Notes under the pieces: generated by a model
Told to the model about the DNA's origin: nothing
Database searches by the model: none
What the model saw: the letters and a program-made list of their open reading frames with translations, nothing else
Shown: positions 1-48,483 of the stretch, one piece after another
Layout: each line of letters starts with the position of its first letter
How positions within the stretch are numbered: position 1 is the stretch's first letter
Source: Nitrospina sp. LS_NOB
GTDB taxonomy: Bacteria > Nitrospinota > Nitrospinia > Nitrospinales > VA-1
Reading direction: 5' to 3'
Assembly (NCBI GenBank): GCA_001542995.1
Contig: LFLA01000020.1
Location: forward strand, 1 to 48,483
Length of the DNA: 48,483 nucleotides
Translations under genes and position numbers: made by a program

Positions 1-142
1 TATATACTGCTCTTCTTCCGGTGAGGATAATGCCCCCAAGGACAACCATTGTCGCTTATATATCAATTTAATACTCATAAGTCAATTTTTTTCAGGGCCG
101 ATGACCGCGTGACTCTTTCCTCTGCGTCATCGCGAACGGGAT

Positions 143-390
143 TACCCCTGCGGGGCACGAAAGCTTAGGTGAAACATCACGTCTTCACGGAGCCTGTGCT
201 GAGCGAAGTCGAAGTATTCAGAATGACAACACACTGAAACGGGATTCTTCACTGCGTTCAGAATGACAAGAAACGCCGGTTTGTCATCCTTGAGGAGCCG
301 GAGGCGACGAAGGATCTCGGGGTTATGCAAAGGTCTCTCTTTGAGAAAGAGCTTCGCATAAGTTGATAAAACAGAAAAGCGGGATTACCC
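143..390. repeat. Dispersed intergenic repeat cluster
   Basis: This gene-free stretch is built from short elements seen elsewhere in the window. At 143-163 there is a TACCCCTGCGGGGCACGAAAG-type element (related copies at 15745, 21838 and, inverted, 29351). From about 180 to 384 there are two copies of a CAGAATGACAA motif, a 'TTCACTGCGTTCAGAATGAC' segment, 'GGGGTTATGCAAAGGTCTC' and 'GCATAAGTTGATAAAACAG', in the same order as at 38560-38680 and 39061-39180. A 62-codon minus-strand reading frame here is made of repeat sequence and is not called a gene. Positions 1-142 show nothing recognisable. Confidence 0.7.
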
Positions 391-393
391 CTG

Positions 394-1953
394 TTATATT
401 TCGCACAACTCCATCAATGTGGCGGTCCCCGGCAGGTAGGAAGCCATGTCCCCTTTAGCTTTTCCTTTTAAAAATCCTTGAAGGAACTCCAGAGAAGCCC
501 CTCCGCCAGTGGATACAAAGAAATTGCTGGAAAAATAATTCCACAGTTGATAAGAATCATTTTCAAGGAAGTCGATGGATATCTGGTTTCGATTGATGGT
601 CGAGGGGAAATGTTTTTCGATCTGGACCTTGATCATTTTTTTCAATTCGGTAATTCCTATTTTGTTCAAGATCGCGGCGGAATCTCCCCCACCAATAACT
701 ACGGAAAATTTGGGGTTGCTCAGGGACATCTGAAAAAGCAATTTGGCTAATTCCAGAGAACCTTCTGCGTAATAGCTGCATGCAGGATGATCGTAGGCTC
801 CCAGAGGCCCGTTCCAGAACACATTTTTAATATCTTTAAAAAGGTTTTCAAATTGGTTGATGGTTTTTTCGCCTAAATCGAGCTGGAGCTCTTTAGAAAA
901 GTCGGGGGTTGTTTTATTTTCAAAAATAGTGCTCTGATAATCCGTGACAACTTTGTAATCTTCGGGAAGGAGTAAATTGACCTTGTTGATTTCAGCAAGT
1001 TCAATGATTTCTTCGGCCAGGTTGATTTCTTTCAGGAGCTCTTCGTTTTCGGTTTCCTTCTGGCTTAGCAGTTTTGAGGGCAATGTGTCTTTCTGAAAAG
1101 GTTGCAGCAATTCCTTTTGCTGTTGTGCCAGGAGGAAAGCATTGGCCATTTTCCCCCCGATTAAAATACTTTTGACTCCGGTAGCGACAAATTGTTTTAA
1201 AATCTCAATTTTGTCAGATATTTTTGCCCCACCTGCTACAACCAGGGTTTTTTCAGGTTGGGACAGTATTCTGCCAGCGAATTTTCCAATGCGGTTGATT
1301 TCCTCATAGAGAAGAACACCGGCAACCACCAGTTTCCCCTTTTTCCGCATCAGTTGAGGCAAAAGTTTGATGCTTTTTGTAGCGCGATGGCTGCAACCGA
1401 ACGCGCAATTCACATAGACATCAGCAATATCTGCCAATTTGGTGATGGTTTCGGTACGGTATAGATCTGTATTTGTTGGATCCAAAAGATAACGCAGATT
1501 GGGAAGAAACTTGATTCCTCCCGGTGGAAGACGCTTATGTGCGACGATTTCCAGAGAATGTTGCATATGGGCATCAATTGTTTCGGGGGGAAAGATGGTG
1601 TAGGTGTCCCCATAAATTCTTCGGATCAAAGTATCGAAGTGAGAGGAAACAAACTGGATATTGAAGATGCCGTCCCAGCCGGAATGATCTTTCGTTTTAT
1701 GCGGCCGACCAAGGTGTGAACCGATGATGATTCGGCAGTCTCCTTCTGTCAACTCGTGGATCTTTCTGAATGTGAGGTCCAGAAAACGCCGGATTCGGGT
1801 ATCGTCTGCAACCCGGTATAATCCTTTTGCGGTGGATCGCAGGGGAACGTTAAAATCGCACCGGATAAAAATGGTCTTGCCCCTTAAATCAGCCGGTTTC
1901 AACTTGCCTAGCTGGGTCATTCCTATCGCATTATTGGAGCTTGAGTCGGCCAT
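394..1953 (-). CDS. pgk: Phosphoglycerate kinase, long divergent form
   Basis: Phosphoglycerate kinase transfers phosphate between 1,3-bisphosphoglycerate and ADP in glycolysis/gluconeogenesis in the cytosol. Family motifs are visible in order: RCDFNVPL, SHLGRP, VNCAFGCSHRATKS, GGAKISDKI, FWNGPLGAYDHP, GGGDSAA and STGGGASLEFL. The protein is 519 residues, against roughly 390-420 for usual bacterial enzymes. Extra length lies before the nucleotide loop (around residues 280-330) and between GGGDSAA and STGGGAS (around 425-475). The usual NDAFG is NCAFG and the usual LLEN(V/L)RF is FLPNLRY, so it is an outlying member, although the Lys of GGAK, the Arg of SHRA and the Asp of GGGD remain. The ATG at 1953 has AGGA about eight bases upstream; a second in-frame ATG lies 11 codons later. 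It is transcribed away from the ribonuclease gene. Activity is probable but not certain. Confidence 0.88.
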   Translation of the reverse strand: MADSSSNNAIGMTQLGKLKPADLRGKTIFIRCDFNVPLRSTAKGLYRVADDTRIRRFLDLTFRKIHELTEGDCRIIIGSHLGRPHKTKDHSGWDGIFNIQFVSSHFDTLIRRIYGDTYTIFPPETIDAHMQHSLEIVAHKRLPPGGIKFLPNLRYLLDPTNTDLYRTETITKLADIADVYVNCAFGCSHRATKSIKLLPQLMRKKGKLVVAGVLLYEEINRIGKFAGRILSQPEKTLVVAGGAKISDKIEILKQFVATGVKSILIGGKMANAFLLAQQQKELLQPFQKDTLPSKLLSQKETENEELLKEINLAEEIIELAEINKVNLLLPEDYKVVTDYQSTIFENKTTPDFSKELQLDLGEKTINQFENLFKDIKNVFWNGPLGAYDHPACSYYAEGSLELAKLLFQMSLSNPKFSVVIGGGDSAAILNKIGITELKKMIKVQIEKHFPSTINRNQISIDFLENDSYQLWNYFSSNFFVSTGGGASLEFLQGFLKGKAKGDMASYLPGTATLMELCEI

Positions 1954-2484
1954 TCTGATGTCCTGTTTTAGTGAAACGTGGAAGGTTGAAAATCAGTTGT
2001 TTTTGTCGATAAATGCATCAATTCTTTCATATTGTTTTTATCGGGATAATTCCTTAATTCGACAAGAATATTTTCATTCTTTCGGATAAGAATGGTATGA
2101 TTAAATTGGATATGAAAGTATCCTGAAGTGAAAAATAATAATTTTTGCCGGAATCAACCGGCTTTAGCCATAAGTGAGTTTCGATTGTTCCCCTTTATAA
2201 AGGAATTTATACCAAAAAATTTATGGTTTTTATCGAAATTTAAAAAGAGTTTAAATAACATTTTTATAGACTTTCCGACAGGAAAAACCAACCCTGAAAC
2301 ACAGAATTTTTTATTCCTCACCAAGACCGATAACCTGTGATCCCGACCGGCAAAAAAGCAAAGTTAGTATTTAATTATTTGAATTATAAAGGTTAATTTT
2401 TCATATATCAACCTTTTGAATGCTTGCCCGGCCTTGAAACCTACCGTTGGTTGTACCTGCAAATAAAGTCAGGAAGAATTTCTA
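1954..2484. other. AT-rich divergent intergenic region
   Basis: This 531-base spacer separates pgk (-) from the ribonuclease E/G gene (+) and should hold both promoters. It is strongly AT-rich. Short open frames in it (for example 2128-2340, +) have low-complexity translations with no recognisable family, and I do not call them genes. I could not single out a convincing -35/-10 pair. Confidence 0.4.
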
Positions 2485-4413
2485 ATGAGAAAAACTAAAA
2501 CTTCAAAAAAAGTAATGTTGATCAATGCCCAGCATCCTGAAGAATGCCGGGTTGTTGTTCTGGACAATAATGTTATCGATGACTACATTGTCGAGCATTC
2601 CTCCCGGGAGCAAATTAAAGGGAATATTTATTCAGGAGTGATCAACCGGGTCGAGCCTTCCATTGAAGCGGCTTTTGTCGATTTTGGTGGCAAGAAATAC
2701 GGTTTTATGCCCTTCAAGGATGTCTTGAAAGAATCCTACGTGCATACTGGCGAAAAAAAGGCGAAAGTGAGGATTCAGGATGTTCTAATTCGAGGCCAGC
2801 GCATTGTGGTTCAGGTTGCGAAAGAGAGCAGGGATACCAAAGGTCCCTCACTGACCAATGCGATAAGTTTGGCTGGCAGGTTTTTGGTTTTGATGCAGGG
2901 ACAGGGAAGTGCGGTATCCCGCAAAATTGAGGATGAAAGTGAAAGGAAAAAACTCAAGGATATCGTTGCCGGTTTGGAATTGCCGGAACACCTGGGAGTG
3001 ATCATTCGTACCGCCGGTGTAGGACAGACCAAGGTCGAATTGCAGAAAGATTTGCAGATGTTGCTGAAAATCTGGAACAAAGTTGAAGATGCGTCGAAAA
3101 ATGAATCTGCCTCGGGTCCGTTTTTAATTTATCAGGAGCCGGATTTGGTGGTCAGGACGGTTCGGGACCATTTCAGCAGTGATACCACCCAGATCATCGT
3201 GGATAACACAGATGCTTATAAAGCTTTAAAGGATTTTATAAAGCTGGTCATGCCCCGCAACCGCAACCTGGTTAAGCTCTACAAGGAAACGAAGCCTCTT
3301 TTCTCTGAGTACAATGTTGAGGAACAGATTGAATCGATTTACCAGCGCACGGTTTTATTGCCTTCTGGTGGTTCCATTGTGATCGATATTGGAGAGGCGA
3401 TGGTTTCTATCGACGTCAACTCCGGTAAAACCAAAGGTGGCTTGGATTTGGAAGAAACAGCGGTGACGACGAATCTTGAAGCGGCCAGGGAAGTTGCCCG
3501 ACAACTCAGGTTGAGGGATCTGGGGGGGCTGATTGTCATTGATTTTATCGATATGTACCAGAAAAAAAACAAGGCCGCTGTTGAAAAACTGCTGAAGCAA
3601 GAGTGCAAAACGGATAAGGCAAGAATCAACCTTGCCAGAATTTCTAAGTTTGGTTTACTCGAAATGACCCGGCAACGGATTTCACCTCCTGTCAAGGAAG
3701 GGGTTTTTGCACAATGCGGCCATTGTGCGGGGTCGGGGTTGGTGCGTTCGGTGGACTCTGTAATCCTGAATGTTCTACGGAAAATTCATGAGATCATTGC
3801 AGCAGGAAAAGTGAAAGTCCTCACTCTGGAAGTATCCCCGGAAATTTCCAATTATATCTTGAATCATAAAGTCGACGTTCTGGCAGATTTGAAAACCAAA
3901 CATTTAGTTACTTTCCGATTTCAGATCAAAGATGGTTTGGGTTATGAAGATTTCAAATATACAGTGTCCGAAGTCTGGGAGACTGAGAGCGTTCAGGATA
4001 AAAAATCTACCGAAAAAGCTGTCGAGTCTCCCGAATCCAGCGAAAGGGCTAGACCCGCCGCTCAAGTTGAAGGCGGGCCGGAGGAGTCAGAAAAGCAGGG
4101 GGCCGCAGATGCCAAGCCCAACACGAGGAGAAAATATGCTAATCGAAGACCTTCCACTCGGCGGGGGGGACCTCAGAGGGGAAGACGTCGGCGTCCCTAC
4201 GCAGGGAAAAAGACCGAGGAAGCATCGGCCAATAATGCCAGCTCGGAACCAAAGAATGAGGCCAACTCGGGAAACACTGATTTTTCAAAAAGTGATATTC
4301 CCGGCGACATCAAATCGCCAATGCCTCCATTGCCGAGACCTTTTGTGAGAGAAAGTCCGGAGCCTCAGGTATCTAATGAACCGGCTTCTCCAACAGATGT
4401 GGCAGGGGACTGA
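2485..4413 (+). CDS. rng: Ribonuclease E/G family endoribonuclease
   Basis: Single-strand endoribonuclease that processes rRNA and tRNA precursors and starts mRNA decay. The order is: N-terminal extension, S1 RNA-binding domain at about residues 37-125 (containing EPSIEAAFVDFG), RNase H-like and DNase I-like catalytic core to about residue 410 with the metal-binding VSIDVNSGKTKGG motif and IDFIDM, and the zinc-link CGHCAGSG corresponding to the CPxC-type link of RNase E. After a small domain to about residue 490, the remaining ~150 residues are low-complexity, Glu/Pro/Arg-rich, with a basic patch (GGPQRGRRRRPYAG). Such a tail resembles the degradosome-scaffolding/RNA-binding tail of RNase E, so rne is an alternative symbol; the core length fits RNase G. 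The gene ends eight bases before the convergent lipoprotein gene. Confidence 0.93.
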   Translation: MRKTKTSKKVMLINAQHPEECRVVVLDNNVIDDYIVEHSSREQIKGNIYSGVINRVEPSIEAAFVDFGGKKYGFMPFKDVLKESYVHTGEKKAKVRIQDVLIRGQRIVVQVAKESRDTKGPSLTNAISLAGRFLVLMQGQGSAVSRKIEDESERKKLKDIVAGLELPEHLGVIIRTAGVGQTKVELQKDLQMLLKIWNKVEDASKNESASGPFLIYQEPDLVVRTVRDHFSSDTTQIIVDNTDAYKALKDFIKLVMPRNRNLVKLYKETKPLFSEYNVEEQIESIYQRTVLLPSGGSIVIDIGEAMVSIDVNSGKTKGGLDLEETAVTTNLEAAREVARQLRLRDLGGLIVIDFIDMYQKKNKAAVEKLLKQECKTDKARINLARISKFGLLEMTRQRISPPVKEGVFAQCGHCAGSGLVRSVDSVILNVLRKIHEIIAAGKVKVLTLEVSPEISNYILNHKVDVLADLKTKHLVTFRFQIKDGLGYEDFKYTVSEVWETESVQDKKSTEKAVESPESSERARPAAQVEGGPEESEKQGAADAKPNTRRKYANRRPSTRRGGPQRGRRRRPYAGKKTEEASANNASSEPKNEANSGNTDFSKSDIPGDIKSPMPPLPRPFVRESPEPQVSNEPASPTDVAGD

Positions 4414-4420
4414 ACCCTTC

Positions 4421-5152
4421 TCAGGCAGATTTTGCGCAGCGAAAACCGGTGTCCCAGAACCTCATTTCAGGGGGCGAAATATTCCGGTAGGGAAGCATTG
4501 TGAACTCTTTCATAAAGCCGTGTTCGCGTTTATGAATCGAGCCTCCACGGGTGACCTTGAACTTTTTCCCGTAATTTTTGTCATGGTGGTTGGAGTTGGG
4601 GTAGGGTTGGTACCAGCTTGAAGTCCATTCAGAGACATTACCGTTCATTCCCCAAATACGATAACTGCTGACATCTCCCTCAAGGGAATTTACAGGCAAG
4701 ACTTGTTTGCCGAAATTAGCGGTGCCCTTTTCGAAATCGTTGCCCCATACGAAAAGTCGATTGTCGCTACCGCGAGCCGCCTTTTCCCATTCGTATTCTG
4801 TCGGCAGGCGTTTGTCGATCCAAAGACAATAGGCTTCGGCCTCATATCCGCTGACTCCGCGGACGGGTAAATTCATTTGCCGGGTTGGATATTTGGCCTG
4901 AGGCTTAAACTGCATAAACTTTTCATAGGTCACTTCAAATTGATCTATATAGAAGGCCTTTAAAAAATACTGCTGCTCGGGTTGGGCGTTGAGGGAGGCC
5001 GTTTTGTCCGACATGAACTGCAGGAGATTGCTTTGAGGATTAAGCCCCAGAGTGAATTTGCCTTCGGGAATAAGAATCATCCCGGCATGTTTCTCACTCT
5101 CGCAAGAAACAAGAAATATTAAAGCAAGTAAAATGGGGAATAATTTATTCAA
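4421..5152 (-). CDS. Formylglycine-generating-enzyme-like (SUMF1) lipoprotein
   Basis: A 243-residue protein with a lipoprotein signal: hydrophobic stretch then lipobox LVSC at residues 14-17, so it is probably anchored in the outer or inner membrane facing the periplasm. The rest is an FGE-sulfatase/SUMF1 domain, shown by the opening MILIPEGKFTLG, the mid-domain FYIDQFEVTYEKFMQF, RLPTEYEWEKAARG, the NGNVSEWTSSWY block and the ending RFWDTGFRCAKS. Many members of this fold are not sulfatase-maturing oxidases; the paired active-site cysteines of true FGE are not evident, so a binding or structural role is more likely (inference). The start is TTG, overlapping the stop of the upstream HmuY-like gene by four bases (TTGA), which implies translational coupling. 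It is convergent with the ribonuclease gene with only seven bases between the stops. Confidence 0.85.
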   Translation of the reverse strand: MNKLFPILLALIFLVSCESEKHAGMILIPEGKFTLGLNPQSNLLQFMSDKTASLNAQPEQQYFLKAFYIDQFEVTYEKFMQFKPQAKYPTRQMNLPVRGVSGYEAEAYCLWIDKRLPTEYEWEKAARGSDNRLFVWGNDFEKGTANFGKQVLPVNSLEGDVSSYRIWGMNGNVSEWTSSWYQPYPNSNHHDKNYGKKFKVTRGGSIHKREHGFMKEFTMLPYRNISPPEMRFWDTGFRCAKSA

Positions 5153-5862
5153 TTATTTTTTTCTGGAGATTGGGCATTCTTTGCAAGACGGGTGTCGGGA
5201 AATATTTCAGAACCGGGTTCAGCTAAAATATATTCAATCGTGAGGCAGGCCGCTTGTTCCCGGGTGCACATCATGGAACGGCATTTCAGATCCTTCTGGC
5301 CACAGTAGTAGTTCAGGATCCTCATTTTCATAAAGATGCCATTGTTTAATTTTAGCGCATAAACGTTTCTTTTGGATTCGATGTTGTGGGTTCTTGTGCG
5401 GTAATTGTACCAGCCTGCCAATTCCTTGTTGATTAAATTGCCTAGTGACCGGTGGTCTTGCACATAGCCAGTTTTAGGAGCGGTTTTAACATCATCAAAG
5501 TTGATGGGGCCGAGGTTGATGACTCCGGTTTTCCCGGACGGGTTGGTTTTTCCACCATTGGAGATGATTTTTGTCCGGCTGAACCCTAAGTCCCAGCCAA
5601 CCTGATTCAATTTATTTGTTTCCGCTTCGGCTTCAGAAATTTTCAGGGTTTTTCCGGAGCTGAACTCCACTAACACCCAAGTGTTTCTTTCTTTGGCATT
5701 AACTTTGATAATAGGGTTGTTAGTGCTGATTTTTTTGATCTTTTTCGGAGGAAGCGGAACGGATTCAAAATCCTCTATATTGTCCTCCATATAATTCAGG
5801 GTAGTGTGAAACAAGAGGGTCGCTCCGAGGAGCATTAAGAATATACGTGGTGTAGGGTTCAT
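5149..5862 (-). CDS. HmuY-like family protein, exported
   Basis: A 237-residue protein with an N-terminal hydrophobic segment (residues 6-20, RIFLMLLGATLLFHT) that acts as signal or anchor. The body has hallmarks of the HmuY family: WDLGFSRTKIISNGG near residue 92, a WYNYRTRTHNIESK region that would correspond to the ligand loop, and 'LNNGIFMKMRILNYY' near the C terminus. HmuY of Porphyromonas binds haem, but many environmental members lack proof of that; here the assignment is by pattern recall. A Cys-rich segment (CGQKDLKCRSMMC plus a further Cys) is unusual for the family and may form disulfides. It is the first gene of a two-gene unit with the SUMF1-like lipoprotein. The start ATG at 5862 is preceded by AGGCCT. 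Confidence 0.6.
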   Translation of the reverse strand: MNPTPRIFLMLLGATLLFHTTLNYMEDNIEDFESVPLPPKKIKKISTNNPIIKVNAKERNTWVLVEFSSGKTLKISEAEAETNKLNQVGWDLGFSRTKIISNGGKTNPSGKTGVINLGPINFDDVKTAPKTGYVQDHRSLGNLINKELAGWYNYRTRTHNIESKRNVYALKLNNGIFMKMRILNYYCGQKDLKCRSMMCTREQAACLTIEYILAEPGSEIFPDTRLAKNAQSPEKNN

Positions 5863-5999
5863 AGGCCTATTTTAACATAGCCTCTTTCTAACATTTTTGG
5901 TTAAACCTGGAAAGCCAAGGCATATGATCGATTATTAATTATCTGTCAGAATAATACAGTTATTTATAATAAATACAATAGCTTGTGAAAACCATTGCT

Positions 6000-6027
6000 T
6001 TTACTGTTTTTTCCTTTAATGTATAAT
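6000..6027 (+). promoter_or_regulatory. Possible sigma70-type promoter
   Basis: TTTACT (6000-6005) and a perfect TATAAT (6022-6027) are 16 bases apart, in an AT-rich spacer upstream of the gene at 6062. The -10 match is good, the -35 is weak. Confidence 0.4.
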
Positions 6028-6061
6028 TACTTGCAGGATTATGGGCACATAAAGGCGAGAA

Positions 6062-6697
6062 ATGGGTGACGAGAGATATTTCGGTTATAAAAAAGCGCAA
6101 ATCGAGAATTTTTTAAAGGAAGAATTTAAAAAAAAATTCAAAAGCAGCGCTAAAATTTCCCTCCGAAAAAGACAGAAATTTATAAGGGAGGTGACCCGCA
6201 AAATTGCCAAGCGGTTTGGCAAAGATGTGTTGGTGCTGATTGACTTCTCGAAAAATGGTTTTTGTGCTGTTGTTTCCCCGGCCCAAACAGAATCGACCGA
6301 AAAGGGAAAGCTGATTAAATCCTTTTCTCATCCCCATGTATTTTATACTTCGCATTGTGTCGATCGTTTCAGCGAAAGAACGCAATCCCATGAAAATTGT
6401 GTTATCACGCTGGATGCATTTTTCAATAAGGCGCTATCCACTTATGGGGAAAATGATGGGTTTCTGACTTGTCCTGATGGGGTTTTTGCTTATGATTTAA
6501 TTGAAGAACGCCTGATTGTAAAAACCTATATTAATTTAGATCTTTTATCTGACGACCAGATAAAGCAGTTTTATGGTTCTGGCATGATTTCAATGCTTCC
6601 CAAGGAGTATGCTACAGAGGATGTCTTTGGCGCTGATTTTATTCTTGGGGATGAACACGATGAGTTTTTAGGCAAACCTGATAATGAGAGCCTTTAG
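6062..6697 (+). CDS. Conserved-looking hypothetical protein
   Basis: A 211-residue soluble protein that I do not recognise. The first 60 residues are very basic and Lys-rich with predicted helices, followed by a beta segment (DVLVLIDFS), a central motif FYTSHCVDRFSERT around residues 96-109 (a His-x3-Asp-Arg-Phe-x2-Arg pattern), and a mixed C-terminal half with an acidic end. No signal peptide or membrane segment is seen. AAAGGCGAG immediately upstream gives a fair ribosome binding site for the ATG at 6062, and a promoter-like sequence lies about 35 bases before it. It stands 70 bases upstream of ftsE on the same strand, so it may be co-transcribed with the division module, but no functional link can be shown. 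Confidence 0.75.
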   Translation: MGDERYFGYKKAQIENFLKEEFKKKFKSSAKISLRKRQKFIREVTRKIAKRFGKDVLVLIDFSKNGFCAVVSPAQTESTEKGKLIKSFSHPHVFYTSHCVDRFSERTQSHENCVITLDAFFNKALSTYGENDGFLTCPDGVFAYDLIEERLIVKTYINLDLLSDDQIKQFYGSGMISMLPKEYATEDVFGADFILGDEHDEFLGKPDNESL

Positions 6698-6767
6698 ACC
6701 GACGCCGCATTTTTTATTTCTTCATATCTTTACCACCTGAAATATTCATCTCAATTTTATTCAGAGA

Positions 6768-7424
6768 ATGATCCAGTTATTCAATGTTATTAAAAAATAT
6801 GGCAGTGGTAGTCCAGCACTGGATGATATCTCTCTCAGAATTGAAAAGGGAGAGTTCGTATTTTTAACGGGTCCGAGTGGAGCTGGAAAAACGACCATTC
6901 TGAAAATTCTTTCCGGATGGGAGCATTTTGAGGAGGGTCAGGTTTTGGTGCAGGGAATCAACGTTGGGAAGCTGAATGCGGGGAATATGCATACCCTAAG
7001 GCGATCCATCGGGGTGATTTTTCAAGATTATAAGCTTCTGGCCAATAAAACAGCCTTTGAAAATGTTGCGTTTGCCCAGGAAGTCACGAACCGTAATCGA
7101 AAAACAATTAAATTTAAAACATGGGAGGCTCTAAAGAATGTAGGGCTGACTTCCAAAAAAGATTCTTTTCCTCCCCAGCTTTCAGGAGGAGAGCAACAAC
7201 GCGTGGCCATTGCCCGGGCGATGGTGAATGCCCCCCCAATCATTTTAGCCGATGAACCCACCGGTAATCTGGATCAGGAAATTTCTCTTGAGATTTTAAA
7301 GCTTCTTGAAGAGTTGAACCGCAATGGAGCGACCATTGTATTTGCAACGCACAGTCAGGATATTTTGAAATTGGGAAATCATCGAGTTGTTGTTCTCAAT
7401 CGCGGAAAGGTTATCTCATCGTGA
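6768..7424 (+). CDS. ftsE: Cell division ATP-binding protein FtsE
   Basis: ATPase subunit of the FtsEX complex, which sits at the divisome and drives peptidoglycan hydrolase activation through FtsX. All ABC ATPase motifs are visible in 218 residues: Walker [10 protein letters not shown] (residues 35-43), Q-loop in [10 protein letters not shown], signature [14 protein letters not shown], Walker [13 protein letters not shown] and the switch His in FATHS. Size and the GNLD after Walker B match FtsE rather than longer transporters. Its GTGA-type four-base overlap with ftsX and the following murein hydrolase activator gene confirm the assignment. Confidence 0.95.
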
Positions 7425-8338
7425 ACTCAGTAATCCAGGCGTTGTTAATTGGTTCTCGGGCAACGATTGCGAATGTTCGCGCGAATGTGCAAACCTTCCT
7501 GATTTCCGTTATGACCATTGCTATTTCGATAGGAATTTTGGGGCTTTTCCTTATTATATTTTTTAACTTGAATGGATTTTTGGCGAGCTGGAATCAGCAG
7601 GTTCAATTAATCGTTTACTTGCAGGACGATATATCACGCGCCCAAAAAGGGAATCTGGAAGACCTGTTTAAAACCAATTCAAGAGTTCAATCGACGGAAG
7701 AAGTTACCAAAGATCAGGCCTGGCAGGAATTCAGGCTTAGCCAAGCGGAGAAATCAGGTTTGGAACTTGACCTGGGTTTTAATCCGTTACCCGGTTCTTA
7801 CAGAGTTCGTTTTAAGATGTCTGATAACCGCCTGTTGCATATCAGCAAATTTGCGGGAAAAATCCAGAGTGAGCCAGGTGTTGAATCCGTGGAATATGGC
7901 AAAAGCTGGGTCAGCCGTTTTGAAAAGTTTATGGTTTTCTGCCGCGTTTTTCTGATGGCGACAGGGGCTTTGCTAAGTTTTGGGTTGATACTGATTATTT
8001 CTAACACCATTCGACTTTCCATTTACTCACGGCAGGATGAGATTGAATTGATGCTGTTAATCGGAGCGACTCCCCAGTTTGTCAAAATCCCTTTTTTGCT
8101 GGAAGGAATGCTGCAGGGTTTGTCAGGATCCTTGCTTTCCCTGGGGTTGATGGAGATTATTTATTATTACTTGCGGAACGAATTCCAAACTTCCATAGAG
8201 TCCATTGCGAGGGGAATGGGTTTTCAGTTTATCCCAGAGCCATTTTTGTTAATTCTTGTTGGATCGAGTGTGTTGATTGGATTGGTTGCCAGCTATATCT
8301 CGACCTATCAATACATGCAGGTTTTAAATAGAAGATGA
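7421..8338 (+). CDS. ftsX: Cell division protein FtsX
   Basis: Inner-membrane partner of FtsE, 305 residues. There is one transmembrane segment at about residues 25-50 (MTIAISIGILGLFLIIFF), a periplasmic domain of about 110 residues (QVQLIVYLQDDIS onward), then three membrane segments with the FtsX permease domain (GALLSFGLILIISNTIRL; PFLLEGMLQGLSG; LVGSSVLIGLVASY). The motif RLSIYSRQDEIELMLLIGAT is typical of the FtsX intracellular loop. Translation starts at GTG within the ftsE stop (GTGA) and ends in an ATGA overlap with the next gene, so the three are translationally coupled. Confidence 0.93.
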   Translation: MNSVIQALLIGSRATIANVRANVQTFLISVMTIAISIGILGLFLIIFFNLNGFLASWNQQVQLIVYLQDDISRAQKGNLEDLFKTNSRVQSTEEVTKDQAWQEFRLSQAEKSGLELDLGFNPLPGSYRVRFKMSDNRLLHISKFAGKIQSEPGVESVEYGKSWVSRFEKFMVFCRVFLMATGALLSFGLILIISNTIRLSIYSRQDEIELMLLIGATPQFVKIPFLLEGMLQGLSGSLLSLGLMEIIYYYLRNEFQTSIESIARGMGFQFIPEPFLLILVGSSVLIGLVASYISTYQYMQVLNRR

Positions 8339-9519
8339 AGTATAGAGCCATATTTTTAGCGGGTTTTGTTTTAGCGGGTTTGTTTTTTGCATCAACCGGG
8401 GGGGCCGCGAAAAAAAGTGCCAAGGAGATTAATGCGCTATTGCAGGATGAGCAGAAAGAATTAAGCCTTCTAAAGAAAAAAATTTCCAGCCAGAACAAAC
8501 TCATTTCTTTAGCGGGGAAAAAAGAAGGGCAATTACTAAGCAAACTAAGAAAGATTGACAATCAAATAAAACTAAAGGAGAGGGAGCTCAAGGTTTACCA
8601 GTGGAATTTTCTGATTAATAAAAAGAAACTTATTAAGCTTGAAGCAAATCTTCGGACTAATAAGCAGAAGTTAAGGGCTCAAAAACTGTTATTGGGAAAA
8701 CGTTTTCGTCAGATTTATAAAGAAGGCCCTGTTTTTCCTCTTAAGGTGGCCTTTTCATCGGAAAATGCGAGCGACTTTTTGCAAAGCCTCAAATATATGG
8801 AATTGATCGCCCAACATGATGCAAACCTGATGGCCAACTATATGAATCAGTCTGAGGGCATGAAAACCGAAAAGCAATCTCTTCTATCTGTCAGGGCGAA
8901 GCTGGTGCGGTTGGAGAAAGATGCCTTGGGCAAGCGGGGAGAGTTTGAAAGTGCCAGGAAGAATAAAAAGAGATTTTTAAAGAAGATTAAGAAAAAGAAA
9001 CGGTTTAGAATCCAAACCCGGAAGGAGCTTCAAAAGGCCTCCCATAATTTAAATAATCTGATTGCAAAATTATTGTCGAAGCTGGTATCCGGTGAAGGCC
9101 TTGATATTGTCGATAAAAGGGGCAGGTTGTCTCTGCCGGTGAAGGGCAAAATTCTCAACAAATTTGGCAGACAAAAAGATAGACAGTACGGTTCGTTCAT
9201 TGTGCATAATGGTATTAACATTAAAACCCGGACCGGTACACCGGTGCGCTCGGTTTTCAACGGTAAAGTTCTTTATACCGGAGAGCTTGAGGGTTATGGA
9301 AATCTGGTGATTATTGGGCATGGAAAGGATTATCATTCTCTTTATGGCCATTTGGACCGCATTGATGTCAAGCCGAATCAAGTGATTCAGACCGGAGATA
9401 TTATCGGTCGTAGTGGGGATGCGGGGTCTCTGGTTGGGGAAACCCTTTATTTGGAAATGCGTAAAAAGGGAAAACCTATTGAGCCCGTCCGTTGGTTTAA
9501 GACGGCTCGCAGGAAATAG
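8335..9519 (+). CDS. EnvC-like murein hydrolase activator, degenerate LytM domain
   Basis: A 394-residue exported protein: signal peptide (residues 1-22, ending near GGAAKK), a very Lys-rich coiled coil of about 220 residues, and a C-terminal LytM/peptidase M23 fold at about 280-390. The M23 zinc ligands are lost: the H-x-G-x-D site reads HNGIN (Asp to Asn), and the C-terminal HxEIR-like strand reads YLEMR (His to Tyr), although YGHLD is kept. EnvC of E. coli is likewise an inactive LytM protein that, driven by FtsEX through its coiled coil, activates amidases. Position directly after ftsX with an ATGA overlap supports the same role here (inference). Amidase partners are not in the window. 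Confidence 0.88.
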   Translation: MKYRAIFLAGFVLAGLFFASTGGAAKKSAKEINALLQDEQKELSLLKKKISSQNKLISLAGKKEGQLLSKLRKIDNQIKLKERELKVYQWNFLINKKKLIKLEANLRTNKQKLRAQKLLLGKRFRQIYKEGPVFPLKVAFSSENASDFLQSLKYMELIAQHDANLMANYMNQSEGMKTEKQSLLSVRAKLVRLEKDALGKRGEFESARKNKKRFLKKIKKKKRFRIQTRKELQKASHNLNNLIAKLLSKLVSGEGLDIVDKRGRLSLPVKGKILNKFGRQKDRQYGSFIVHNGINIKTRTGTPVRSVFNGKVLYTGELEGYGNLVIIGHGKDYHSLYGHLDRIDVKPNQVIQTGDIIGRSGDAGSLVGETLYLEMRKKGKPIEPVRWFKTARRK

Positions 9520-9612
9520 TGGGTCATAGCGCTAAAATACGCTTAGGTTATGGGTGCGCAGGGTCTATAATTGATATATAATTATTGGTTTATATCTTAG
9601 GGAGATAACACT

Positions 9613-11046
9613 TTGAGTTTGTCGCCGGTGGGTAAAGGAATAAAGGCTGGGTTTGCCCGGTTTCTGGTCATCGTTATATTGGGGATGTTCCCCGCACAGA
9701 CTCTTTATGCGGAGGAGAATGTTGAAGAACCCAAACCGGATACTTATAACAAGCTCAAGGTGTTTTCTGAGATACTTTCCCTGATTGAATCCAATTATGT
9801 TGAACCGGTGGGAAGCAACACTATGATTGAGGGAGCTATCAAGGGAATGGTTAAGTCCCTTGATCCTCACACCAGCTATTTGCCTCCCGCGTCCTATAAA
9901 GAAATGCAGGTGGAGACAACAGGGAAATTCGGTGGGCTGGGCATTGAGATCAGTATTCGCGATGGTGTGCTAACCGTTGTTTCTCCGATTGAAGAAACCC
10001 CGGCTTTTAGAGTGGGAATTAAATCGGGCGATAAAATTATAAAAATTGAAGACGAATCAACCCTTGATATGACTCTTCAGGACGCGGTCTCCCGACTCAG
10101 GGGTGAAACCGGATCTCCTGTGACCATCACGATTTTCAGGGAATCCTTCAAGGCTCCAAAAGAATTCACTATTGTCCGGGATATTATTAAAGTCCGGAGT
10201 GTTGTTAAAAAACTTTATAAGAAGGACATTGGTTATATCAAAATCCGCAGTTTTTCAAAAAATACCAGTGCGGATCTGGATAAAGCCCTCGCTGACCTCG
10301 GTAAAGAGGGGATCAGCAAATTGATCCTTGATCTCAGGAACAATCCTGGAGGACTGTTGAATCAGGCTGTTGAAGTGACGGATCGATTTTTGAACCGTGA
10401 AAACCTGATTGTCTATACCAAAGGACGTTCGGACGGGCAAAATATGCGTTTCACGAGCCATGATAAGGTAGCGGGTGTTACTTATCCCTTGATCATTATG
10501 GTTAATGGAGGAAGCGCAAGCGCCTCGGAAATCGTGGCGGGTGCTTTGCAGGATTTAAATCGGGCCGTTATTCTGGGCACGCAAACTTTTGGCAAAGGAT
10601 CCGTTCAAACCATCATACCGCTAAGCGATGGTTCTGCCTTGCGATTAACGACGGCCCGTTACTACACTCCCAGTGGCAGGGTGATTCAGAAAAATGGCAT
10701 TGAGCCGGATATCATTGTTGAAAGAACACCTGTCGAGGATTTAGAAGAAGAGGATGAAAATAAAACGGAACCGAAAGAAAAAACCCGACTTCGAAGATTT
10801 TTGCGTGAAAAGGATTTAAAGAAACATTTAAAGGGTAAGAGCAGTATTGGTAATGTCGAAGAAGAAAGCGAAGTAGAAAGTGTTGACAAGGATGAAGAAA
10901 CTGCCTCTATCCATGAAGACCTGCTAAAGGACAATCAACTTCAACAGGCCGTTTCCCTGCTTTCGGGCTGGGAGGTCATGAAGAAGATGTTTAAAAATTT
11001 GCAGGTCCCCACTCCGGACCCTGATAGCCGAATCAGCATGAAATAA
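9613..11046 (+). CDS. ctpA: Carboxyl-terminal processing protease, S41 family
   Basis: Periplasmic serine protease that trims the C termini of exported proteins and often controls peptidoglycan hydrolases. There is a signal peptide (hydrophobic FLVIVILGMFPAQTLYA, cleavage near residue 35), a PDZ domain at about 100-185 (GLGIEISIRDGVLTVVSPIE), and an S41 catalytic domain with the NGGSASASE motif (nucleophile near Ser303) and the catalytic Lys in TFGKGSVQ (Lys328). A Lys/Glu-rich tail from about 380 to 440 precedes a short conserved end. Start is TTG at 9613 with AGGGAG upstream. It follows the FtsEX-EnvC genes by 93 bases, a common arrangement in related bacteria that ties it to cell-wall remodelling. 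Confidence 0.93.
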   Translation: MSLSPVGKGIKAGFARFLVIVILGMFPAQTLYAEENVEEPKPDTYNKLKVFSEILSLIESNYVEPVGSNTMIEGAIKGMVKSLDPHTSYLPPASYKEMQVETTGKFGGLGIEISIRDGVLTVVSPIEETPAFRVGIKSGDKIIKIEDESTLDMTLQDAVSRLRGETGSPVTITIFRESFKAPKEFTIVRDIIKVRSVVKKLYKKDIGYIKIRSFSKNTSADLDKALADLGKEGISKLILDLRNNPGGLLNQAVEVTDRFLNRENLIVYTKGRSDGQNMRFTSHDKVAGVTYPLIIMVNGGSASASEIVAGALQDLNRAVILGTQTFGKGSVQTIIPLSDGSALRLTTARYYTPSGRVIQKNGIEPDIIVERTPVEDLEEEDENKTEPKEKTRLRRFLREKDLKKHLKGKSSIGNVEEESEVESVDKDEETASIHEDLLKDNQLQQAVSLLSGWEVMKKMFKNLQVPTPDPDSRISMK

Positions 11047-11102
11047 CATTTGTTTCTTCCTCTGATTATTGGCAATTACATTTATAGATTCTCAGCCTGC
11101 CC

Positions 11103-12116
11103 ATGCTTGTTCTTGGTCTAGAAACTTCCTGCGATGAAACTGCCGCCGCAGTCTTGAAAGACGGCGACACCCTTTTATCTAATATCATCAATGACCAGAT
11201 TGGCGTTCACTCTCCATACGGAGGAATTGTTCCTGAGTTGGCGGGGCGGTCGCATAATGAACGGGTACACCGGGTTATTAAGGAAGCAGTGGTCGAGGCT
11301 GGAGTGCGGCTAAGAGATATCGATCTCATCGCTGTCACGATGGGGCCCGGGCTGATCGGCTCATTACTGGTAGGTTTGAACACTGCTAAAGGACTTTCAT
11401 ATGGTCTGAAAATTCCTATGATCGGGGTGAACCATTTGGAAGGCCATCTTCTGGCCATCTTTTTACAGAAAAAAATACAGTTTCCTTTCATTGCGCTGAT
11501 TGTTTCCGGTGGACATACCGACCTGTACCGGGTTTCTGATTTTGGGCGATATAAACTGTTGGGGCGAACTCGTGATGATGCGGCGGGAGAGTCTTTCGAT
11601 AAAGTAGGGAAAATGCTTGGACTTCCGTATCCTGGGGGACCGGCCATTGAAAAGTTGGCGCGGAATGGAAATGGAAAGGCCCATAAATTTCCGCGAGCCT
11701 ATCTTGAAAAAGGTTCTCTGGATTTTAGTTTCAGTGGCTTGAAAACATCGGTCCGAACTTTTTTGAACCGAAGAGAGAAGGGCAACCGGTTAACCCTGAC
11801 CGATGAAGATATTTCAGCGGGTTTTCAGGATGCGGTTCTTGATGTCCTGGTGGATAAACTTATCAGCGCTTGTAAGAAAGAGAATCTATCGCGTATCGTC
11901 GTGACCGGTGGAGTGGCCTCAAATGGTGCCTTACGTGTGGCAGTAGGAAAAGCGGCTCAAGCTTATGGCTTTGAAGCTTCTTTTCCAGACCCAATATTTT
12001 GTACCGATAATGCTGCGATGATTGCTTGTGCCGGTCATTACAAGTTTGCCCGAAATCAAAGTTCGTCGACTGATTTTATGGGGTTGGATGCAAAAGCCAG
12101 TCTTTCGATAGAATAA
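11103..12116 (+). CDS. tsaD: tRNA N6-adenosine threonylcarbamoyltransferase TsaD
   Basis: Catalytic subunit that transfers threonylcarbamoyl from TC-AMP to A37 of ANN-decoding tRNAs, in complex with TsaB/TsaE. Length (337 residues) is normal. Motifs: GLETSCDETAAAV at the N terminus, AGRSHNERV, the metal-binding GVNHLEGHLLA, SGGHTDLYRV, GESFDKVGKMLGLPYPGGP, FSFSGLKT and the C-terminal VVTGGVASNGALR with DNAAMIA. It starts at ATG 11103, 57 bases after ctpA, and is followed within 24 bases by the epimerase gene, so these are probably one transcript. Confidence 0.96.
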   Translation: MLVLGLETSCDETAAAVLKDGDTLLSNIINDQIGVHSPYGGIVPELAGRSHNERVHRVIKEAVVEAGVRLRDIDLIAVTMGPGLIGSLLVGLNTAKGLSYGLKIPMIGVNHLEGHLLAIFLQKKIQFPFIALIVSGGHTDLYRVSDFGRYKLLGRTRDDAAGESFDKVGKMLGLPYPGGPAIEKLARNGNGKAHKFPRAYLEKGSLDFSFSGLKTSVRTFLNRREKGNRLTLTDEDISAGFQDAVLDVLVDKLISACKKENLSRIVVTGGVASNGALRVAVGKAAQAYGFEASFPDPIFCTDNAAMIACAGHYKFARNQSSSTDFMGLDAKASLSIE

Positions 12117-12139
12117 GCACGCGTCATAAAGGAAACAAC

Positions 12140-13135
12140 ATGCGGGCTCTGGTTACAGGCGGAGGCGGATTTCTTGGGAGCGGTATCGCCCAATCTCTCC
12201 ACGAAAAAAAAAATGACGTTAAAGTTGTGGGCCGGCGTTATTATTCGCATCTTCCCAAAGACATCAAAATATGCCAGGGCGATATTCGGGACCTTGATTT
12301 CCTTTGCAAGATATTTTCGGGCGTGGAGGTTGTCTTCCACACTGCGGCTTTCCCCGGTATTTGGGGCCGGGCAGAGGACTTTTACAGCATCAATGTTGAT
12401 GGAACCCGCAATGTGATAAAAGCCTGCCTGCTTAACGGGGTGCAAAAGCTGGTGTTCACCAGTTCTCCAAGTGTCATTTATGGAGACTCAAGTCTTGAAG
12501 GAGTGGATGAAACGGCTCCCTATCCAGAGGATTATTTGTGCGAGTATCCCCGCACCAAGGCAATTGCTGAAAAACTTGTGACAGAAGCGAATGGTAGGGA
12601 TTTGGCCACGGTATCCATCCGGCCGCATCTTATCTGGGGGCCGGGAGATCCGCATTTGGTTCCTGGAATTTTAGCAAAAGCCGACAAGGGCCGATTGGTG
12701 CGAGTGGGGCAGGGAGAAAACAAAGTTGATATCATTTATATCGACAATGCCGTATCTGCGCATCTTAAAGCTTGCGATGCGCTGGGGGTAGGAAAACCTC
12801 CCGCTGGTAAAGTTTATTTTATCAGCGATGGCGAACCGGTGAACTTGTGGAACTGGATCAATGAACTGCTAAAAAAAACAGGCCGGCTTCCTGCAACCCG
12901 GAGCATCTCCTACCAAACAGCATCAAAGCTGGGTTATTTGTTGGAGGGAATATACAATTTCTGGAGGATTAAAAAAGAACCTCCGATGACCCGGTTTCTG
13001 GCATCCCAGTTGGCGACTTCTCATTACTTTAATATTGCCCGTGCTAAAAATGATTTTGGATATGCGCCGGTGGTTAGTCCTGAGGAGGGAATGAGCCGAC
13101 TCATTCAGTCTCTTTCGGCTCCCCAAGAATGTTGA
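12140..13135 (+). CDS. NAD(P)-dependent epimerase / 3-beta-HSD family protein
   Basis: Extended short-chain dehydrogenase/reductase of 331 residues. The Rossmann dinucleotide site is VTGGGGFLGSGI at the N terminus, DIRD binds the adenine side, the active-site triad is represented by TSSPSVIYG and the YPRTK (Tyr-x3-Lys) motif, and RPHLIWGPGDPHLVPG is a typical substrate-side segment. The pattern is closest to the 3-beta-hydroxysteroid dehydrogenase/isomerase branch, whose bacterial members act on sterol-, hopanoid- or sugar-like substrates; the substrate cannot be told. RBS AAAGGA precedes ATG 12140. The 3' end overlaps the convergent larB gene by 35 bases. Confidence 0.88.
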   Translation: MRALVTGGGGFLGSGIAQSLHEKKNDVKVVGRRYYSHLPKDIKICQGDIRDLDFLCKIFSGVEVVFHTAAFPGIWGRAEDFYSINVDGTRNVIKACLLNGVQKLVFTSSPSVIYGDSSLEGVDETAPYPEDYLCEYPRTKAIAEKLVTEANGRDLATVSIRPHLIWGPGDPHLVPGILAKADKGRLVRVGQGENKVDIIYIDNAVSAHLKACDALGVGKPPAGKVYFISDGEPVNLWNWINELLKKTGRLPATRSISYQTASKLGYLLEGIYNFWRIKKEPPMTRFLASQLATSHYFNIARAKNDFGYAPVVSPEEGMSRLIQSLSAPQEC

Positions 13136-13871
13136 TGCGGTGGGCCATGCAGCCAGCTCCAAATCCGTTGTCGATATTAACGACGGCTATTCCCGTAGCG
13201 CAACTGTTTAGCATGGTAAGAAGGGCAGAAACGCCACCAAAAGATGTTCCATAACCGATACTGGTGGGTACTGCTATGATAGGTTTGTCCACAAGGCCAC
13301 CGACCACACTTGCCAGTGCCCCTTCCATCCCTGCCACGACAATGACCACTCGTGCTTTTCTGATCTGTTCAAGATTATTGAAGAGACGGTGAATTCCTGC
13401 TACTCCCACATCAAAAAGGGTTTCTGTATCGCTTCCCAGTATTCGAGCTGTGACCGAAGCTTCTTCAGCGATGGGGATGTCTGAGGTCCCAGCGGTGATG
13501 ATGGTTATCAAGCCGCTTTTTTTCTTGGACTTAATTTTTTCAATAACGAGAGTCTGCGCTGTTTCATTGTATTCAGAAATTTTAGGCAGAAAAGATTTTA
13601 ATTTGCGAAAGGTTTCTTTGGACAACTTGGTCGCCAGAACAGAATGACCCGCACGATTCATGCTCTGAATGATCTTTTTTATTTGGGCCACGGTTTTGCC
13701 CTGGCAGTAAATGACCTCGGGCATGCCGCTTCGGAGTTCGCGATGATGGTCGATCTTGGCGAATTCCAGGTCCTCAAAAGGCAGGATCTCAAGCTTTTTA
13801 ATGGCCTGCTGGGGAGTTAATTTTTGCTCGTGCAAGTCATTCAATAATTTTTTTAAATCCTTTGGGTTCAT
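13101..13871 (-). CDS. larB: LarB, nickel-pincer cofactor biosynthesis carboxylase
   Basis: LarB carboxylates and hydrolyses nicotinic acid adenine dinucleotide, the first step toward the nickel-pincer nucleotide cofactor of LarA-type racemases. The 256-residue protein has a helical N-terminal region with LTPQQAIKKLEILPFEDLEF, HHRELRSGMPEVIYCQGKT typical of LarB, and a C-terminal AIR-carboxylase-like (PurE fold) domain with ITAGTSDIPIAEEA, DVGVAGIHRLF, VVAGMEGALASVVGGLV, PTSIGYGTSFGGVSALLTML and NIDNGFGAG. It overlaps gpsA by four bases and the epimerase by 35. LarC is encoded at 30257; no LarE or LarA is seen here. Confidence 0.92.
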   Translation of the reverse strand: MNPKDLKKLLNDLHEQKLTPQQAIKKLEILPFEDLEFAKIDHHRELRSGMPEVIYCQGKTVAQIKKIIQSMNRAGHSVLATKLSKETFRKLKSFLPKISEYNETAQTLVIEKIKSKKKSGLITIITAGTSDIPIAEEASVTARILGSDTETLFDVGVAGIHRLFNNLEQIRKARVVIVVAGMEGALASVVGGLVDKPIIAVPTSIGYGTSFGGVSALLTMLNSCATGIAVVNIDNGFGAGCMAHRINILGEPKETE

Positions 13872-14887
13872 TCCAAACCCTTTATGCCGGCAAACTCGGT
13901 GGTTATTTCAACTTTCATCAAGTCCTCCAACGCCTGGCCAGGCGATTTGTTTTCGTGGAGGACGCGGTAGGTCTCTTCGATAATCGATGCTTGGACATTG
14001 AATTTCTTTATCAGGGAATGAGCCGATTTCACAGTCAAGACACCCTCGGCGACCATTTTCATGTTTCCAGTAATTTCTTTCAGGGATTTTCCTTTCCCCA
14101 GTTGGATTCCCAACTGACGGTTGCGGCTCAAGTCTCCGGTGCAGGTGAGCACAAGATCTCCAAGACCCGTCAGGCCATAAAAGGTCTCCGGCTTGGCCCC
14201 GAGTTTCGTTCCAATCCGGCTGATCTCGACCAGTCCGCGGGTGATCAGAGCGGCCCGTGTGTTGAATCCCAAACCGAGCCCGTCACAAATTCCTGTAGCG
14301 ATCGCGATGACATTTTTCAATGCACCGCCAATTTCGACCCCCACCAGATCGTCGTTGGCAAATACTTTCATTTTGTCCGTAGTAAAAAGTTCCTGAACCT
14401 GTTTTGCCGTTTCCAGGTTTTCTGCTGAGGCCAACAGGGCAGAAGGAACTCCTTCGGCGACCTCCTTGGCAAATGTGGGGCCGGAAATAGTGGCGGTAGA
14501 AATATTTTCACCCAAAACATCCTGAATAATCTGGTGGCTGGTAAAAAGGGTGTCATTTTCTAATCCCTTGCTGGCGCTAATGATTAGACAATCTTTTGCA
14601 ATAAATGGTTTAATCTGGGACAGGGTCTGTCTGATCACATGAGTAGGAACCACTAGCAGAATCAAAGATTGCCCTTCGATAGCAGATTGTAAAGACAAAG
14701 TGGGATGAATATTTTCCGGCAACGAGTGTCCTGGTAAAAACCATGCATTTTCCCGGGTGCGGGTCATGGCATCACACAATTCTTTTTCATACACCCAAAG
14801 GGATATTTGGCGGAAATTGCTGGCCAAATGAAGGGCTAGTGCGGTTCCCCAGCTCCCCGCACCAATGATGGAAATTTTTTCATGCAT
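13868..14887 (-). CDS. gpsA: Glycerol-3-phosphate dehydrogenase [NAD(P)+]
   Basis: Reduces dihydroxyacetone phosphate to sn-glycerol-3-phosphate for phospholipid synthesis. The 339-residue protein has the N-terminal nucleotide site IIGAGSWGTALALHLA, the SASKGLEN and SGPTFAKEVAEGVPSALL motifs, the catalytic Lys in GGALKNVIAIATGICDG, TRGLVEISR, YGLTGLGDLVLTC and LSRNRQLG. Start ATG at 14887. It is the first gene of a minus-strand pair with larB, coupled by a four-base overlap. Confidence 0.96.
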   Translation of the reverse strand: MHEKISIIGAGSWGTALALHLASNFRQISLWVYEKELCDAMTRTRENAWFLPGHSLPENIHPTLSLQSAIEGQSLILLVVPTHVIRQTLSQIKPFIAKDCLIISASKGLENDTLFTSHQIIQDVLGENISTATISGPTFAKEVAEGVPSALLASAENLETAKQVQELFTTDKMKVFANDDLVGVEIGGALKNVIAIATGICDGLGLGFNTRAALITRGLVEISRIGTKLGAKPETFYGLTGLGDLVLTCTGDLSRNRQLGIQLGKGKSLKEITGNMKMVAEGVLTVKSAHSLIKKFNVQASIIEETYRVLHENKSPGQALEDLMKVEITTEFAGIKGLE

Positions 14888-15053
14888 AGATAGAGCCTTT
14901 TAGTAAGACGACCATTATAGCGAATTCAACTTTGTATTGCTTAGAGAAATGGCTTGTTTGGGGTAGGCCTTTATGGTTAAATAAAGTCATCAATACATAA
15001 CCTAAGTTAGCTGTTAATTTCCAAATATTCCTCTTTTAATTAGGGTTCATCTC

Positions 15054-15722
15054 ATGGCCAAGCGTTTAAAAGTAAGCCGGAAACATTTGTTGAAGGATCC
15101 TGACCAGTTTTTATCCGCTTCTGAAAAAGCCATGATTTTCTTTTTGGAGAATCGTACTGCTGTTATTGGTGGGATCGTATCCATCATCGTGGCCGGTTCT
15201 TCTTTTTTAGGTTTTAAATATTATCAGGAAGCGCAGGCCATGAAGAATGAGGCGTTTTATTTTGAAATGGTGAAGCTTGTTGATAACACCAGTGACCCAG
15301 TTTCTGAAGCGCAATTGATCTTAGAAAAAATAGGGGATGGCTTCCAAAAAGAACGGGCGTCATTATTGTTGGGCGATATCCATTTTCAAAACCAGGAAAA
15401 TGATAAAGCCGAGGCGCTTTATTCAACGGTGATGAGCAATTCTTCAAAGGGGCAAATCAATCACCAATTGGCGCAGATAGGTTTGGCACACAGCTATCAA
15501 GCCAAAAAAGATTATAAAAGGGCTATTGGTTTGTTTAAATCGGTTATCGAAGCCAATTCAAGTTTTCCTTTATTCCAGGTCTATTTGAGTCTCTCAAGAT
15601 GTCACGAGTTGAATAATGACGTGTCCAACGCATTGCTGGTTTTAAGGGAAATGCGGATGAAATTTCCTGAGGAACCACAAGTGGATAAAATCGAGAGTCG
15701 CATCAAACAGCTTTCTGCCTGA
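15054..15722 (+). CDS. TPR-containing membrane-anchored protein (YfgM-like)
   Basis: A 222-residue protein with a basic cytoplasmic N terminus, one transmembrane helix at about residues 35-52 (VIGGIVSIIVAGSSFLGF) and a periplasmic part of tetratricopeptide-like helices (IGLAHSYQAKKDYKRAIGLF; VYLSLSRCHELNNDVSNAL). The architecture matches YfgM/ancillary SecYEG-translocon TPR proteins, which associate with periplasmic chaperones. Exact function is not shown. It is separated from the downstream protease by a 300-base repeat-filled gap. Confidence 0.75.
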   Translation: MAKRLKVSRKHLLKDPDQFLSASEKAMIFFLENRTAVIGGIVSIIVAGSSFLGFKYYQEAQAMKNEAFYFEMVKLVDNTSDPVSEAQLILEKIGDGFQKERASLLLGDIHFQNQENDKAEALYSTVMSNSSKGQINHQLAQIGLAHSYQAKKDYKRAIGLFKSVIEANSSFPLFQVYLSLSRCHELNNDVSNALLVLREMRMKFPEEPQVDKIESRIKQLSA

Positions 15723-15739
15723 TTGTCTAACGGCCCAAT

Positions 15740-16015
15740 CGCCGTACCCCTTCGGGGCATGAAAGTACCCGTGCCGGGCATGAAGGTTAAGGGAGAGGAC
15801 ATCACAACTGATGAGGGATCATAACATGCTGCCAATGAGCAAGAACTTATTAGGCCCGGAAGAATGACTCCGGGTGGTAAAAAGCTATTGCCAGTCACCA
15901 GCGGAGGTTCTCCGCCTCTTTGCCAGAGCGGCGGCATGCAATAGCTCGTTGAGCCGAGTAACCCTTTATGGGCAAGGAAAAGACATTGCTCATTACCTGC
16001 GGAGGTTCTCCGCTA
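15740..16015. repeat. Intergenic repeat cluster with two palindromes
   Basis: Between the TPR gene and the M48 protease there are at least four repeat elements. Two tandem 'TACCCCTTCGGGGCATGAAAG'-like elements lie at 15745-15765 and 15766-15785. The perfect palindrome GCGGAGGTTCTCCGC occurs at 15901-15915 and again at 15999-16013, eight bases before the protease start. Other copies are at 29411 and 35437. Reading frames extending the protease upstream (to 15874) are made of this repeat sequence. Confidence 0.75.
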
Positions 16016-16020
16016 CTTTT

Positions 16021-17103
16021 ATGCCGAAAATATCTAAAAACTTCATATTTGTTCTCCTGCCCCTTCTGACTCTCCTTGTTTTATTCTTTCCGGTTGATAC
16101 TCATTCCGTACCCTTCATTTCGCAGGAAACAGAACTGGCCATGGGCAAGGGTGCCGATCAGCAAATCATCCAGCAATATGGGATTTATCAGGATAAAGAA
16201 CTTCAACTATACGTCAATGGAATTGGTCAGAATCTTGTCTCCCAACTTTCTGACAAGGTTTTTTCACGTTACTATTTTCGCATTGTAGACAGTTTGGATA
16301 TCAACGCGTTTGCTTTGCCCGGCGGCTATGTCTATGTGACTCTTGGTCTCATGGCCATGGTGAACAGCGAGGCGGAACTTGCCGGAGTTTTAGGTCATGA
16401 AATCGGGCATGTTATATTTCACCACGGTGCCAAGCAGATGGTGCGCAGTATAGGCGCGCAGATTTTGGCCCTGGGAGGAGCTATTGCAAGCCCGAAGAAT
16501 GCAGGGCAATGGCTTACTGTCAGTACCGCCATGTTCCAGCAAATCAACATGGGCTATGGCCGGGATGCAGAAATTGAGTCGGACGAGCAGGGGATATTGA
16601 ACAGTAAAGAAGCGGGGTACAGTCCGTTTGGGATGGCCGGATTTCTAAAAAGCCTGCGACGAAAGGAAATCATGTCGGGCCAATCCTATCACTCTTTTCA
16701 AGCGAGCCATCCGGATACCCGCGAACGGATTATCAAAGCCGGCCTCCTGGCCGGGCGCATGACCGACGAACCGGAAAGTGTGAACAGCTACCGGGAGCGA
16801 TATTTAAATCGAATTCGTGGTTTGAAATATGAAGGACAAAAACACGGTAAGGATAGAAAACGCCACAAGGACCAGTATATTGATATCTATGAAGTGCAAA
16901 AAGGGGATACATTCCAGAGCATTGCGGAAAAAGAGTTGGGGAACAAGCGCAAGGATCTGGATATATCTGTCATGAATGGGAGAAAAGAATCCAGCCAGCC
17001 CAAACCTGGCGAGTTATTGAAGATAGTGCGTAACGGTAAATTTAAAAAAGATAAAATGCTCCTTATCAATCCTGATCTCGAACAGGTTCTGCATCCAAAA
17101 TAA
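16021..17103 (+). CDS. M48 family metalloprotease with C-terminal LysM-like domain
   Basis: Periplasmic zinc protease resembling BepA/YfgC, which maintains outer-membrane protein assembly. I start it at ATG 16021 because a signal peptide follows (FIFVLLPLLTLLVLFF, cleavage near DTHS); upstream in-frame codons are repeat DNA. The 360-residue protein has the HExxH site GHEIGHVIFHH (His126-Glu127-His130) and the downstream Glu in YGRDAEIESDEQG (Glu184/Glu186), then SHPDTRERI. A LysM-like peptidoglycan-binding segment (VQKGDTFQSIAEKELGN) occupies about residues 285-340. BepA itself carries TPRs instead, so the LysM ending suggests cell-wall tethering. The SH3-like ORF follows immediately. Confidence 0.9.
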   Translation: MPKISKNFIFVLLPLLTLLVLFFPVDTHSVPFISQETELAMGKGADQQIIQQYGIYQDKELQLYVNGIGQNLVSQLSDKVFSRYYFRIVDSLDINAFALPGGYVYVTLGLMAMVNSEAELAGVLGHEIGHVIFHHGAKQMVRSIGAQILALGGAIASPKNAGQWLTVSTAMFQQINMGYGRDAEIESDEQGILNSKEAGYSPFGMAGFLKSLRRKEIMSGQSYHSFQASHPDTRERIIKAGLLAGRMTDEPESVNSYRERYLNRIRGLKYEGQKHGKDRKRHKDQYIDIYEVQKGDTFQSIAEKELGNKRKDLDISVMNGRKESSQPKPGELLKIVRNGKFKKDKMLLINPDLEQVLHPK

Positions 17104-17104
17104 A

Positions 17105-17290
17105 TTGGAAGATTTACTACTCCCTAAAACGCAGACCGTGCACCTGAAGCCAGAGGGTGAAATCTGCAATCGCCTCAAGCAGGGAACCCATGTCAAGATT
17201 GTAAGAAGGAAAGGCGACTGGGTTCACATCGTCTGGCGAAGCGGAAAAAAGAAGGGATGGATAACTTATCTCCCGACCATAAAAGTCTGA
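17105..17290 (+). CDS. Small bacterial SH3-like domain protein
   Basis: A 61-codon frame starting at TTG one base after the protease stop. The translation has the SH3b pattern: TVHLKPEG, LKQGTHVKIVRRKGDWVHIV and a closing KKGWITYLP. SH3b domains bind peptidoglycan or peptides. No signal peptide is visible and the ribosome binding site is poor, so it might be produced only by readthrough or reinitiation from the M48 gene, or the pair could once have been a single LysM-SH3 protein. Confidence 0.6.
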   Translation: MEDLLLPKTQTVHLKPEGEICNRLKQGTHVKIVRRKGDWVHIVWRSGKKKGWITYLPTIKV

Positions 17291-17328
17291 ATAAAATTAA
17301 AGTTATTCTAAAATTGGCCAATAAAAAA

Positions 17329-17352
17329 CCCCGGACGGGTGACCGTCCGGGG
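17329..17352. terminator. Bidirectional rho-independent terminator
   Basis: A 10-bp perfect GC-rich stem (CCCCGGACGG with CCGTCCGGGG) with a GTGA tetraloop. On the minus strand it is followed by six T, making it a strong terminator for the aconitase gene; on the plus strand it is followed by TGTATATTTT and may also end the M48/SH3 transcript. Confidence 0.9.
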
Positions 17353-17382
17353 TGTATATTTTAATGCTAAACCTTAAGCTTA

Positions 17383-19635
17383 TTAAGCAGTCAAAGAGTT
17401 TAGCGCCGATCCCGCTTTGAACCATTTGATCTGATCATCATTCAGGGTATGGTTGACCTGAACGCTGTCGCTCGACCCGTCTTCATGCTTGACAGTCATG
17501 GTTACCGGTTGCCCTGGAGCGATGGTATCCAGTCCGGCAAAGCTGATCTTGTCTTGAGCCTGAATCTTGTCGTAATCGGCCTTATTGGCAAATGTGAAAG
17601 GCAGGACTGCCTGCTTCTTCAGGTTGGCCTCAAAGATTCGGGCGTAGGAATTAGCGACAAATACAAGGCATCCCATATGACGTGGTTCCATGGCCGCATG
17701 CTCACGGCTTGAACCTTCTCCTACGTTTTCATCCGCAAATGCGACCCAACCCATTCCCGAATCTTTTAGGTTACGGGCAATTTTGTTGAGTTCCTGGTTT
17801 TCTTCTCCTGTTACCGGGTTATTACCTTGTCCGGTCTCGGGATGAAAAGAGTTTGTAGCCCCCAGGAACATATTGTTGCTGATATTATCCAGATGACCAC
17901 GGAACTTCAGCCACGGGCCCGCCTGAGAGATATGGTCGGTGGTACATTTGCCTTGGGCCTTAAATAATACGGGAAGGTCCTGATAGTCTTTAACCGGATC
18001 CTGTTTCGGGAAGGCATCGAGAAACGCCAGCCGCTCACTGGTCGGATCAATAACCACCTCTCCAGACAGGGTCGGTGCTTCAAAACCTGCGTCCTGAGGG
18101 GTATAGCCATTAGGCGGAAGAACTTCTCCGGCTGGGGGTTGGAATTTGAAGTCGTTGCCGTCCTTGTCTTTCAGGGAGTCGGTCAGCGGATTGAATTTCA
18201 TGGAACCACTAAACGCCATCGCCACTACCAGTTCGGGACTGCTGATGAAGCCCAGGGTCTCCGGGTTGCCATCGTTACGCTTGGCGAAGTTACGGTTGTA
18301 CGAGGTGAGGATGCTGTTTTTATCCCCTTTCTTCATATCCTCCCGTTTCCACTGCCCGATACAGGGGCCACAAGCATTGGCCAGAACAGTTCCTCCAACA
18401 TCTTCAAATTCCTGCAGGATGCCGTCACGCTTGATGGTTTGGTAAATGGTTTCTGATCCTGGTGTCACCATCAGGTTGGTCTGAGCTTTCAGCCCGGCTG
18501 CTTTAGCCTGTCGAACCAGGCTGACCGCACGGGTCATATCTTCATAACTGGAGTTGGTGCAGGAACCGATCAACGCGGCGGAAATTTTTTCCGGGTAGTT
18601 TTTTTCATCGACTTCAGCGCTCATTGCGGATACAGGTCTACCAAGATCCGGCGTATGTGGGCCAACGATATGAGGCTCCAGGCTGTTTAAATCTATTTCA
18701 TGAAATTCATCGTAGTATTTTTCAGGATCTGCTTCCACGGAAGCATCAGACCGTAGATGCTCGGCGTATTGCTTGCACAGATCGGCAATGGGGCCGCGGT
18801 CGGTGGCACGCAGATACGGATCCATCATGTCGTCGTAGCCGAAGGTGGAGGTGGTGGCGCCGATTTCCGCTCCCATATTGGTGATGGTGCCTTTGCCGGT
18901 AGCACTCATGCTTCGCGCTCCTTCACCAAAATATTCAAGGATTTTTCCAGTTCCGCCCTTAACGGTCAGCATCGTGGCCACTTTCAGGATGACATCTTTG
19001 GATGCTGTCCAGCCGCTCAGGTTTCCGGTCAATTTAATACCAACGAGGTGGGGCATTTTGGTCATGAAAGGTTGACCGGTCATTACATCCACCGCGTCCG
19101 CGCCGCCCACGCCAATAGCAATGGTACCCATGCCGCCGGCGTTAGGAGTGTGTGAATCTGTCCCAATCATCATGGTTCCAGGGCAGGCATAGTTCTCATA
19201 AACCACTTGATGAATGATTCCGGAACCTGGTTTCCAGAAACCCATGCCATATTTCATGGAAGCGGAGCGCAGAAAGTCGTACACTTCCTTGTTGGTTTCT
19301 TCGGCAGCTTTTAGGTCTGCCATAGCTCCCGAATAGGCTTGGATTAAATGATCACAGTGTACAGTCGTGGGAACAGCTACCTTGGGCATTTTGGCCGACA
19401 TAAACTGGAGAATGGCCATCTGCGCGGTTGCGTCCTGCATGGCTACCCTGTCGGGATGTAAATAAATGTCGGAAGACCCACGCTCGAGTTTTGAATAATC
19501 CGTTGCAAGGTCTAGATGTGTGTAAAGAATTTTCTCAACAATGGTAAGATCACGGCCCAGGTTCTTGCGGGCGGCATCACAGATTTTTGCATAGGACTTA
19601 AACAGCTTTTCAATCGGGGCTAATTCCATTAACAT
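17383..19635 (-). CDS. acn: Aconitate hydratase, mitochondrial-type
   Basis: Interconverts citrate and isocitrate using a [4Fe-4S] cluster (TCA or reductive TCA cycle). The first in-frame start is GTG at 19644, but AAGGTG lies six bases before ATG 19635, which I prefer; that gives 750 residues. The cluster cysteines are in IGSCTNSSYEDM and NACGPCIGQW; other motifs are GTDSHTPNAGGMG, GVGGADAVDVMTGQPF, the C-terminal swivel-domain GEGSSREHAAMEPRHMG and SYARIFEANLKKQ. Length and motif order match the mitochondrial-type AcnA branch (about 750 residues) rather than IRP-like AcnA (~890) or AcnB. It is monocistronic, ended by the terminator at 17329. Confidence 0.94.
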   Translation of the reverse strand: MLMELAPIEKLFKSYAKICDAARKNLGRDLTIVEKILYTHLDLATDYSKLERGSSDIYLHPDRVAMQDATAQMAILQFMSAKMPKVAVPTTVHCDHLIQAYSGAMADLKAAEETNKEVYDFLRSASMKYGMGFWKPGSGIIHQVVYENYACPGTMMIGTDSHTPNAGGMGTIAIGVGGADAVDVMTGQPFMTKMPHLVGIKLTGNLSGWTASKDVILKVATMLTVKGGTGKILEYFGEGARSMSATGKGTITNMGAEIGATTSTFGYDDMMDPYLRATDRGPIADLCKQYAEHLRSDASVEADPEKYYDEFHEIDLNSLEPHIVGPHTPDLGRPVSAMSAEVDEKNYPEKISAALIGSCTNSSYEDMTRAVSLVRQAKAAGLKAQTNLMVTPGSETIYQTIKRDGILQEFEDVGGTVLANACGPCIGQWKREDMKKGDKNSILTSYNRNFAKRNDGNPETLGFISSPELVVAMAFSGSMKFNPLTDSLKDKDGNDFKFQPPAGEVLPPNGYTPQDAGFEAPTLSGEVVIDPTSERLAFLDAFPKQDPVKDYQDLPVLFKAQGKCTTDHISQAGPWLKFRGHLDNISNNMFLGATNSFHPETGQGNNPVTGEENQELNKIARNLKDSGMGWVAFADENVGEGSSREHAAMEPRHMGCLVFVANSYARIFEANLKKQAVLPFTFANKADYDKIQAQDKISFAGLDTIAPGQPVTMTVKHEDGSSDSVQVNHTLNDDQIKWFKAGSALNSLTA

Positions 19636-19854
19636 TGACTTCACCTTATTTTAAGATGGGGTTACAAATGAAAGACTCGGCAAACCCGTCGCCCGGCCAA
19701 AATTTCTAAATTTAAAGAGCCACTTTTAGAGGGGCATATTTTGGCATGGATTCAAACGGATTTCAATTTTTTTCAAAACCACACCCGGCAAGGGTGTATT
19801 TTAAATAATTTAGCTATTTATAGATTTAACTAGCATCTCCTTAAGGTAAGGTTT

Positions 19855-20616
19855 ATGCCTTCAGTTTTTGATTCACAGGCTTTTAACGCGAATCTGTTTT
19901 TCCCCCGGCAGGACACCGCTCCCACACCCGAAGATTCTGATGAAATTCAGGTGCAGGTAGGACCGGAAACGAGGGTCCATGTTCGGCGACATCCATCCCC
20001 CGAAGCCCGCTTCAGTTTGTTGTTCTTTCATGGCAATGGAGAAATTGTATCAGATTACGATAATCTGGCCGGGCATTTCAGCGTCATGGGGGCGGAGTTG
20101 ATCGTCGCCGATTTTCGTGGTTATGGTAGGAGTACCGGGTTCCCGACTTTAAGAGCCTCACTGGAAGATGCTCATAAAATTTTTGAACAACTGAAATCAA
20201 CCGGTAAGTTTAAGGAAAAAGTCTGTATCATGGGTCGGTCTCTCGGTAGTGCGCCGACGCTTGAACTTTGTGCCAAACGTTCGGATGTGGTCGGTTGCGT
20301 TCTCGAAAGCGGTTATGCCGACCCCGTTCCTCTAGTGGAACGGCGAGGATTGAAAATCGATCAAACCACGCCCGAAGAAGACGCGGTTTTTAATAACAGC
20401 GAGAAGATCCGGTCGGTGAAGTGTCCGCTTCTAATCATGCATGGGGCTGACGATTTTTTGATTGCTTCGCATGAGGCCAAATTGAATTACGACAATGCCG
20501 GATCTAAAGTGAAACATCTGGAGATTCTGGAAGGGGTGGGGCACAACGATATGATGATGGCAGGTTCTTATTTCACCAGCTTAAAACGGTTTTTCGATTC
20601 CTGGAGTTCATTGTGA
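19855..20616 (+). CDS. Alpha/beta hydrolase
   Basis: A 253-residue serine hydrolase of the alpha/beta fold without signal peptide. The oxyanion strand is LLFFHGNGE, the nucleophile elbow is GRSLGS (Ser near residue 126), the acid is in LIMHGADDFLI and the catalytic His in VGHNDMM. The GRSLGSAPTLELCAKR pattern resembles BEM46/ABHD17-like and dipeptidyl-type hydrolases; the substrate is unknown. ATG 19855 is preceded by TTAAGGTAAGG. The stop overlaps the GTG start of the LRR gene (GTGA), suggesting the two products act together. Confidence 0.85.
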   Translation: MPSVFDSQAFNANLFFPRQDTAPTPEDSDEIQVQVGPETRVHVRRHPSPEARFSLLFFHGNGEIVSDYDNLAGHFSVMGAELIVADFRGYGRSTGFPTLRASLEDAHKIFEQLKSTGKFKEKVCIMGRSLGSAPTLELCAKRSDVVGCVLESGYADPVPLVERRGLKIDQTTPEEDAVFNNSEKIRSVKCPLLIMHGADDFLIASHEAKLNYDNAGSKVKHLEILEGVGHNDMMMAGSYFTSLKRFFDSWSSL

Positions 20617-21806
20617 AAAAATATTACAACATCGAGGGAATGATCCGCAACGGCTTCAAATTGAGCCGCGACTATCAAACCCTCGATTTCAGTTATGCCA
20701 GATTCGGTGATGACGCGATGCAGGAGCTGGTTAAATCACGATCCATCAAACAAGTGCGAAGGTTGACCATCAGCGGGAAAAAATTGACCGCGCTTTCGGC
20801 CCAGGCGTTGGCGAAGTCCGATAGGCTGCCTAATCTGGAATCCCTGAAGCTGTATAAAAATAAAATTGGCGATGAGGGTATGAAGTATTTCGCCGAATCT
20901 GACAAACTTTCTCACCTCAAATCCTTTCGACTGGCGTGGAATGAGATTGGACCCGAAGGGGCTAAGCATTTAGCCGAATCTTCCCATTTTGAGGGGTTAA
21001 CTTCTTTGGTGCTATCGGAAAATCGCATTGGGGACGAGGGGTTGAAGTATCTGGCTGAAGCCAAGTCTTTGACCAGTCTGGAGATCATGGATCTGAGGAA
21101 AAACCAGATCACCGACGAAGGGGCCAAGGCGTTAGCCAAAAGTAAATGTCTGCCGAAACTACAAACCATTGACCTTTCCGATAATGCCTTAACAGAAAAT
21201 GGCCTGAACGCTCTGGCCGAATTTAAAATCTTCAACCTCATCCGTGCCCGACTCGGTGAAGAGGGTACTAAGCTGGACCTCAGCAACCTGAATATCGGCG
21301 ATGTGGAGTGCAAATGTATTGCTGAATGTGAGGAGTTGAAAGACCTGACACACCTTTATCTGGAACTGAATAAGATCACTGCCAAGGGCATCGAGCTTCT
21401 TGCTGGCAGCGAATATTTGAAAAACCTGACCTCGCTAACCCTCGACCGCAACAAAATCGGCGATGAAGGATTCATCCACATCATTAAATCCGAAGCCCTG
21501 CAAAACCTTCAGGTGCTGATGGTTGAAAATAACGGCATCACCGATGAAGGCCTTAAAGCCCTCTGTGAAGAAGAGTGCATGAAGAATTTGCTTCGTCTTT
21601 ATATTGAGGAAAACGAAACCACCGAGGAGGGTCTTGACCTGCTGGCCGAACCGGGACATCTGCAACAACTCGAATATCCTGAATTCGAGCGTGAAGAAGA
21701 AATCGAGGAAGAGGAAGAAGAGGAAGAAGAACTCGAAGATGTCGAAGACATCGAAGAAATTGAGGAAGAGGAAGACCTCGGCGAAACCGAATACGAAAAC
21801 CAGTAG
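20613..21806 (+). CDS. Leucine-rich repeat protein, RNase-inhibitor type
   Basis: A 397-residue protein made almost wholly of about 24-28-residue leucine-rich repeats of ribonuclease-inhibitor type, recognisable by the recurring NKIGDEGMKYFAES / NRIGDEGLKYLAEA / NQITDEGAKALAKS pattern, from about residue 45 to 345. The last ~45 residues are almost purely Glu/Asp (IEEEEEEEEELEDVEDIE). There is no signal peptide, so it is probably cytoplasmic and mediates protein binding. It starts at GTG inside the stop of the hydrolase gene. Such GDEG-type LRRs are common in planctomycetes, Nitrospinota and eukaryotes. Confidence 0.88.
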   Translation: MKKYYNIEGMIRNGFKLSRDYQTLDFSYARFGDDAMQELVKSRSIKQVRRLTISGKKLTALSAQALAKSDRLPNLESLKLYKNKIGDEGMKYFAESDKLSHLKSFRLAWNEIGPEGAKHLAESSHFEGLTSLVLSENRIGDEGLKYLAEAKSLTSLEIMDLRKNQITDEGAKALAKSKCLPKLQTIDLSDNALTENGLNALAEFKIFNLIRARLGEEGTKLDLSNLNIGDVECKCIAECEELKDLTHLYLELNKITAKGIELLAGSEYLKNLTSLTLDRNKIGDEGFIHIIKSEALQNLQVLMVENNGITDEGLKALCEEECMKNLLRLYIEENETTEEGLDLLAEPGHLQQLEYPEFEREEEIEEEEEEEEELEDVEDIEEIEEEEDLGETEYENQ

Positions 21807-22269
21807 TGCTAGGCGCACGGCCGACACTCGGCGATGATACCCATCCGGGGCATGAAGACAAATGTGAGAGACACCACATGCACGCGACCGCCAAAAGCTG
21901 AACTTCCTCCTGATAAGGGGGATTGAGGGGGTTGCTGTCATGCTGACCTCGTCGCTCTGAGGCCCTCGAAGAGCGAAGCATCTCTCTTGTGACATCTCAC
22001 TAAGTTGCGCCCCCCCCCCCTGAGCAAAATATCAAAACGCTTCTGACCGTGCCTCACAGATGGCGACCAGACGGAGGCTCCGGCGTGAGAGGCCGGGATA
22101 TAAAACAATCTTGCTACGGTAAGGTCTCCACAACTGGCTATATTATAAAGTTTTAAGCGGTTAGTCCTTCTTGGACAATCGCTTTTTACATGGGAATTTT
22201 TGTAGACAAAATGTAGACAGTTTTCTCGTTAAAAATTGGAAAACCCTAACAGCTTGAGAAGCATTCAAG
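21807..22269. repeat. Repeat-rich intergenic region with poly-C tract
   Basis: After the LRR gene come a 'TACCCATCCGGGGCATGAAG' element (21838-21857), a 'GGGGGATTGAGGGGG' segment (reverse complement of the 'CCCCCTCAATCCCCC' found at 38480 and 39000), a GTCATGCTGA...AGCGAAGCATC element (about 21938-21982) and a run of 11 C at 22010-22020. At 22201-22219 the octamer TGTAGACA is directly repeated with three A between. No gene is seen in this stretch. Confidence 0.6.
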
Positions 22270-22434
22270 TCACACGTGTAATGCGGTTTCTTCTCGGATA
22301 TATTTTTGTGAACGGGGTCGGACTTTAACTTTCACGTCCACTTGCTGGTCGAATTTGTTCAAGATAGAGATGAGGCGATCCGCAGTAAAGCGTCCTAACT
22401 TAACGTTGCGAATGTGAGAAAAATTCGCTTGCCT
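22270..22434 (-). pseudogene. C-terminal remnant of an XRE/HigA-type antitoxin
   Basis: A 54-codon frame bounded upstream by an in-frame TGA (22437-22435) and ending at TGA 22272-22270. It has no start codon of its own. Its translation (IRNVKLGRFTADRLISILNK, then a DVKVKVRPR ending) is the second half of the helix-turn-helix domain of XRE-family antitoxins partnered with RelE/HigB toxins, which normally read 'QPKVSxLxxGKLxxFSxDRL'. The N-terminal half is absent; the sequence is replaced by the HSDR_N gene whose stop lies eight bases away. It is a decayed fragment, not an active antitoxin. Identification is by pattern recall. Confidence 0.65.
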
Positions 22435-22441
22435 TCAGACA

Positions 22442-23596
22442 TTACCTAAATGATATTTTTATATCGGCATTATAGATCTCCAAATACTTTAGCGCATAAA
22501 TGATATTTTTTTTGTGGCAATTTGCATTATATTTTGTATCGATAAAAAAATCGACAACAGGTTTCCACTGACCATCCTTTTCTGCTATTTTGTGTCGTGC
22601 AACGTTATTAATAAAATACTTATCCCTTTCAGAAAAATTATAAATTGGCAGGTTGTTTTCAACTAAATATTCTTTCTTAATCAACCATTCAACAAATTTT
22701 GTAGAAAGCTCGGTCCAGTTTTTGACCTCAATATTTTGGCCTTCAATAATTAATGTCCTTGGCTTGTATTCCTTGTCAAGCTCCCTACTTTCTAGCTCTG
22801 AAAGTGAGTAGGTTTTCCCTGAGGGGGAAGAATTAGGTGGAGCAGGTGTGAAATTAATTCTTTTTTTTGGCTTTTTAATGGGAGGGCCATCATCAGGTTG
22901 GATTTGGTGTTGGTCAGAGATATCTTCGATTGAAATTTTAATTTGAGCCATAACAGATTCAAATACATCATTGCCATAATCGGCAAATTCACTTCCAAGG
23001 TATTCAATTATTTTATTTTTCACATCTGCCGACAACAATTTGTTTTTTAGTATTTGGCTCTCCCTGTCAAGATTGAATCTCTTGATTTTATCCTTAAGGA
23101 TATTTAAGTAGACACCAGACAGAAAATTTTCCCTTGTAAACATTTCAACGAAACTGCTACCCGCCTTTTCTTCTTTAAAAAACAGAATTTTGTCTATCAA
23201 AAAAGGATCACCCTGGGGGTTAAGAGACCCATCATAATAAATGCGCATTTCTTTACCAACCAGAAATCCAAAATCAGCTTTCATTTGACGCATATAGGAC
23301 TTTAATTGGGATATTGAGTCGTCTCGAGATATGTCCTCTTGAGGTCTTTTAACTTCGATTACGACAAGTGCTTTTTCCCCTTCATAGATCACTAAATCTG
23401 GCCTTAAAATGCCTTGACGACCCACTTGTATTGAAACTTGTCTTTTTATTTCCCCTCCGAATTCACTCCAACCAAGCTTCTCTATCGCCCGCAACACCTG
23501 TTGCTCAAACTCTTTTTCTGTGACAGTCTCTTTAATATTCTCTGACAGAAGGAAACAAATTTCCTCCCACTTTTTTGAGTACACTTGAGTATTCAT
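22442..23596 (-). CDS. Stand-alone type I restriction HSDR_N-like nuclease-domain protein
   Basis: A 384-residue protein with an N-terminal PD-(D/E)xK fold like the start of type I restriction HsdR subunits: a Glu in GGEIKRQVSIQ, then RPDLVIYEGEKALVVIEVKRP supplying the Asp and Glu-x-Lys catalytic residues, then DSISQLKSYMRQMKADFGFL. The rest (a helical middle, a Pro/Lys-rich linker KKPKKRINFTPAPPNSSPSG around residues 240-260, and an unknown C-terminal domain) has no helicase motor, so this is not a normal HsdR. Stand-alone HSDR_N proteins are widespread and of unknown role; some accompany defence loci. The gene is AT-rich compared with flanks, a sign of transfer. No methylase or specificity subunit is nearby. 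Confidence 0.75.
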   Translation of the reverse strand: MNTQVYSKKWEEICFLLSENIKETVTEKEFEQQVLRAIEKLGWSEFGGEIKRQVSIQVGRQGILRPDLVIYEGEKALVVIEVKRPQEDISRDDSISQLKSYMRQMKADFGFLVGKEMRIYYDGSLNPQGDPFLIDKILFFKEEKAGSSFVEMFTRENFLSGVYLNILKDKIKRFNLDRESQILKNKLLSADVKNKIIEYLGSEFADYGNDVFESVMAQIKISIEDISDQHQIQPDDGPPIKKPKKRINFTPAPPNSSPSGKTYSLSELESRELDKEYKPRTLIIEGQNIEVKNWTELSTKFVEWLIKKEYLVENNLPIYNFSERDKYFINNVARHKIAEKDGQWKPVVDFFIDTKYNANCHKKNIIYALKYLEIYNADIKISFR

Positions 23597-23744
23597 GGGA
23601 AAATCAAATTTCTATCCACGAAGTTCCGTTTATTGATGATCTTTTCATCTATTCTTATTTACTCTGGAATTCACGAGGATATTTTGTTTTTATAGAGTTA
23701 ATTATAATCTCCGGGTCATACATCACATATGCTTTTTGAGGTTT

Positions 23745-24122
23745 TTACTTAAACATAATTATTATATTTTGGGAACTAGGTTTGTTGTGAGTCTGTATTG
23801 ACCCTCCTGTATACGACTTGGTTACAAAATCGTAATATCCTTGAGTCGTATGCATTGAAGTTTCTACATCTGAAGGAATCACTTTTAACCAAAAAAACCT
23901 ATATCCCTTTTCCTTGGTAAGTTCAGCATTCTTATACATTAAAAAATCTTGAGTTTTTGTCATATTTGTATAAGCATTACCTTTAAATCCTACTCTCCAT
24001 ACATTTTCAGATAATTGAGTTTCATCATAGCCACCGGTGAAACCATCTTTTTGATAAGTAGTGGCGCAACCTGTATGTAAAACAATTAAAATTAGAACAA
24101 GAAACAAAACCCTCGCTTTCAT
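23745..24122 (-). CDS. CC0125/CC1285-type small lipoprotein
   Basis: I place the start at ATG 24122 (AAAGGAA eight bases upstream) rather than the longer frame to 24179, because this begins MKARVLFLVLILIVLHTGC, a complete lipoprotein signal with lipobox HTGC. The mature part ATTYQKDGFTGGYDETQLSE followed by NVWRVGFKGNAYT and a GYRFFWL strand matches the CC0125/CC1285 family of small lipoproteins, of unknown function and often lost or gained between strains. Mature length is about 108 residues. It is transcribed in the same direction as the HSDR_N gene, with a 148-base AT-rich gap. Confidence 0.75.
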   Translation of the reverse strand: MKARVLFLVLILIVLHTGCATTYQKDGFTGGYDETQLSENVWRVGFKGNAYTNMTKTQDFLMYKNAELTKEKGYRFFWLKVIPSDVETSMHTTQGYYDFVTKSYTGGSIQTHNKPSSQNIIIMFK

Positions 24123-24511
24123 CTTAGATTCCTTTCTTTTTTTAATTTGGCTATGTAACCTTCCCCCAATTAGAGCCATTGGCTTTTAGAGTTATCTAAA
24201 GCTTTACAAGCCAGTTTCAGAACCACATTTCACCATCCATATCCCCAAACCAAAACTTACATTCCCATACCAATAAAGTAAAGGGGTCAAATCTTGAATT
24301 AATAAATAATTTGATGGGTCATACCCCGGAGGATACTATGAATCGGAGGCAGAAATGTGAATCACCCCGACCCTCTTTAAAAAAGAGGGAGCAAACCAAC
24401 CCCAAGCCGAGCGCCCCTCTCAGGGGATGAAAATCTAGCGACTTATAGTTAAGGGCGCAACGATATCTGTCTGCTTCACGGGTATTGACAACTGGCTGTG
24501 GCACCTCGCCG
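24123..24511. other. Gene-free spacer with RAYT-like end motif
   Basis: No gene is supported. At about 24286-24312 the motif AAAGGGGTCAAATCTTGAAT appears; similar GGGGTCAAAT occurs at 27539. From memory this resembles sequences flanking IS200-like/REP-associated transposases, but no transposase is present. A hairpin-forming 'CCTCTTTAAAAAAGAGG' lies at about 24371-24387. Confidence 0.35.
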
Positions 24512-25057
24512 CTACCAGGAGGTGCGCCAGAGTTCCTGCGAGGATTTCATTTTGAAGATTTCGTTGACCTTTTCGGTGAAATTTTTTTCGGTGAAAGTTT
24601 TGGTGTATTCATCCCCGGCAGTTTTGTAAGGGTTCCACGACATGGCCAGCCTTTCGATGAACATTTCTTCCAGCGGAACGCAGGTGATCTTTTTGATGAT
24701 GCTGGTTTCAGAGTCAACGAGAATCGCTACCATATTATATTCTTCTTTGGCATAGAGTGCTTCGATGAACCCGGGTGCTTCCTTTTCCTGCTGAGCCGGA
24801 TTACACGGGGTCTCCAGCAACCAGTCTTCACTACCGATAGCAAAAATGGGGATGGAGGGAAACTCCGACTCCGCTACCAGTTTGGCCCTCCATTTCCCGT
24901 CAAAGGCCTTGATTTGCGCTTCAGAAGGGTGGGCCACTGAGGCGAGCAGGAGCATTTCGCCACTGGGAGAAAAGGAAAGTCCGCCACCGTGACCCGCAAT
25001 GGGTAAAGGGCAGGGCTGGCCTTCTCGAAAACTTACAGTCTCATCTATTTCGCTCAT
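24512..25057 (-). CDS. Hypothetical protein
   Basis: A 181-residue acidic, soluble protein that I cannot assign. It has a Gly-rich segment (IAGHGGGLSFSPSGEMLLLA, reminiscent of one beta-propeller blade start), a middle part with KWRAKLVAESEFPSIPIF and a helical, charged C terminus (TKTFTEKNFTEKVNEIFKM). No signal peptide or membrane helix. ATG 25057 is the start; the frame runs open to 24512 without rare features. It lies between accessory DNA and a repeat, so its gene-ness rests mainly on length and codon pattern. Confidence 0.6.
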   Translation of the reverse strand: MSEIDETVSFREGQPCPLPIAGHGGGLSFSPSGEMLLLASVAHPSEAQIKAFDGKWRAKLVAESEFPSIPIFAIGSEDWLLETPCNPAQQEKEAPGFIEALYAKEEYNMVAILVDSETSIIKKITCVPLEEMFIERLAMSWNPYKTAGDEYTKTFTEKNFTEKVNEIFKMKSSQELWRTSW

Positions 25058-25120
25058 AGTAATATTAGAGTATTCAGAGTTAGGAAAACCCTATTTTGTT
25101 GAAGTTGGGGGCTGTTGTCA

Positions 25121-25212
25121 ATAGACCTTTGCTAACCCGAGATTCTTCACTTCGTTCAGAATGACAAACTGGCTTTATCTTGTCATGCTGAGCCTGCGAA
25201 GCATCCCGCCTT
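25121..25212. repeat. CAGAATGACAA-type dispersed repeat
   Basis: Contains GATTCTTCACTTCGTTCAGA followed by ATGACAA, then GTCATGCTGAGCCTGCGAAG and CATCCCGCC. Same family as 180-384 and 38560-39180. It sits between two genes transcribed away from each other. Confidence 0.7.
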
Positions 25213-25372
25213 TTCTCATTAGTGTGTCAATTTATTCAAAGGTCTCGTTTTATGATGCGCCGGGAATAAAAAGGGTTCGATCCACCTCCATTCATTAAAG
25301 CGGTTGAGTTCTTGTGTCGGTTCGGTTACGCTTACCGGTTTAAATCCCTTTATAAAGACAGCACATAATTTC

Positions 25373-26767
25373 ATGATTGCGACCCTGATTTCCCACGCCT
25401 GCCTGCTGATCCAATCGCGCGACACCACGGTGCTGACCGACCCGGTGTTTTTTGACTACCTTTGGGAGGAGTGCAATATCCAATGCCCCAGCATAGATCT
25501 TGATCTGGTAAAGCTCCCGAAAGTGGATATTTTGAATATCTCGCACCGGCATCAGGATCATTTTGACATCCGCACCTTGGCTTATCTGGCAGGGGACGCA
25601 GGCATTCTGGCTCCAGACGCTGTAGTGCTGGCCCCGCGTGACGAGATTCTGCTTGAAGTCTTGAGCGAACTCGAATTCAAAAATGTGACTGTGGTGGAGG
25701 ATTTTAAAACCCTGGAGATCAAGGGACTGACGCTGACACCCACACCTTCATTGAATAAACAGGATTATTTTCCGGAAAATGGTTTGCTGATTCATGATGG
25801 GGAAGTGACACTGTGGAACCAGGTCGATACTATTGTGTCGCCGGATATCATTAAGTACATGCATCGTTTGCACGGGCAGTTGGATTTTGCTCATGTTCGT
25901 TACCTGCCGCTTTTGGAAGGAAACTTTTCATTTCATAATCCATTGGAGCTGCCTATGGAGGAGTACAGTTCCTACCTCAAAGTCGCTGCCGCCTGCAAGC
26001 CGAAGTTTGCCGTTCCCGGTTCTGCCGGATTCAAATACCGTGACGAATTCGGGTTTCTCAATCAATATTCCTTTCCCACCACGCAGGAACAGTTTTTAAG
26101 GGATCTGAAAGATTTTTGTCCGGAGATCAAGAGCAGTGTGTTTTATCCCGGTGACCAAGCCGTCATCACCAAAGAGGGAGTGGAAATTCAACAAGCCGCT
26201 TCAGACTTTGTGAAAATTAAAGTGGATGATGGGCATAAACTGGAGTTCAAACCTGTGGCCGAGGTTCCGCCCATTCGCACCCGGACTAAGGATAAAGCGG
26301 AGCACGAAAAACAGTGGCAGGAGGTGATTGATTTTATCGAGAACCGGTTTGTCGAACGACTGGTTACGAAAAAAGCTGTACAGAGCTGGGTGGACTGGAA
26401 AGTGGCCTATCAACTGGAAGTGTTCGGTCAGGATGGGTCGGAAATATGGTGTCTGGATTTTGCCGGTGAGGATGCAGATATCATCAAAGGCCGTATCGGG
26501 AAAATCAACCTCTATGAAGGGATCGCCTGCTCTGAACTTTATAGCCTGATTCAAAATGAAACCAGTTGGGACTTTGTCGGCCTCAACGGGCAGTACCGCA
26601 CGTTTAAAGATATTTACAGGGTTCGAATGGGAGAGTTTGAGCATTGGACCAAGACGGACAAAAAGTTTCCTCAGCCTTTGACCGAAGTGTTCCCTGCGGG
26701 GGAAGAGATGGACCGTGCAAAATTTTTGCGCGATGTGAAACGCTGGAAAGGCCAGGCCGGGGCCTGA
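25373..26767 (+). CDS. Metallo-beta-lactamase-fold hydrolase with C-terminal extension
   Basis: From ATG 25373 the protein is 464 residues. The longer frame from 25304 adds 23 residues without domain character, so the start remains uncertain. The N-terminal 250 residues form an MBL fold: strand MIATLISHACLLIQ, TVLTDPVFF, and the metal motif NISHRHQDHFD (His58-x-His60-x-Asp62-His63), followed by GEVTLWNQVD and VPGSAGFKYRDEFG. The order is that of UlaG/NAPE-PLD-like and CMP-Neu5Ac-hydroxylase-like proteins. The C-terminal ~210 residues (EKQWQEVIDFIENRFVERL onward, ending in a TKTDKKFPQPLTEVFP region) are a separate domain I do not recognise. Substrate unknown. Confidence 0.8.
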   Translation: MIATLISHACLLIQSRDTTVLTDPVFFDYLWEECNIQCPSIDLDLVKLPKVDILNISHRHQDHFDIRTLAYLAGDAGILAPDAVVLAPRDEILLEVLSELEFKNVTVVEDFKTLEIKGLTLTPTPSLNKQDYFPENGLLIHDGEVTLWNQVDTIVSPDIIKYMHRLHGQLDFAHVRYLPLLEGNFSFHNPLELPMEEYSSYLKVAAACKPKFAVPGSAGFKYRDEFGFLNQYSFPTTQEQFLRDLKDFCPEIKSSVFYPGDQAVITKEGVEIQQAASDFVKIKVDDGHKLEFKPVAEVPPIRTRTKDKAEHEKQWQEVIDFIENRFVERLVTKKAVQSWVDWKVAYQLEVFGQDGSEIWCLDFAGEDADIIKGRIGKINLYEGIACSELYSLIQNETSWDFVGLNGQYRTFKDIYRVRMGEFEHWTKTDKKFPQPLTEVFPAGEEMDRAKFLRDVKRWKGQAGA

Positions 26768-26936
26768 GCCAAAAGTGAGAGAGATCAGCCGTCATTCGCG
26801 AGGGGCTTTGCAACGAATGACCGTTACAGTGAGGGCGAAATTTTTAAGGGCAACGCTGTCTGAGATACCCATTGACAGGGTGGGGGCAAGGGGGTAAAAT
26901 CCTAATCTTCTAAATAACAAGCAGTTATATATGCAT

Positions 26937-27010
26937 GGCGGTGTAGCTCAGGTGGTTAGAGCATACGGCTCATATCCGTAGTGTCGGGGGTTCAACTCCC
27001 TCCACCGCTA
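26937..27010 (+). tRNA. tRNA-Met (anticodon CAU)
   Basis: A complete cloverleaf: acceptor GGCGGTG paired with CACCGCT (one G-U), D arm GCTC/GAGC, anticodon stem TACGG/CCGTA with loop CTCATAT giving anticodon CAU, T arm GGGGG/CTCCC-type with TTCAACT loop, discriminator A, and encoded CCA at 27011-27013. The acceptor closing pair argues against initiator tRNA. CAU could also be tRNA-Ile2 (lysidine-modified), but overall sequence resembles elongator tRNA-Met. Confidence 0.92.
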
Positions 27011-27150
27011 CCATTTTAATATAGGAAAAAAGGAATTACGGGATGACCCGTAGTTCTTTTTTTGTGGGAATGGTTGATTGTCTGTGTTTGTCCGTTGAAG
27101 GGCTGTCGGGTATGATGGCGGGAGGCCGACCCAGAAATTTTGGGAATGTT

Positions 27151-27504
27151 ATGAGTAGAAAAGACATCAATACACTTATCAAACTCTCGAGGAAATTAGG
27201 TGAGAGTATTTCTGATGAAGGAACTTTTGAAGAGCGACAATCAAAACACCTTGTTATGAAATGGAAATATAAAGGTATTGCATTTGCACATAAATTTCCG
27301 GGTTCAGTAAGAACAACATCCCTCAACCACCAGTATTCTCAAATGCGAAAGAACTTGCGAGCAAGTGGTTTAGAACCCCCGAATGAATTAAATACAAGAT
27401 TAATGGGTTCCGTTGAACAGCAGAAAATGTTAAAAGAACTTTGGGTTCATCTTGGGACTGATGACGAAGGCGAAACACCCTATGGTGGAGATGTAGGTAA
27501 GTGA
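27151..27504 (+). CDS. Small hypothetical protein next to tRNA-Met
   Basis: I prefer ATG 27151 (117 residues, MSRKDINTLIKLSRKLGESI...) over the in-frame ATG at 27043, whose extra 36 residues look non-coding. The protein is basic, soluble, with a short beta segment HLVMKWKYKGIAFAHKFPGS and a helical end. Its size and KW-x-YKG-containing beta strand are loosely like HicA-type/dsRBD folds, but the key His is not placed convincingly, so I do not assign it. It lies 138 bases downstream of a tRNA gene, a favoured integration spot, with GGGGTCAAAT just beyond its end. Confidence 0.45.
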   Translation: MSRKDINTLIKLSRKLGESISDEGTFEERQSKHLVMKWKYKGIAFAHKFPGSVRTTSLNHQYSQMRKNLRASGLEPPNELNTRLMGSVEQQKMLKELWVHLGTDDEGETPYGGDVGK

Positions 27505-27576
27505 TAAATAGCTTACCCAACAAACTGGAAGTAACTTGGGGTCAAATAATTTCAAATTTTAAGGAGGTTAATACTC

Positions 27577-27855
27577 ATGTCTGTCGAAGTAACTATTGAT
27601 ACCACTCCCAATGAGCATGCTTTAAAGTTCAACCTCAACAAAAAAATCCTTGATTCAGGTTATAAGACTTTTAACAGTCCGGAAGATGCAAAAGATTTTC
27701 CGGTGGCCTTGAAAATTTTTGAAAACGAGGGTGTGGGGAGCGTGTTTGTAATGGCAGATGGGGAAACGACGTTCATCACCGTCTCAAAAAAACCGGAAGC
27801 GAATTGGGACGGCTTGAAAGATAAAATCGTGGAGGATATTAAAGCGGTACTCTGA
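27577..27855 (+). CDS. Nfu N-terminal-domain-like (Scaffold protein Nfu/NifU N) protein
   Basis: A 92-residue protein matching the Nfu_N domain: 'TTPNEHALKFNLNKKIL' at the start (the family TPNPxALKF pattern), a middle FPVALKIFENEGVGSVFVM and a closing strand-helix FITVSKKPEANWDGLKDKI. In larger Nfu proteins this domain precedes the CxxC-bearing NifU C-terminal domain that carries Fe-S clusters. Here it stands alone and has no cysteines, so it cannot bind a cluster itself. AAGGAGG lies ten bases before ATG 27577, an excellent ribosome binding site. Confidence 0.8.
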   Translation: MSVEVTIDTTPNEHALKFNLNKKILDSGYKTFNSPEDAKDFPVALKIFENEGVGSVFVMADGETTFITVSKKPEANWDGLKDKIVEDIKAVL

Positions 27856-27885
27856 CGTGAGACTCTTTTTTTTGTGCCTTTAATT

Positions 27886-28647
27886 TTAAAATTTATAAAC
27901 CAGGCCCGCGCCAAAATGGGGTTGATGTTCAGAACCTGAGTTTTCAACCAACGGGATCCGGTCGGCATCTGAAACTAATACTTTGTATCCAGCAACCCCT
28001 TTCAAACTCCAATGTCGGTCAATCTTGCGAGAAAGAATTGAATTCAATGCCAAATCCTTCAAACCCCCTTCGGCGTTAAAGACTGCAATGCCTGATTGGG
28101 TAGATTGGGTCGAAGTGATGCCAAAGTAGGATTGCATGTAGTTGTCATCTGCGAAGGTCATGCTCGCCTTAACTTTCCAATTCACATCTGTATGGCGCCC
28201 AAAGGAATAGCCAGCTCCAATAATAAATAAAAATCCATCATGATTGCCGGAAATATCATTCTGGAACTGGAATGAAAGTGAGTACTCATCTAAATTAATC
28301 CTCGCGAAAATTCGGCCATCAATTCCGGCATCAATATCGCCAAGCCCAGTTAGTTTTGTAGAGTCCTCTGCCAAACGGCTCTCGTAATAGCCTATAGATC
28401 CCTCAAACTCCAGAGCCCTATTTTTCATGAAATAGACACCTAAACCTCTTTCGGCATTAAAAAAAACCGACTTTCCTATGGAAATGTCGATCAGAGGCAA
28501 GATATCGAATTCATAATCATCGGCACCTGCATAATCGGGTCGGCTTATGGCAATGGCTCCTACCGAAGCTGAAATGTCGGCGGCCCTCACGATCTCCGGA
28601 GAAATGAAGAAGATTGTTAATAGCAATGCTAATAAGGTTTGCTTCAT
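27886..28647 (-). CDS. MipA/OmpV family outer membrane protein
   Basis: A 253-residue predicted outer-membrane beta-barrel: signal peptide ending near EIVRA-ADIS, then alternating amphipathic strands, and a C-terminal aromatic residue (GAGLVYKF) as required by the BAM complex. The opening SVGAIAISRPDYAGADDYEF followed by DILPLIDISIG and GLGVYF is the MipA/OmpV signature. MipA scaffolds peptidoglycan synthases in E. coli; OmpV members serve other roles. Role here unknown. It is convergent with the Nfu-N-like gene. Confidence 0.85.
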   Translation of the reverse strand: MKQTLLALLLTIFFISPEIVRAADISASVGAIAISRPDYAGADDYEFDILPLIDISIGKSVFFNAERGLGVYFMKNRALEFEGSIGYYESRLAEDSTKLTGLGDIDAGIDGRIFARINLDEYSLSFQFQNDISGNHDGFLFIIGAGYSFGRHTDVNWKVKASMTFADDNYMQSYFGITSTQSTQSGIAVFNAEGGLKDLALNSILSRKIDRHWSLKGVAGYKVLVSDADRIPLVENSGSEHQPHFGAGLVYKF

Positions 28648-28936
28648 GCAGGATTAATCCAGGTTAAATTCATTCTTCTCTCACAAAAAACAATCACTAT
28701 ATCTTATCGATTTTAGAACGAAAAACTGAAACAAATACTGACTGTGCTTTATGAGTAGTTTTCTGATTTTGTAGGAATCAATAATGCTACTTACTCATTG
28801 ATTTATAGTATAAAAACGGTTTGACTCGAACTTGCCACCTGTCAAACACTATTGAAAGCCCTTCCTGAAACCGATTAAGTATAGTTTTGATTATTTTTAG
28901 CATTCATTATGGACATCGCTGGATGTTTAGGTTAGT

Positions 28937-28957
28937 ATAATGAGAATCGTTATCATT
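28937..28957. promoter_or_regulatory. Fur box
   Basis: The 15-mer TGAGAATCGTTATCA (28941-28955) within ATAATGAGAATCGTTATCAT is a near match to the palindromic Fur operator (TGATAATnATTATCA). It lies about 35-50 bases upstream of the ferredoxin-like start at 28990, in promoter position. Iron repression of that gene is inferred. Confidence 0.75.
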
Positions 28958-28989
28958 CTAAGGAATGTATTCTCTAATGATTTGAATTT

Positions 28990-29295
28990 ATGAACCTTCC
29001 GCCTACAGTTGAAACCGATGAGATCATCTGCCAATGCCATCAGGTCACTGAGGGCACCATTCGTAATACCATTGCCAAAGGTGAATTAAAAGATATTGAT
29101 TCCGTCACTGCGGATTGCGAGGCCGGTGGGGGATGTCATTCCTGCCATATTCTCATTCAGCTCTTCATCGATCAGCATCAGGAAAAAACTACGACCATGG
29201 AGGACTTGGTCCACGATCATGCGCAGAAGGTGAAAAAGAGAGGTATTCTGAGCCGCTTCTTCAATAAATTTAAATCTACGAACGCTTCTGCCTGA
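28990..29295 (+). CDS. Bacterioferritin-associated ferredoxin-like [2Fe-2S] protein
   Basis: A 101-residue protein whose first 60 residues form a BFD-like [2Fe-2S] domain: CQCHQVTEGTI gives the Cys-x-Cys pair and GGGCHSCHIL the Cys-x2-Cys pair, about 32 residues apart, as in Bfd and NirB/NifU-type Fer2_BFD domains. Bfd releases iron from bacterioferritin by reducing the stored ferric core. The C-terminal 40 residues (VHDHAQKVKKRGILSRFFNK) are an extra basic tail. The Fur box immediately upstream supports an iron-mobilising role. No bacterioferritin gene lies in the window. Confidence 0.82.
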   Translation: MNLPPTVETDEIICQCHQVTEGTIRNTIAKGELKDIDSVTADCEAGGGCHSCHILIQLFIDQHQEKTTTMEDLVHDHAQKVKKRGILSRFFNKFKSTNASA

Positions 29296-29596
29296 AGCTC
29301 CCCACCCACTAGCCGTGGGGGGGGGCAGTAGTCGTGATATTCTTCCTTAGCTTTCGTGCCCCGCAGGGGTAAAGATCTGTCTCGACTGAAAAAGACATGG
29401 CTCATTACTAGCGGAGGTTCTCCGCCCACTAGCCGTGGGGGCAGATAGCAAGAATCCATTAGGTCGAGAGAACGTTTGCCTAAAGTATGTGATATTCTTC
29501 CTGAGTATCGTGCCCCGTAGGGCTTAAAAGCTGTTACTTATTGAGTCCAGCGTCGCGCTGGTCAATAGTTTTAATAACCTTTAATCTCCAACCAAA
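29296..29596. repeat. Repeat cluster with poly-G tract
   Basis: Contains two copies of CCCACTAGCCGTGGGG (about 29305-29320 and 29425-29440), the first extended by a run of nine G (29317-29325); the palindrome GCGGAGGTTCTCCGC at 29411-29425, directly abutting the second copy; inverted elements CTTTCGTGCCCCGCAGGGG (29351) and ATCGTGCCCCGTAGGG (about 29507); and the hairpin CCAGCGTCGCGCTGG near 29550, which is similar to CCAGCGTGACGCTGG near 35459. No gene is seen. Confidence 0.7.
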
Positions 29597-30148
29597 ATGA
29601 AACCAGAAAATTTTGTTTTATACAGTGGCGGTGCTCAGGGTGCCGAGACCGAGTTCGGTAAACAGGCAGAGAAAGTGGGTGCGCAGGAAGTGACCCTGAC
29701 TTTTGAAGGGCACAAAATTTTCCGGTCACGTGGAGTGAGGGTGTTGACCACCGACGAACTGCTGAAAGGGGATGTCAGTCTGGCTTATATTGCCAAGTTG
29801 ATGAATCGTAAATTTAATACCGGCAAGCTGTTCAAAAAAGTTCTGCAGAGTATTTGGCACCAGATCAATTACGCCGAAGAGGTATTTGTGGTGGGAAAAA
29901 TTCTCGATGATAATACCGTCAAGGGTGGTACCGGTTGGGGTGCGGAATTCAGCAAGTTGTGTAACAAGACACTACATGTTTTTGATCAGGAGCAGAGCTC
30001 ATGGTTCAAATGGAGTGCGAATTCCTGGAAAAAAGAAAAACAGCCTAAAATAAAATGTAAAAACTTTGCCGGAACCGGGACCCGGTTTCTGAATGCTGAT
30101 GGTAAAAAAGCCATCAAAGATTTGTTTAAAGTCTCCTTCAAAATATAA
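29597..30148 (+). CDS. Possible SLOG/Rossmann-like nucleotide-sensor protein
   Basis: A 183-residue soluble protein starting VLYSGGAQGAETEFGKQAEK after a five-residue lead. The glycine-rich strand-loop-helix at the very N terminus resembles SLOG-type Rossmannoid domains (DprA/LOG/TIR-SAVED sensor family, and relatives annotated as molybdenum-carrier-like), which bind nucleotide-derived ligands. The middle (NYAEEVFVVGKILDD, then GGTGWGAEFSKLCNKTLHVF) fits the second half of such a fold, where a Gly-rich GTGWG loop faces the ligand. The C-terminal part (KCKNFAGTGTRFL) is not assignable. No effector gene adjoins it. The assignment is tentative. Confidence 0.6.
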   Translation: MKPENFVLYSGGAQGAETEFGKQAEKVGAQEVTLTFEGHKIFRSRGVRVLTTDELLKGDVSLAYIAKLMNRKFNTGKLFKKVLQSIWHQINYAEEVFVVGKILDDNTVKGGTGWGAEFSKLCNKTLHVFDQEQSSWFKWSANSWKKEKQPKIKCKNFAGTGTRFLNADGKKAIKDLFKVSFKI

Positions 30149-30256
30149 GGGTATCTCTAAAAATTTTTTGACCATGAGTGGCCCTTAGAAAGCAAGGGCC
30201 TACGAATGAGCTTAGAGAAAATTACTGAATAAATAGAAATTCCCATTAAAAATATT

Positions 30257-31441
30257 GTGAAATCCCTCCGCGCTGCTTATTTTGATTGTTATTCTGGTAT
30301 CAGTGGTGACATGATTCTGGGGGCCTTGATCGATCTGGGAGTGGATCCCGGAAAAATCCGCAAGGTCCTCGCGACCCTTGACCTAAAAGGATACAAGCTC
30401 CAAACCCGGAAAGTTCAGCGCGGCCGGATCTCAGGCACCAAGGCCCAGGTCAACGTAGAAAAATCCTCCCATCAAAAAGCCCGGAAATATTCTGATATCA
30501 AAAAACTGCTTGCCAGCTCGGACCTGTCTTCAGCGTCCAAAAAAAACGCCCAGGAAATTTTTAAACATATTGCCCGGGTAGAAGCGGAGATCCATAAAAC
30601 AACCATAGAAAAAATTCATTTTCATGAAGTTGGAGCCGTGGATTCGATTGTAGATATTGTTGGCGGCGTGGTTGCCATTGAATCCTTAAAGCTCGACAGG
30701 ATTTATGCCTCTCCTCTCAATGTGGGTGAAGGCTTTGTTGAATGCGCCCATGGTTATCTGCCTGTTCCCGCTCCCGCCACGTTGAAACTTCTGAAAGGTG
30801 TCCCCATTTTCTCCAGTGGGGTTAAAAAAGAGCTGACCACTCCAACAGGTGCGGCCATGATCGGATTTTATGCCGATCATTTTGGATCCCTTCCCACCAT
30901 GAAAATTATTGACGATGGATATGGGGCAGGGGACCACATTATCCCGGAAATGCCCAATATGCTCCGGGTTGTTCTGGGAGAGATCCATGAGGAAACGGGT
31001 GAAGAACTTGTAATGATCGAAACAAATATTGATGACATGAACCCGGAGCTTTATGAAGGAGCCATGGACTCGTTATTTAAAGCCGGCGCTCTGGATGTTT
31101 TTTTGATCCCGATAATCATGAAGAAAAGTCGCCCCGCCAACAAAATTTCTGTTCTCTCCACCGAGAGTGATAAGCAGGCATTGACCGAAATCCTTCTTCA
31201 GGAAACATCCAGCTTTGGTGTTCGTTATTACAAAGTTGGAAGGACGGTTTTAGAGCGGGAAATGAAAACCGTAAACACCTCGTGGGGTTCCATCAAAATA
31301 AAGATCGGAAAGCTAAATGGCAAGATCATACAAGCTTCTCCCGAGTATGAAGATTGTAAAAAGCTCTCTATTAAAAAGAAAGTATCTGTTAAAACAATCT
31401 ACGATGAAGCCCATTCCCTAGCAGTTGAACTAATTAAATAG
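30257..31441 (+). CDS. larC: LarC, nickel insertion protein (nickel-pincer cofactor)
   Basis: LarC is the CTP-dependent nickel insertase that completes the nickel-pincer nucleotide of lactate racemase-type enzymes. The 394-residue protein opens with AAYFDCYSGISGDMILGALI, has IEKIHFHEVGAVDSIVDIVG, VECAHGYLPVPAPATLKLL, TPTGAAMIGFYADHFG, and the C-terminal IETNIDDMNPELYEGAM and VFLIPIIMKKSRPANKISVL motifs. In Lactobacillus larC is read through a programmed frameshift as LarC1/LarC2; here it is one uninterrupted frame. Start is GTG 30257. LarB is at 13101, unlinked. Confidence 0.92.
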   Translation: MKSLRAAYFDCYSGISGDMILGALIDLGVDPGKIRKVLATLDLKGYKLQTRKVQRGRISGTKAQVNVEKSSHQKARKYSDIKKLLASSDLSSASKKNAQEIFKHIARVEAEIHKTTIEKIHFHEVGAVDSIVDIVGGVVAIESLKLDRIYASPLNVGEGFVECAHGYLPVPAPATLKLLKGVPIFSSGVKKELTTPTGAAMIGFYADHFGSLPTMKIIDDGYGAGDHIIPEMPNMLRVVLGEIHEETGEELVMIETNIDDMNPELYEGAMDSLFKAGALDVFLIPIIMKKSRPANKISVLSTESDKQALTEILLQETSSFGVRYYKVGRTVLEREMKTVNTSWGSIKIKIGKLNGKIIQASPEYEDCKKLSIKKKVSVKTIYDEAHSLAVELIK

Positions 31442-31654
31442 CTTAAACCCATCCCCCTAGCAAGTTTATAAAATATGGCAGTTGGATTGCAGGAACGGGT
31501 TAGTAAGTTTAAAGTCTAAAACAGGGATTTTTTTCTAGCAAGCCAGCACCATCCCCAGCGCCCCGGTATAGGTCTTTTCAGGCCTCGGGGTGCTGGTCTC
31601 TCGAAAGTCTGCTGTTTCACCTCTGTTTCACACAGGTTTACAACAGAAAATGAT

Positions 31655-31954
31655 TTGGATTATCTTTTTGGGAATACCACACTCATTGATGCTGGCGTGG
31701 GTTATGTGCTGACAAAAAAAATCAGTGTAAGCGGTCAATTAAATTTGAGGATTTCCGGGCGTGACGAATTTGTTAATTTAGATGTGCCAAGCACAGGTGG
31801 CGAGTTTTTATTCTTCACGTCGGGAGTTAGGATTGCTGTATCTGATGATGTTTCTTTTTATTCGCATGTGCAGCTTCCTATATACCAGAGAGTCAATGAT
31901 GCAAACCTGGCAGCTGATTATGGAATAATGCTTGGTGTTTCATATAACTTTTAA
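31655..31954 (+). pseudogene. 3' remnant of an outer-membrane beta-barrel protein gene
   Basis: About 100 codons of alternating beta-strand sequence (TTLIDAGVGYVLTKKISVSG; FFTSGVRIAVSDDVSFYSHV) ending in GIMLGVSYNF, a C-terminal Phe as in outer-membrane proteins. No start codon with ribosome binding site exists; the frame is open upstream through 'TTENDLDYLFGN' into unrelated, hairpin-forming sequence (CCAGCACC at about 31549 pairs with GGTGCTGG at about 31589). This looks like a gene whose 5' part was removed. It is followed after ten bases by the tlpA reading frame, so the two probably formed one operon. Confidence 0.6.
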
Positions 31955-31964
31955 AAAATAAACA

Positions 31965-32488
31965 ATGTTTAGATTAATTATATTTATTCTTTTTAGTTTC
32001 TTTTTGTCGGGTATGGCTGGGTCTCCTCCTTTTGTGGGGGGGGGCTAGCCCCGACGTTTGAGTTAGAGGCCACAAATGGAAGGATTTTAAAATTATCCGA
32101 TTTGAAGGGTAAAACCATTATTCTAAATTTTTGGGCTACATGGTGTGTTCCATGCATTAAAGAAATGCCAGCTTTAAACAAAGCATACCCTTTATTAAAG
32201 AATAAAAATATTGAGATAGTAGCAATTAATTTTGCAGAGTCTAAAGAGCGGGTGGAAAAATTCACATCCGAACATCATTTGAATTTCCCTGTTTTATTGG
32301 ATAGCTACGGGGATACATCACAGGATTATAAAGTTAGAGGTTTGCCTGTAACTTATTTTATCACTCCAGACGGTATCGTAGGGGATGAAATAGTTGGTGG
32401 TGGTCTAACTCTGGAGTTGATTGAGGAAAAGCTCAAACAGTTAGCTCACCCAATGCCACCCCAAAGTGCAGCATTGCAATCCAATTAA
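31965..32488 (+). CDS. TlpA/ResA-type thioredoxin-fold protein, frameshifted at poly-G
   Basis: The mature domain (in frame from 32051 to 32488) is a periplasmic thiol-disulfide oxidoreductase of TlpA/ResA type: TIILNFWATWCVPCIKEMPA with the WCVPC redox motif, NIEIVAINFAESKERVEKF, a YKVRGLPVTYFITPDG region with the cis-Pro, and a C-terminal helix. The signal peptide MFRLIIFILFSFFLSGMAGS starts at ATG 31965 in another frame and stops right after a run of nine G (32036-32044). One more G would join signal peptide and domain into one ~174-residue protein. The run therefore marks a sequencing error, a mutation or a phase-variable switch. Such proteins reduce cytochrome c or copper-site cysteines. 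Confidence 0.78.
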
Positions 32489-32558
32489 ATTGGCGACTAG
32501 TAGTCTGCAAGTTGATTTAATTTTCCTGCGAAAATTAGGGGGAAGGGTGCCTGGAAAC

Positions 32559-32834
32559 TTATCGGCCCTGTTTGTTCATGTATTCATCAAAGTGTTTCTG
32601 ATACATGATGTCCCATTCTGGCGAGCCTTCACGGGGTCCTTTGCTATAAGTGCTTAATATTCGGCGGGATTCTGCATCGGCCTTATCATCGAGTTGGAGA
32701 ATATCAGTCATCACCCGAGTGATGTCCAGGCGGATGTCATTGAGTTCGACTTTGTAATCCAGTTCATCACGTTTGGCAAAATCGCGGACGATGAGACTGC
32801 TGATATGGTTGATTTTTTCTCGGCTGATTTTCAT
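32559..32834 (-). CDS. DUF507 family protein
   Basis: A 91-residue helical, soluble protein of the DUF507 family, with the usual opening MKISREKINHISSLIVRDF and a long charged helix (LDITRVMTDILQLDDKADAE). Function unknown. It is the downstream partner of a second DUF507 gene (12 bases between them), an arrangement typical of this family in deltaproteobacteria-like genomes. Confidence 0.78.
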   Translation of the reverse strand: MKISREKINHISSLIVRDFAKRDELDYKVELNDIRLDITRVMTDILQLDDKADAESRRILSTYSKGPREGSPEWDIMYQKHFDEYMNKQGR

Positions 32835-32846
32835 AATTTATGGGGA

Positions 32847-33128
32847 TTAAAGAATAAGCCCTCGTTCACGCACTAATTTTGATTTCACCATCTGGAACAC
32901 CCGCCCGTAATCCATCATACTTCTTTCATACTCTTCGGTTTTGGAATCAAGCAAAGTTTTTACTTCTTCGTTGAGCCAGTCTTCAACCATGAGGTCTTCA
33001 GTAATAATATCATTGATGACGGATTGCAGTTTTTCAGGTGGTTCCTCCCAGACAATCAAATCCTTATCGATCAAGGATTTGACAATTTTTTTGGAGAGAA
33101 GTTGGGTAAGTTCTTTAGGAATACGCAT
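32847..33128 (-). CDS. DUF507 family protein (upstream paralogue)
   Basis: A 93-residue soluble protein starting MRIPKELTQLLSKKIVKSLI and ending DYGRVFQMVKSKLVRERGLI, which is the classic DUF507 C terminus. It lies between tRNA-Gly and the second DUF507 gene, all on the minus strand, so all three may share a transcript. Function unknown. Confidence 0.85.
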   Translation of the reverse strand: MRIPKELTQLLSKKIVKSLIDKDLIVWEEPPEKLQSVINDIITEDLMVEDWLNEEVKTLLDSKTEEYERSMMDYGRVFQMVKSKLVRERGLIL

Positions 33129-33161
33129 TATTTGAACAATTAGATTTTAAGTATATTAAAG

Positions 33162-33234
33162 AGCGGGAGACGGGGTTCGAACCCGCGACATTCAGCTTGG
33201 GAAGCTGACACTCTACCAACTGAGCTACTCCCGC
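33162..33234 (-). tRNA. tRNA-Gly (anticodon CCC)
   Basis: On the minus strand: acceptor GCGGGAG/CTCCCGC, anticodon stem TCAGC/GCTGA with loop TTCCCAA giving anticodon CCC, T arm GCGGG-TTCGAAC-CCCGT type, discriminator U as usual for tRNA-Gly. CCA is not encoded. It is followed on the minus strand by the DUF507 genes and preceded eight bases upstream by a small open frame. Confidence 0.92.
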
Positions 33235-33242
33235 CTGATCGA

Positions 33243-33431
33243 TCAATCAGAGCTTTTTTCACCCAGAATTAAAAAACAGTTTGTATCGGTCACTTGTATG
33301 TCTATGATTGGAATTTTCTGCTGGCGCATCTCCAGAATGAGCTTATTAACCATGCTATCTATTGCCGCAGCGCCTTCTTCGGCAATATCGAGGACTCTGA
33401 TACCTGTGACTATTTGGTTGTTAAGGGACAT
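33243..33431 (-). CDS. Small hypothetical protein upstream of tRNA-Gly
   Basis: A 62-residue frame with amphipathic pattern (GIRVLDIAEEGAAAIDSMVN; IPIIDIQVTDTNCFLILGEK), so plausibly a small folded protein. No recognisable family, no signal peptide and only a poor ribosome binding site before ATG 33431. It shares direction with the tRNA-Gly/DUF507 group. Confidence 0.45.
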   Translation of the reverse strand: MSLNNQIVTGIRVLDIAEEGAAAIDSMVNKLILEMRQQKIPIIDIQVTDTNCFLILGEKSSD

Positions 33432-33798
33432 TTAATTAAAAGTCGACCCGGCTACCTGCCTGTACATAGACCATTCCTCCTTGAATTTAAAGGGGAAACA
33501 AGTTTTACGGTGTGACCAAATTTTCACGCATTATCCACTATTTACCTCTTGTAATCAATACTAATTGGGGAATCCGCATAAAAACAGAGTAATTCTTCCA
33601 ATGAAGGATAACATCCCATAACATTGATACGCCAAGTTATGATTTTGAGATTTTTGTTTGAGAAAGGTTATTGAAATTATTCGACCAATTGAGTAAGATG
33701 GCAAATTAAAATAACTCATGAAAACACAAAAAGTTGCGGGAACGTGGCGATTTTCCAGGTTCCCACTTTTTGTTTGGATTTGGGCTCAAAAACGCTCC
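33432..33798. other. Gene-free spacer with hairpin upstream of tatC
   Basis: No gene is seen. At 33728-33771 a long interrupted stem can form: AAAAAGT (33728-33734) with ACTTTTT (33765-33771), and GGGAAC (33738-33743) with GTTCCC (33759-33764), leaving a three-base bulge and a 15-base loop. It ends in T-rich sequence and could be a terminator or leader hairpin for the tatC transcript. Confidence 0.45.
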
Positions 33799-33848
33799 AA
33801 CGAGGGAATTTGTGGTTAAAGAAAACGAGGGAATTTGTGGTTAAAGAA
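33799..33848 (+). repeat. 25-bp tandem duplication of the tatC initiation region
   Basis: AACGAGGGAATTTGTGGTTA (continuing AAGAA) at 33799-33823 is repeated exactly at 33824-33848. Each copy carries a GAGGG ribosome binding site five bases from a GTG. The second GTG (33837) starts tatC; the first (33812) opens a ten-codon frame ending at TAA 33842-33844, overlapping the tatC start. Confidence 0.85.
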
Positions 33849-34682
33849 ATAGATTTTAAGGAAAAAATACCTATCACCCATCACCTGATAGAGCTTAAAA
33901 ACAGGTTGGTGCATGTAGGACTTGTCGTTGCGCTATTTTTTGGTGTTTGCTTTTTTTTCGTGGACTTTCTCTTATTATGGCTGGAAGACCCTCTGCCAAA
34001 ACAATATAACGACCTTACCTTTATAACACCCACAGAACCCTTTTTTACTGCTATGAAGGTCTCCTTCATGGGGTCCATATTCATCTCCATGCCATGGATT
34101 TTATATCATGTCTGGGGCTTTATCGCTCCCGGTTTAAAGGTAAAAGAGAAAAAGATCACCGCATTGTTTGTTGCCTTCGGAACAATATTCTTCCTGTTTG
34201 GCGGCTTGTTTTGTTATTTTCTGGTTGTTCCTCTGGGGTTGAAATTTTTACTAAATTACGGCACAACCTGGTGGAAAATGCAGGTCACCATTGGTTTTTA
34301 TTTCTCCTTTGTGGTGAAGATGATTTTGGCTTTTGCCTTTGCGTTTCAAACCCCACTCATCATGGTTTTGTTGACCAAGTTTGGGGTGATCAATACTGTC
34401 AAAATGAAGCTCTACCGCAAATGGGCATTTCTGGGGATGTTTGGCCTGGCCGCAGTTTTAACCCCACCCGATATCATCACTCAGTTGTTATTGGCATTCC
34501 CGCTTTATGCGTTATATGAATTTGGTGTGATTGTATCCCGATTTTTCGAGGATCCCAAAAACCGGGAACTGGCATTCAAACAAATGAAAGCGGAGGCGGC
34601 TGCAAAGAAAGCTGCTAAAGAAGCGGCTCAAAGGGCGGCGATGGCGAGTAAAGCCAAAAAGAAAACCCGCAAAGCCTCCTGA
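33837..34682 (+). CDS. tatC: Sec-independent protein translocase TatC
   Basis: Core inner-membrane receptor for twin-arginine signal peptides. From GTG 33837 the product is 281 residues; an upstream in-frame extension to 33744 crosses a duplicated initiation region and is rejected. TatC features: ITHHLIELKNRLVHVGLVVA (first helix), LTFITPTEPFFTAMKVSF with the periplasmic Pro/Glu motif, the YHVWGFIAPGL segment, six hydrophobic helices and AAVLTPPDIITQLLLAFPLY. The last 45 residues are an Ala/Lys-rich tail typical of some lineages. TatA/TatB genes are not in the window. Confidence 0.93.
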   Translation: MVKEIDFKEKIPITHHLIELKNRLVHVGLVVALFFGVCFFFVDFLLLWLEDPLPKQYNDLTFITPTEPFFTAMKVSFMGSIFISMPWILYHVWGFIAPGLKVKEKKITALFVAFGTIFFLFGGLFCYFLVVPLGLKFLLNYGTTWWKMQVTIGFYFSFVVKMILAFAFAFQTPLIMVLLTKFGVINTVKMKLYRKWAFLGMFGLAAVLTPPDIITQLLLAFPLYALYEFGVIVSRFFEDPKNRELAFKQMKAEAAAKKAAKEAAQRAAMASKAKKKTRKAS

Positions 34683-34698
34683 TTTTCTGATTCCCTGA

Positions 34699-35379
34699 TC
34701 AAACAAAAAATACCAGGACGGAAATTAATCGTGGGTAGTGAAGCACGATTAAAATTTCTGCAATGGCGAAACCTGCATGGACAAGAATCGGGACTATTAT
34801 CGAACCTGTAGCTCTTAATAATCCCGCCGATATCATCCCCAGAAATAAATTTCCCAAACTCGGTTTGAAATGAAACAGGCTGTAGAGCAGGCCACCACCA
34901 ATAACAGCTTGTCCGATGTTTTGCTTCTTCAACAAATTATTGACAACAAGACCCGTCACAAAAACCTGACTGAGAAATGGAATGATAAGGACAGTGGAAA
35001 TGTTTCCAACGAGAGAGGTGCTAAATCCCATTTCTTCAGGAACTCTTAATTCTGCTCCTGCAAATATTTCTGCCTGCGACAGCCCTGTTTGTACCAGTAA
35101 ACTGTCCATTAAGACCACACCTATGACAGGAAACGCTCCTAATAGAGCGCCTATTGCCAGTGTTTTGCTGATATTGTTGAAGCCTAATTGCTGCAGGGAG
35201 ACGCGCTTTAAGGCAAGAACCAATGCCAGGGCCGAGGCAAAATAAAAGATGTGCCAGAACTCATAAATAAACCTGTTACCCGAAAAAACAAGATGGACCG
35301 CTGGAAAAAAAAACAGGAAATAGAGTGCCAGTATGGGAATGAGAATTTTCACACCATTCGGCGTGGGGCCGATGAGCAA
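34699..35379 (-). CDS. CPBP-like membrane protein, degenerate active site
   Basis: A 226-residue polytopic membrane protein with six or seven hydrophobic helices. The C-terminal half has the CPBP (type II CAAX prenyl endopeptidase/bacteriocin-processing) arrangement: 'GGGLLYSLFHFKPSLGNLFL' supplies the second-motif His and 'IIVPILVHAGFAIAEIL' the third-motif His. The first motif, normally EExxxR, reads SQVFVTGLVVNNL, so the catalytic glutamates are missing. It is probably a non-proteolytic relative. The promoter side abuts repeat DNA at 35380, and the gene is convergent with tatC. Confidence 0.65.
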   Translation of the reverse strand: MLIGPTPNGVKILIPILALYFLFFFPAVHLVFSGNRFIYEFWHIFYFASALALVLALKRVSLQQLGFNNISKTLAIGALLGAFPVIGVVLMDSLLVQTGLSQAEIFAGAELRVPEEMGFSTSLVGNISTVLIIPFLSQVFVTGLVVNNLLKKQNIGQAVIGGGLLYSLFHFKPSLGNLFLGMISAGLLRATGSIIVPILVHAGFAIAEILIVLHYPRLISVLVFFV

Positions 35380-35565
35380 AGGCTCATTGCATCGCGAAGC
35401 CGATTGAGCGCAGGATAAAGATATTGCAAGTTACCAGCGGAGGTTCTCCGCACTAGGCGCCAGCGTGACGCTGGACCCAGGGAGTAATAGCCTATTGGGG
35501 TATTGTTGTTCGCGTGATAGATCATGCTAGTCGCCCCCCCCCCCACGGCCAGTGGGCAGGTAATT
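35380..35565. repeat. Repeat cluster with poly-C tract
   Basis: Holds the palindrome GCGGAGGTTCTCCGC (35437-35451), the hairpin CCAGCGTGACGCTGG (about 35459-35473), a run of 11 C (35534-35544) that leads into CCCACGGCCAGTGGGCAG, an inverted relative of the CCCACTAGCCGTGGGG element at 29305. The order matches the cluster at 29296-29560 in reverse. Confidence 0.7.
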
Positions 35566-35808
35566 TTAGGGCTGGACTTTTGCTGGTGTGACCAAACCAG
35601 AAATATGCGCCGAAGGTTCTGCTTCCGATATTTGACCACTGATATGCATTTCTGGGTTGTATGAAGTGGCTAGACCACTGATATGGCTCAAAGAATTCTT
35701 GTTGTCCTCAGAATAAAGTTCATTCTGCAAAAGCGTGGCATTAAGATAAAACCCCCCGAATATAAGGGCGGAAAGTATGCAGGACTCAAGAAAGACGTTT
35801 TTCCACAT
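35566..35808 (-). CDS. Possible small single-pass membrane protein
   Basis: From ATG 35808 an 80-residue product with one hydrophobic segment (LESCILSALIFGGFYLNATL) and a C-terminal part where HISG recurs three times (SHISGLATS, MHISGQISE, AHISGLVTP), reflecting a DNA repeat containing ACCACTGATATG. A longer frame reaches TTG 35865. The repeated tail and weak ribosome binding site make this a low-confidence gene; it may be a repeat-derived frame. Confidence 0.3.
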   Translation of the reverse strand: MWKNVFLESCILSALIFGGFYLNATLLQNELYSEDNKNSLSHISGLATSYNPEMHISGQISEAEPSAHISGLVTPAKVQP

Positions 35809-36028
35809 AACAGGCTGGTTAAATTGGTCATATACCACAGCTAGTTTAAAATGTTTTACCGGCAATTACAACTTAATAGCCACCTGTCTGGTTGACAAAA
35901 CCTGTTTCTTTATTTAGTATCTCGTTTGAGTTAAACTACCTGTAGCCTCCCACCCGGGCGCATATTTCATCATTCAGGGCCAACCATTCTCCTCAATTTA
36001 TAAGGCAATCTTTTAGGCGGAAAATATC

Positions 36029-36493
36029 ATGAAAAAAATTGCTATCGCTTCCGATCATGGGGGATTTGATCTTAAGGAAAGTGTCATCGCCCACCTGTTA
36101 AATACCGGTTGGGAAGTGGATGACCTGGGTCCGCATGACGGAGAGTCTGTGGATTATCCTGACTACGGCATCAAGCTTGCCGAAGCGGTCGCTGAGAGAA
36201 AAGTCGAACGCGGGATCGTGATTTGCGGCACGGGTATTGGCATGTCCATTGTGGTCAACCGGTATCCGGGGATTCGTGGGACTTTGTGTTCAGACGTTTT
36301 CACCGCTAAATTATGCCGTGAACATAATGATTCAAATATCCTGATCATGGGGGGTAGGGTGATCGGTAGGGGGTTGGCCGCTGAAATTGTCAATACATGG
36401 CTCAACACGCCTTTTGAAGGGGGGCGCCACCAAAGGCGACTCGATAAAATCAATCAAATAGATGCTTCTATAAAGTCCAAAGAAAAACTTTAA
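36029..36493 (+). CDS. rpiB: Ribose 5-phosphate isomerase B
   Basis: Interconverts ribose 5-phosphate and ribulose 5-phosphate in the pentose phosphate pathway. The 154-residue protein shows [31 protein letters not shown], the catalytic-cysteine motif [17 protein letters not shown], and [18 protein letters not shown]. Length is typical. AGGCGGAAA upstream gives the ribosome binding site. It heads an rpiB-glyA-nrdR operon with 19- and 3-base gaps, an order common in bacteria. Confidence 0.96.
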
Positions 36494-36512
36494 TCCTAAG
36501 GAGATATTTAAA

Positions 36513-37760
36513 TTGTCACTTGCTGATTTTGATCCGGAGATCGCTCAATCCATTAAAGATGAAACCGAGCGGGAAAATAATACCCTTGAGATGATCGCCT
36601 CTGAAAATTTTGTCAGCCCACAAGTGCAGGAAGCCCAGGGCTCGGTCATGACCAATAAATATGCCGAAGGCTACCCGGGCAAACGTTATTACGGCGGTTG
36701 TGAATTCGTTGATGTTGCTGAAAGCCTCGCCATTGAGAGGGCCAAAAAAATATTTTCCGCCGAGCACGCCAATGTTCAGCCTCACTCCGGCTCCCAGGCC
36801 AATATGGCGGTATATCATACTGTCCTTCAACCGGGAGATACCATCCTGGGAATGAATTTGTCGCATGGCGGGCACCTGACCCATGGTAGCCCGGTGAACT
36901 TTTCCGGATACACCTATAACGTTGTGGCCTATGGGGTCAGCCAGGAAACGGAACTTATTGACTATGACGAGGTGAGGAAACTAGCCGTTGAGAACAAACC
37001 TAAAATGATCATCGTGGGGGCGAGCGCCTATCCAAGAGTGATCGACCCTGTTAAGTTTCGGGAAATTGCTGATGAGGTCGGGGCAAAAATCATGACCGAT
37101 ATCGCCCATCCGGCAGGACTGGTTGCGGCAGGACTTTATCCTTCACCAGTGCCGCATTCAGATTTTGTCACCACCACCACGCATAAAACTTTGCGCGGAC
37201 CTCGTGGGGGAATGATTTTGTGCCGGGAAGAATATGCCAAGGAGGTCAACAAGAAAATTTTCCCCGGCATTCAGGGCGGACCCCTCATGCATGTGATCGC
37301 CGCAAAAGCCGTTGCATTTAAGGAAGCGTTAAGTGCGGATTTTGTGACCTACCAGAAGCAGGTGATCGCCAACGCACAATGCTTGGCTCAATCTTTAATC
37401 GATCAGGGATATAAAATTGTCAGTGGTGGAACCGACACGCACCTGATGTTGCTCGATTTGCGTCCTCAGGATATAACCGGTAAGGATGCCGAGGCGGTGC
37501 TTGAAAAAGCCGGCATCACGGTCAACAAAAACACCGTGCCGTTTGAGACCCGCAGCCCGTTTGTGACTTCCGGAGTTCGGATTGGTACCCCCGCGCTGAC
37601 TACCCGAGGAATGAAAGAAAATGAAATGCGTAAAATCGGAGAAATGATTGTCCAGACACTGGAAAAAGTTGAAGATGATAATCTCCACGCTCAAACCCGT
37701 AAAAAAGTTCGTGAACTCTGCGACCAGTTTCCGCTTCATCTGGAACTCACCAATAAGTAA
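36513..37760 (+). CDS. glyA: Serine hydroxymethyltransferase
   Basis: PLP enzyme converting serine plus tetrahydrofolate to glycine plus methylene-THF, feeding one-carbon metabolism and thymidylate synthesis. 415 residues, start TTG 36513 with AAGGAG nine bases upstream. Motifs: [49 protein letters not shown], the PLP-lysine motif [36 protein letters not shown], and [14 protein letters not shown]. Placed between rpiB and nrdR. Confidence 0.96.
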
Positions 37761-37763
37761 GCT

Positions 37764-38252
37764 ATGAAATGTCCCGGTTGCTCCGGCATGGAAAACAAAG
37801 TCATTGATTCCCGCTTGAATAAGGAGGGGACTGTTATACGAAGGCGAAGAGAATGCCTGAGTTGTTCCGACAGGTTCACCACCTACGAAAAGCTGGAGCG
37901 GTCTTTACCCATGCTGATTAAAAAGGACGGTCGGCGGGAAGAGTTTGATCGCGACAAGGTTATTGAAGGAGTCAGGAAGGCCTGCCAGAAAAGACCCGTG
38001 AGTGTCAAAGATATTGAAGACCTTGTAGACCGTGTCGAACAATATATTCAGGAACTGGGTGACAAGGAAGTCTCTGCTGTGAAGGTGGGCGAAAAAGTCA
38101 TCAGCGAAATTTATAACCTGGATGATGTGGCCTACGTGCGTTTCGCTTCCGTTTACCGTTCCTTCAAAGACGTGAATGAGTTTATGGTTGAGTTGAAAGA
38201 AGTCCTCAAGAGTAAAGAAGGCAATAAACCCCCCGGCAGCCACCTGCAGTAG
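37764..38252 (+). CDS. nrdR: Transcriptional repressor NrdR
   Basis: ATP/dATP-sensing repressor of ribonucleotide reductase genes. The 162-residue protein has the zinc ribbon [17 protein letters not shown] and [18 protein letters not shown] (Cys-x2-Cys twice), and the ATP-cone domain from about residue 48 ([38 protein letters not shown]). It begins three bases after glyA. No NrdR box was identified in the window. Confidence 0.96.
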
Positions 38253-38326
38253 GTGGGGTGCCTCTTTCGCTTGCTACCCATACTGCCATTCTGGATATTT
38301 TTACAGAGCCTGATACTAGTTTCCTG

Positions 38327-39190
38327 CAACGGAATCTTAAAACAAGGGATACTATTTTAGGGGGATTGGGGTTTGGTGGGGTCGTCATCGCGAGCCGCGA
38401 AGCGGCGTGGCGGTCCAGACTTCATGATAAACCTCACTGGATTGCTTCGTCACCCAAAGGTTCCTCGCAAAGACGATCTGAACTAACCCCCTCAATCCCC
38501 CTTGTCAGGGGAAAAATCAAACCCTCCCTCATCCCTCCCTGAAGGGAGAGCTTTGCATAAGTCGAAAAAGCGTAAAGGCGAGATTCTTCACTCCGTTCAG
38601 AATGACAAGAAACGCAGGTTTGTCATTCTGGAGGAGCGTTAGCGACGAAGAATCTAGGGTTATGCAAAGGTCTCCTTCCACGAAGGGGGTCGGGGGGATT
38701 TGGTTTTCCTGTGTTGGGTTGCGACAGCCTTCATGGGCGAGTGGATGGCTCAATAAGCTCTTGTCACCGGCCTCAAGCCCAGTGGTGGCGAACGGTTGAA
38801 TGGGAGAAAGCAAAAAGGCTCTGTATCGAATTTGCTACAACGGAATCTTAACACACAGGATACAATTTTGAGAGGATTGGGGTTTGGTGGGGTCGTCGTC
38901 GCGAGCCGCGAAGCGGCGTGGCGGTCCAGACTTCATGATAAACCTCACTGGATTGCTTCGTCACCCAAAGGTTCCTCGCAAAGACGATCTGAACTAACCC
39001 CCTCAATCCCCCTTGTCAGGGGGAAAATCAAACCCTCCCTCATCCCTCCCTGAAGGGAGACCTTTGCGTAAGTCGATAAAGCAGAAAAACGAGATGCTTC
39101 GACAAGCTCAGCATGACAATACTGGGCTGTTTTGTCATTCTGAGGAACAACGTGACGAAGAATCTCGGGGTTATGCAAAGGTCCCTGAAG
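38327..39190. repeat. Two ~350-bp direct repeats of composite elements
   Basis: The unit at about 38327-38680 recurs at about 38838-39190 (offset 511-512). Each begins CAACGGAATCTTAA, continues through GGATTGGGGTTTGGTGGGG, a GCGAGCCGCGAAGCGGCGTG hairpin element, GGATTGCTTCGTCACCCAAA, CCCCCTCAATCCCCC, 'CCTCCCTGAAGGGAGA', 'GCATAAGTCGA', a CAGAATGACAA or CAGCATGACAA element and GTTATGCAAAGGTC. The central ~190 bases are almost identical, the edges diverged. Open frames in this interval on either strand are repeat-derived. The stretch 38253-39350 holds no convincing gene. Confidence 0.8.
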
Positions 39191-39350
39191 GGAGGGAAGT
39201 TTTCTATCTTTGTCCATCGAATCTGTGTTCATCTGTGGTCAAAAAAGGGTTCTCATTGTCCCTCTGGCGAAGAGTTGAATGTGAGAAAACAAAATGTTAC
39301 GATACCCTTCAAGCTTTTAAAACTACGATTTTCTGCACCCTTGGTCGGCC

Positions 39351-40142
39351 ATGGATAAAATTTCGTTCAATCTGTCTTTATTAAGTTATCTCATGGCGTC
39401 TTTGGGTTATTTCGTTTATCTGGCGTACAGGAAGCCTCTGGTTGCGACGTTGGCGGGGTGGACGGTGGCATTTGGTCTGCTTTGCCAGACCGTCACCATA
39501 GGAATCCGGTCGAGCCAAACCGGTCACGGGCCTTACACCACTTCTTTTGAGGTGGCGTTGTTTCTGGCCTGGTTGATGGTGGTGGTTTATTTTTTGACCG
39601 AGTGGAAATATAAAATCAAGGATCTGGGGGCTTTTGTCATCCCTCTGGTTTTCGTTGTTCTATTGTTTTCAGCCTTTCTTTCAAAAGAGTCGGCCCTGGT
39701 CCCCGAATCGGAGGTGCGTTTCTGGCTGACCATGCATAGAACCTTGTCGATCATGGGGTATGCGGCGTTTTCTATCGCATTTGCTGCCGGAATCATGTAT
39801 TTGATTCAGGAACATCAGGTCAAAACGAAAAAGCTGGGAATGATGTATTTCAGGATGCCGTCTCTTGAAGTTCTGGATGATCTGAATTTCAAGGTGATCA
39901 CGATAGGATTTCCGTTGTTCACTTTGGGTTTTATGACTGGGTCCATTTGGAACACGCAAATGAACCTGCCATTCTTCTCGTGGGATCTGACCCGCACCCT
40001 GCCGCTGGTGATAACATGGCTGATCTATTGCCTGGTATTTTTTGGAAGAATGACGGTGGGAATGCGGGGCAAGAAAGCCGCTCAGGGGGCGATTCTTGGA
40101 TTTATAACTGTAATAGGAACTTATTTTCTACACATATTATGA
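39351..40142 (+). CDS. CcsA/HemX-type cytochrome c assembly membrane protein
   Basis: A 263-residue polytopic membrane protein with about eight helices. The TGHGPYTTSFEVALFLAW segment is the haem-handling tryptophan-rich loop region of the CcsA/HemX family, and the conserved His residues at MHRTLSIMGYAAFSIAFA and the following helices match. CcsA delivers haem for cytochrome c maturation (system II); HemX, its relative, sits beside hemA in many Gram-positive and deltaproteobacterial genomes and influences glutamyl-tRNA reductase level. Position directly before hemA with an ATGA overlap favours the hemX-type annotation. Confidence 0.85.
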   Translation: MDKISFNLSLLSYLMASLGYFVYLAYRKPLVATLAGWTVAFGLLCQTVTIGIRSSQTGHGPYTTSFEVALFLAWLMVVVYFLTEWKYKIKDLGAFVIPLVFVVLLFSAFLSKESALVPESEVRFWLTMHRTLSIMGYAAFSIAFAAGIMYLIQEHQVKTKKLGMMYFRMPSLEVLDDLNFKVITIGFPLFTLGFMTGSIWNTQMNLPFFSWDLTRTLPLVITWLIYCLVFFGRMTVGMRGKKAAQGAILGFITVIGTYFLHIL

Positions 40143-41419
40143 TATCAACCGAGCCAAATCTTGTTCTGGTGGGGGTCAACCATAAGACCACTCCTGTGGA
40201 AATCAGGGAGAAGCTCGCCTTTAATCAGGTCAAGCTGGAAGCCTCTCTGGAGCAATTGGTCCGTTGCCCGGAAATTGCCGAGAATATAATTCTCTCAACC
40301 TGTAATCGGGTCGAAATTTATGCCCGTGTCAATAATGCCGACCAGGGTATCCAACTCCTTAAAGATTTCATTTGTGACTACCACGGAATATTGCGGGGCA
40401 GTCTGGATGAGTATTTTTACAGCTACACAGATAATCAGGCCGTTGAGCATCTCTTCAGAGTTTCGGCGAGTTTAGACTCGATGATTCTTGGTGAAGCTCA
40501 AATTCTGGGGCAGGTGAAAGATGCCTACAGCACCGCCCGCGCGTTAAGTTCTACCGGTCTGGTTCTCAACCAGCTCTTTGAGAAAGCCTTTAATGTTGCT
40601 AAAAAAGTAAGGGAAGAAACCGGGATTTCCGAGCGCGGGGTTTCCATCAGTTCCGCCGCCGTGGAACTGGCAAAAAAAATCTTTGAGGATTTGGAAAATC
40701 ACTCGGTCATGCTGGTGGGAACGGGTGAGATGGCCGAACTTGCCGCGAAACATCTTATAACTTATGGTGTTAAAACCGTGTACGTGGCCAGTAGAACTTA
40801 TGAGCGGGCCATTTCTCTTGCCCAGACCTTAAATGGCTGTGCTCTGGACTTTGAAGCTTTTAAAGAAGAGTTGTACCGGGCAGACATTGTTATTACTTCG
40901 ACTGCCGCACCGAATTTTATCATTCATAAAGATATGGTCGAGCAGGCCATCCATAAAAGAAAAAACAAACCTATATTCCTCATAGATATTGCAGTTCCCC
41001 GGGATATTGCCCCGGAGGTGAACGATTTGGAAAATGTGTATTTGTATGACATTGATGATCTGCAAAACGTGGTGAACGCGAACATGGAAGAACGGCAAAA
41101 AGAAGCTGAAAATGCCATGGAGATTATCCAGGAGGAAGTCACAAAATTTAACAACTGGTTTTCCACGCTCGACGCGATTCCCACCATTATTGAAATGCGA
41201 AACCGTGCTGAGGAGATGCGCATCACTGAAGTGGAAAAAACACTCAAGACCCTCACCCATCTTTCTGATAGTGACCAGAGGGCAATCCATCAACTGACGC
41301 AATCATTGGTCAACAAAATTCTGCATAAGCCCACCATCAATCTAAAAAAGAAAACTCAATCTTTGGATGGACACGTATATTTGAAGGCCATTCGCCACTT
41401 ATTCCATTTGGACGACTAG
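40139..41419 (+). CDS. hemA: Glutamyl-tRNA reductase
   Basis: Reduces Glu-tRNA(Glu) to glutamate-1-semialdehyde, the first committed step of C5-pathway tetrapyrrole synthesis. I start at ATG 40139, which overlaps the ccsA/hemX stop (ATGA), giving 426 residues; the frame extends upstream to 39947 inside the previous gene. Motifs: LVGVNHKTTPVEIREKLAF, the active-site Cys in ILSTCNRVEIYA, GEAQILGQVKDAY, the NADPH site MLVGTGEMAELAAKHL, IDIAVPRDIAPEV, and a C-terminal dimerisation helix. It is immediately followed by hemC. Confidence 0.96.
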   Translation: MISTEPNLVLVGVNHKTTPVEIREKLAFNQVKLEASLEQLVRCPEIAENIILSTCNRVEIYARVNNADQGIQLLKDFICDYHGILRGSLDEYFYSYTDNQAVEHLFRVSASLDSMILGEAQILGQVKDAYSTARALSSTGLVLNQLFEKAFNVAKKVREETGISERGVSISSAAVELAKKIFEDLENHSVMLVGTGEMAELAAKHLITYGVKTVYVASRTYERAISLAQTLNGCALDFEAFKEELYRADIVITSTAAPNFIIHKDMVEQAIHKRKNKPIFLIDIAVPRDIAPEVNDLENVYLYDIDDLQNVVNANMEERQKEAENAMEIIQEEVTKFNNWFSTLDAIPTIIEMRNRAEEMRITEVEKTLKTLTHLSDSDQRAIHQLTQSLVNKILHKPTINLKKKTQSLDGHVYLKAIRHLFHLDD

Positions 41420-42349
41420 ATGGAACCCCGAAAAATTAAGATCGGCAGCAGGGGGAGTCCCCTGGCATTGTGGCAGGCCAATTGGATCAAAGACCAGTTA
41501 GAATCTCTGCATCCTGAGATTCCGGTAGAAATTGTCGTCATTAAAACTTCCGGCGATAAGATCCAGAATGTTCCGTTGGCTAAAATCGGTGGCAAGGGTT
41601 TATTCGTTAAGGAAATCGAAGAAGCCATGTTGAGAAAAGAGGTCGATTTTGCTGTCCACAGTATGAAAGATATGCCGATCAAGTTTCCCTTTGCCTTGTG
41701 TATTGCGGCGGTTACAAAAAGGGAGAATCCTTTTGATGCATTAATCGCAAGAGGCAATAAAAAGTTAGACGAACTTCCAAGGGGTGCCAAGGTCGGGACA
41801 GGCAGTTTAAGAAGGATGTCGCAGTTGTTGCATTACCGTCCCGATCTAAGTCTGGTTCCTCTTCGCGGCAATCTTGAAACGAGGATTAAAAAACTGGAAA
41901 CGGAGGGGTTGGATGCGATCATTCTTGCCGCTGCGGGCCTCATTCGCATGGGGTGGGACGATAAAATCACAGAAATGATCAGCCCCGAAATTTTATTGCC
42001 GGCAATGGGGCAGGGAGCCGTCGGGATTGAAGCGCGAAAACATGATGTCGACAACCAGATTCTTTTGGCCGATATGGATGATGAAGATACGCATCTGGCT
42101 CTGGATGCCGAAAGAGCAGTCGTCACTCAACTTGAAGGCGGTTGCAACGTTCCCATTGGAGCATTTGCAACGATCGAGAAAGACCAAATGACGTTAAAAG
42201 GGCTGGTCGCAAGCCTTGATGGAAAGACGCTCTATAAAACTGAATTGCAGGGCCGTAAACTCGATGCTAAATCCATGGGAAAAGAGTTGGGCAGCACGTT
42301 ACTGGATATGGGCGGCGATAAAATTATGCAGGAAATCCATTCCACCTGA
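41420..42349 (+). CDS. hemC: Hydroxymethylbilane synthase (porphobilinogen deaminase)
   Basis: Polymerises four porphobilinogens to hydroxymethylbilane. 309 residues, beginning with the base after the hemA stop. Motifs: KIGSRGSPLALWQANWI, VPLAKIGGKGLFVKEIEEAM, VDFAVHSMKDMPIKFP, TGSLRRMSQLLHYRPDL, LRGNLETRIKKL, and the dipyrromethane-cofactor Cys in EGGCNVPIGAFA. The expected next pathway gene hemD does not follow; the sequence character changes instead. Confidence 0.96.
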   Translation: MEPRKIKIGSRGSPLALWQANWIKDQLESLHPEIPVEIVVIKTSGDKIQNVPLAKIGGKGLFVKEIEEAMLRKEVDFAVHSMKDMPIKFPFALCIAAVTKRENPFDALIARGNKKLDELPRGAKVGTGSLRRMSQLLHYRPDLSLVPLRGNLETRIKKLETEGLDAIILAAAGLIRMGWDDKITEMISPEILLPAMGQGAVGIEARKHDVDNQILLADMDDEDTHLALDAERAVVTQLEGGCNVPIGAFATIEKDQMTLKGLVASLDGKTLYKTELQGRKLDAKSMGKELGSTLLDMGGDKIMQEIHST

Positions 42350-42580
42350 ATGCTCCCTGTCGTCTCTGGAACTCAAAAGGAACTCGAAAAAATTCCAGAG
42401 ATTGTCACGGATAGCAATTTAAGTTCTTGCGTGTGCCGATATGCCCTGGAAGATAGGCGTGGAGTTTATGCCAGCACTGGTTTATCGTGCGTGGGTAATG
42501 AAAGAGGTGGATGATATGCGGTCATTGAGAAGCCATGCTGTGTTGAACTCAGTGTTGTACACGCCCCGTTCTGGTTCGTT
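42350..42580. other. Non-coding junction after hemC
   Basis: No supported gene. An inverted repeat TCTCTGGAA (42363-42371)/TTCCAGAGA (42393-42401) follows hemC but lacks a T-tract, so it is at best a weak terminator. The first ~75 bases look like the AT-rich host DNA; from about 42430 to the G run the composition is intermediate. A hemD start was looked for and not found. Confidence 0.5.
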
Positions 42581-42606
42581 GGGGGGGGGGGGGGGGGGGG
42601 GGGGGG
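42581..42606 (+). repeat. 26-base poly-G homopolymer
   Basis: Twenty-six consecutive G, the longest homopolymer here, 16 bases before the GTG start of the giant surface-protein gene. The frame of that gene is open leftward across the run (to about 42515), so a few bases more or less would shift any upstream start. It coincides with the change in base composition. Confidence 0.95.
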
Positions 42607-42622
42607 TGCTCCTCGTGATGCA

Positions 42623-44206
42623 GTGAAAAATACCGCGCTACCGAAAAAACCTCGCCATTTCCGAGTTTCATGCCTGTCCCTGATCGGGCTCTTGACCGCA
42701 GCCACCTTCTCCCTGCTGTTCACCGCATATCCGGCTAACGCCGACCACGATGGCAACGAAGCGCCGGTGGCGACAAACCCGATCCCGCACCAGTTCCTGA
42801 TCCTGTATGCGTTCCAGCGGCTGGAGTTGTCCGACTACTTCCACGGCCCGGAGGATGCCGGCGCGGTCATTACCTACGCCGCGAGTTCGGACCCGGATGG
42901 GGATGTCGTGCTCAGCGTGGACGGCAGCGTGCTGACCATGCAGGGGTATTACCTGGGCCCCGCGCGTGTGACCGTCACCGCCACCAGCGAGGGCGGCCTG
43001 AGCGGGACGCAAACCTTCGCGGCCACGGTGGTGCCGCAGCCCACCGGCCAGTTGATCGCGGAGGGGCTGAGCGTGACCGAAGGCGACAGCGGCACACTGC
43101 GGGTGCGGGTGCCGCTCATCATCTTGGGCGAGGCGCCGAAGTGGCCGACCGTGGTGATACCGTATGTGGATGTGGAGAGCACCACGCTCTCCCCTGATGA
43201 ATACCGCATGCCCGAGCCCTTCACCATCCTGCCCGACGACCGCGACCTCTTTGGCAACCCGGGGGCGCCGCGCGATGATTCCTTCACTTTCGAGATCAAC
43301 AACGACACCCTCATCGAGGGTCTTGAAAAGATCGTCTTCCGTTTTCGCACCGCCGCGCCGAGTTCCCTGATAGTCAACCAGGCCGTGACCGTCCTGGTCA
43401 ACGACAACGACTACGCCGAGATAAGATTTCTGGCAGCGGAAATACGCGACGGCATCGTCACCGAAGAAGGCGAGCTTTTTGGTCCCATGCTGGAAATGGT
43501 CAACGGTCCCGCGCAACGGGATGTCGTGGTGCGGGTTTTCGTCAGCAGCAGCATCGCGCAACGGCAGCCGTTGCCGCACTTACGCATTGATTTTGCCACG
43601 GATTTCGCCAATCCATTGGACCACCGACTGGACTTCACCATCCCGGCCGGCGCGGGCGGTCCCGGCGACCCGATCCAGACGCTGTTCACCCCCCTGAACG
43701 ACGACAACCAGCACGAGCCGGACGAAGTGGCATACATTTTCTTTGGCTTGGCGCAACCGGACGAACGGGTGCGGGTGCTTAATGCTTTGCCGAATTTGCT
43801 CCCTCATTCGATAAAAGTCACGTTCATCAACGACGACAACGCGCCGCCGCACACGGTCGGCACTGTGCCCAAGGTCATCCTGTATCAGGGCGGCAACGCG
43901 GAAGAGATCGATATTTCCCCGTATTTCGACGACCTGGACGGCGACGACCTGGCGTATGCGGCGAATATTGCTCTTCGGTTCGAGGGTTCATCAGATGTGT
44001 CGATCGATAATGACAATCGCATCGTGTCGGTGGCGTTGTCCGGGGCGTCGATGACCCTGACCCCGGATGGGACGGCGCTTAATGACGATGCGCTCCCGGC
44101 GACCCTCCTCATGACCCTGAAGGCGAGGGATGCGGAACACCCCGTTGCGCCGGCCGTGCAAAGGTTTGAGATCGTGCTGGAAAAACCGCCGACCCCGCGA
44201 CGGTAG
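42623..44206 (+). CDS. Giant secreted surface protein, N-terminal part (before first frameshift)
   Basis: 527 residues from GTG 42623. A basic N terminus and hydrophobic stretch (CLSLIGLLTAATFSLLFTAY, cleavage near ANADHD) form a signal peptide. Then come a dystroglycan/cadherin-like module (APVATNPIPHQFLILYAF... to about 140), Calx-beta modules at about 145-265 (LSVTEGDSGTLRVRVP; DDSFTFEINNDTLIEGLEKI) and 270-400, and another beta module at 400-520 with DLDGDDLAYAANIAL. The frame stops at TAG 44204-44206, but the next frame upstream of 44245 reads ATVGGVPPTGGGTREDLGDF, clearly continuing the protein, so a one-base loss near 44190-44200 splits it. Codon use is very GC-rich, unlike every gene before 42.4 kb. 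Confidence 0.8.
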   Translation: MKNTALPKKPRHFRVSCLSLIGLLTAATFSLLFTAYPANADHDGNEAPVATNPIPHQFLILYAFQRLELSDYFHGPEDAGAVITYAASSDPDGDVVLSVDGSVLTMQGYYLGPARVTVTATSEGGLSGTQTFAATVVPQPTGQLIAEGLSVTEGDSGTLRVRVPLIILGEAPKWPTVVIPYVDVESTTLSPDEYRMPEPFTILPDDRDLFGNPGAPRDDSFTFEINNDTLIEGLEKIVFRFRTAAPSSLIVNQAVTVLVNDNDYAEIRFLAAEIRDGIVTEEGELFGPMLEMVNGPAQRDVVVRVFVSSSIAQRQPLPHLRIDFATDFANPLDHRLDFTIPAGAGGPGDPIQTLFTPLNDDNQHEPDEVAYIFFGLAQPDERVRVLNALPNLLPHSIKVTFINDDNAPPHTVGTVPKVILYQGGNAEEIDISPYFDDLDGDDLAYAANIALRFEGSSDVSIDNDNRIVSVALSGASMTLTPDGTALNDDALPATLLMTLKARDAEHPVAPAVQRFEIVLEKPPTPRR

Positions 44207-44244
44207 GAGGCGTTCCGCCAACAGGCGGGGGTACGCGGGAGGAT

Positions 44245-46929
44245 TTGGGCGACTTCATGCCGTTCTTCGAATCGCCCGCCGCTTTCAGGGTCAGGGAAAA
44301 TAAGAACTTCGTCGGCACCGCAATGGTGTTCGACCCGAACATCGAGGACCGCATCACCTTCCTCGAGATCAACGGCGGCGCGGACGCCGGGTTGTTTGCC
44401 TTGGGCGCCATCGACTATAACGCCGATGGTTCCGCCGCCGCCGCGATCCGCTTCGTCGCCGCCCCCGACTACGAGGACCCCCGGGACGAAGGCGCCGACA
44501 ACGAGTATCACTTCACTCTGGTCGCGGAGAGCGGCGAGGGCGAGAGCGCGCGCACTGAGAGCCAGTCGGTCACTGTGACGGTGACCAATGTGCCGATAGA
44601 GCCGCCGCTCCTAACGCGGGCTTTCCCGCCGCTGAATTTTTCCCTGTTTGACAACCCCGTGGTCCTCACGCTTGGCGACTATTTCGCGTCCAGTTCTGGC
44701 TCCGCAGGCTTTTTGAGTTATGGCACGTCCGTCGAAGAAGCGGGGATTGTAAACTTCGTGATCCGCCCCGGTTTGATCATATTGGGACCGTTAAAGGTCG
44801 GCGAAACGGTTGTGGATGTGATCGCGACGGATACCACCGATATCGACGACCGGAATCAACCGACCACGACCGCGCGCATCCATGTGACCGTGGTCGACCC
44901 CGGGCGCACCCCGGGCGCGGCGCTCAACCTGCTGGCGAATCGCGAGGGACAGAATATCGTGCTGACCTGGCAGGCCCCGGTCAACATAGCGGACAGCATG
45001 CTGACGCTGGCGCGTTACGAGGCGCAGCGCCGTATGGATGGCGGCGACTACGGCGCGTCCCGGTCGACCAGCGACACCACGCTTGCCTTTTCCCTGCCCG
45101 GCAAGGGCAGTTATCAGTTCCGCGTGCGCGCGGTCGCGGTTCCTGTTGCTGGGGCGGAGTCTAACGACGAACTGGGTCCCTGGGTGAGCACCAATTACCA
45201 AGACCCCGCCAACCGCCTGCCGGTGGCGCAAGGGGTTTTCGCCATGCAAAGGTTGCGGCAGGGCGGCGACCCGGTGATGGTGGATTTATCCGCCCTGTTC
45301 ACCGACCCGGACGGCGATGTCCTGACCTACACGGCGACCGCGATGCGCCCCTGGGTCGCGTCCGCGAGCGTGGAAAATGGCAGCATGATGAGGCTGTCGC
45401 CGGGCGTGGTCGGCGCCACGATGGTGACCATAACCGCCACCGACCCCGCAGGCTTGGCGGCGCGGCGCACCGCGGCCGTGGCCGTGGAGGGCGCCGCCGA
45501 CACGGACGGCATCTGCGGGCGCACGCCTGAGGTGCAGGTTGTGATCGTCGGGTTTATACCCGGGATAGACGACTGCGCCGATGTCACCCCCGCGCATCTT
45601 GCCGCGATTAGCGAGACATTTCGAATAATAAACCAAGGCGCCAACCTGACCGCCTTGAAGAGCGGGGATTTCGCCGGGCTGAGCAGCATTACCCAGCTTT
45701 TCCTTGCTCAAAACACGCACCTTGTCACGCTGCCGGAGGGCGTGTTCGATGGTTTGGATAGCCTGACCTTCTTTGACTTGGGCAACAACAGAGACGTGCG
45801 CACCCGCACCGGCCTGACCACGCTGCCCGCGGGCCTGTTCCGGGGGTTGGACAGACTGAGAGAACTGAAGTTGGACTTCAATGAACTGGCATCCTTGCCG
45901 ACGAATCTTTTCGCTGGCTTGAGCAACCTGCAGAAGTTGAATCTGAGCATCAATGAACTGACCGCCCTGCCGGCCGGCGTCTTTAGCGGCTTGAGCAGCC
46001 TGCAAGAGTTGGATCTGCGAGGCAATGACATAACAGCCCTGCCGGTGTCTCTTTTCGCCGGCTTGAGCGATCTGGAGTTGCTGGGTCTGAGAGAAAATGA
46101 TCTGGAATCCCTGCCAGCCGGCATCTTCATCGGCTTGGACAGCCTGACCAGCCTGGATCTGGCCGACAACCCCGGCGCGCCGTTCCCCCTGACCTTCGCT
46201 TTGCAGCGCAGCGCGCCGGACGCCGCCTTGACCACCGCGCCGTTCGGGCTGCGCCTGGCGCTGGCCGAGGGCACGCCCTTCGCCGCCAGCGTGGACTGGA
46301 GCGCAACCAATGCTGCGCCGGCTAGCGGTGCCGCCAGCATGGCCGCCGGCGCCGCTGACGGAATGTCCTTTAATGTGGCTTTCAGCGACCTGGACGCGCC
46401 CCTCACCGTAACCATGCGCAACCCGAGGTTTGACGGCTCTCCCACGGTCACTGGCATCAGCCTGCAAGTGGGCGGTCCCTTTGTCATCGGCGCGAGCGAT
46501 ACGGCCGGCAGCCATACCCCGATCTTCACGGAAGCGGAATATCGTTTCACTCTGCCCGAAAATCAGGATGGCGGCAGCGAGCCGGTCGCGGTGGGCGTGG
46601 CGCGCGCCACCGCTGCGGGCGGCGGCGACATGGATGTCGCCTATCGCATCACTGACGGGGACACCAACCGCTTCGCCATCAACCCGACCAGCGGCGCCAT
46701 CACCTATATCGGCGCCGGCGAGGACTTTGAAAGTGACCCGATCGACTACACCCTGACGCTGGAGGCAGCCAACGGCGCCGCCACCGCTGCCGCCGACGGA
46801 CGAGGATGCCGGCGATACCATCGCCTACACCATCAGCGACAGCGACGACGACGCCAACGCCGACCACGCCTTATTCGAGATCAATCCCGACAGCGGCGCG
46901 CTGGCCTTCATCAATGCCCCCGACTTTGA
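44245..46929 (+). CDS. Giant secreted surface protein, middle part with LRRs
   Basis: The first supported start (TTG 44245) is probably artificial; this is the continuation of the previous frame. Modules in order by residue of this frame: cadherin-like 1-115 (FRVRENKNFVGTAMVFDPN, ending SVTVTVTNV), a beta module 120-220, fibronectin type III 225-315 (LNLLANREGQNIVLTWQAPV; YQFRVRAVAV), a cadherin-like/Ig module 330-425 (LFTDPDGDVLTYTATA), about six leucine-rich repeats 440-645 of BspA type (LPEGVFDGLDSLTFFDLGNN; LPTNLFAGLSNLQKLNLSIN), and a further cadherin module from about 755. After about 46795 the frame yields Arg/His-rich nonsense, whereas the +1 frame resumes TDEDAGDTIAYTISDSDDD, so a second frameshift lies there. 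The translation up to about codon 850 is real. Confidence 0.78.
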   Translation: MGDFMPFFESPAAFRVRENKNFVGTAMVFDPNIEDRITFLEINGGADAGLFALGAIDYNADGSAAAAIRFVAAPDYEDPRDEGADNEYHFTLVAESGEGESARTESQSVTVTVTNVPIEPPLLTRAFPPLNFSLFDNPVVLTLGDYFASSSGSAGFLSYGTSVEEAGIVNFVIRPGLIILGPLKVGETVVDVIATDTTDIDDRNQPTTTARIHVTVVDPGRTPGAALNLLANREGQNIVLTWQAPVNIADSMLTLARYEAQRRMDGGDYGASRSTSDTTLAFSLPGKGSYQFRVRAVAVPVAGAESNDELGPWVSTNYQDPANRLPVAQGVFAMQRLRQGGDPVMVDLSALFTDPDGDVLTYTATAMRPWVASASVENGSMMRLSPGVVGATMVTITATDPAGLAARRTAAVAVEGAADTDGICGRTPEVQVVIVGFIPGIDDCADVTPAHLAAISETFRIINQGANLTALKSGDFAGLSSITQLFLAQNTHLVTLPEGVFDGLDSLTFFDLGNNRDVRTRTGLTTLPAGLFRGLDRLRELKLDFNELASLPTNLFAGLSNLQKLNLSINELTALPAGVFSGLSSLQELDLRGNDITALPVSLFAGLSDLELLGLRENDLESLPAGIFIGLDSLTSLDLADNPGAPFPLTFALQRSAPDAALTTAPFGLRLALAEGTPFAASVDWSATNAAPASGAASMAAGAADGMSFNVAFSDLDAPLTVTMRNPRFDGSPTVTGISLQVGGPFVIGASDTAGSHTPIFTEAEYRFTLPENQDGGSEPVAVGVARATAAGGGDMDVAYRITDGDTNRFAINPTSGAITYIGAGEDFESDPIDYTLTLEAANGAATAAADGRGCRRYHRLHHQRQRRRRQRRPRLIRDQSRQRRAGLHQCPRL

Positions 46930-48483
46930 GGCGCAAGGCTCTGCCGCAAGCGACAACGACTATCTGGTGCAGGTTATCGCCACCGGCGGCGACGACGACC
47001 GCGCGATGATGGTGAGGCAGGACATCACCGTGACCGTGACCGATGAGAATGATGCGCCCACTGCCAATGCCGGGCCGAATCAAAGTGTGGCCGAGGACGC
47101 CGGCGTGACGCTGGACGGCTCCGGCAGCAGCGATCCCGAGGGCGAGACCCTGGCCTATCTGTGGACGCAGACCGCGCCGGCATCGGGACCGGGGTCGAAT
47201 GTCGTCTTAAGCGGTGAGGACACCGCCATGCCGAGTTTTACTGCGCCAACGCAACTGGCCGCCAATGTTGACCTGGTGTTCAGCCTGGTTGTGACCGATG
47301 CACGCAATCGCGCCTCCCCGGCTGACACGGTAACCATCACCGTGACGGCCGGGGCCAACGATGCGCCCACTGCCAATGCCGGGCCGAATCAAAGTGTGGC
47401 CGAGGACGCCGGCGTGACGCTGGACGGCTCCGGCAGCAGCGATCCCGAGGGCGAGACCCTGGCCTATCTGTGGACGCAGACCGCGCCGGCATCGGGACCG
47501 GGGTCGAATGTCGTCTTAAGCGGTGAGGACACCGCCATGCCGAGTTTTACTGCGCCAACGCAACTGGCCGCCAATGTTGACCTGGTGTTCAGCCTGGTTG
47601 TGACCGATGCACGCAATCGCGCCTCCCCGGCTGACACGGTAACCATCACCGTGACCAATGTCAATGACGGGCCGACGATCAGCGGCAGCCCGGCGACCAC
47701 GGTAGCCGAAGACAACGCATATTCCTTCACCCCGACGGGTGCGGATGTTGATGCGGGCACGACGCTGGTATATTCGATTGCAAACCGGCCCTTATGGGCC
47801 GGGTTTGACACCGGCACCGGCGTCTTGAGCGGCACGCCGGACAACGGCGATGTCGGGACCACCACCGGCATTGTGATCAGCGTTTCTGACGGCGTGCTGA
47901 GCGCGTCCCTGGCCCCGTTCAATCTCACCGTGACCAATGTCAATGACAGGCCGACCGGGTTACCGACCATTAGCGGCACCGCGACCCGGGACGAGACCTT
48001 AACAATGGATACCTCCGGCATTGCCGATGACGATGGTCTGGGGTCCTTCAGTTATCAGTGGCAGGCCGGGAACACGAATATCAGCGGCGCCACCTTGAGC
48101 ACATTCCTCCTGACCCAGGCCGAGGTAGGCGAGACCATCACCGCGACGGTGAGCTATATCGATGGCCGCAATACCCCTGAAAGCCTGACCAGTGAGGCCA
48201 CGGCTGCGGTCACGAACCCCAACGCAGGGTTTGCCGAGCTCAATACCGTGATCCTGCCGGAAATGGCGCGGGCCATAACGGACCAGACGGTGAGTACGAT
48301 AACACAACGCATCGACCAGGCCGGGAGCGGCGGCAGCGCCCGGTCCGTCACTATTGCCGGGCAGTCCACATTGGCCGGGGCGGCATCTGCCCACGGTCAG
48401 GCCATTGCCGATGGCAGGCTGAGCCTTAAGGACGTGCTGGGCAACTCCGATTTTGTCCTGCCGCTGAGTGATGCGGGGGGCAA
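46796..48483 (+). CDS. Giant secreted surface protein, C-terminal part (runs off window)
   Basis: Open from about 46796 to the window end (562 codons) without a start codon of its own; it is the third segment of the same protein. Modules: cadherin repeat with DENDAP ending near 47056, two identical K319L-type PKD domains (SVAEDAGVTLDGSGSSDPEG; LAYLWTQTAP) at 47051-47346 and 47360-47655, a putative Ig (He_PIG) domain with PTGADVDAGTTLVYSI and GVLSGTPDNGDVGTTTG (about 47670-47945), a further Ig-like module to about 48215, then 'FAELNTVILPEMARAITDQT', which resembles the linker before autotransporter barrels. If so, the barrel lies beyond the window and the protein is surface-displayed by type V secretion (inference). 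Confidence 0.8.
47051..47655 (+). repeat. Two identical 296-bp direct repeats (PKD-domain unit)
   Basis: 47051-47346 and 47360-47655 are identical base for base by eye, with a 14-base gap (period 309 bases, 103 codons). Each encodes one PKD-type domain. The period is a multiple of three, so copy-number change would preserve the frame. Confidence 0.93.

What the first reader, a model, noticed from the sequence alone, without database searches (positions are those of the whole stretch)
42350..48483. Abrupt change of genome character at a 26-G run after hemC
Up to hemC all genes have balanced composition and A/T-ending codons. Beyond the G run the DNA is very GC-rich (GCG, CTG, GAC, GGC codons dominate), with no repeats of the types scattered over the first 42 kb, and the expected hemD is absent. 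Either a foreign adhesin gene has been inserted behind hemC or two unrelated contigs were joined at a homopolymer. I consider an assembly chimera at least as likely as transfer.
Basis: partly seen in the sequence, partly recalled or inferred. Interest (0 to 1): 0.8.

Follow-up and report, generated by a model that had tools for sequence, protein, structure and literature searches.

The report
Surface-protein gene behind a G-run
The sudden GC-rich stretch after hemC is most likely a genuine, acquired surface-adhesin gene sitting behind a slippery run of Gs, one of several such genes in this uncultured bacterium, rather than DNA of two organisms glued together, but only sequencing reads could prove the exact join.

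Summary
In detail: exactly 26 G (42581-42606), GC 47% before and 61% after, GC3 about 0.3-0.6 before and 0.77-0.80 after. The window is a whole contig (C6) of a 26-contig draft genome. The preferred interpretation (chimera at least as likely as transfer) is not favoured. (1) Contig C7 has the same layout: native dispersed repeats, G23, then a GC-rich gene with a related start and a C-terminal stretch 94% identical in DNA. (2) Contig C5 begins with a GC-rich autotransporter barrel whose 3' end runs, without any G run, into native dispersed repeats and rpsT. (3) Long G tracts are a property of this genome: 12 runs of at least 12 (up to 40), several in or at the start of native genes, four at autotransporter-type genes; one is an in-place expansion of a ribosome-binding site that has 3-6 G in relatives. 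hemD is not expected after hemC: relatives have a dehydrogenase or nadC there. Best reading: a decaying, horizontally acquired, poly-G-associated autotransporter adhesin, comparable to Campylobacter capC/capD. The contig ends at a k=77 graph branch shared with C7. Whether hemC is the adhesin's true left neighbour remains unproven; a mis-join inside the same genome is the main rival.

The parts
41420..42349 (+). hemC (porphobilinogen deaminase), native; last native gene before the step
   Evidence: PF01379 and PF03900; up to 91% identical in genus relatives over its full length
42350..42580 (+). spacer of average GC between hemC and the G run; no counterpart in 60 relatives
42516..42518 (+). 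possible true start (ATG behind AGAGGTGG at 42503-42510); its frame reaches the adhesin only if the G run is a multiple of 3, and as assembled (26) it stops 36 codons on
   Evidence: sequence; inference
42581..42606 (+). poly-G tract, 26 bases
42623..44206 (+). adhesin, first open part, from a GTG with a signal-peptide-like sequence (KNTALPKK...FTAYPANA)
   Evidence: no Pfam family
44170..46929 (+). adhesin, second open part (other frame): leucine-rich repeats about 45820-46167, cadherin domain about 46540-46785
46757..48483 (+). adhesin, third open part, running off the contig: PKD and bacterial cadherin-like domains
47051..47655 (+). tandem duplication, period 309, 296 bases exact; longer than the assembly k, so the copy number is uncertain
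48227..48483 (+). stretch shared with the C7 adhesin (93.8% over 257 bases); in C7 it leads into a PF03797 barrel; the last 77 bases are identical, the assembly's k
4..100 (-). element that also lies upstream of the C7 adhesin and at the ends of C1 and C24, here pointing off the left end of the contig

Best explanation
The genome carries a small set of horizontally acquired, GC-rich autotransporter-type surface adhesin genes whose 5' ends sit next to long poly-G tracts, and the window shows one of them behind hemC. Shown: the tract, the composition step, the adhesin domains, a second gene with the same layout on C7, poly-G tracts in native genes, and a GC-rich autotransporter end continuous with native DNA on C5. 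Inferred: the tract changes length by slipped-strand mispairing and thereby switches or tunes the adhesin. From the ATG at 42516 the adhesin frame is reached only at run lengths divisible by 3, so 26 would be an OFF length; alternatively the tract acts upstream of the GTG at 42623. Two further frameshifts suggest that this copy is decaying (or miscalled). The composition step is then the border of the acquired gene.
For: C7 repeats the layout native repeats / G23 / GC-63% gene with a related start and the same C-terminal linker plus PF03797 barrel. C5:1-828 is a complete GC-59% PF03797 barrel followed, with no G run, by dispersed repeat shared with many contigs and by rpsT. Seventeen runs of at least 11 G exist, some inside or at the start of native genes. 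C5:76997 G15 is an in-place expansion of 3-6 G in genus relatives. C12 (G12 in a signal peptide of a YadA-anchor protein) and C14 (C40 in a YadA-head/collagen gene) are surface genes with native neighbours. The heavy tail is for G/C runs only. All runs are shorter than k=77.
Against: No read data. The hemC-to-nadC synteny of relatives is broken exactly here, and nadC lies at the end of C26. The leader found before the poly-G on C7 and C19 is absent before the window's tract. No relative of the C7-type barrel was found in the genus. Assemblers use smaller k in early rounds, at which poly-G could cause a false join. Switching was not observed.
Confidence: 0.6

Rival explanations
1. Mis-join inside one genome: the adhesin is native to this genome, but the assembler attached it to the wrong G-ended left flank. 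Its true left flank could be C19 (leader MNLTVKKSGRALRNNFSGLFPVFP, then G11, contig end) or C13 (G16, contig end), and hemC would continue to the nadC end of C26.
For: C13 and C19 dead-end in G runs. C19 has a leader like that upstream of the C7 adhesin. Relatives have nadC close behind hemC.
Against: The final k (77) is longer than every run, so 77-mers carry unique flank. The spacer offers a good ribosome-binding site and ATG in front of the run. C26 starts in dispersed repeat, as expected if an insert such as the adhesin precedes it, since the C5 barrel is followed by the same repeats.
Confidence: 0.25
2. Cross-species chimera: the GC-rich part belongs to another organism of the sample and was joined at a homopolymer.
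For: GC and GC3 step at the run. No homologue of the C7-type barrel in the genus. One contig begins with an Illumina adapter (CTCTTCCGATCT, C21), so the assembly is not perfectly clean.
Against: It would have to happen at C6 and C7 alike, each time within 16-23 bases of the start of a related gene, and C5 shows a GC-rich autotransporter joined to native repeat DNA without a run. Contamination is estimated at 0.44%.
Confidence: 0.12
3. The G runs themselves are sequencing artefacts (two-colour chemistry reads no signal as G), and the biology is only an acquired adhesin.
For: C13 and C19 end in pure G. Genus relatives hold at most one run of 18 or more G per genome.
Against: Most runs have unique sequence on both sides, occur on both strands, and lie at gene starts, at a ribosome-binding site or in repeat-rich surface genes. 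The exact lengths may still be wrong.
Confidence: 0.1

Closest known systems
Campylobacter capC / capD autotransporters (PMC7168839)
   Different: Tracts there are about G4-G10, here 12-40; different bacterium; the passenger here is of LRR/cadherin/PKD type; length variation between cells was not seen here
Simple-sequence-repeat phase-variable genes of Neisseria, Helicobacter and Campylobacter (phasomes; PMC5953494, PMC6321876, PMC2823697)
   Same: Homopolymeric G/C tracts at gene starts or inside genes, surface proteins over-represented
   Different: Length variation was not observed here (one assembly); several tracts lie at metabolic-type genes; tracts are unusually long
Classical autotransporters with PF03797 barrel
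   Same: The stretch shared with C7 leads there into a PF03797 barrel; signal-peptide-like start; repeat-rich passenger
   Different: The window's own copy is cut off before the barrel and broken by frameshifts
Assembly chimera at a homopolymer
   Same: Abrupt composition step at a homopolymer on a draft contig
   Different: The same kind of gene is found joined to native DNA without a homopolymer, and the homopolymers are found in native genes

Membership tests
Autotransporter adhesin (PF03797, type Va) | N-terminal signal peptide | tested here: inconclusive
   Signal-peptide-like start at 42623 by eye; no predictor was run
Autotransporter adhesin (PF03797, type Va) | C-terminal beta-barrel | tested here: inconclusive
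   Not on the contig; the shared linker continues into PF03797 positions 1-98 on C7, and C6 ends on a 77-mer of that path
Autotransporter adhesin (PF03797, type Va) | Repeat-rich adhesive passenger | tested here: met
   LRR, cadherin, PKD and Cadherin_4 above cut-off
Poly-G phase-variable gene | Homopolymer tract beyond chance at the 5' end of the gene | tested here: met
   26 G, 16 bases before the GTG; none of 11 or more expected in the same-composition control
Poly-G phase-variable gene | Tract length changes frame or promoter | tested here: inconclusive
   Frame from ATG 42516 is joined only at multiples of 3; no sigma-70-like site around the run
Poly-G phase-variable gene | Tract length varies between cells | not testable with these tools
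   No reads available
Assembly chimera between organisms | GC-rich gene of this type found in the genome only behind poly-G joins | tested here: not met
   C5:1-828 is continuous with native repeats and rpsT without a G run
Assembly chimera between organisms | No spanning reads, uneven coverage | not testable with these tools
   No reads available

The most novel reading that the evidence does not exclude
An uncultured bacterium has a genome-wide poly-G switching repertoire with unusually long tracts (up to 40 G), acting on acquired GC-rich autotransporters and trimeric adhesins and also on native non-surface genes through an expanded ribosome-binding site, and its genus relatives lack it as a set.
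Probability: 0.35. Interest if true: 0.6.

Novelty: new member of a known kind. Interest (0 to 1): 0.4.

Why it matters
It turns a suspected assembly error into a testable case of homopolymer-linked surface variation in an uncultured lineage, with tracts much longer than those described for Campylobacter autotransporters. It also shows that a GC step at a poly-G run in a draft genome need not be contamination, and that such tracts and shared adhesin parts break contigs at surface genes.

Tried and rejected
Missing hemD as evidence of a break: rejected, hemD is never beside hemC in relatives. G run as a collapse point of the final assembly graph: not supported, k=77 exceeds all runs, although smaller k rounds cannot be excluded. 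Virus or plasmid origin: no match in viral contigs or plasmids. Close relatives of the adhesin among 85,000 species: none found with exact peptide patterns, a method that sees close relatives only. porA-like promoter spacing: no sigma-70-like site around the run. The leader shared by C7 and C19 was looked for upstream of the window's adhesin: absent. NCBIfam hits to effectors such as XopAC are leucine-rich-repeat cross-matches far below their cut-offs. An earlier notebook line giving 25/28 as in-frame run lengths was wrong; one search shows multiples of 3.

Full report
What is there. The window is the whole of contig C6 (48,483 bases) of a draft genome of 2.65 Mb in 26 contigs, 98.8% complete with 0.44% contamination. 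hemC ends at 42349, a 231-base spacer follows, then exactly 26 G (42581-42606), then a GC-rich gene that runs to the contig end. GC is 0.47 left and 0.61 right of the run; GC3 rises from 0.32-0.57 to 0.77-0.80. The gene is open in three pieces in two alternating frames (42623-44206, 44170-46929, 46757-48481). It has a signal-peptide-like start, leucine-rich repeats, a cadherin domain, PKD and bacterial cadherin-like domains and a 309-base tandem duplication.

hemD. The expected hemD is a false lead. The only hemD of the genome is on C2. In 27 hemC loci of relatives hemD is never adjacent; an amino-acid dehydrogenase gene lies beside hemC in 12 and nadC in six. In this genome nadC lies at the right end of C26, behind about 500 bases of dispersed repeat. 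So hemC-to-nadC synteny is interrupted here, either by an insertion or by a wrong join.

How the contig ends. Exact overlaps between contig ends are 77 bases again and again, so the assembly was made with k=77. The right end of the window shares exactly 77 bases with contig C7: the window stops at a graph branch inside a stretch that two adhesin genes share (93.8% over 257 bases). The left end carries an element that also lies upstream of the C7 adhesin and at the ends of C1 and C24, in part also on C19. Contig breaks in this genome thus cluster at surface-gene elements and dispersed repeats.

The same layout elsewhere. C7, read on its minus strand, goes from native dispersed repeats through G23 into a GC-63% gene with a signal-peptide-like start (MRNPVLPKK..., compare KNTALPKK... 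in the window), the shared linker and the beginning of a PF03797 autotransporter barrel. That copy is frame-broken too. C5 begins with a complete PF03797 barrel at GC 59% and GC3 0.68; its stop codon at 828 is followed within about 70 bases by native dispersed repeat and then the rpsT gene, with no G run. C12 begins with G12 inside the signal peptide of a YadA-anchor protein at GC 58%, with native DNA downstream. C14 carries C40 inside a YadA-head/collagen/YadA-anchor gene between two native genes.

Poly-G is native to this genome. Seventeen runs of at least 11 and seven of at least 18 are present. In 794 kb read here, A/T runs stop at 10 while G/C runs reach 30, although G/C runs of 4-8 are rarer than in a composition-matched control. 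At C5:76997 the 15 G stand where genus relatives have 3-6 G in the ribosome-binding site, with the same flanks: expansion in place, not a join. At C7:61983, 25 G break the frame of a low-GC gene. Of 12 runs of at least 12, four are at autotransporter-type genes, which make up a very small part of the genome. This count was made after the fact, and YadA-type genes were not searched exhaustively.

Interpretation. A cross-species chimera would have to strike twice, each time just upstream of the start of a related gene, and would not explain C5. I therefore favour an acquired, GC-rich autotransporter adhesin with a poly-G tract at its 5' end (0.6). The tract probably alters expression by slippage: the ATG at 42516, behind AGAGGTGG, reads into the adhesin only if the run is a multiple of 3; a role upstream of the GTG at 42623 is the alternative. 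Campylobacter capC and capD are close functional precedents, including their decay (PMC7168839). A mis-join within the same genome (0.25) is the main rival, because C13 and C19 dead-end in G runs and C19 carries a leader like that of C7.

Limits. No reads, one assembly, uncertain run lengths and copy numbers, organism unnamed, origin of the adhesin not traced. Length switching is inferred from anatomy and precedent, not shown.

Noticed in passing
C5:76997-77011 (L131:4998-5012): A ribosome-binding-site G tract of a metallo-hydrolase gene is expanded to 15 G where genus relatives have 3-6.
   Followed up: yes
C7:61983-62007 (L129:4984-5008): 25 G inside a low-GC native gene put its N-terminal part and the rest in different frames.
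   Followed up: partly
C14:100693-100732 (L128:5694-5733): A 40-base C tract (coding strand) encodes polyproline inside a YadA-head/collagen-like/YadA-anchor surface gene between native genes.
   Followed up: partly
C14:134311-134340 (L084:17135-17164): A 30-base C tract near the 3' end of a flippase-like membrane protein gene.
   Followed up: no
C15 right end (L066:16308-16403): An efflux-pump-like gene appears truncated just before a G24 run, 72 bases before the contig end; that end overlaps the end of C17 by 26 bases.
   Followed up: no
window 1-121, C1 start, C24 end, C7:1804-1935, C19:17-239: An upstream element, followed on C7 and C19 by a MNLTVK..FSGLFPV leader, recurs at contig ends, suggesting more unassembled copies of surface genes.
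   Followed up: partly
C21 start (L072:1-12): The contig begins with CTCTTCCGATCT, an Illumina adapter end.
   Followed up: no
L186 (G004:C253:1422-2225): A genus relative has a 40% identical relative of the C5 barrel at GC 52%, next to a collagen-like gene.
   Followed up: partly
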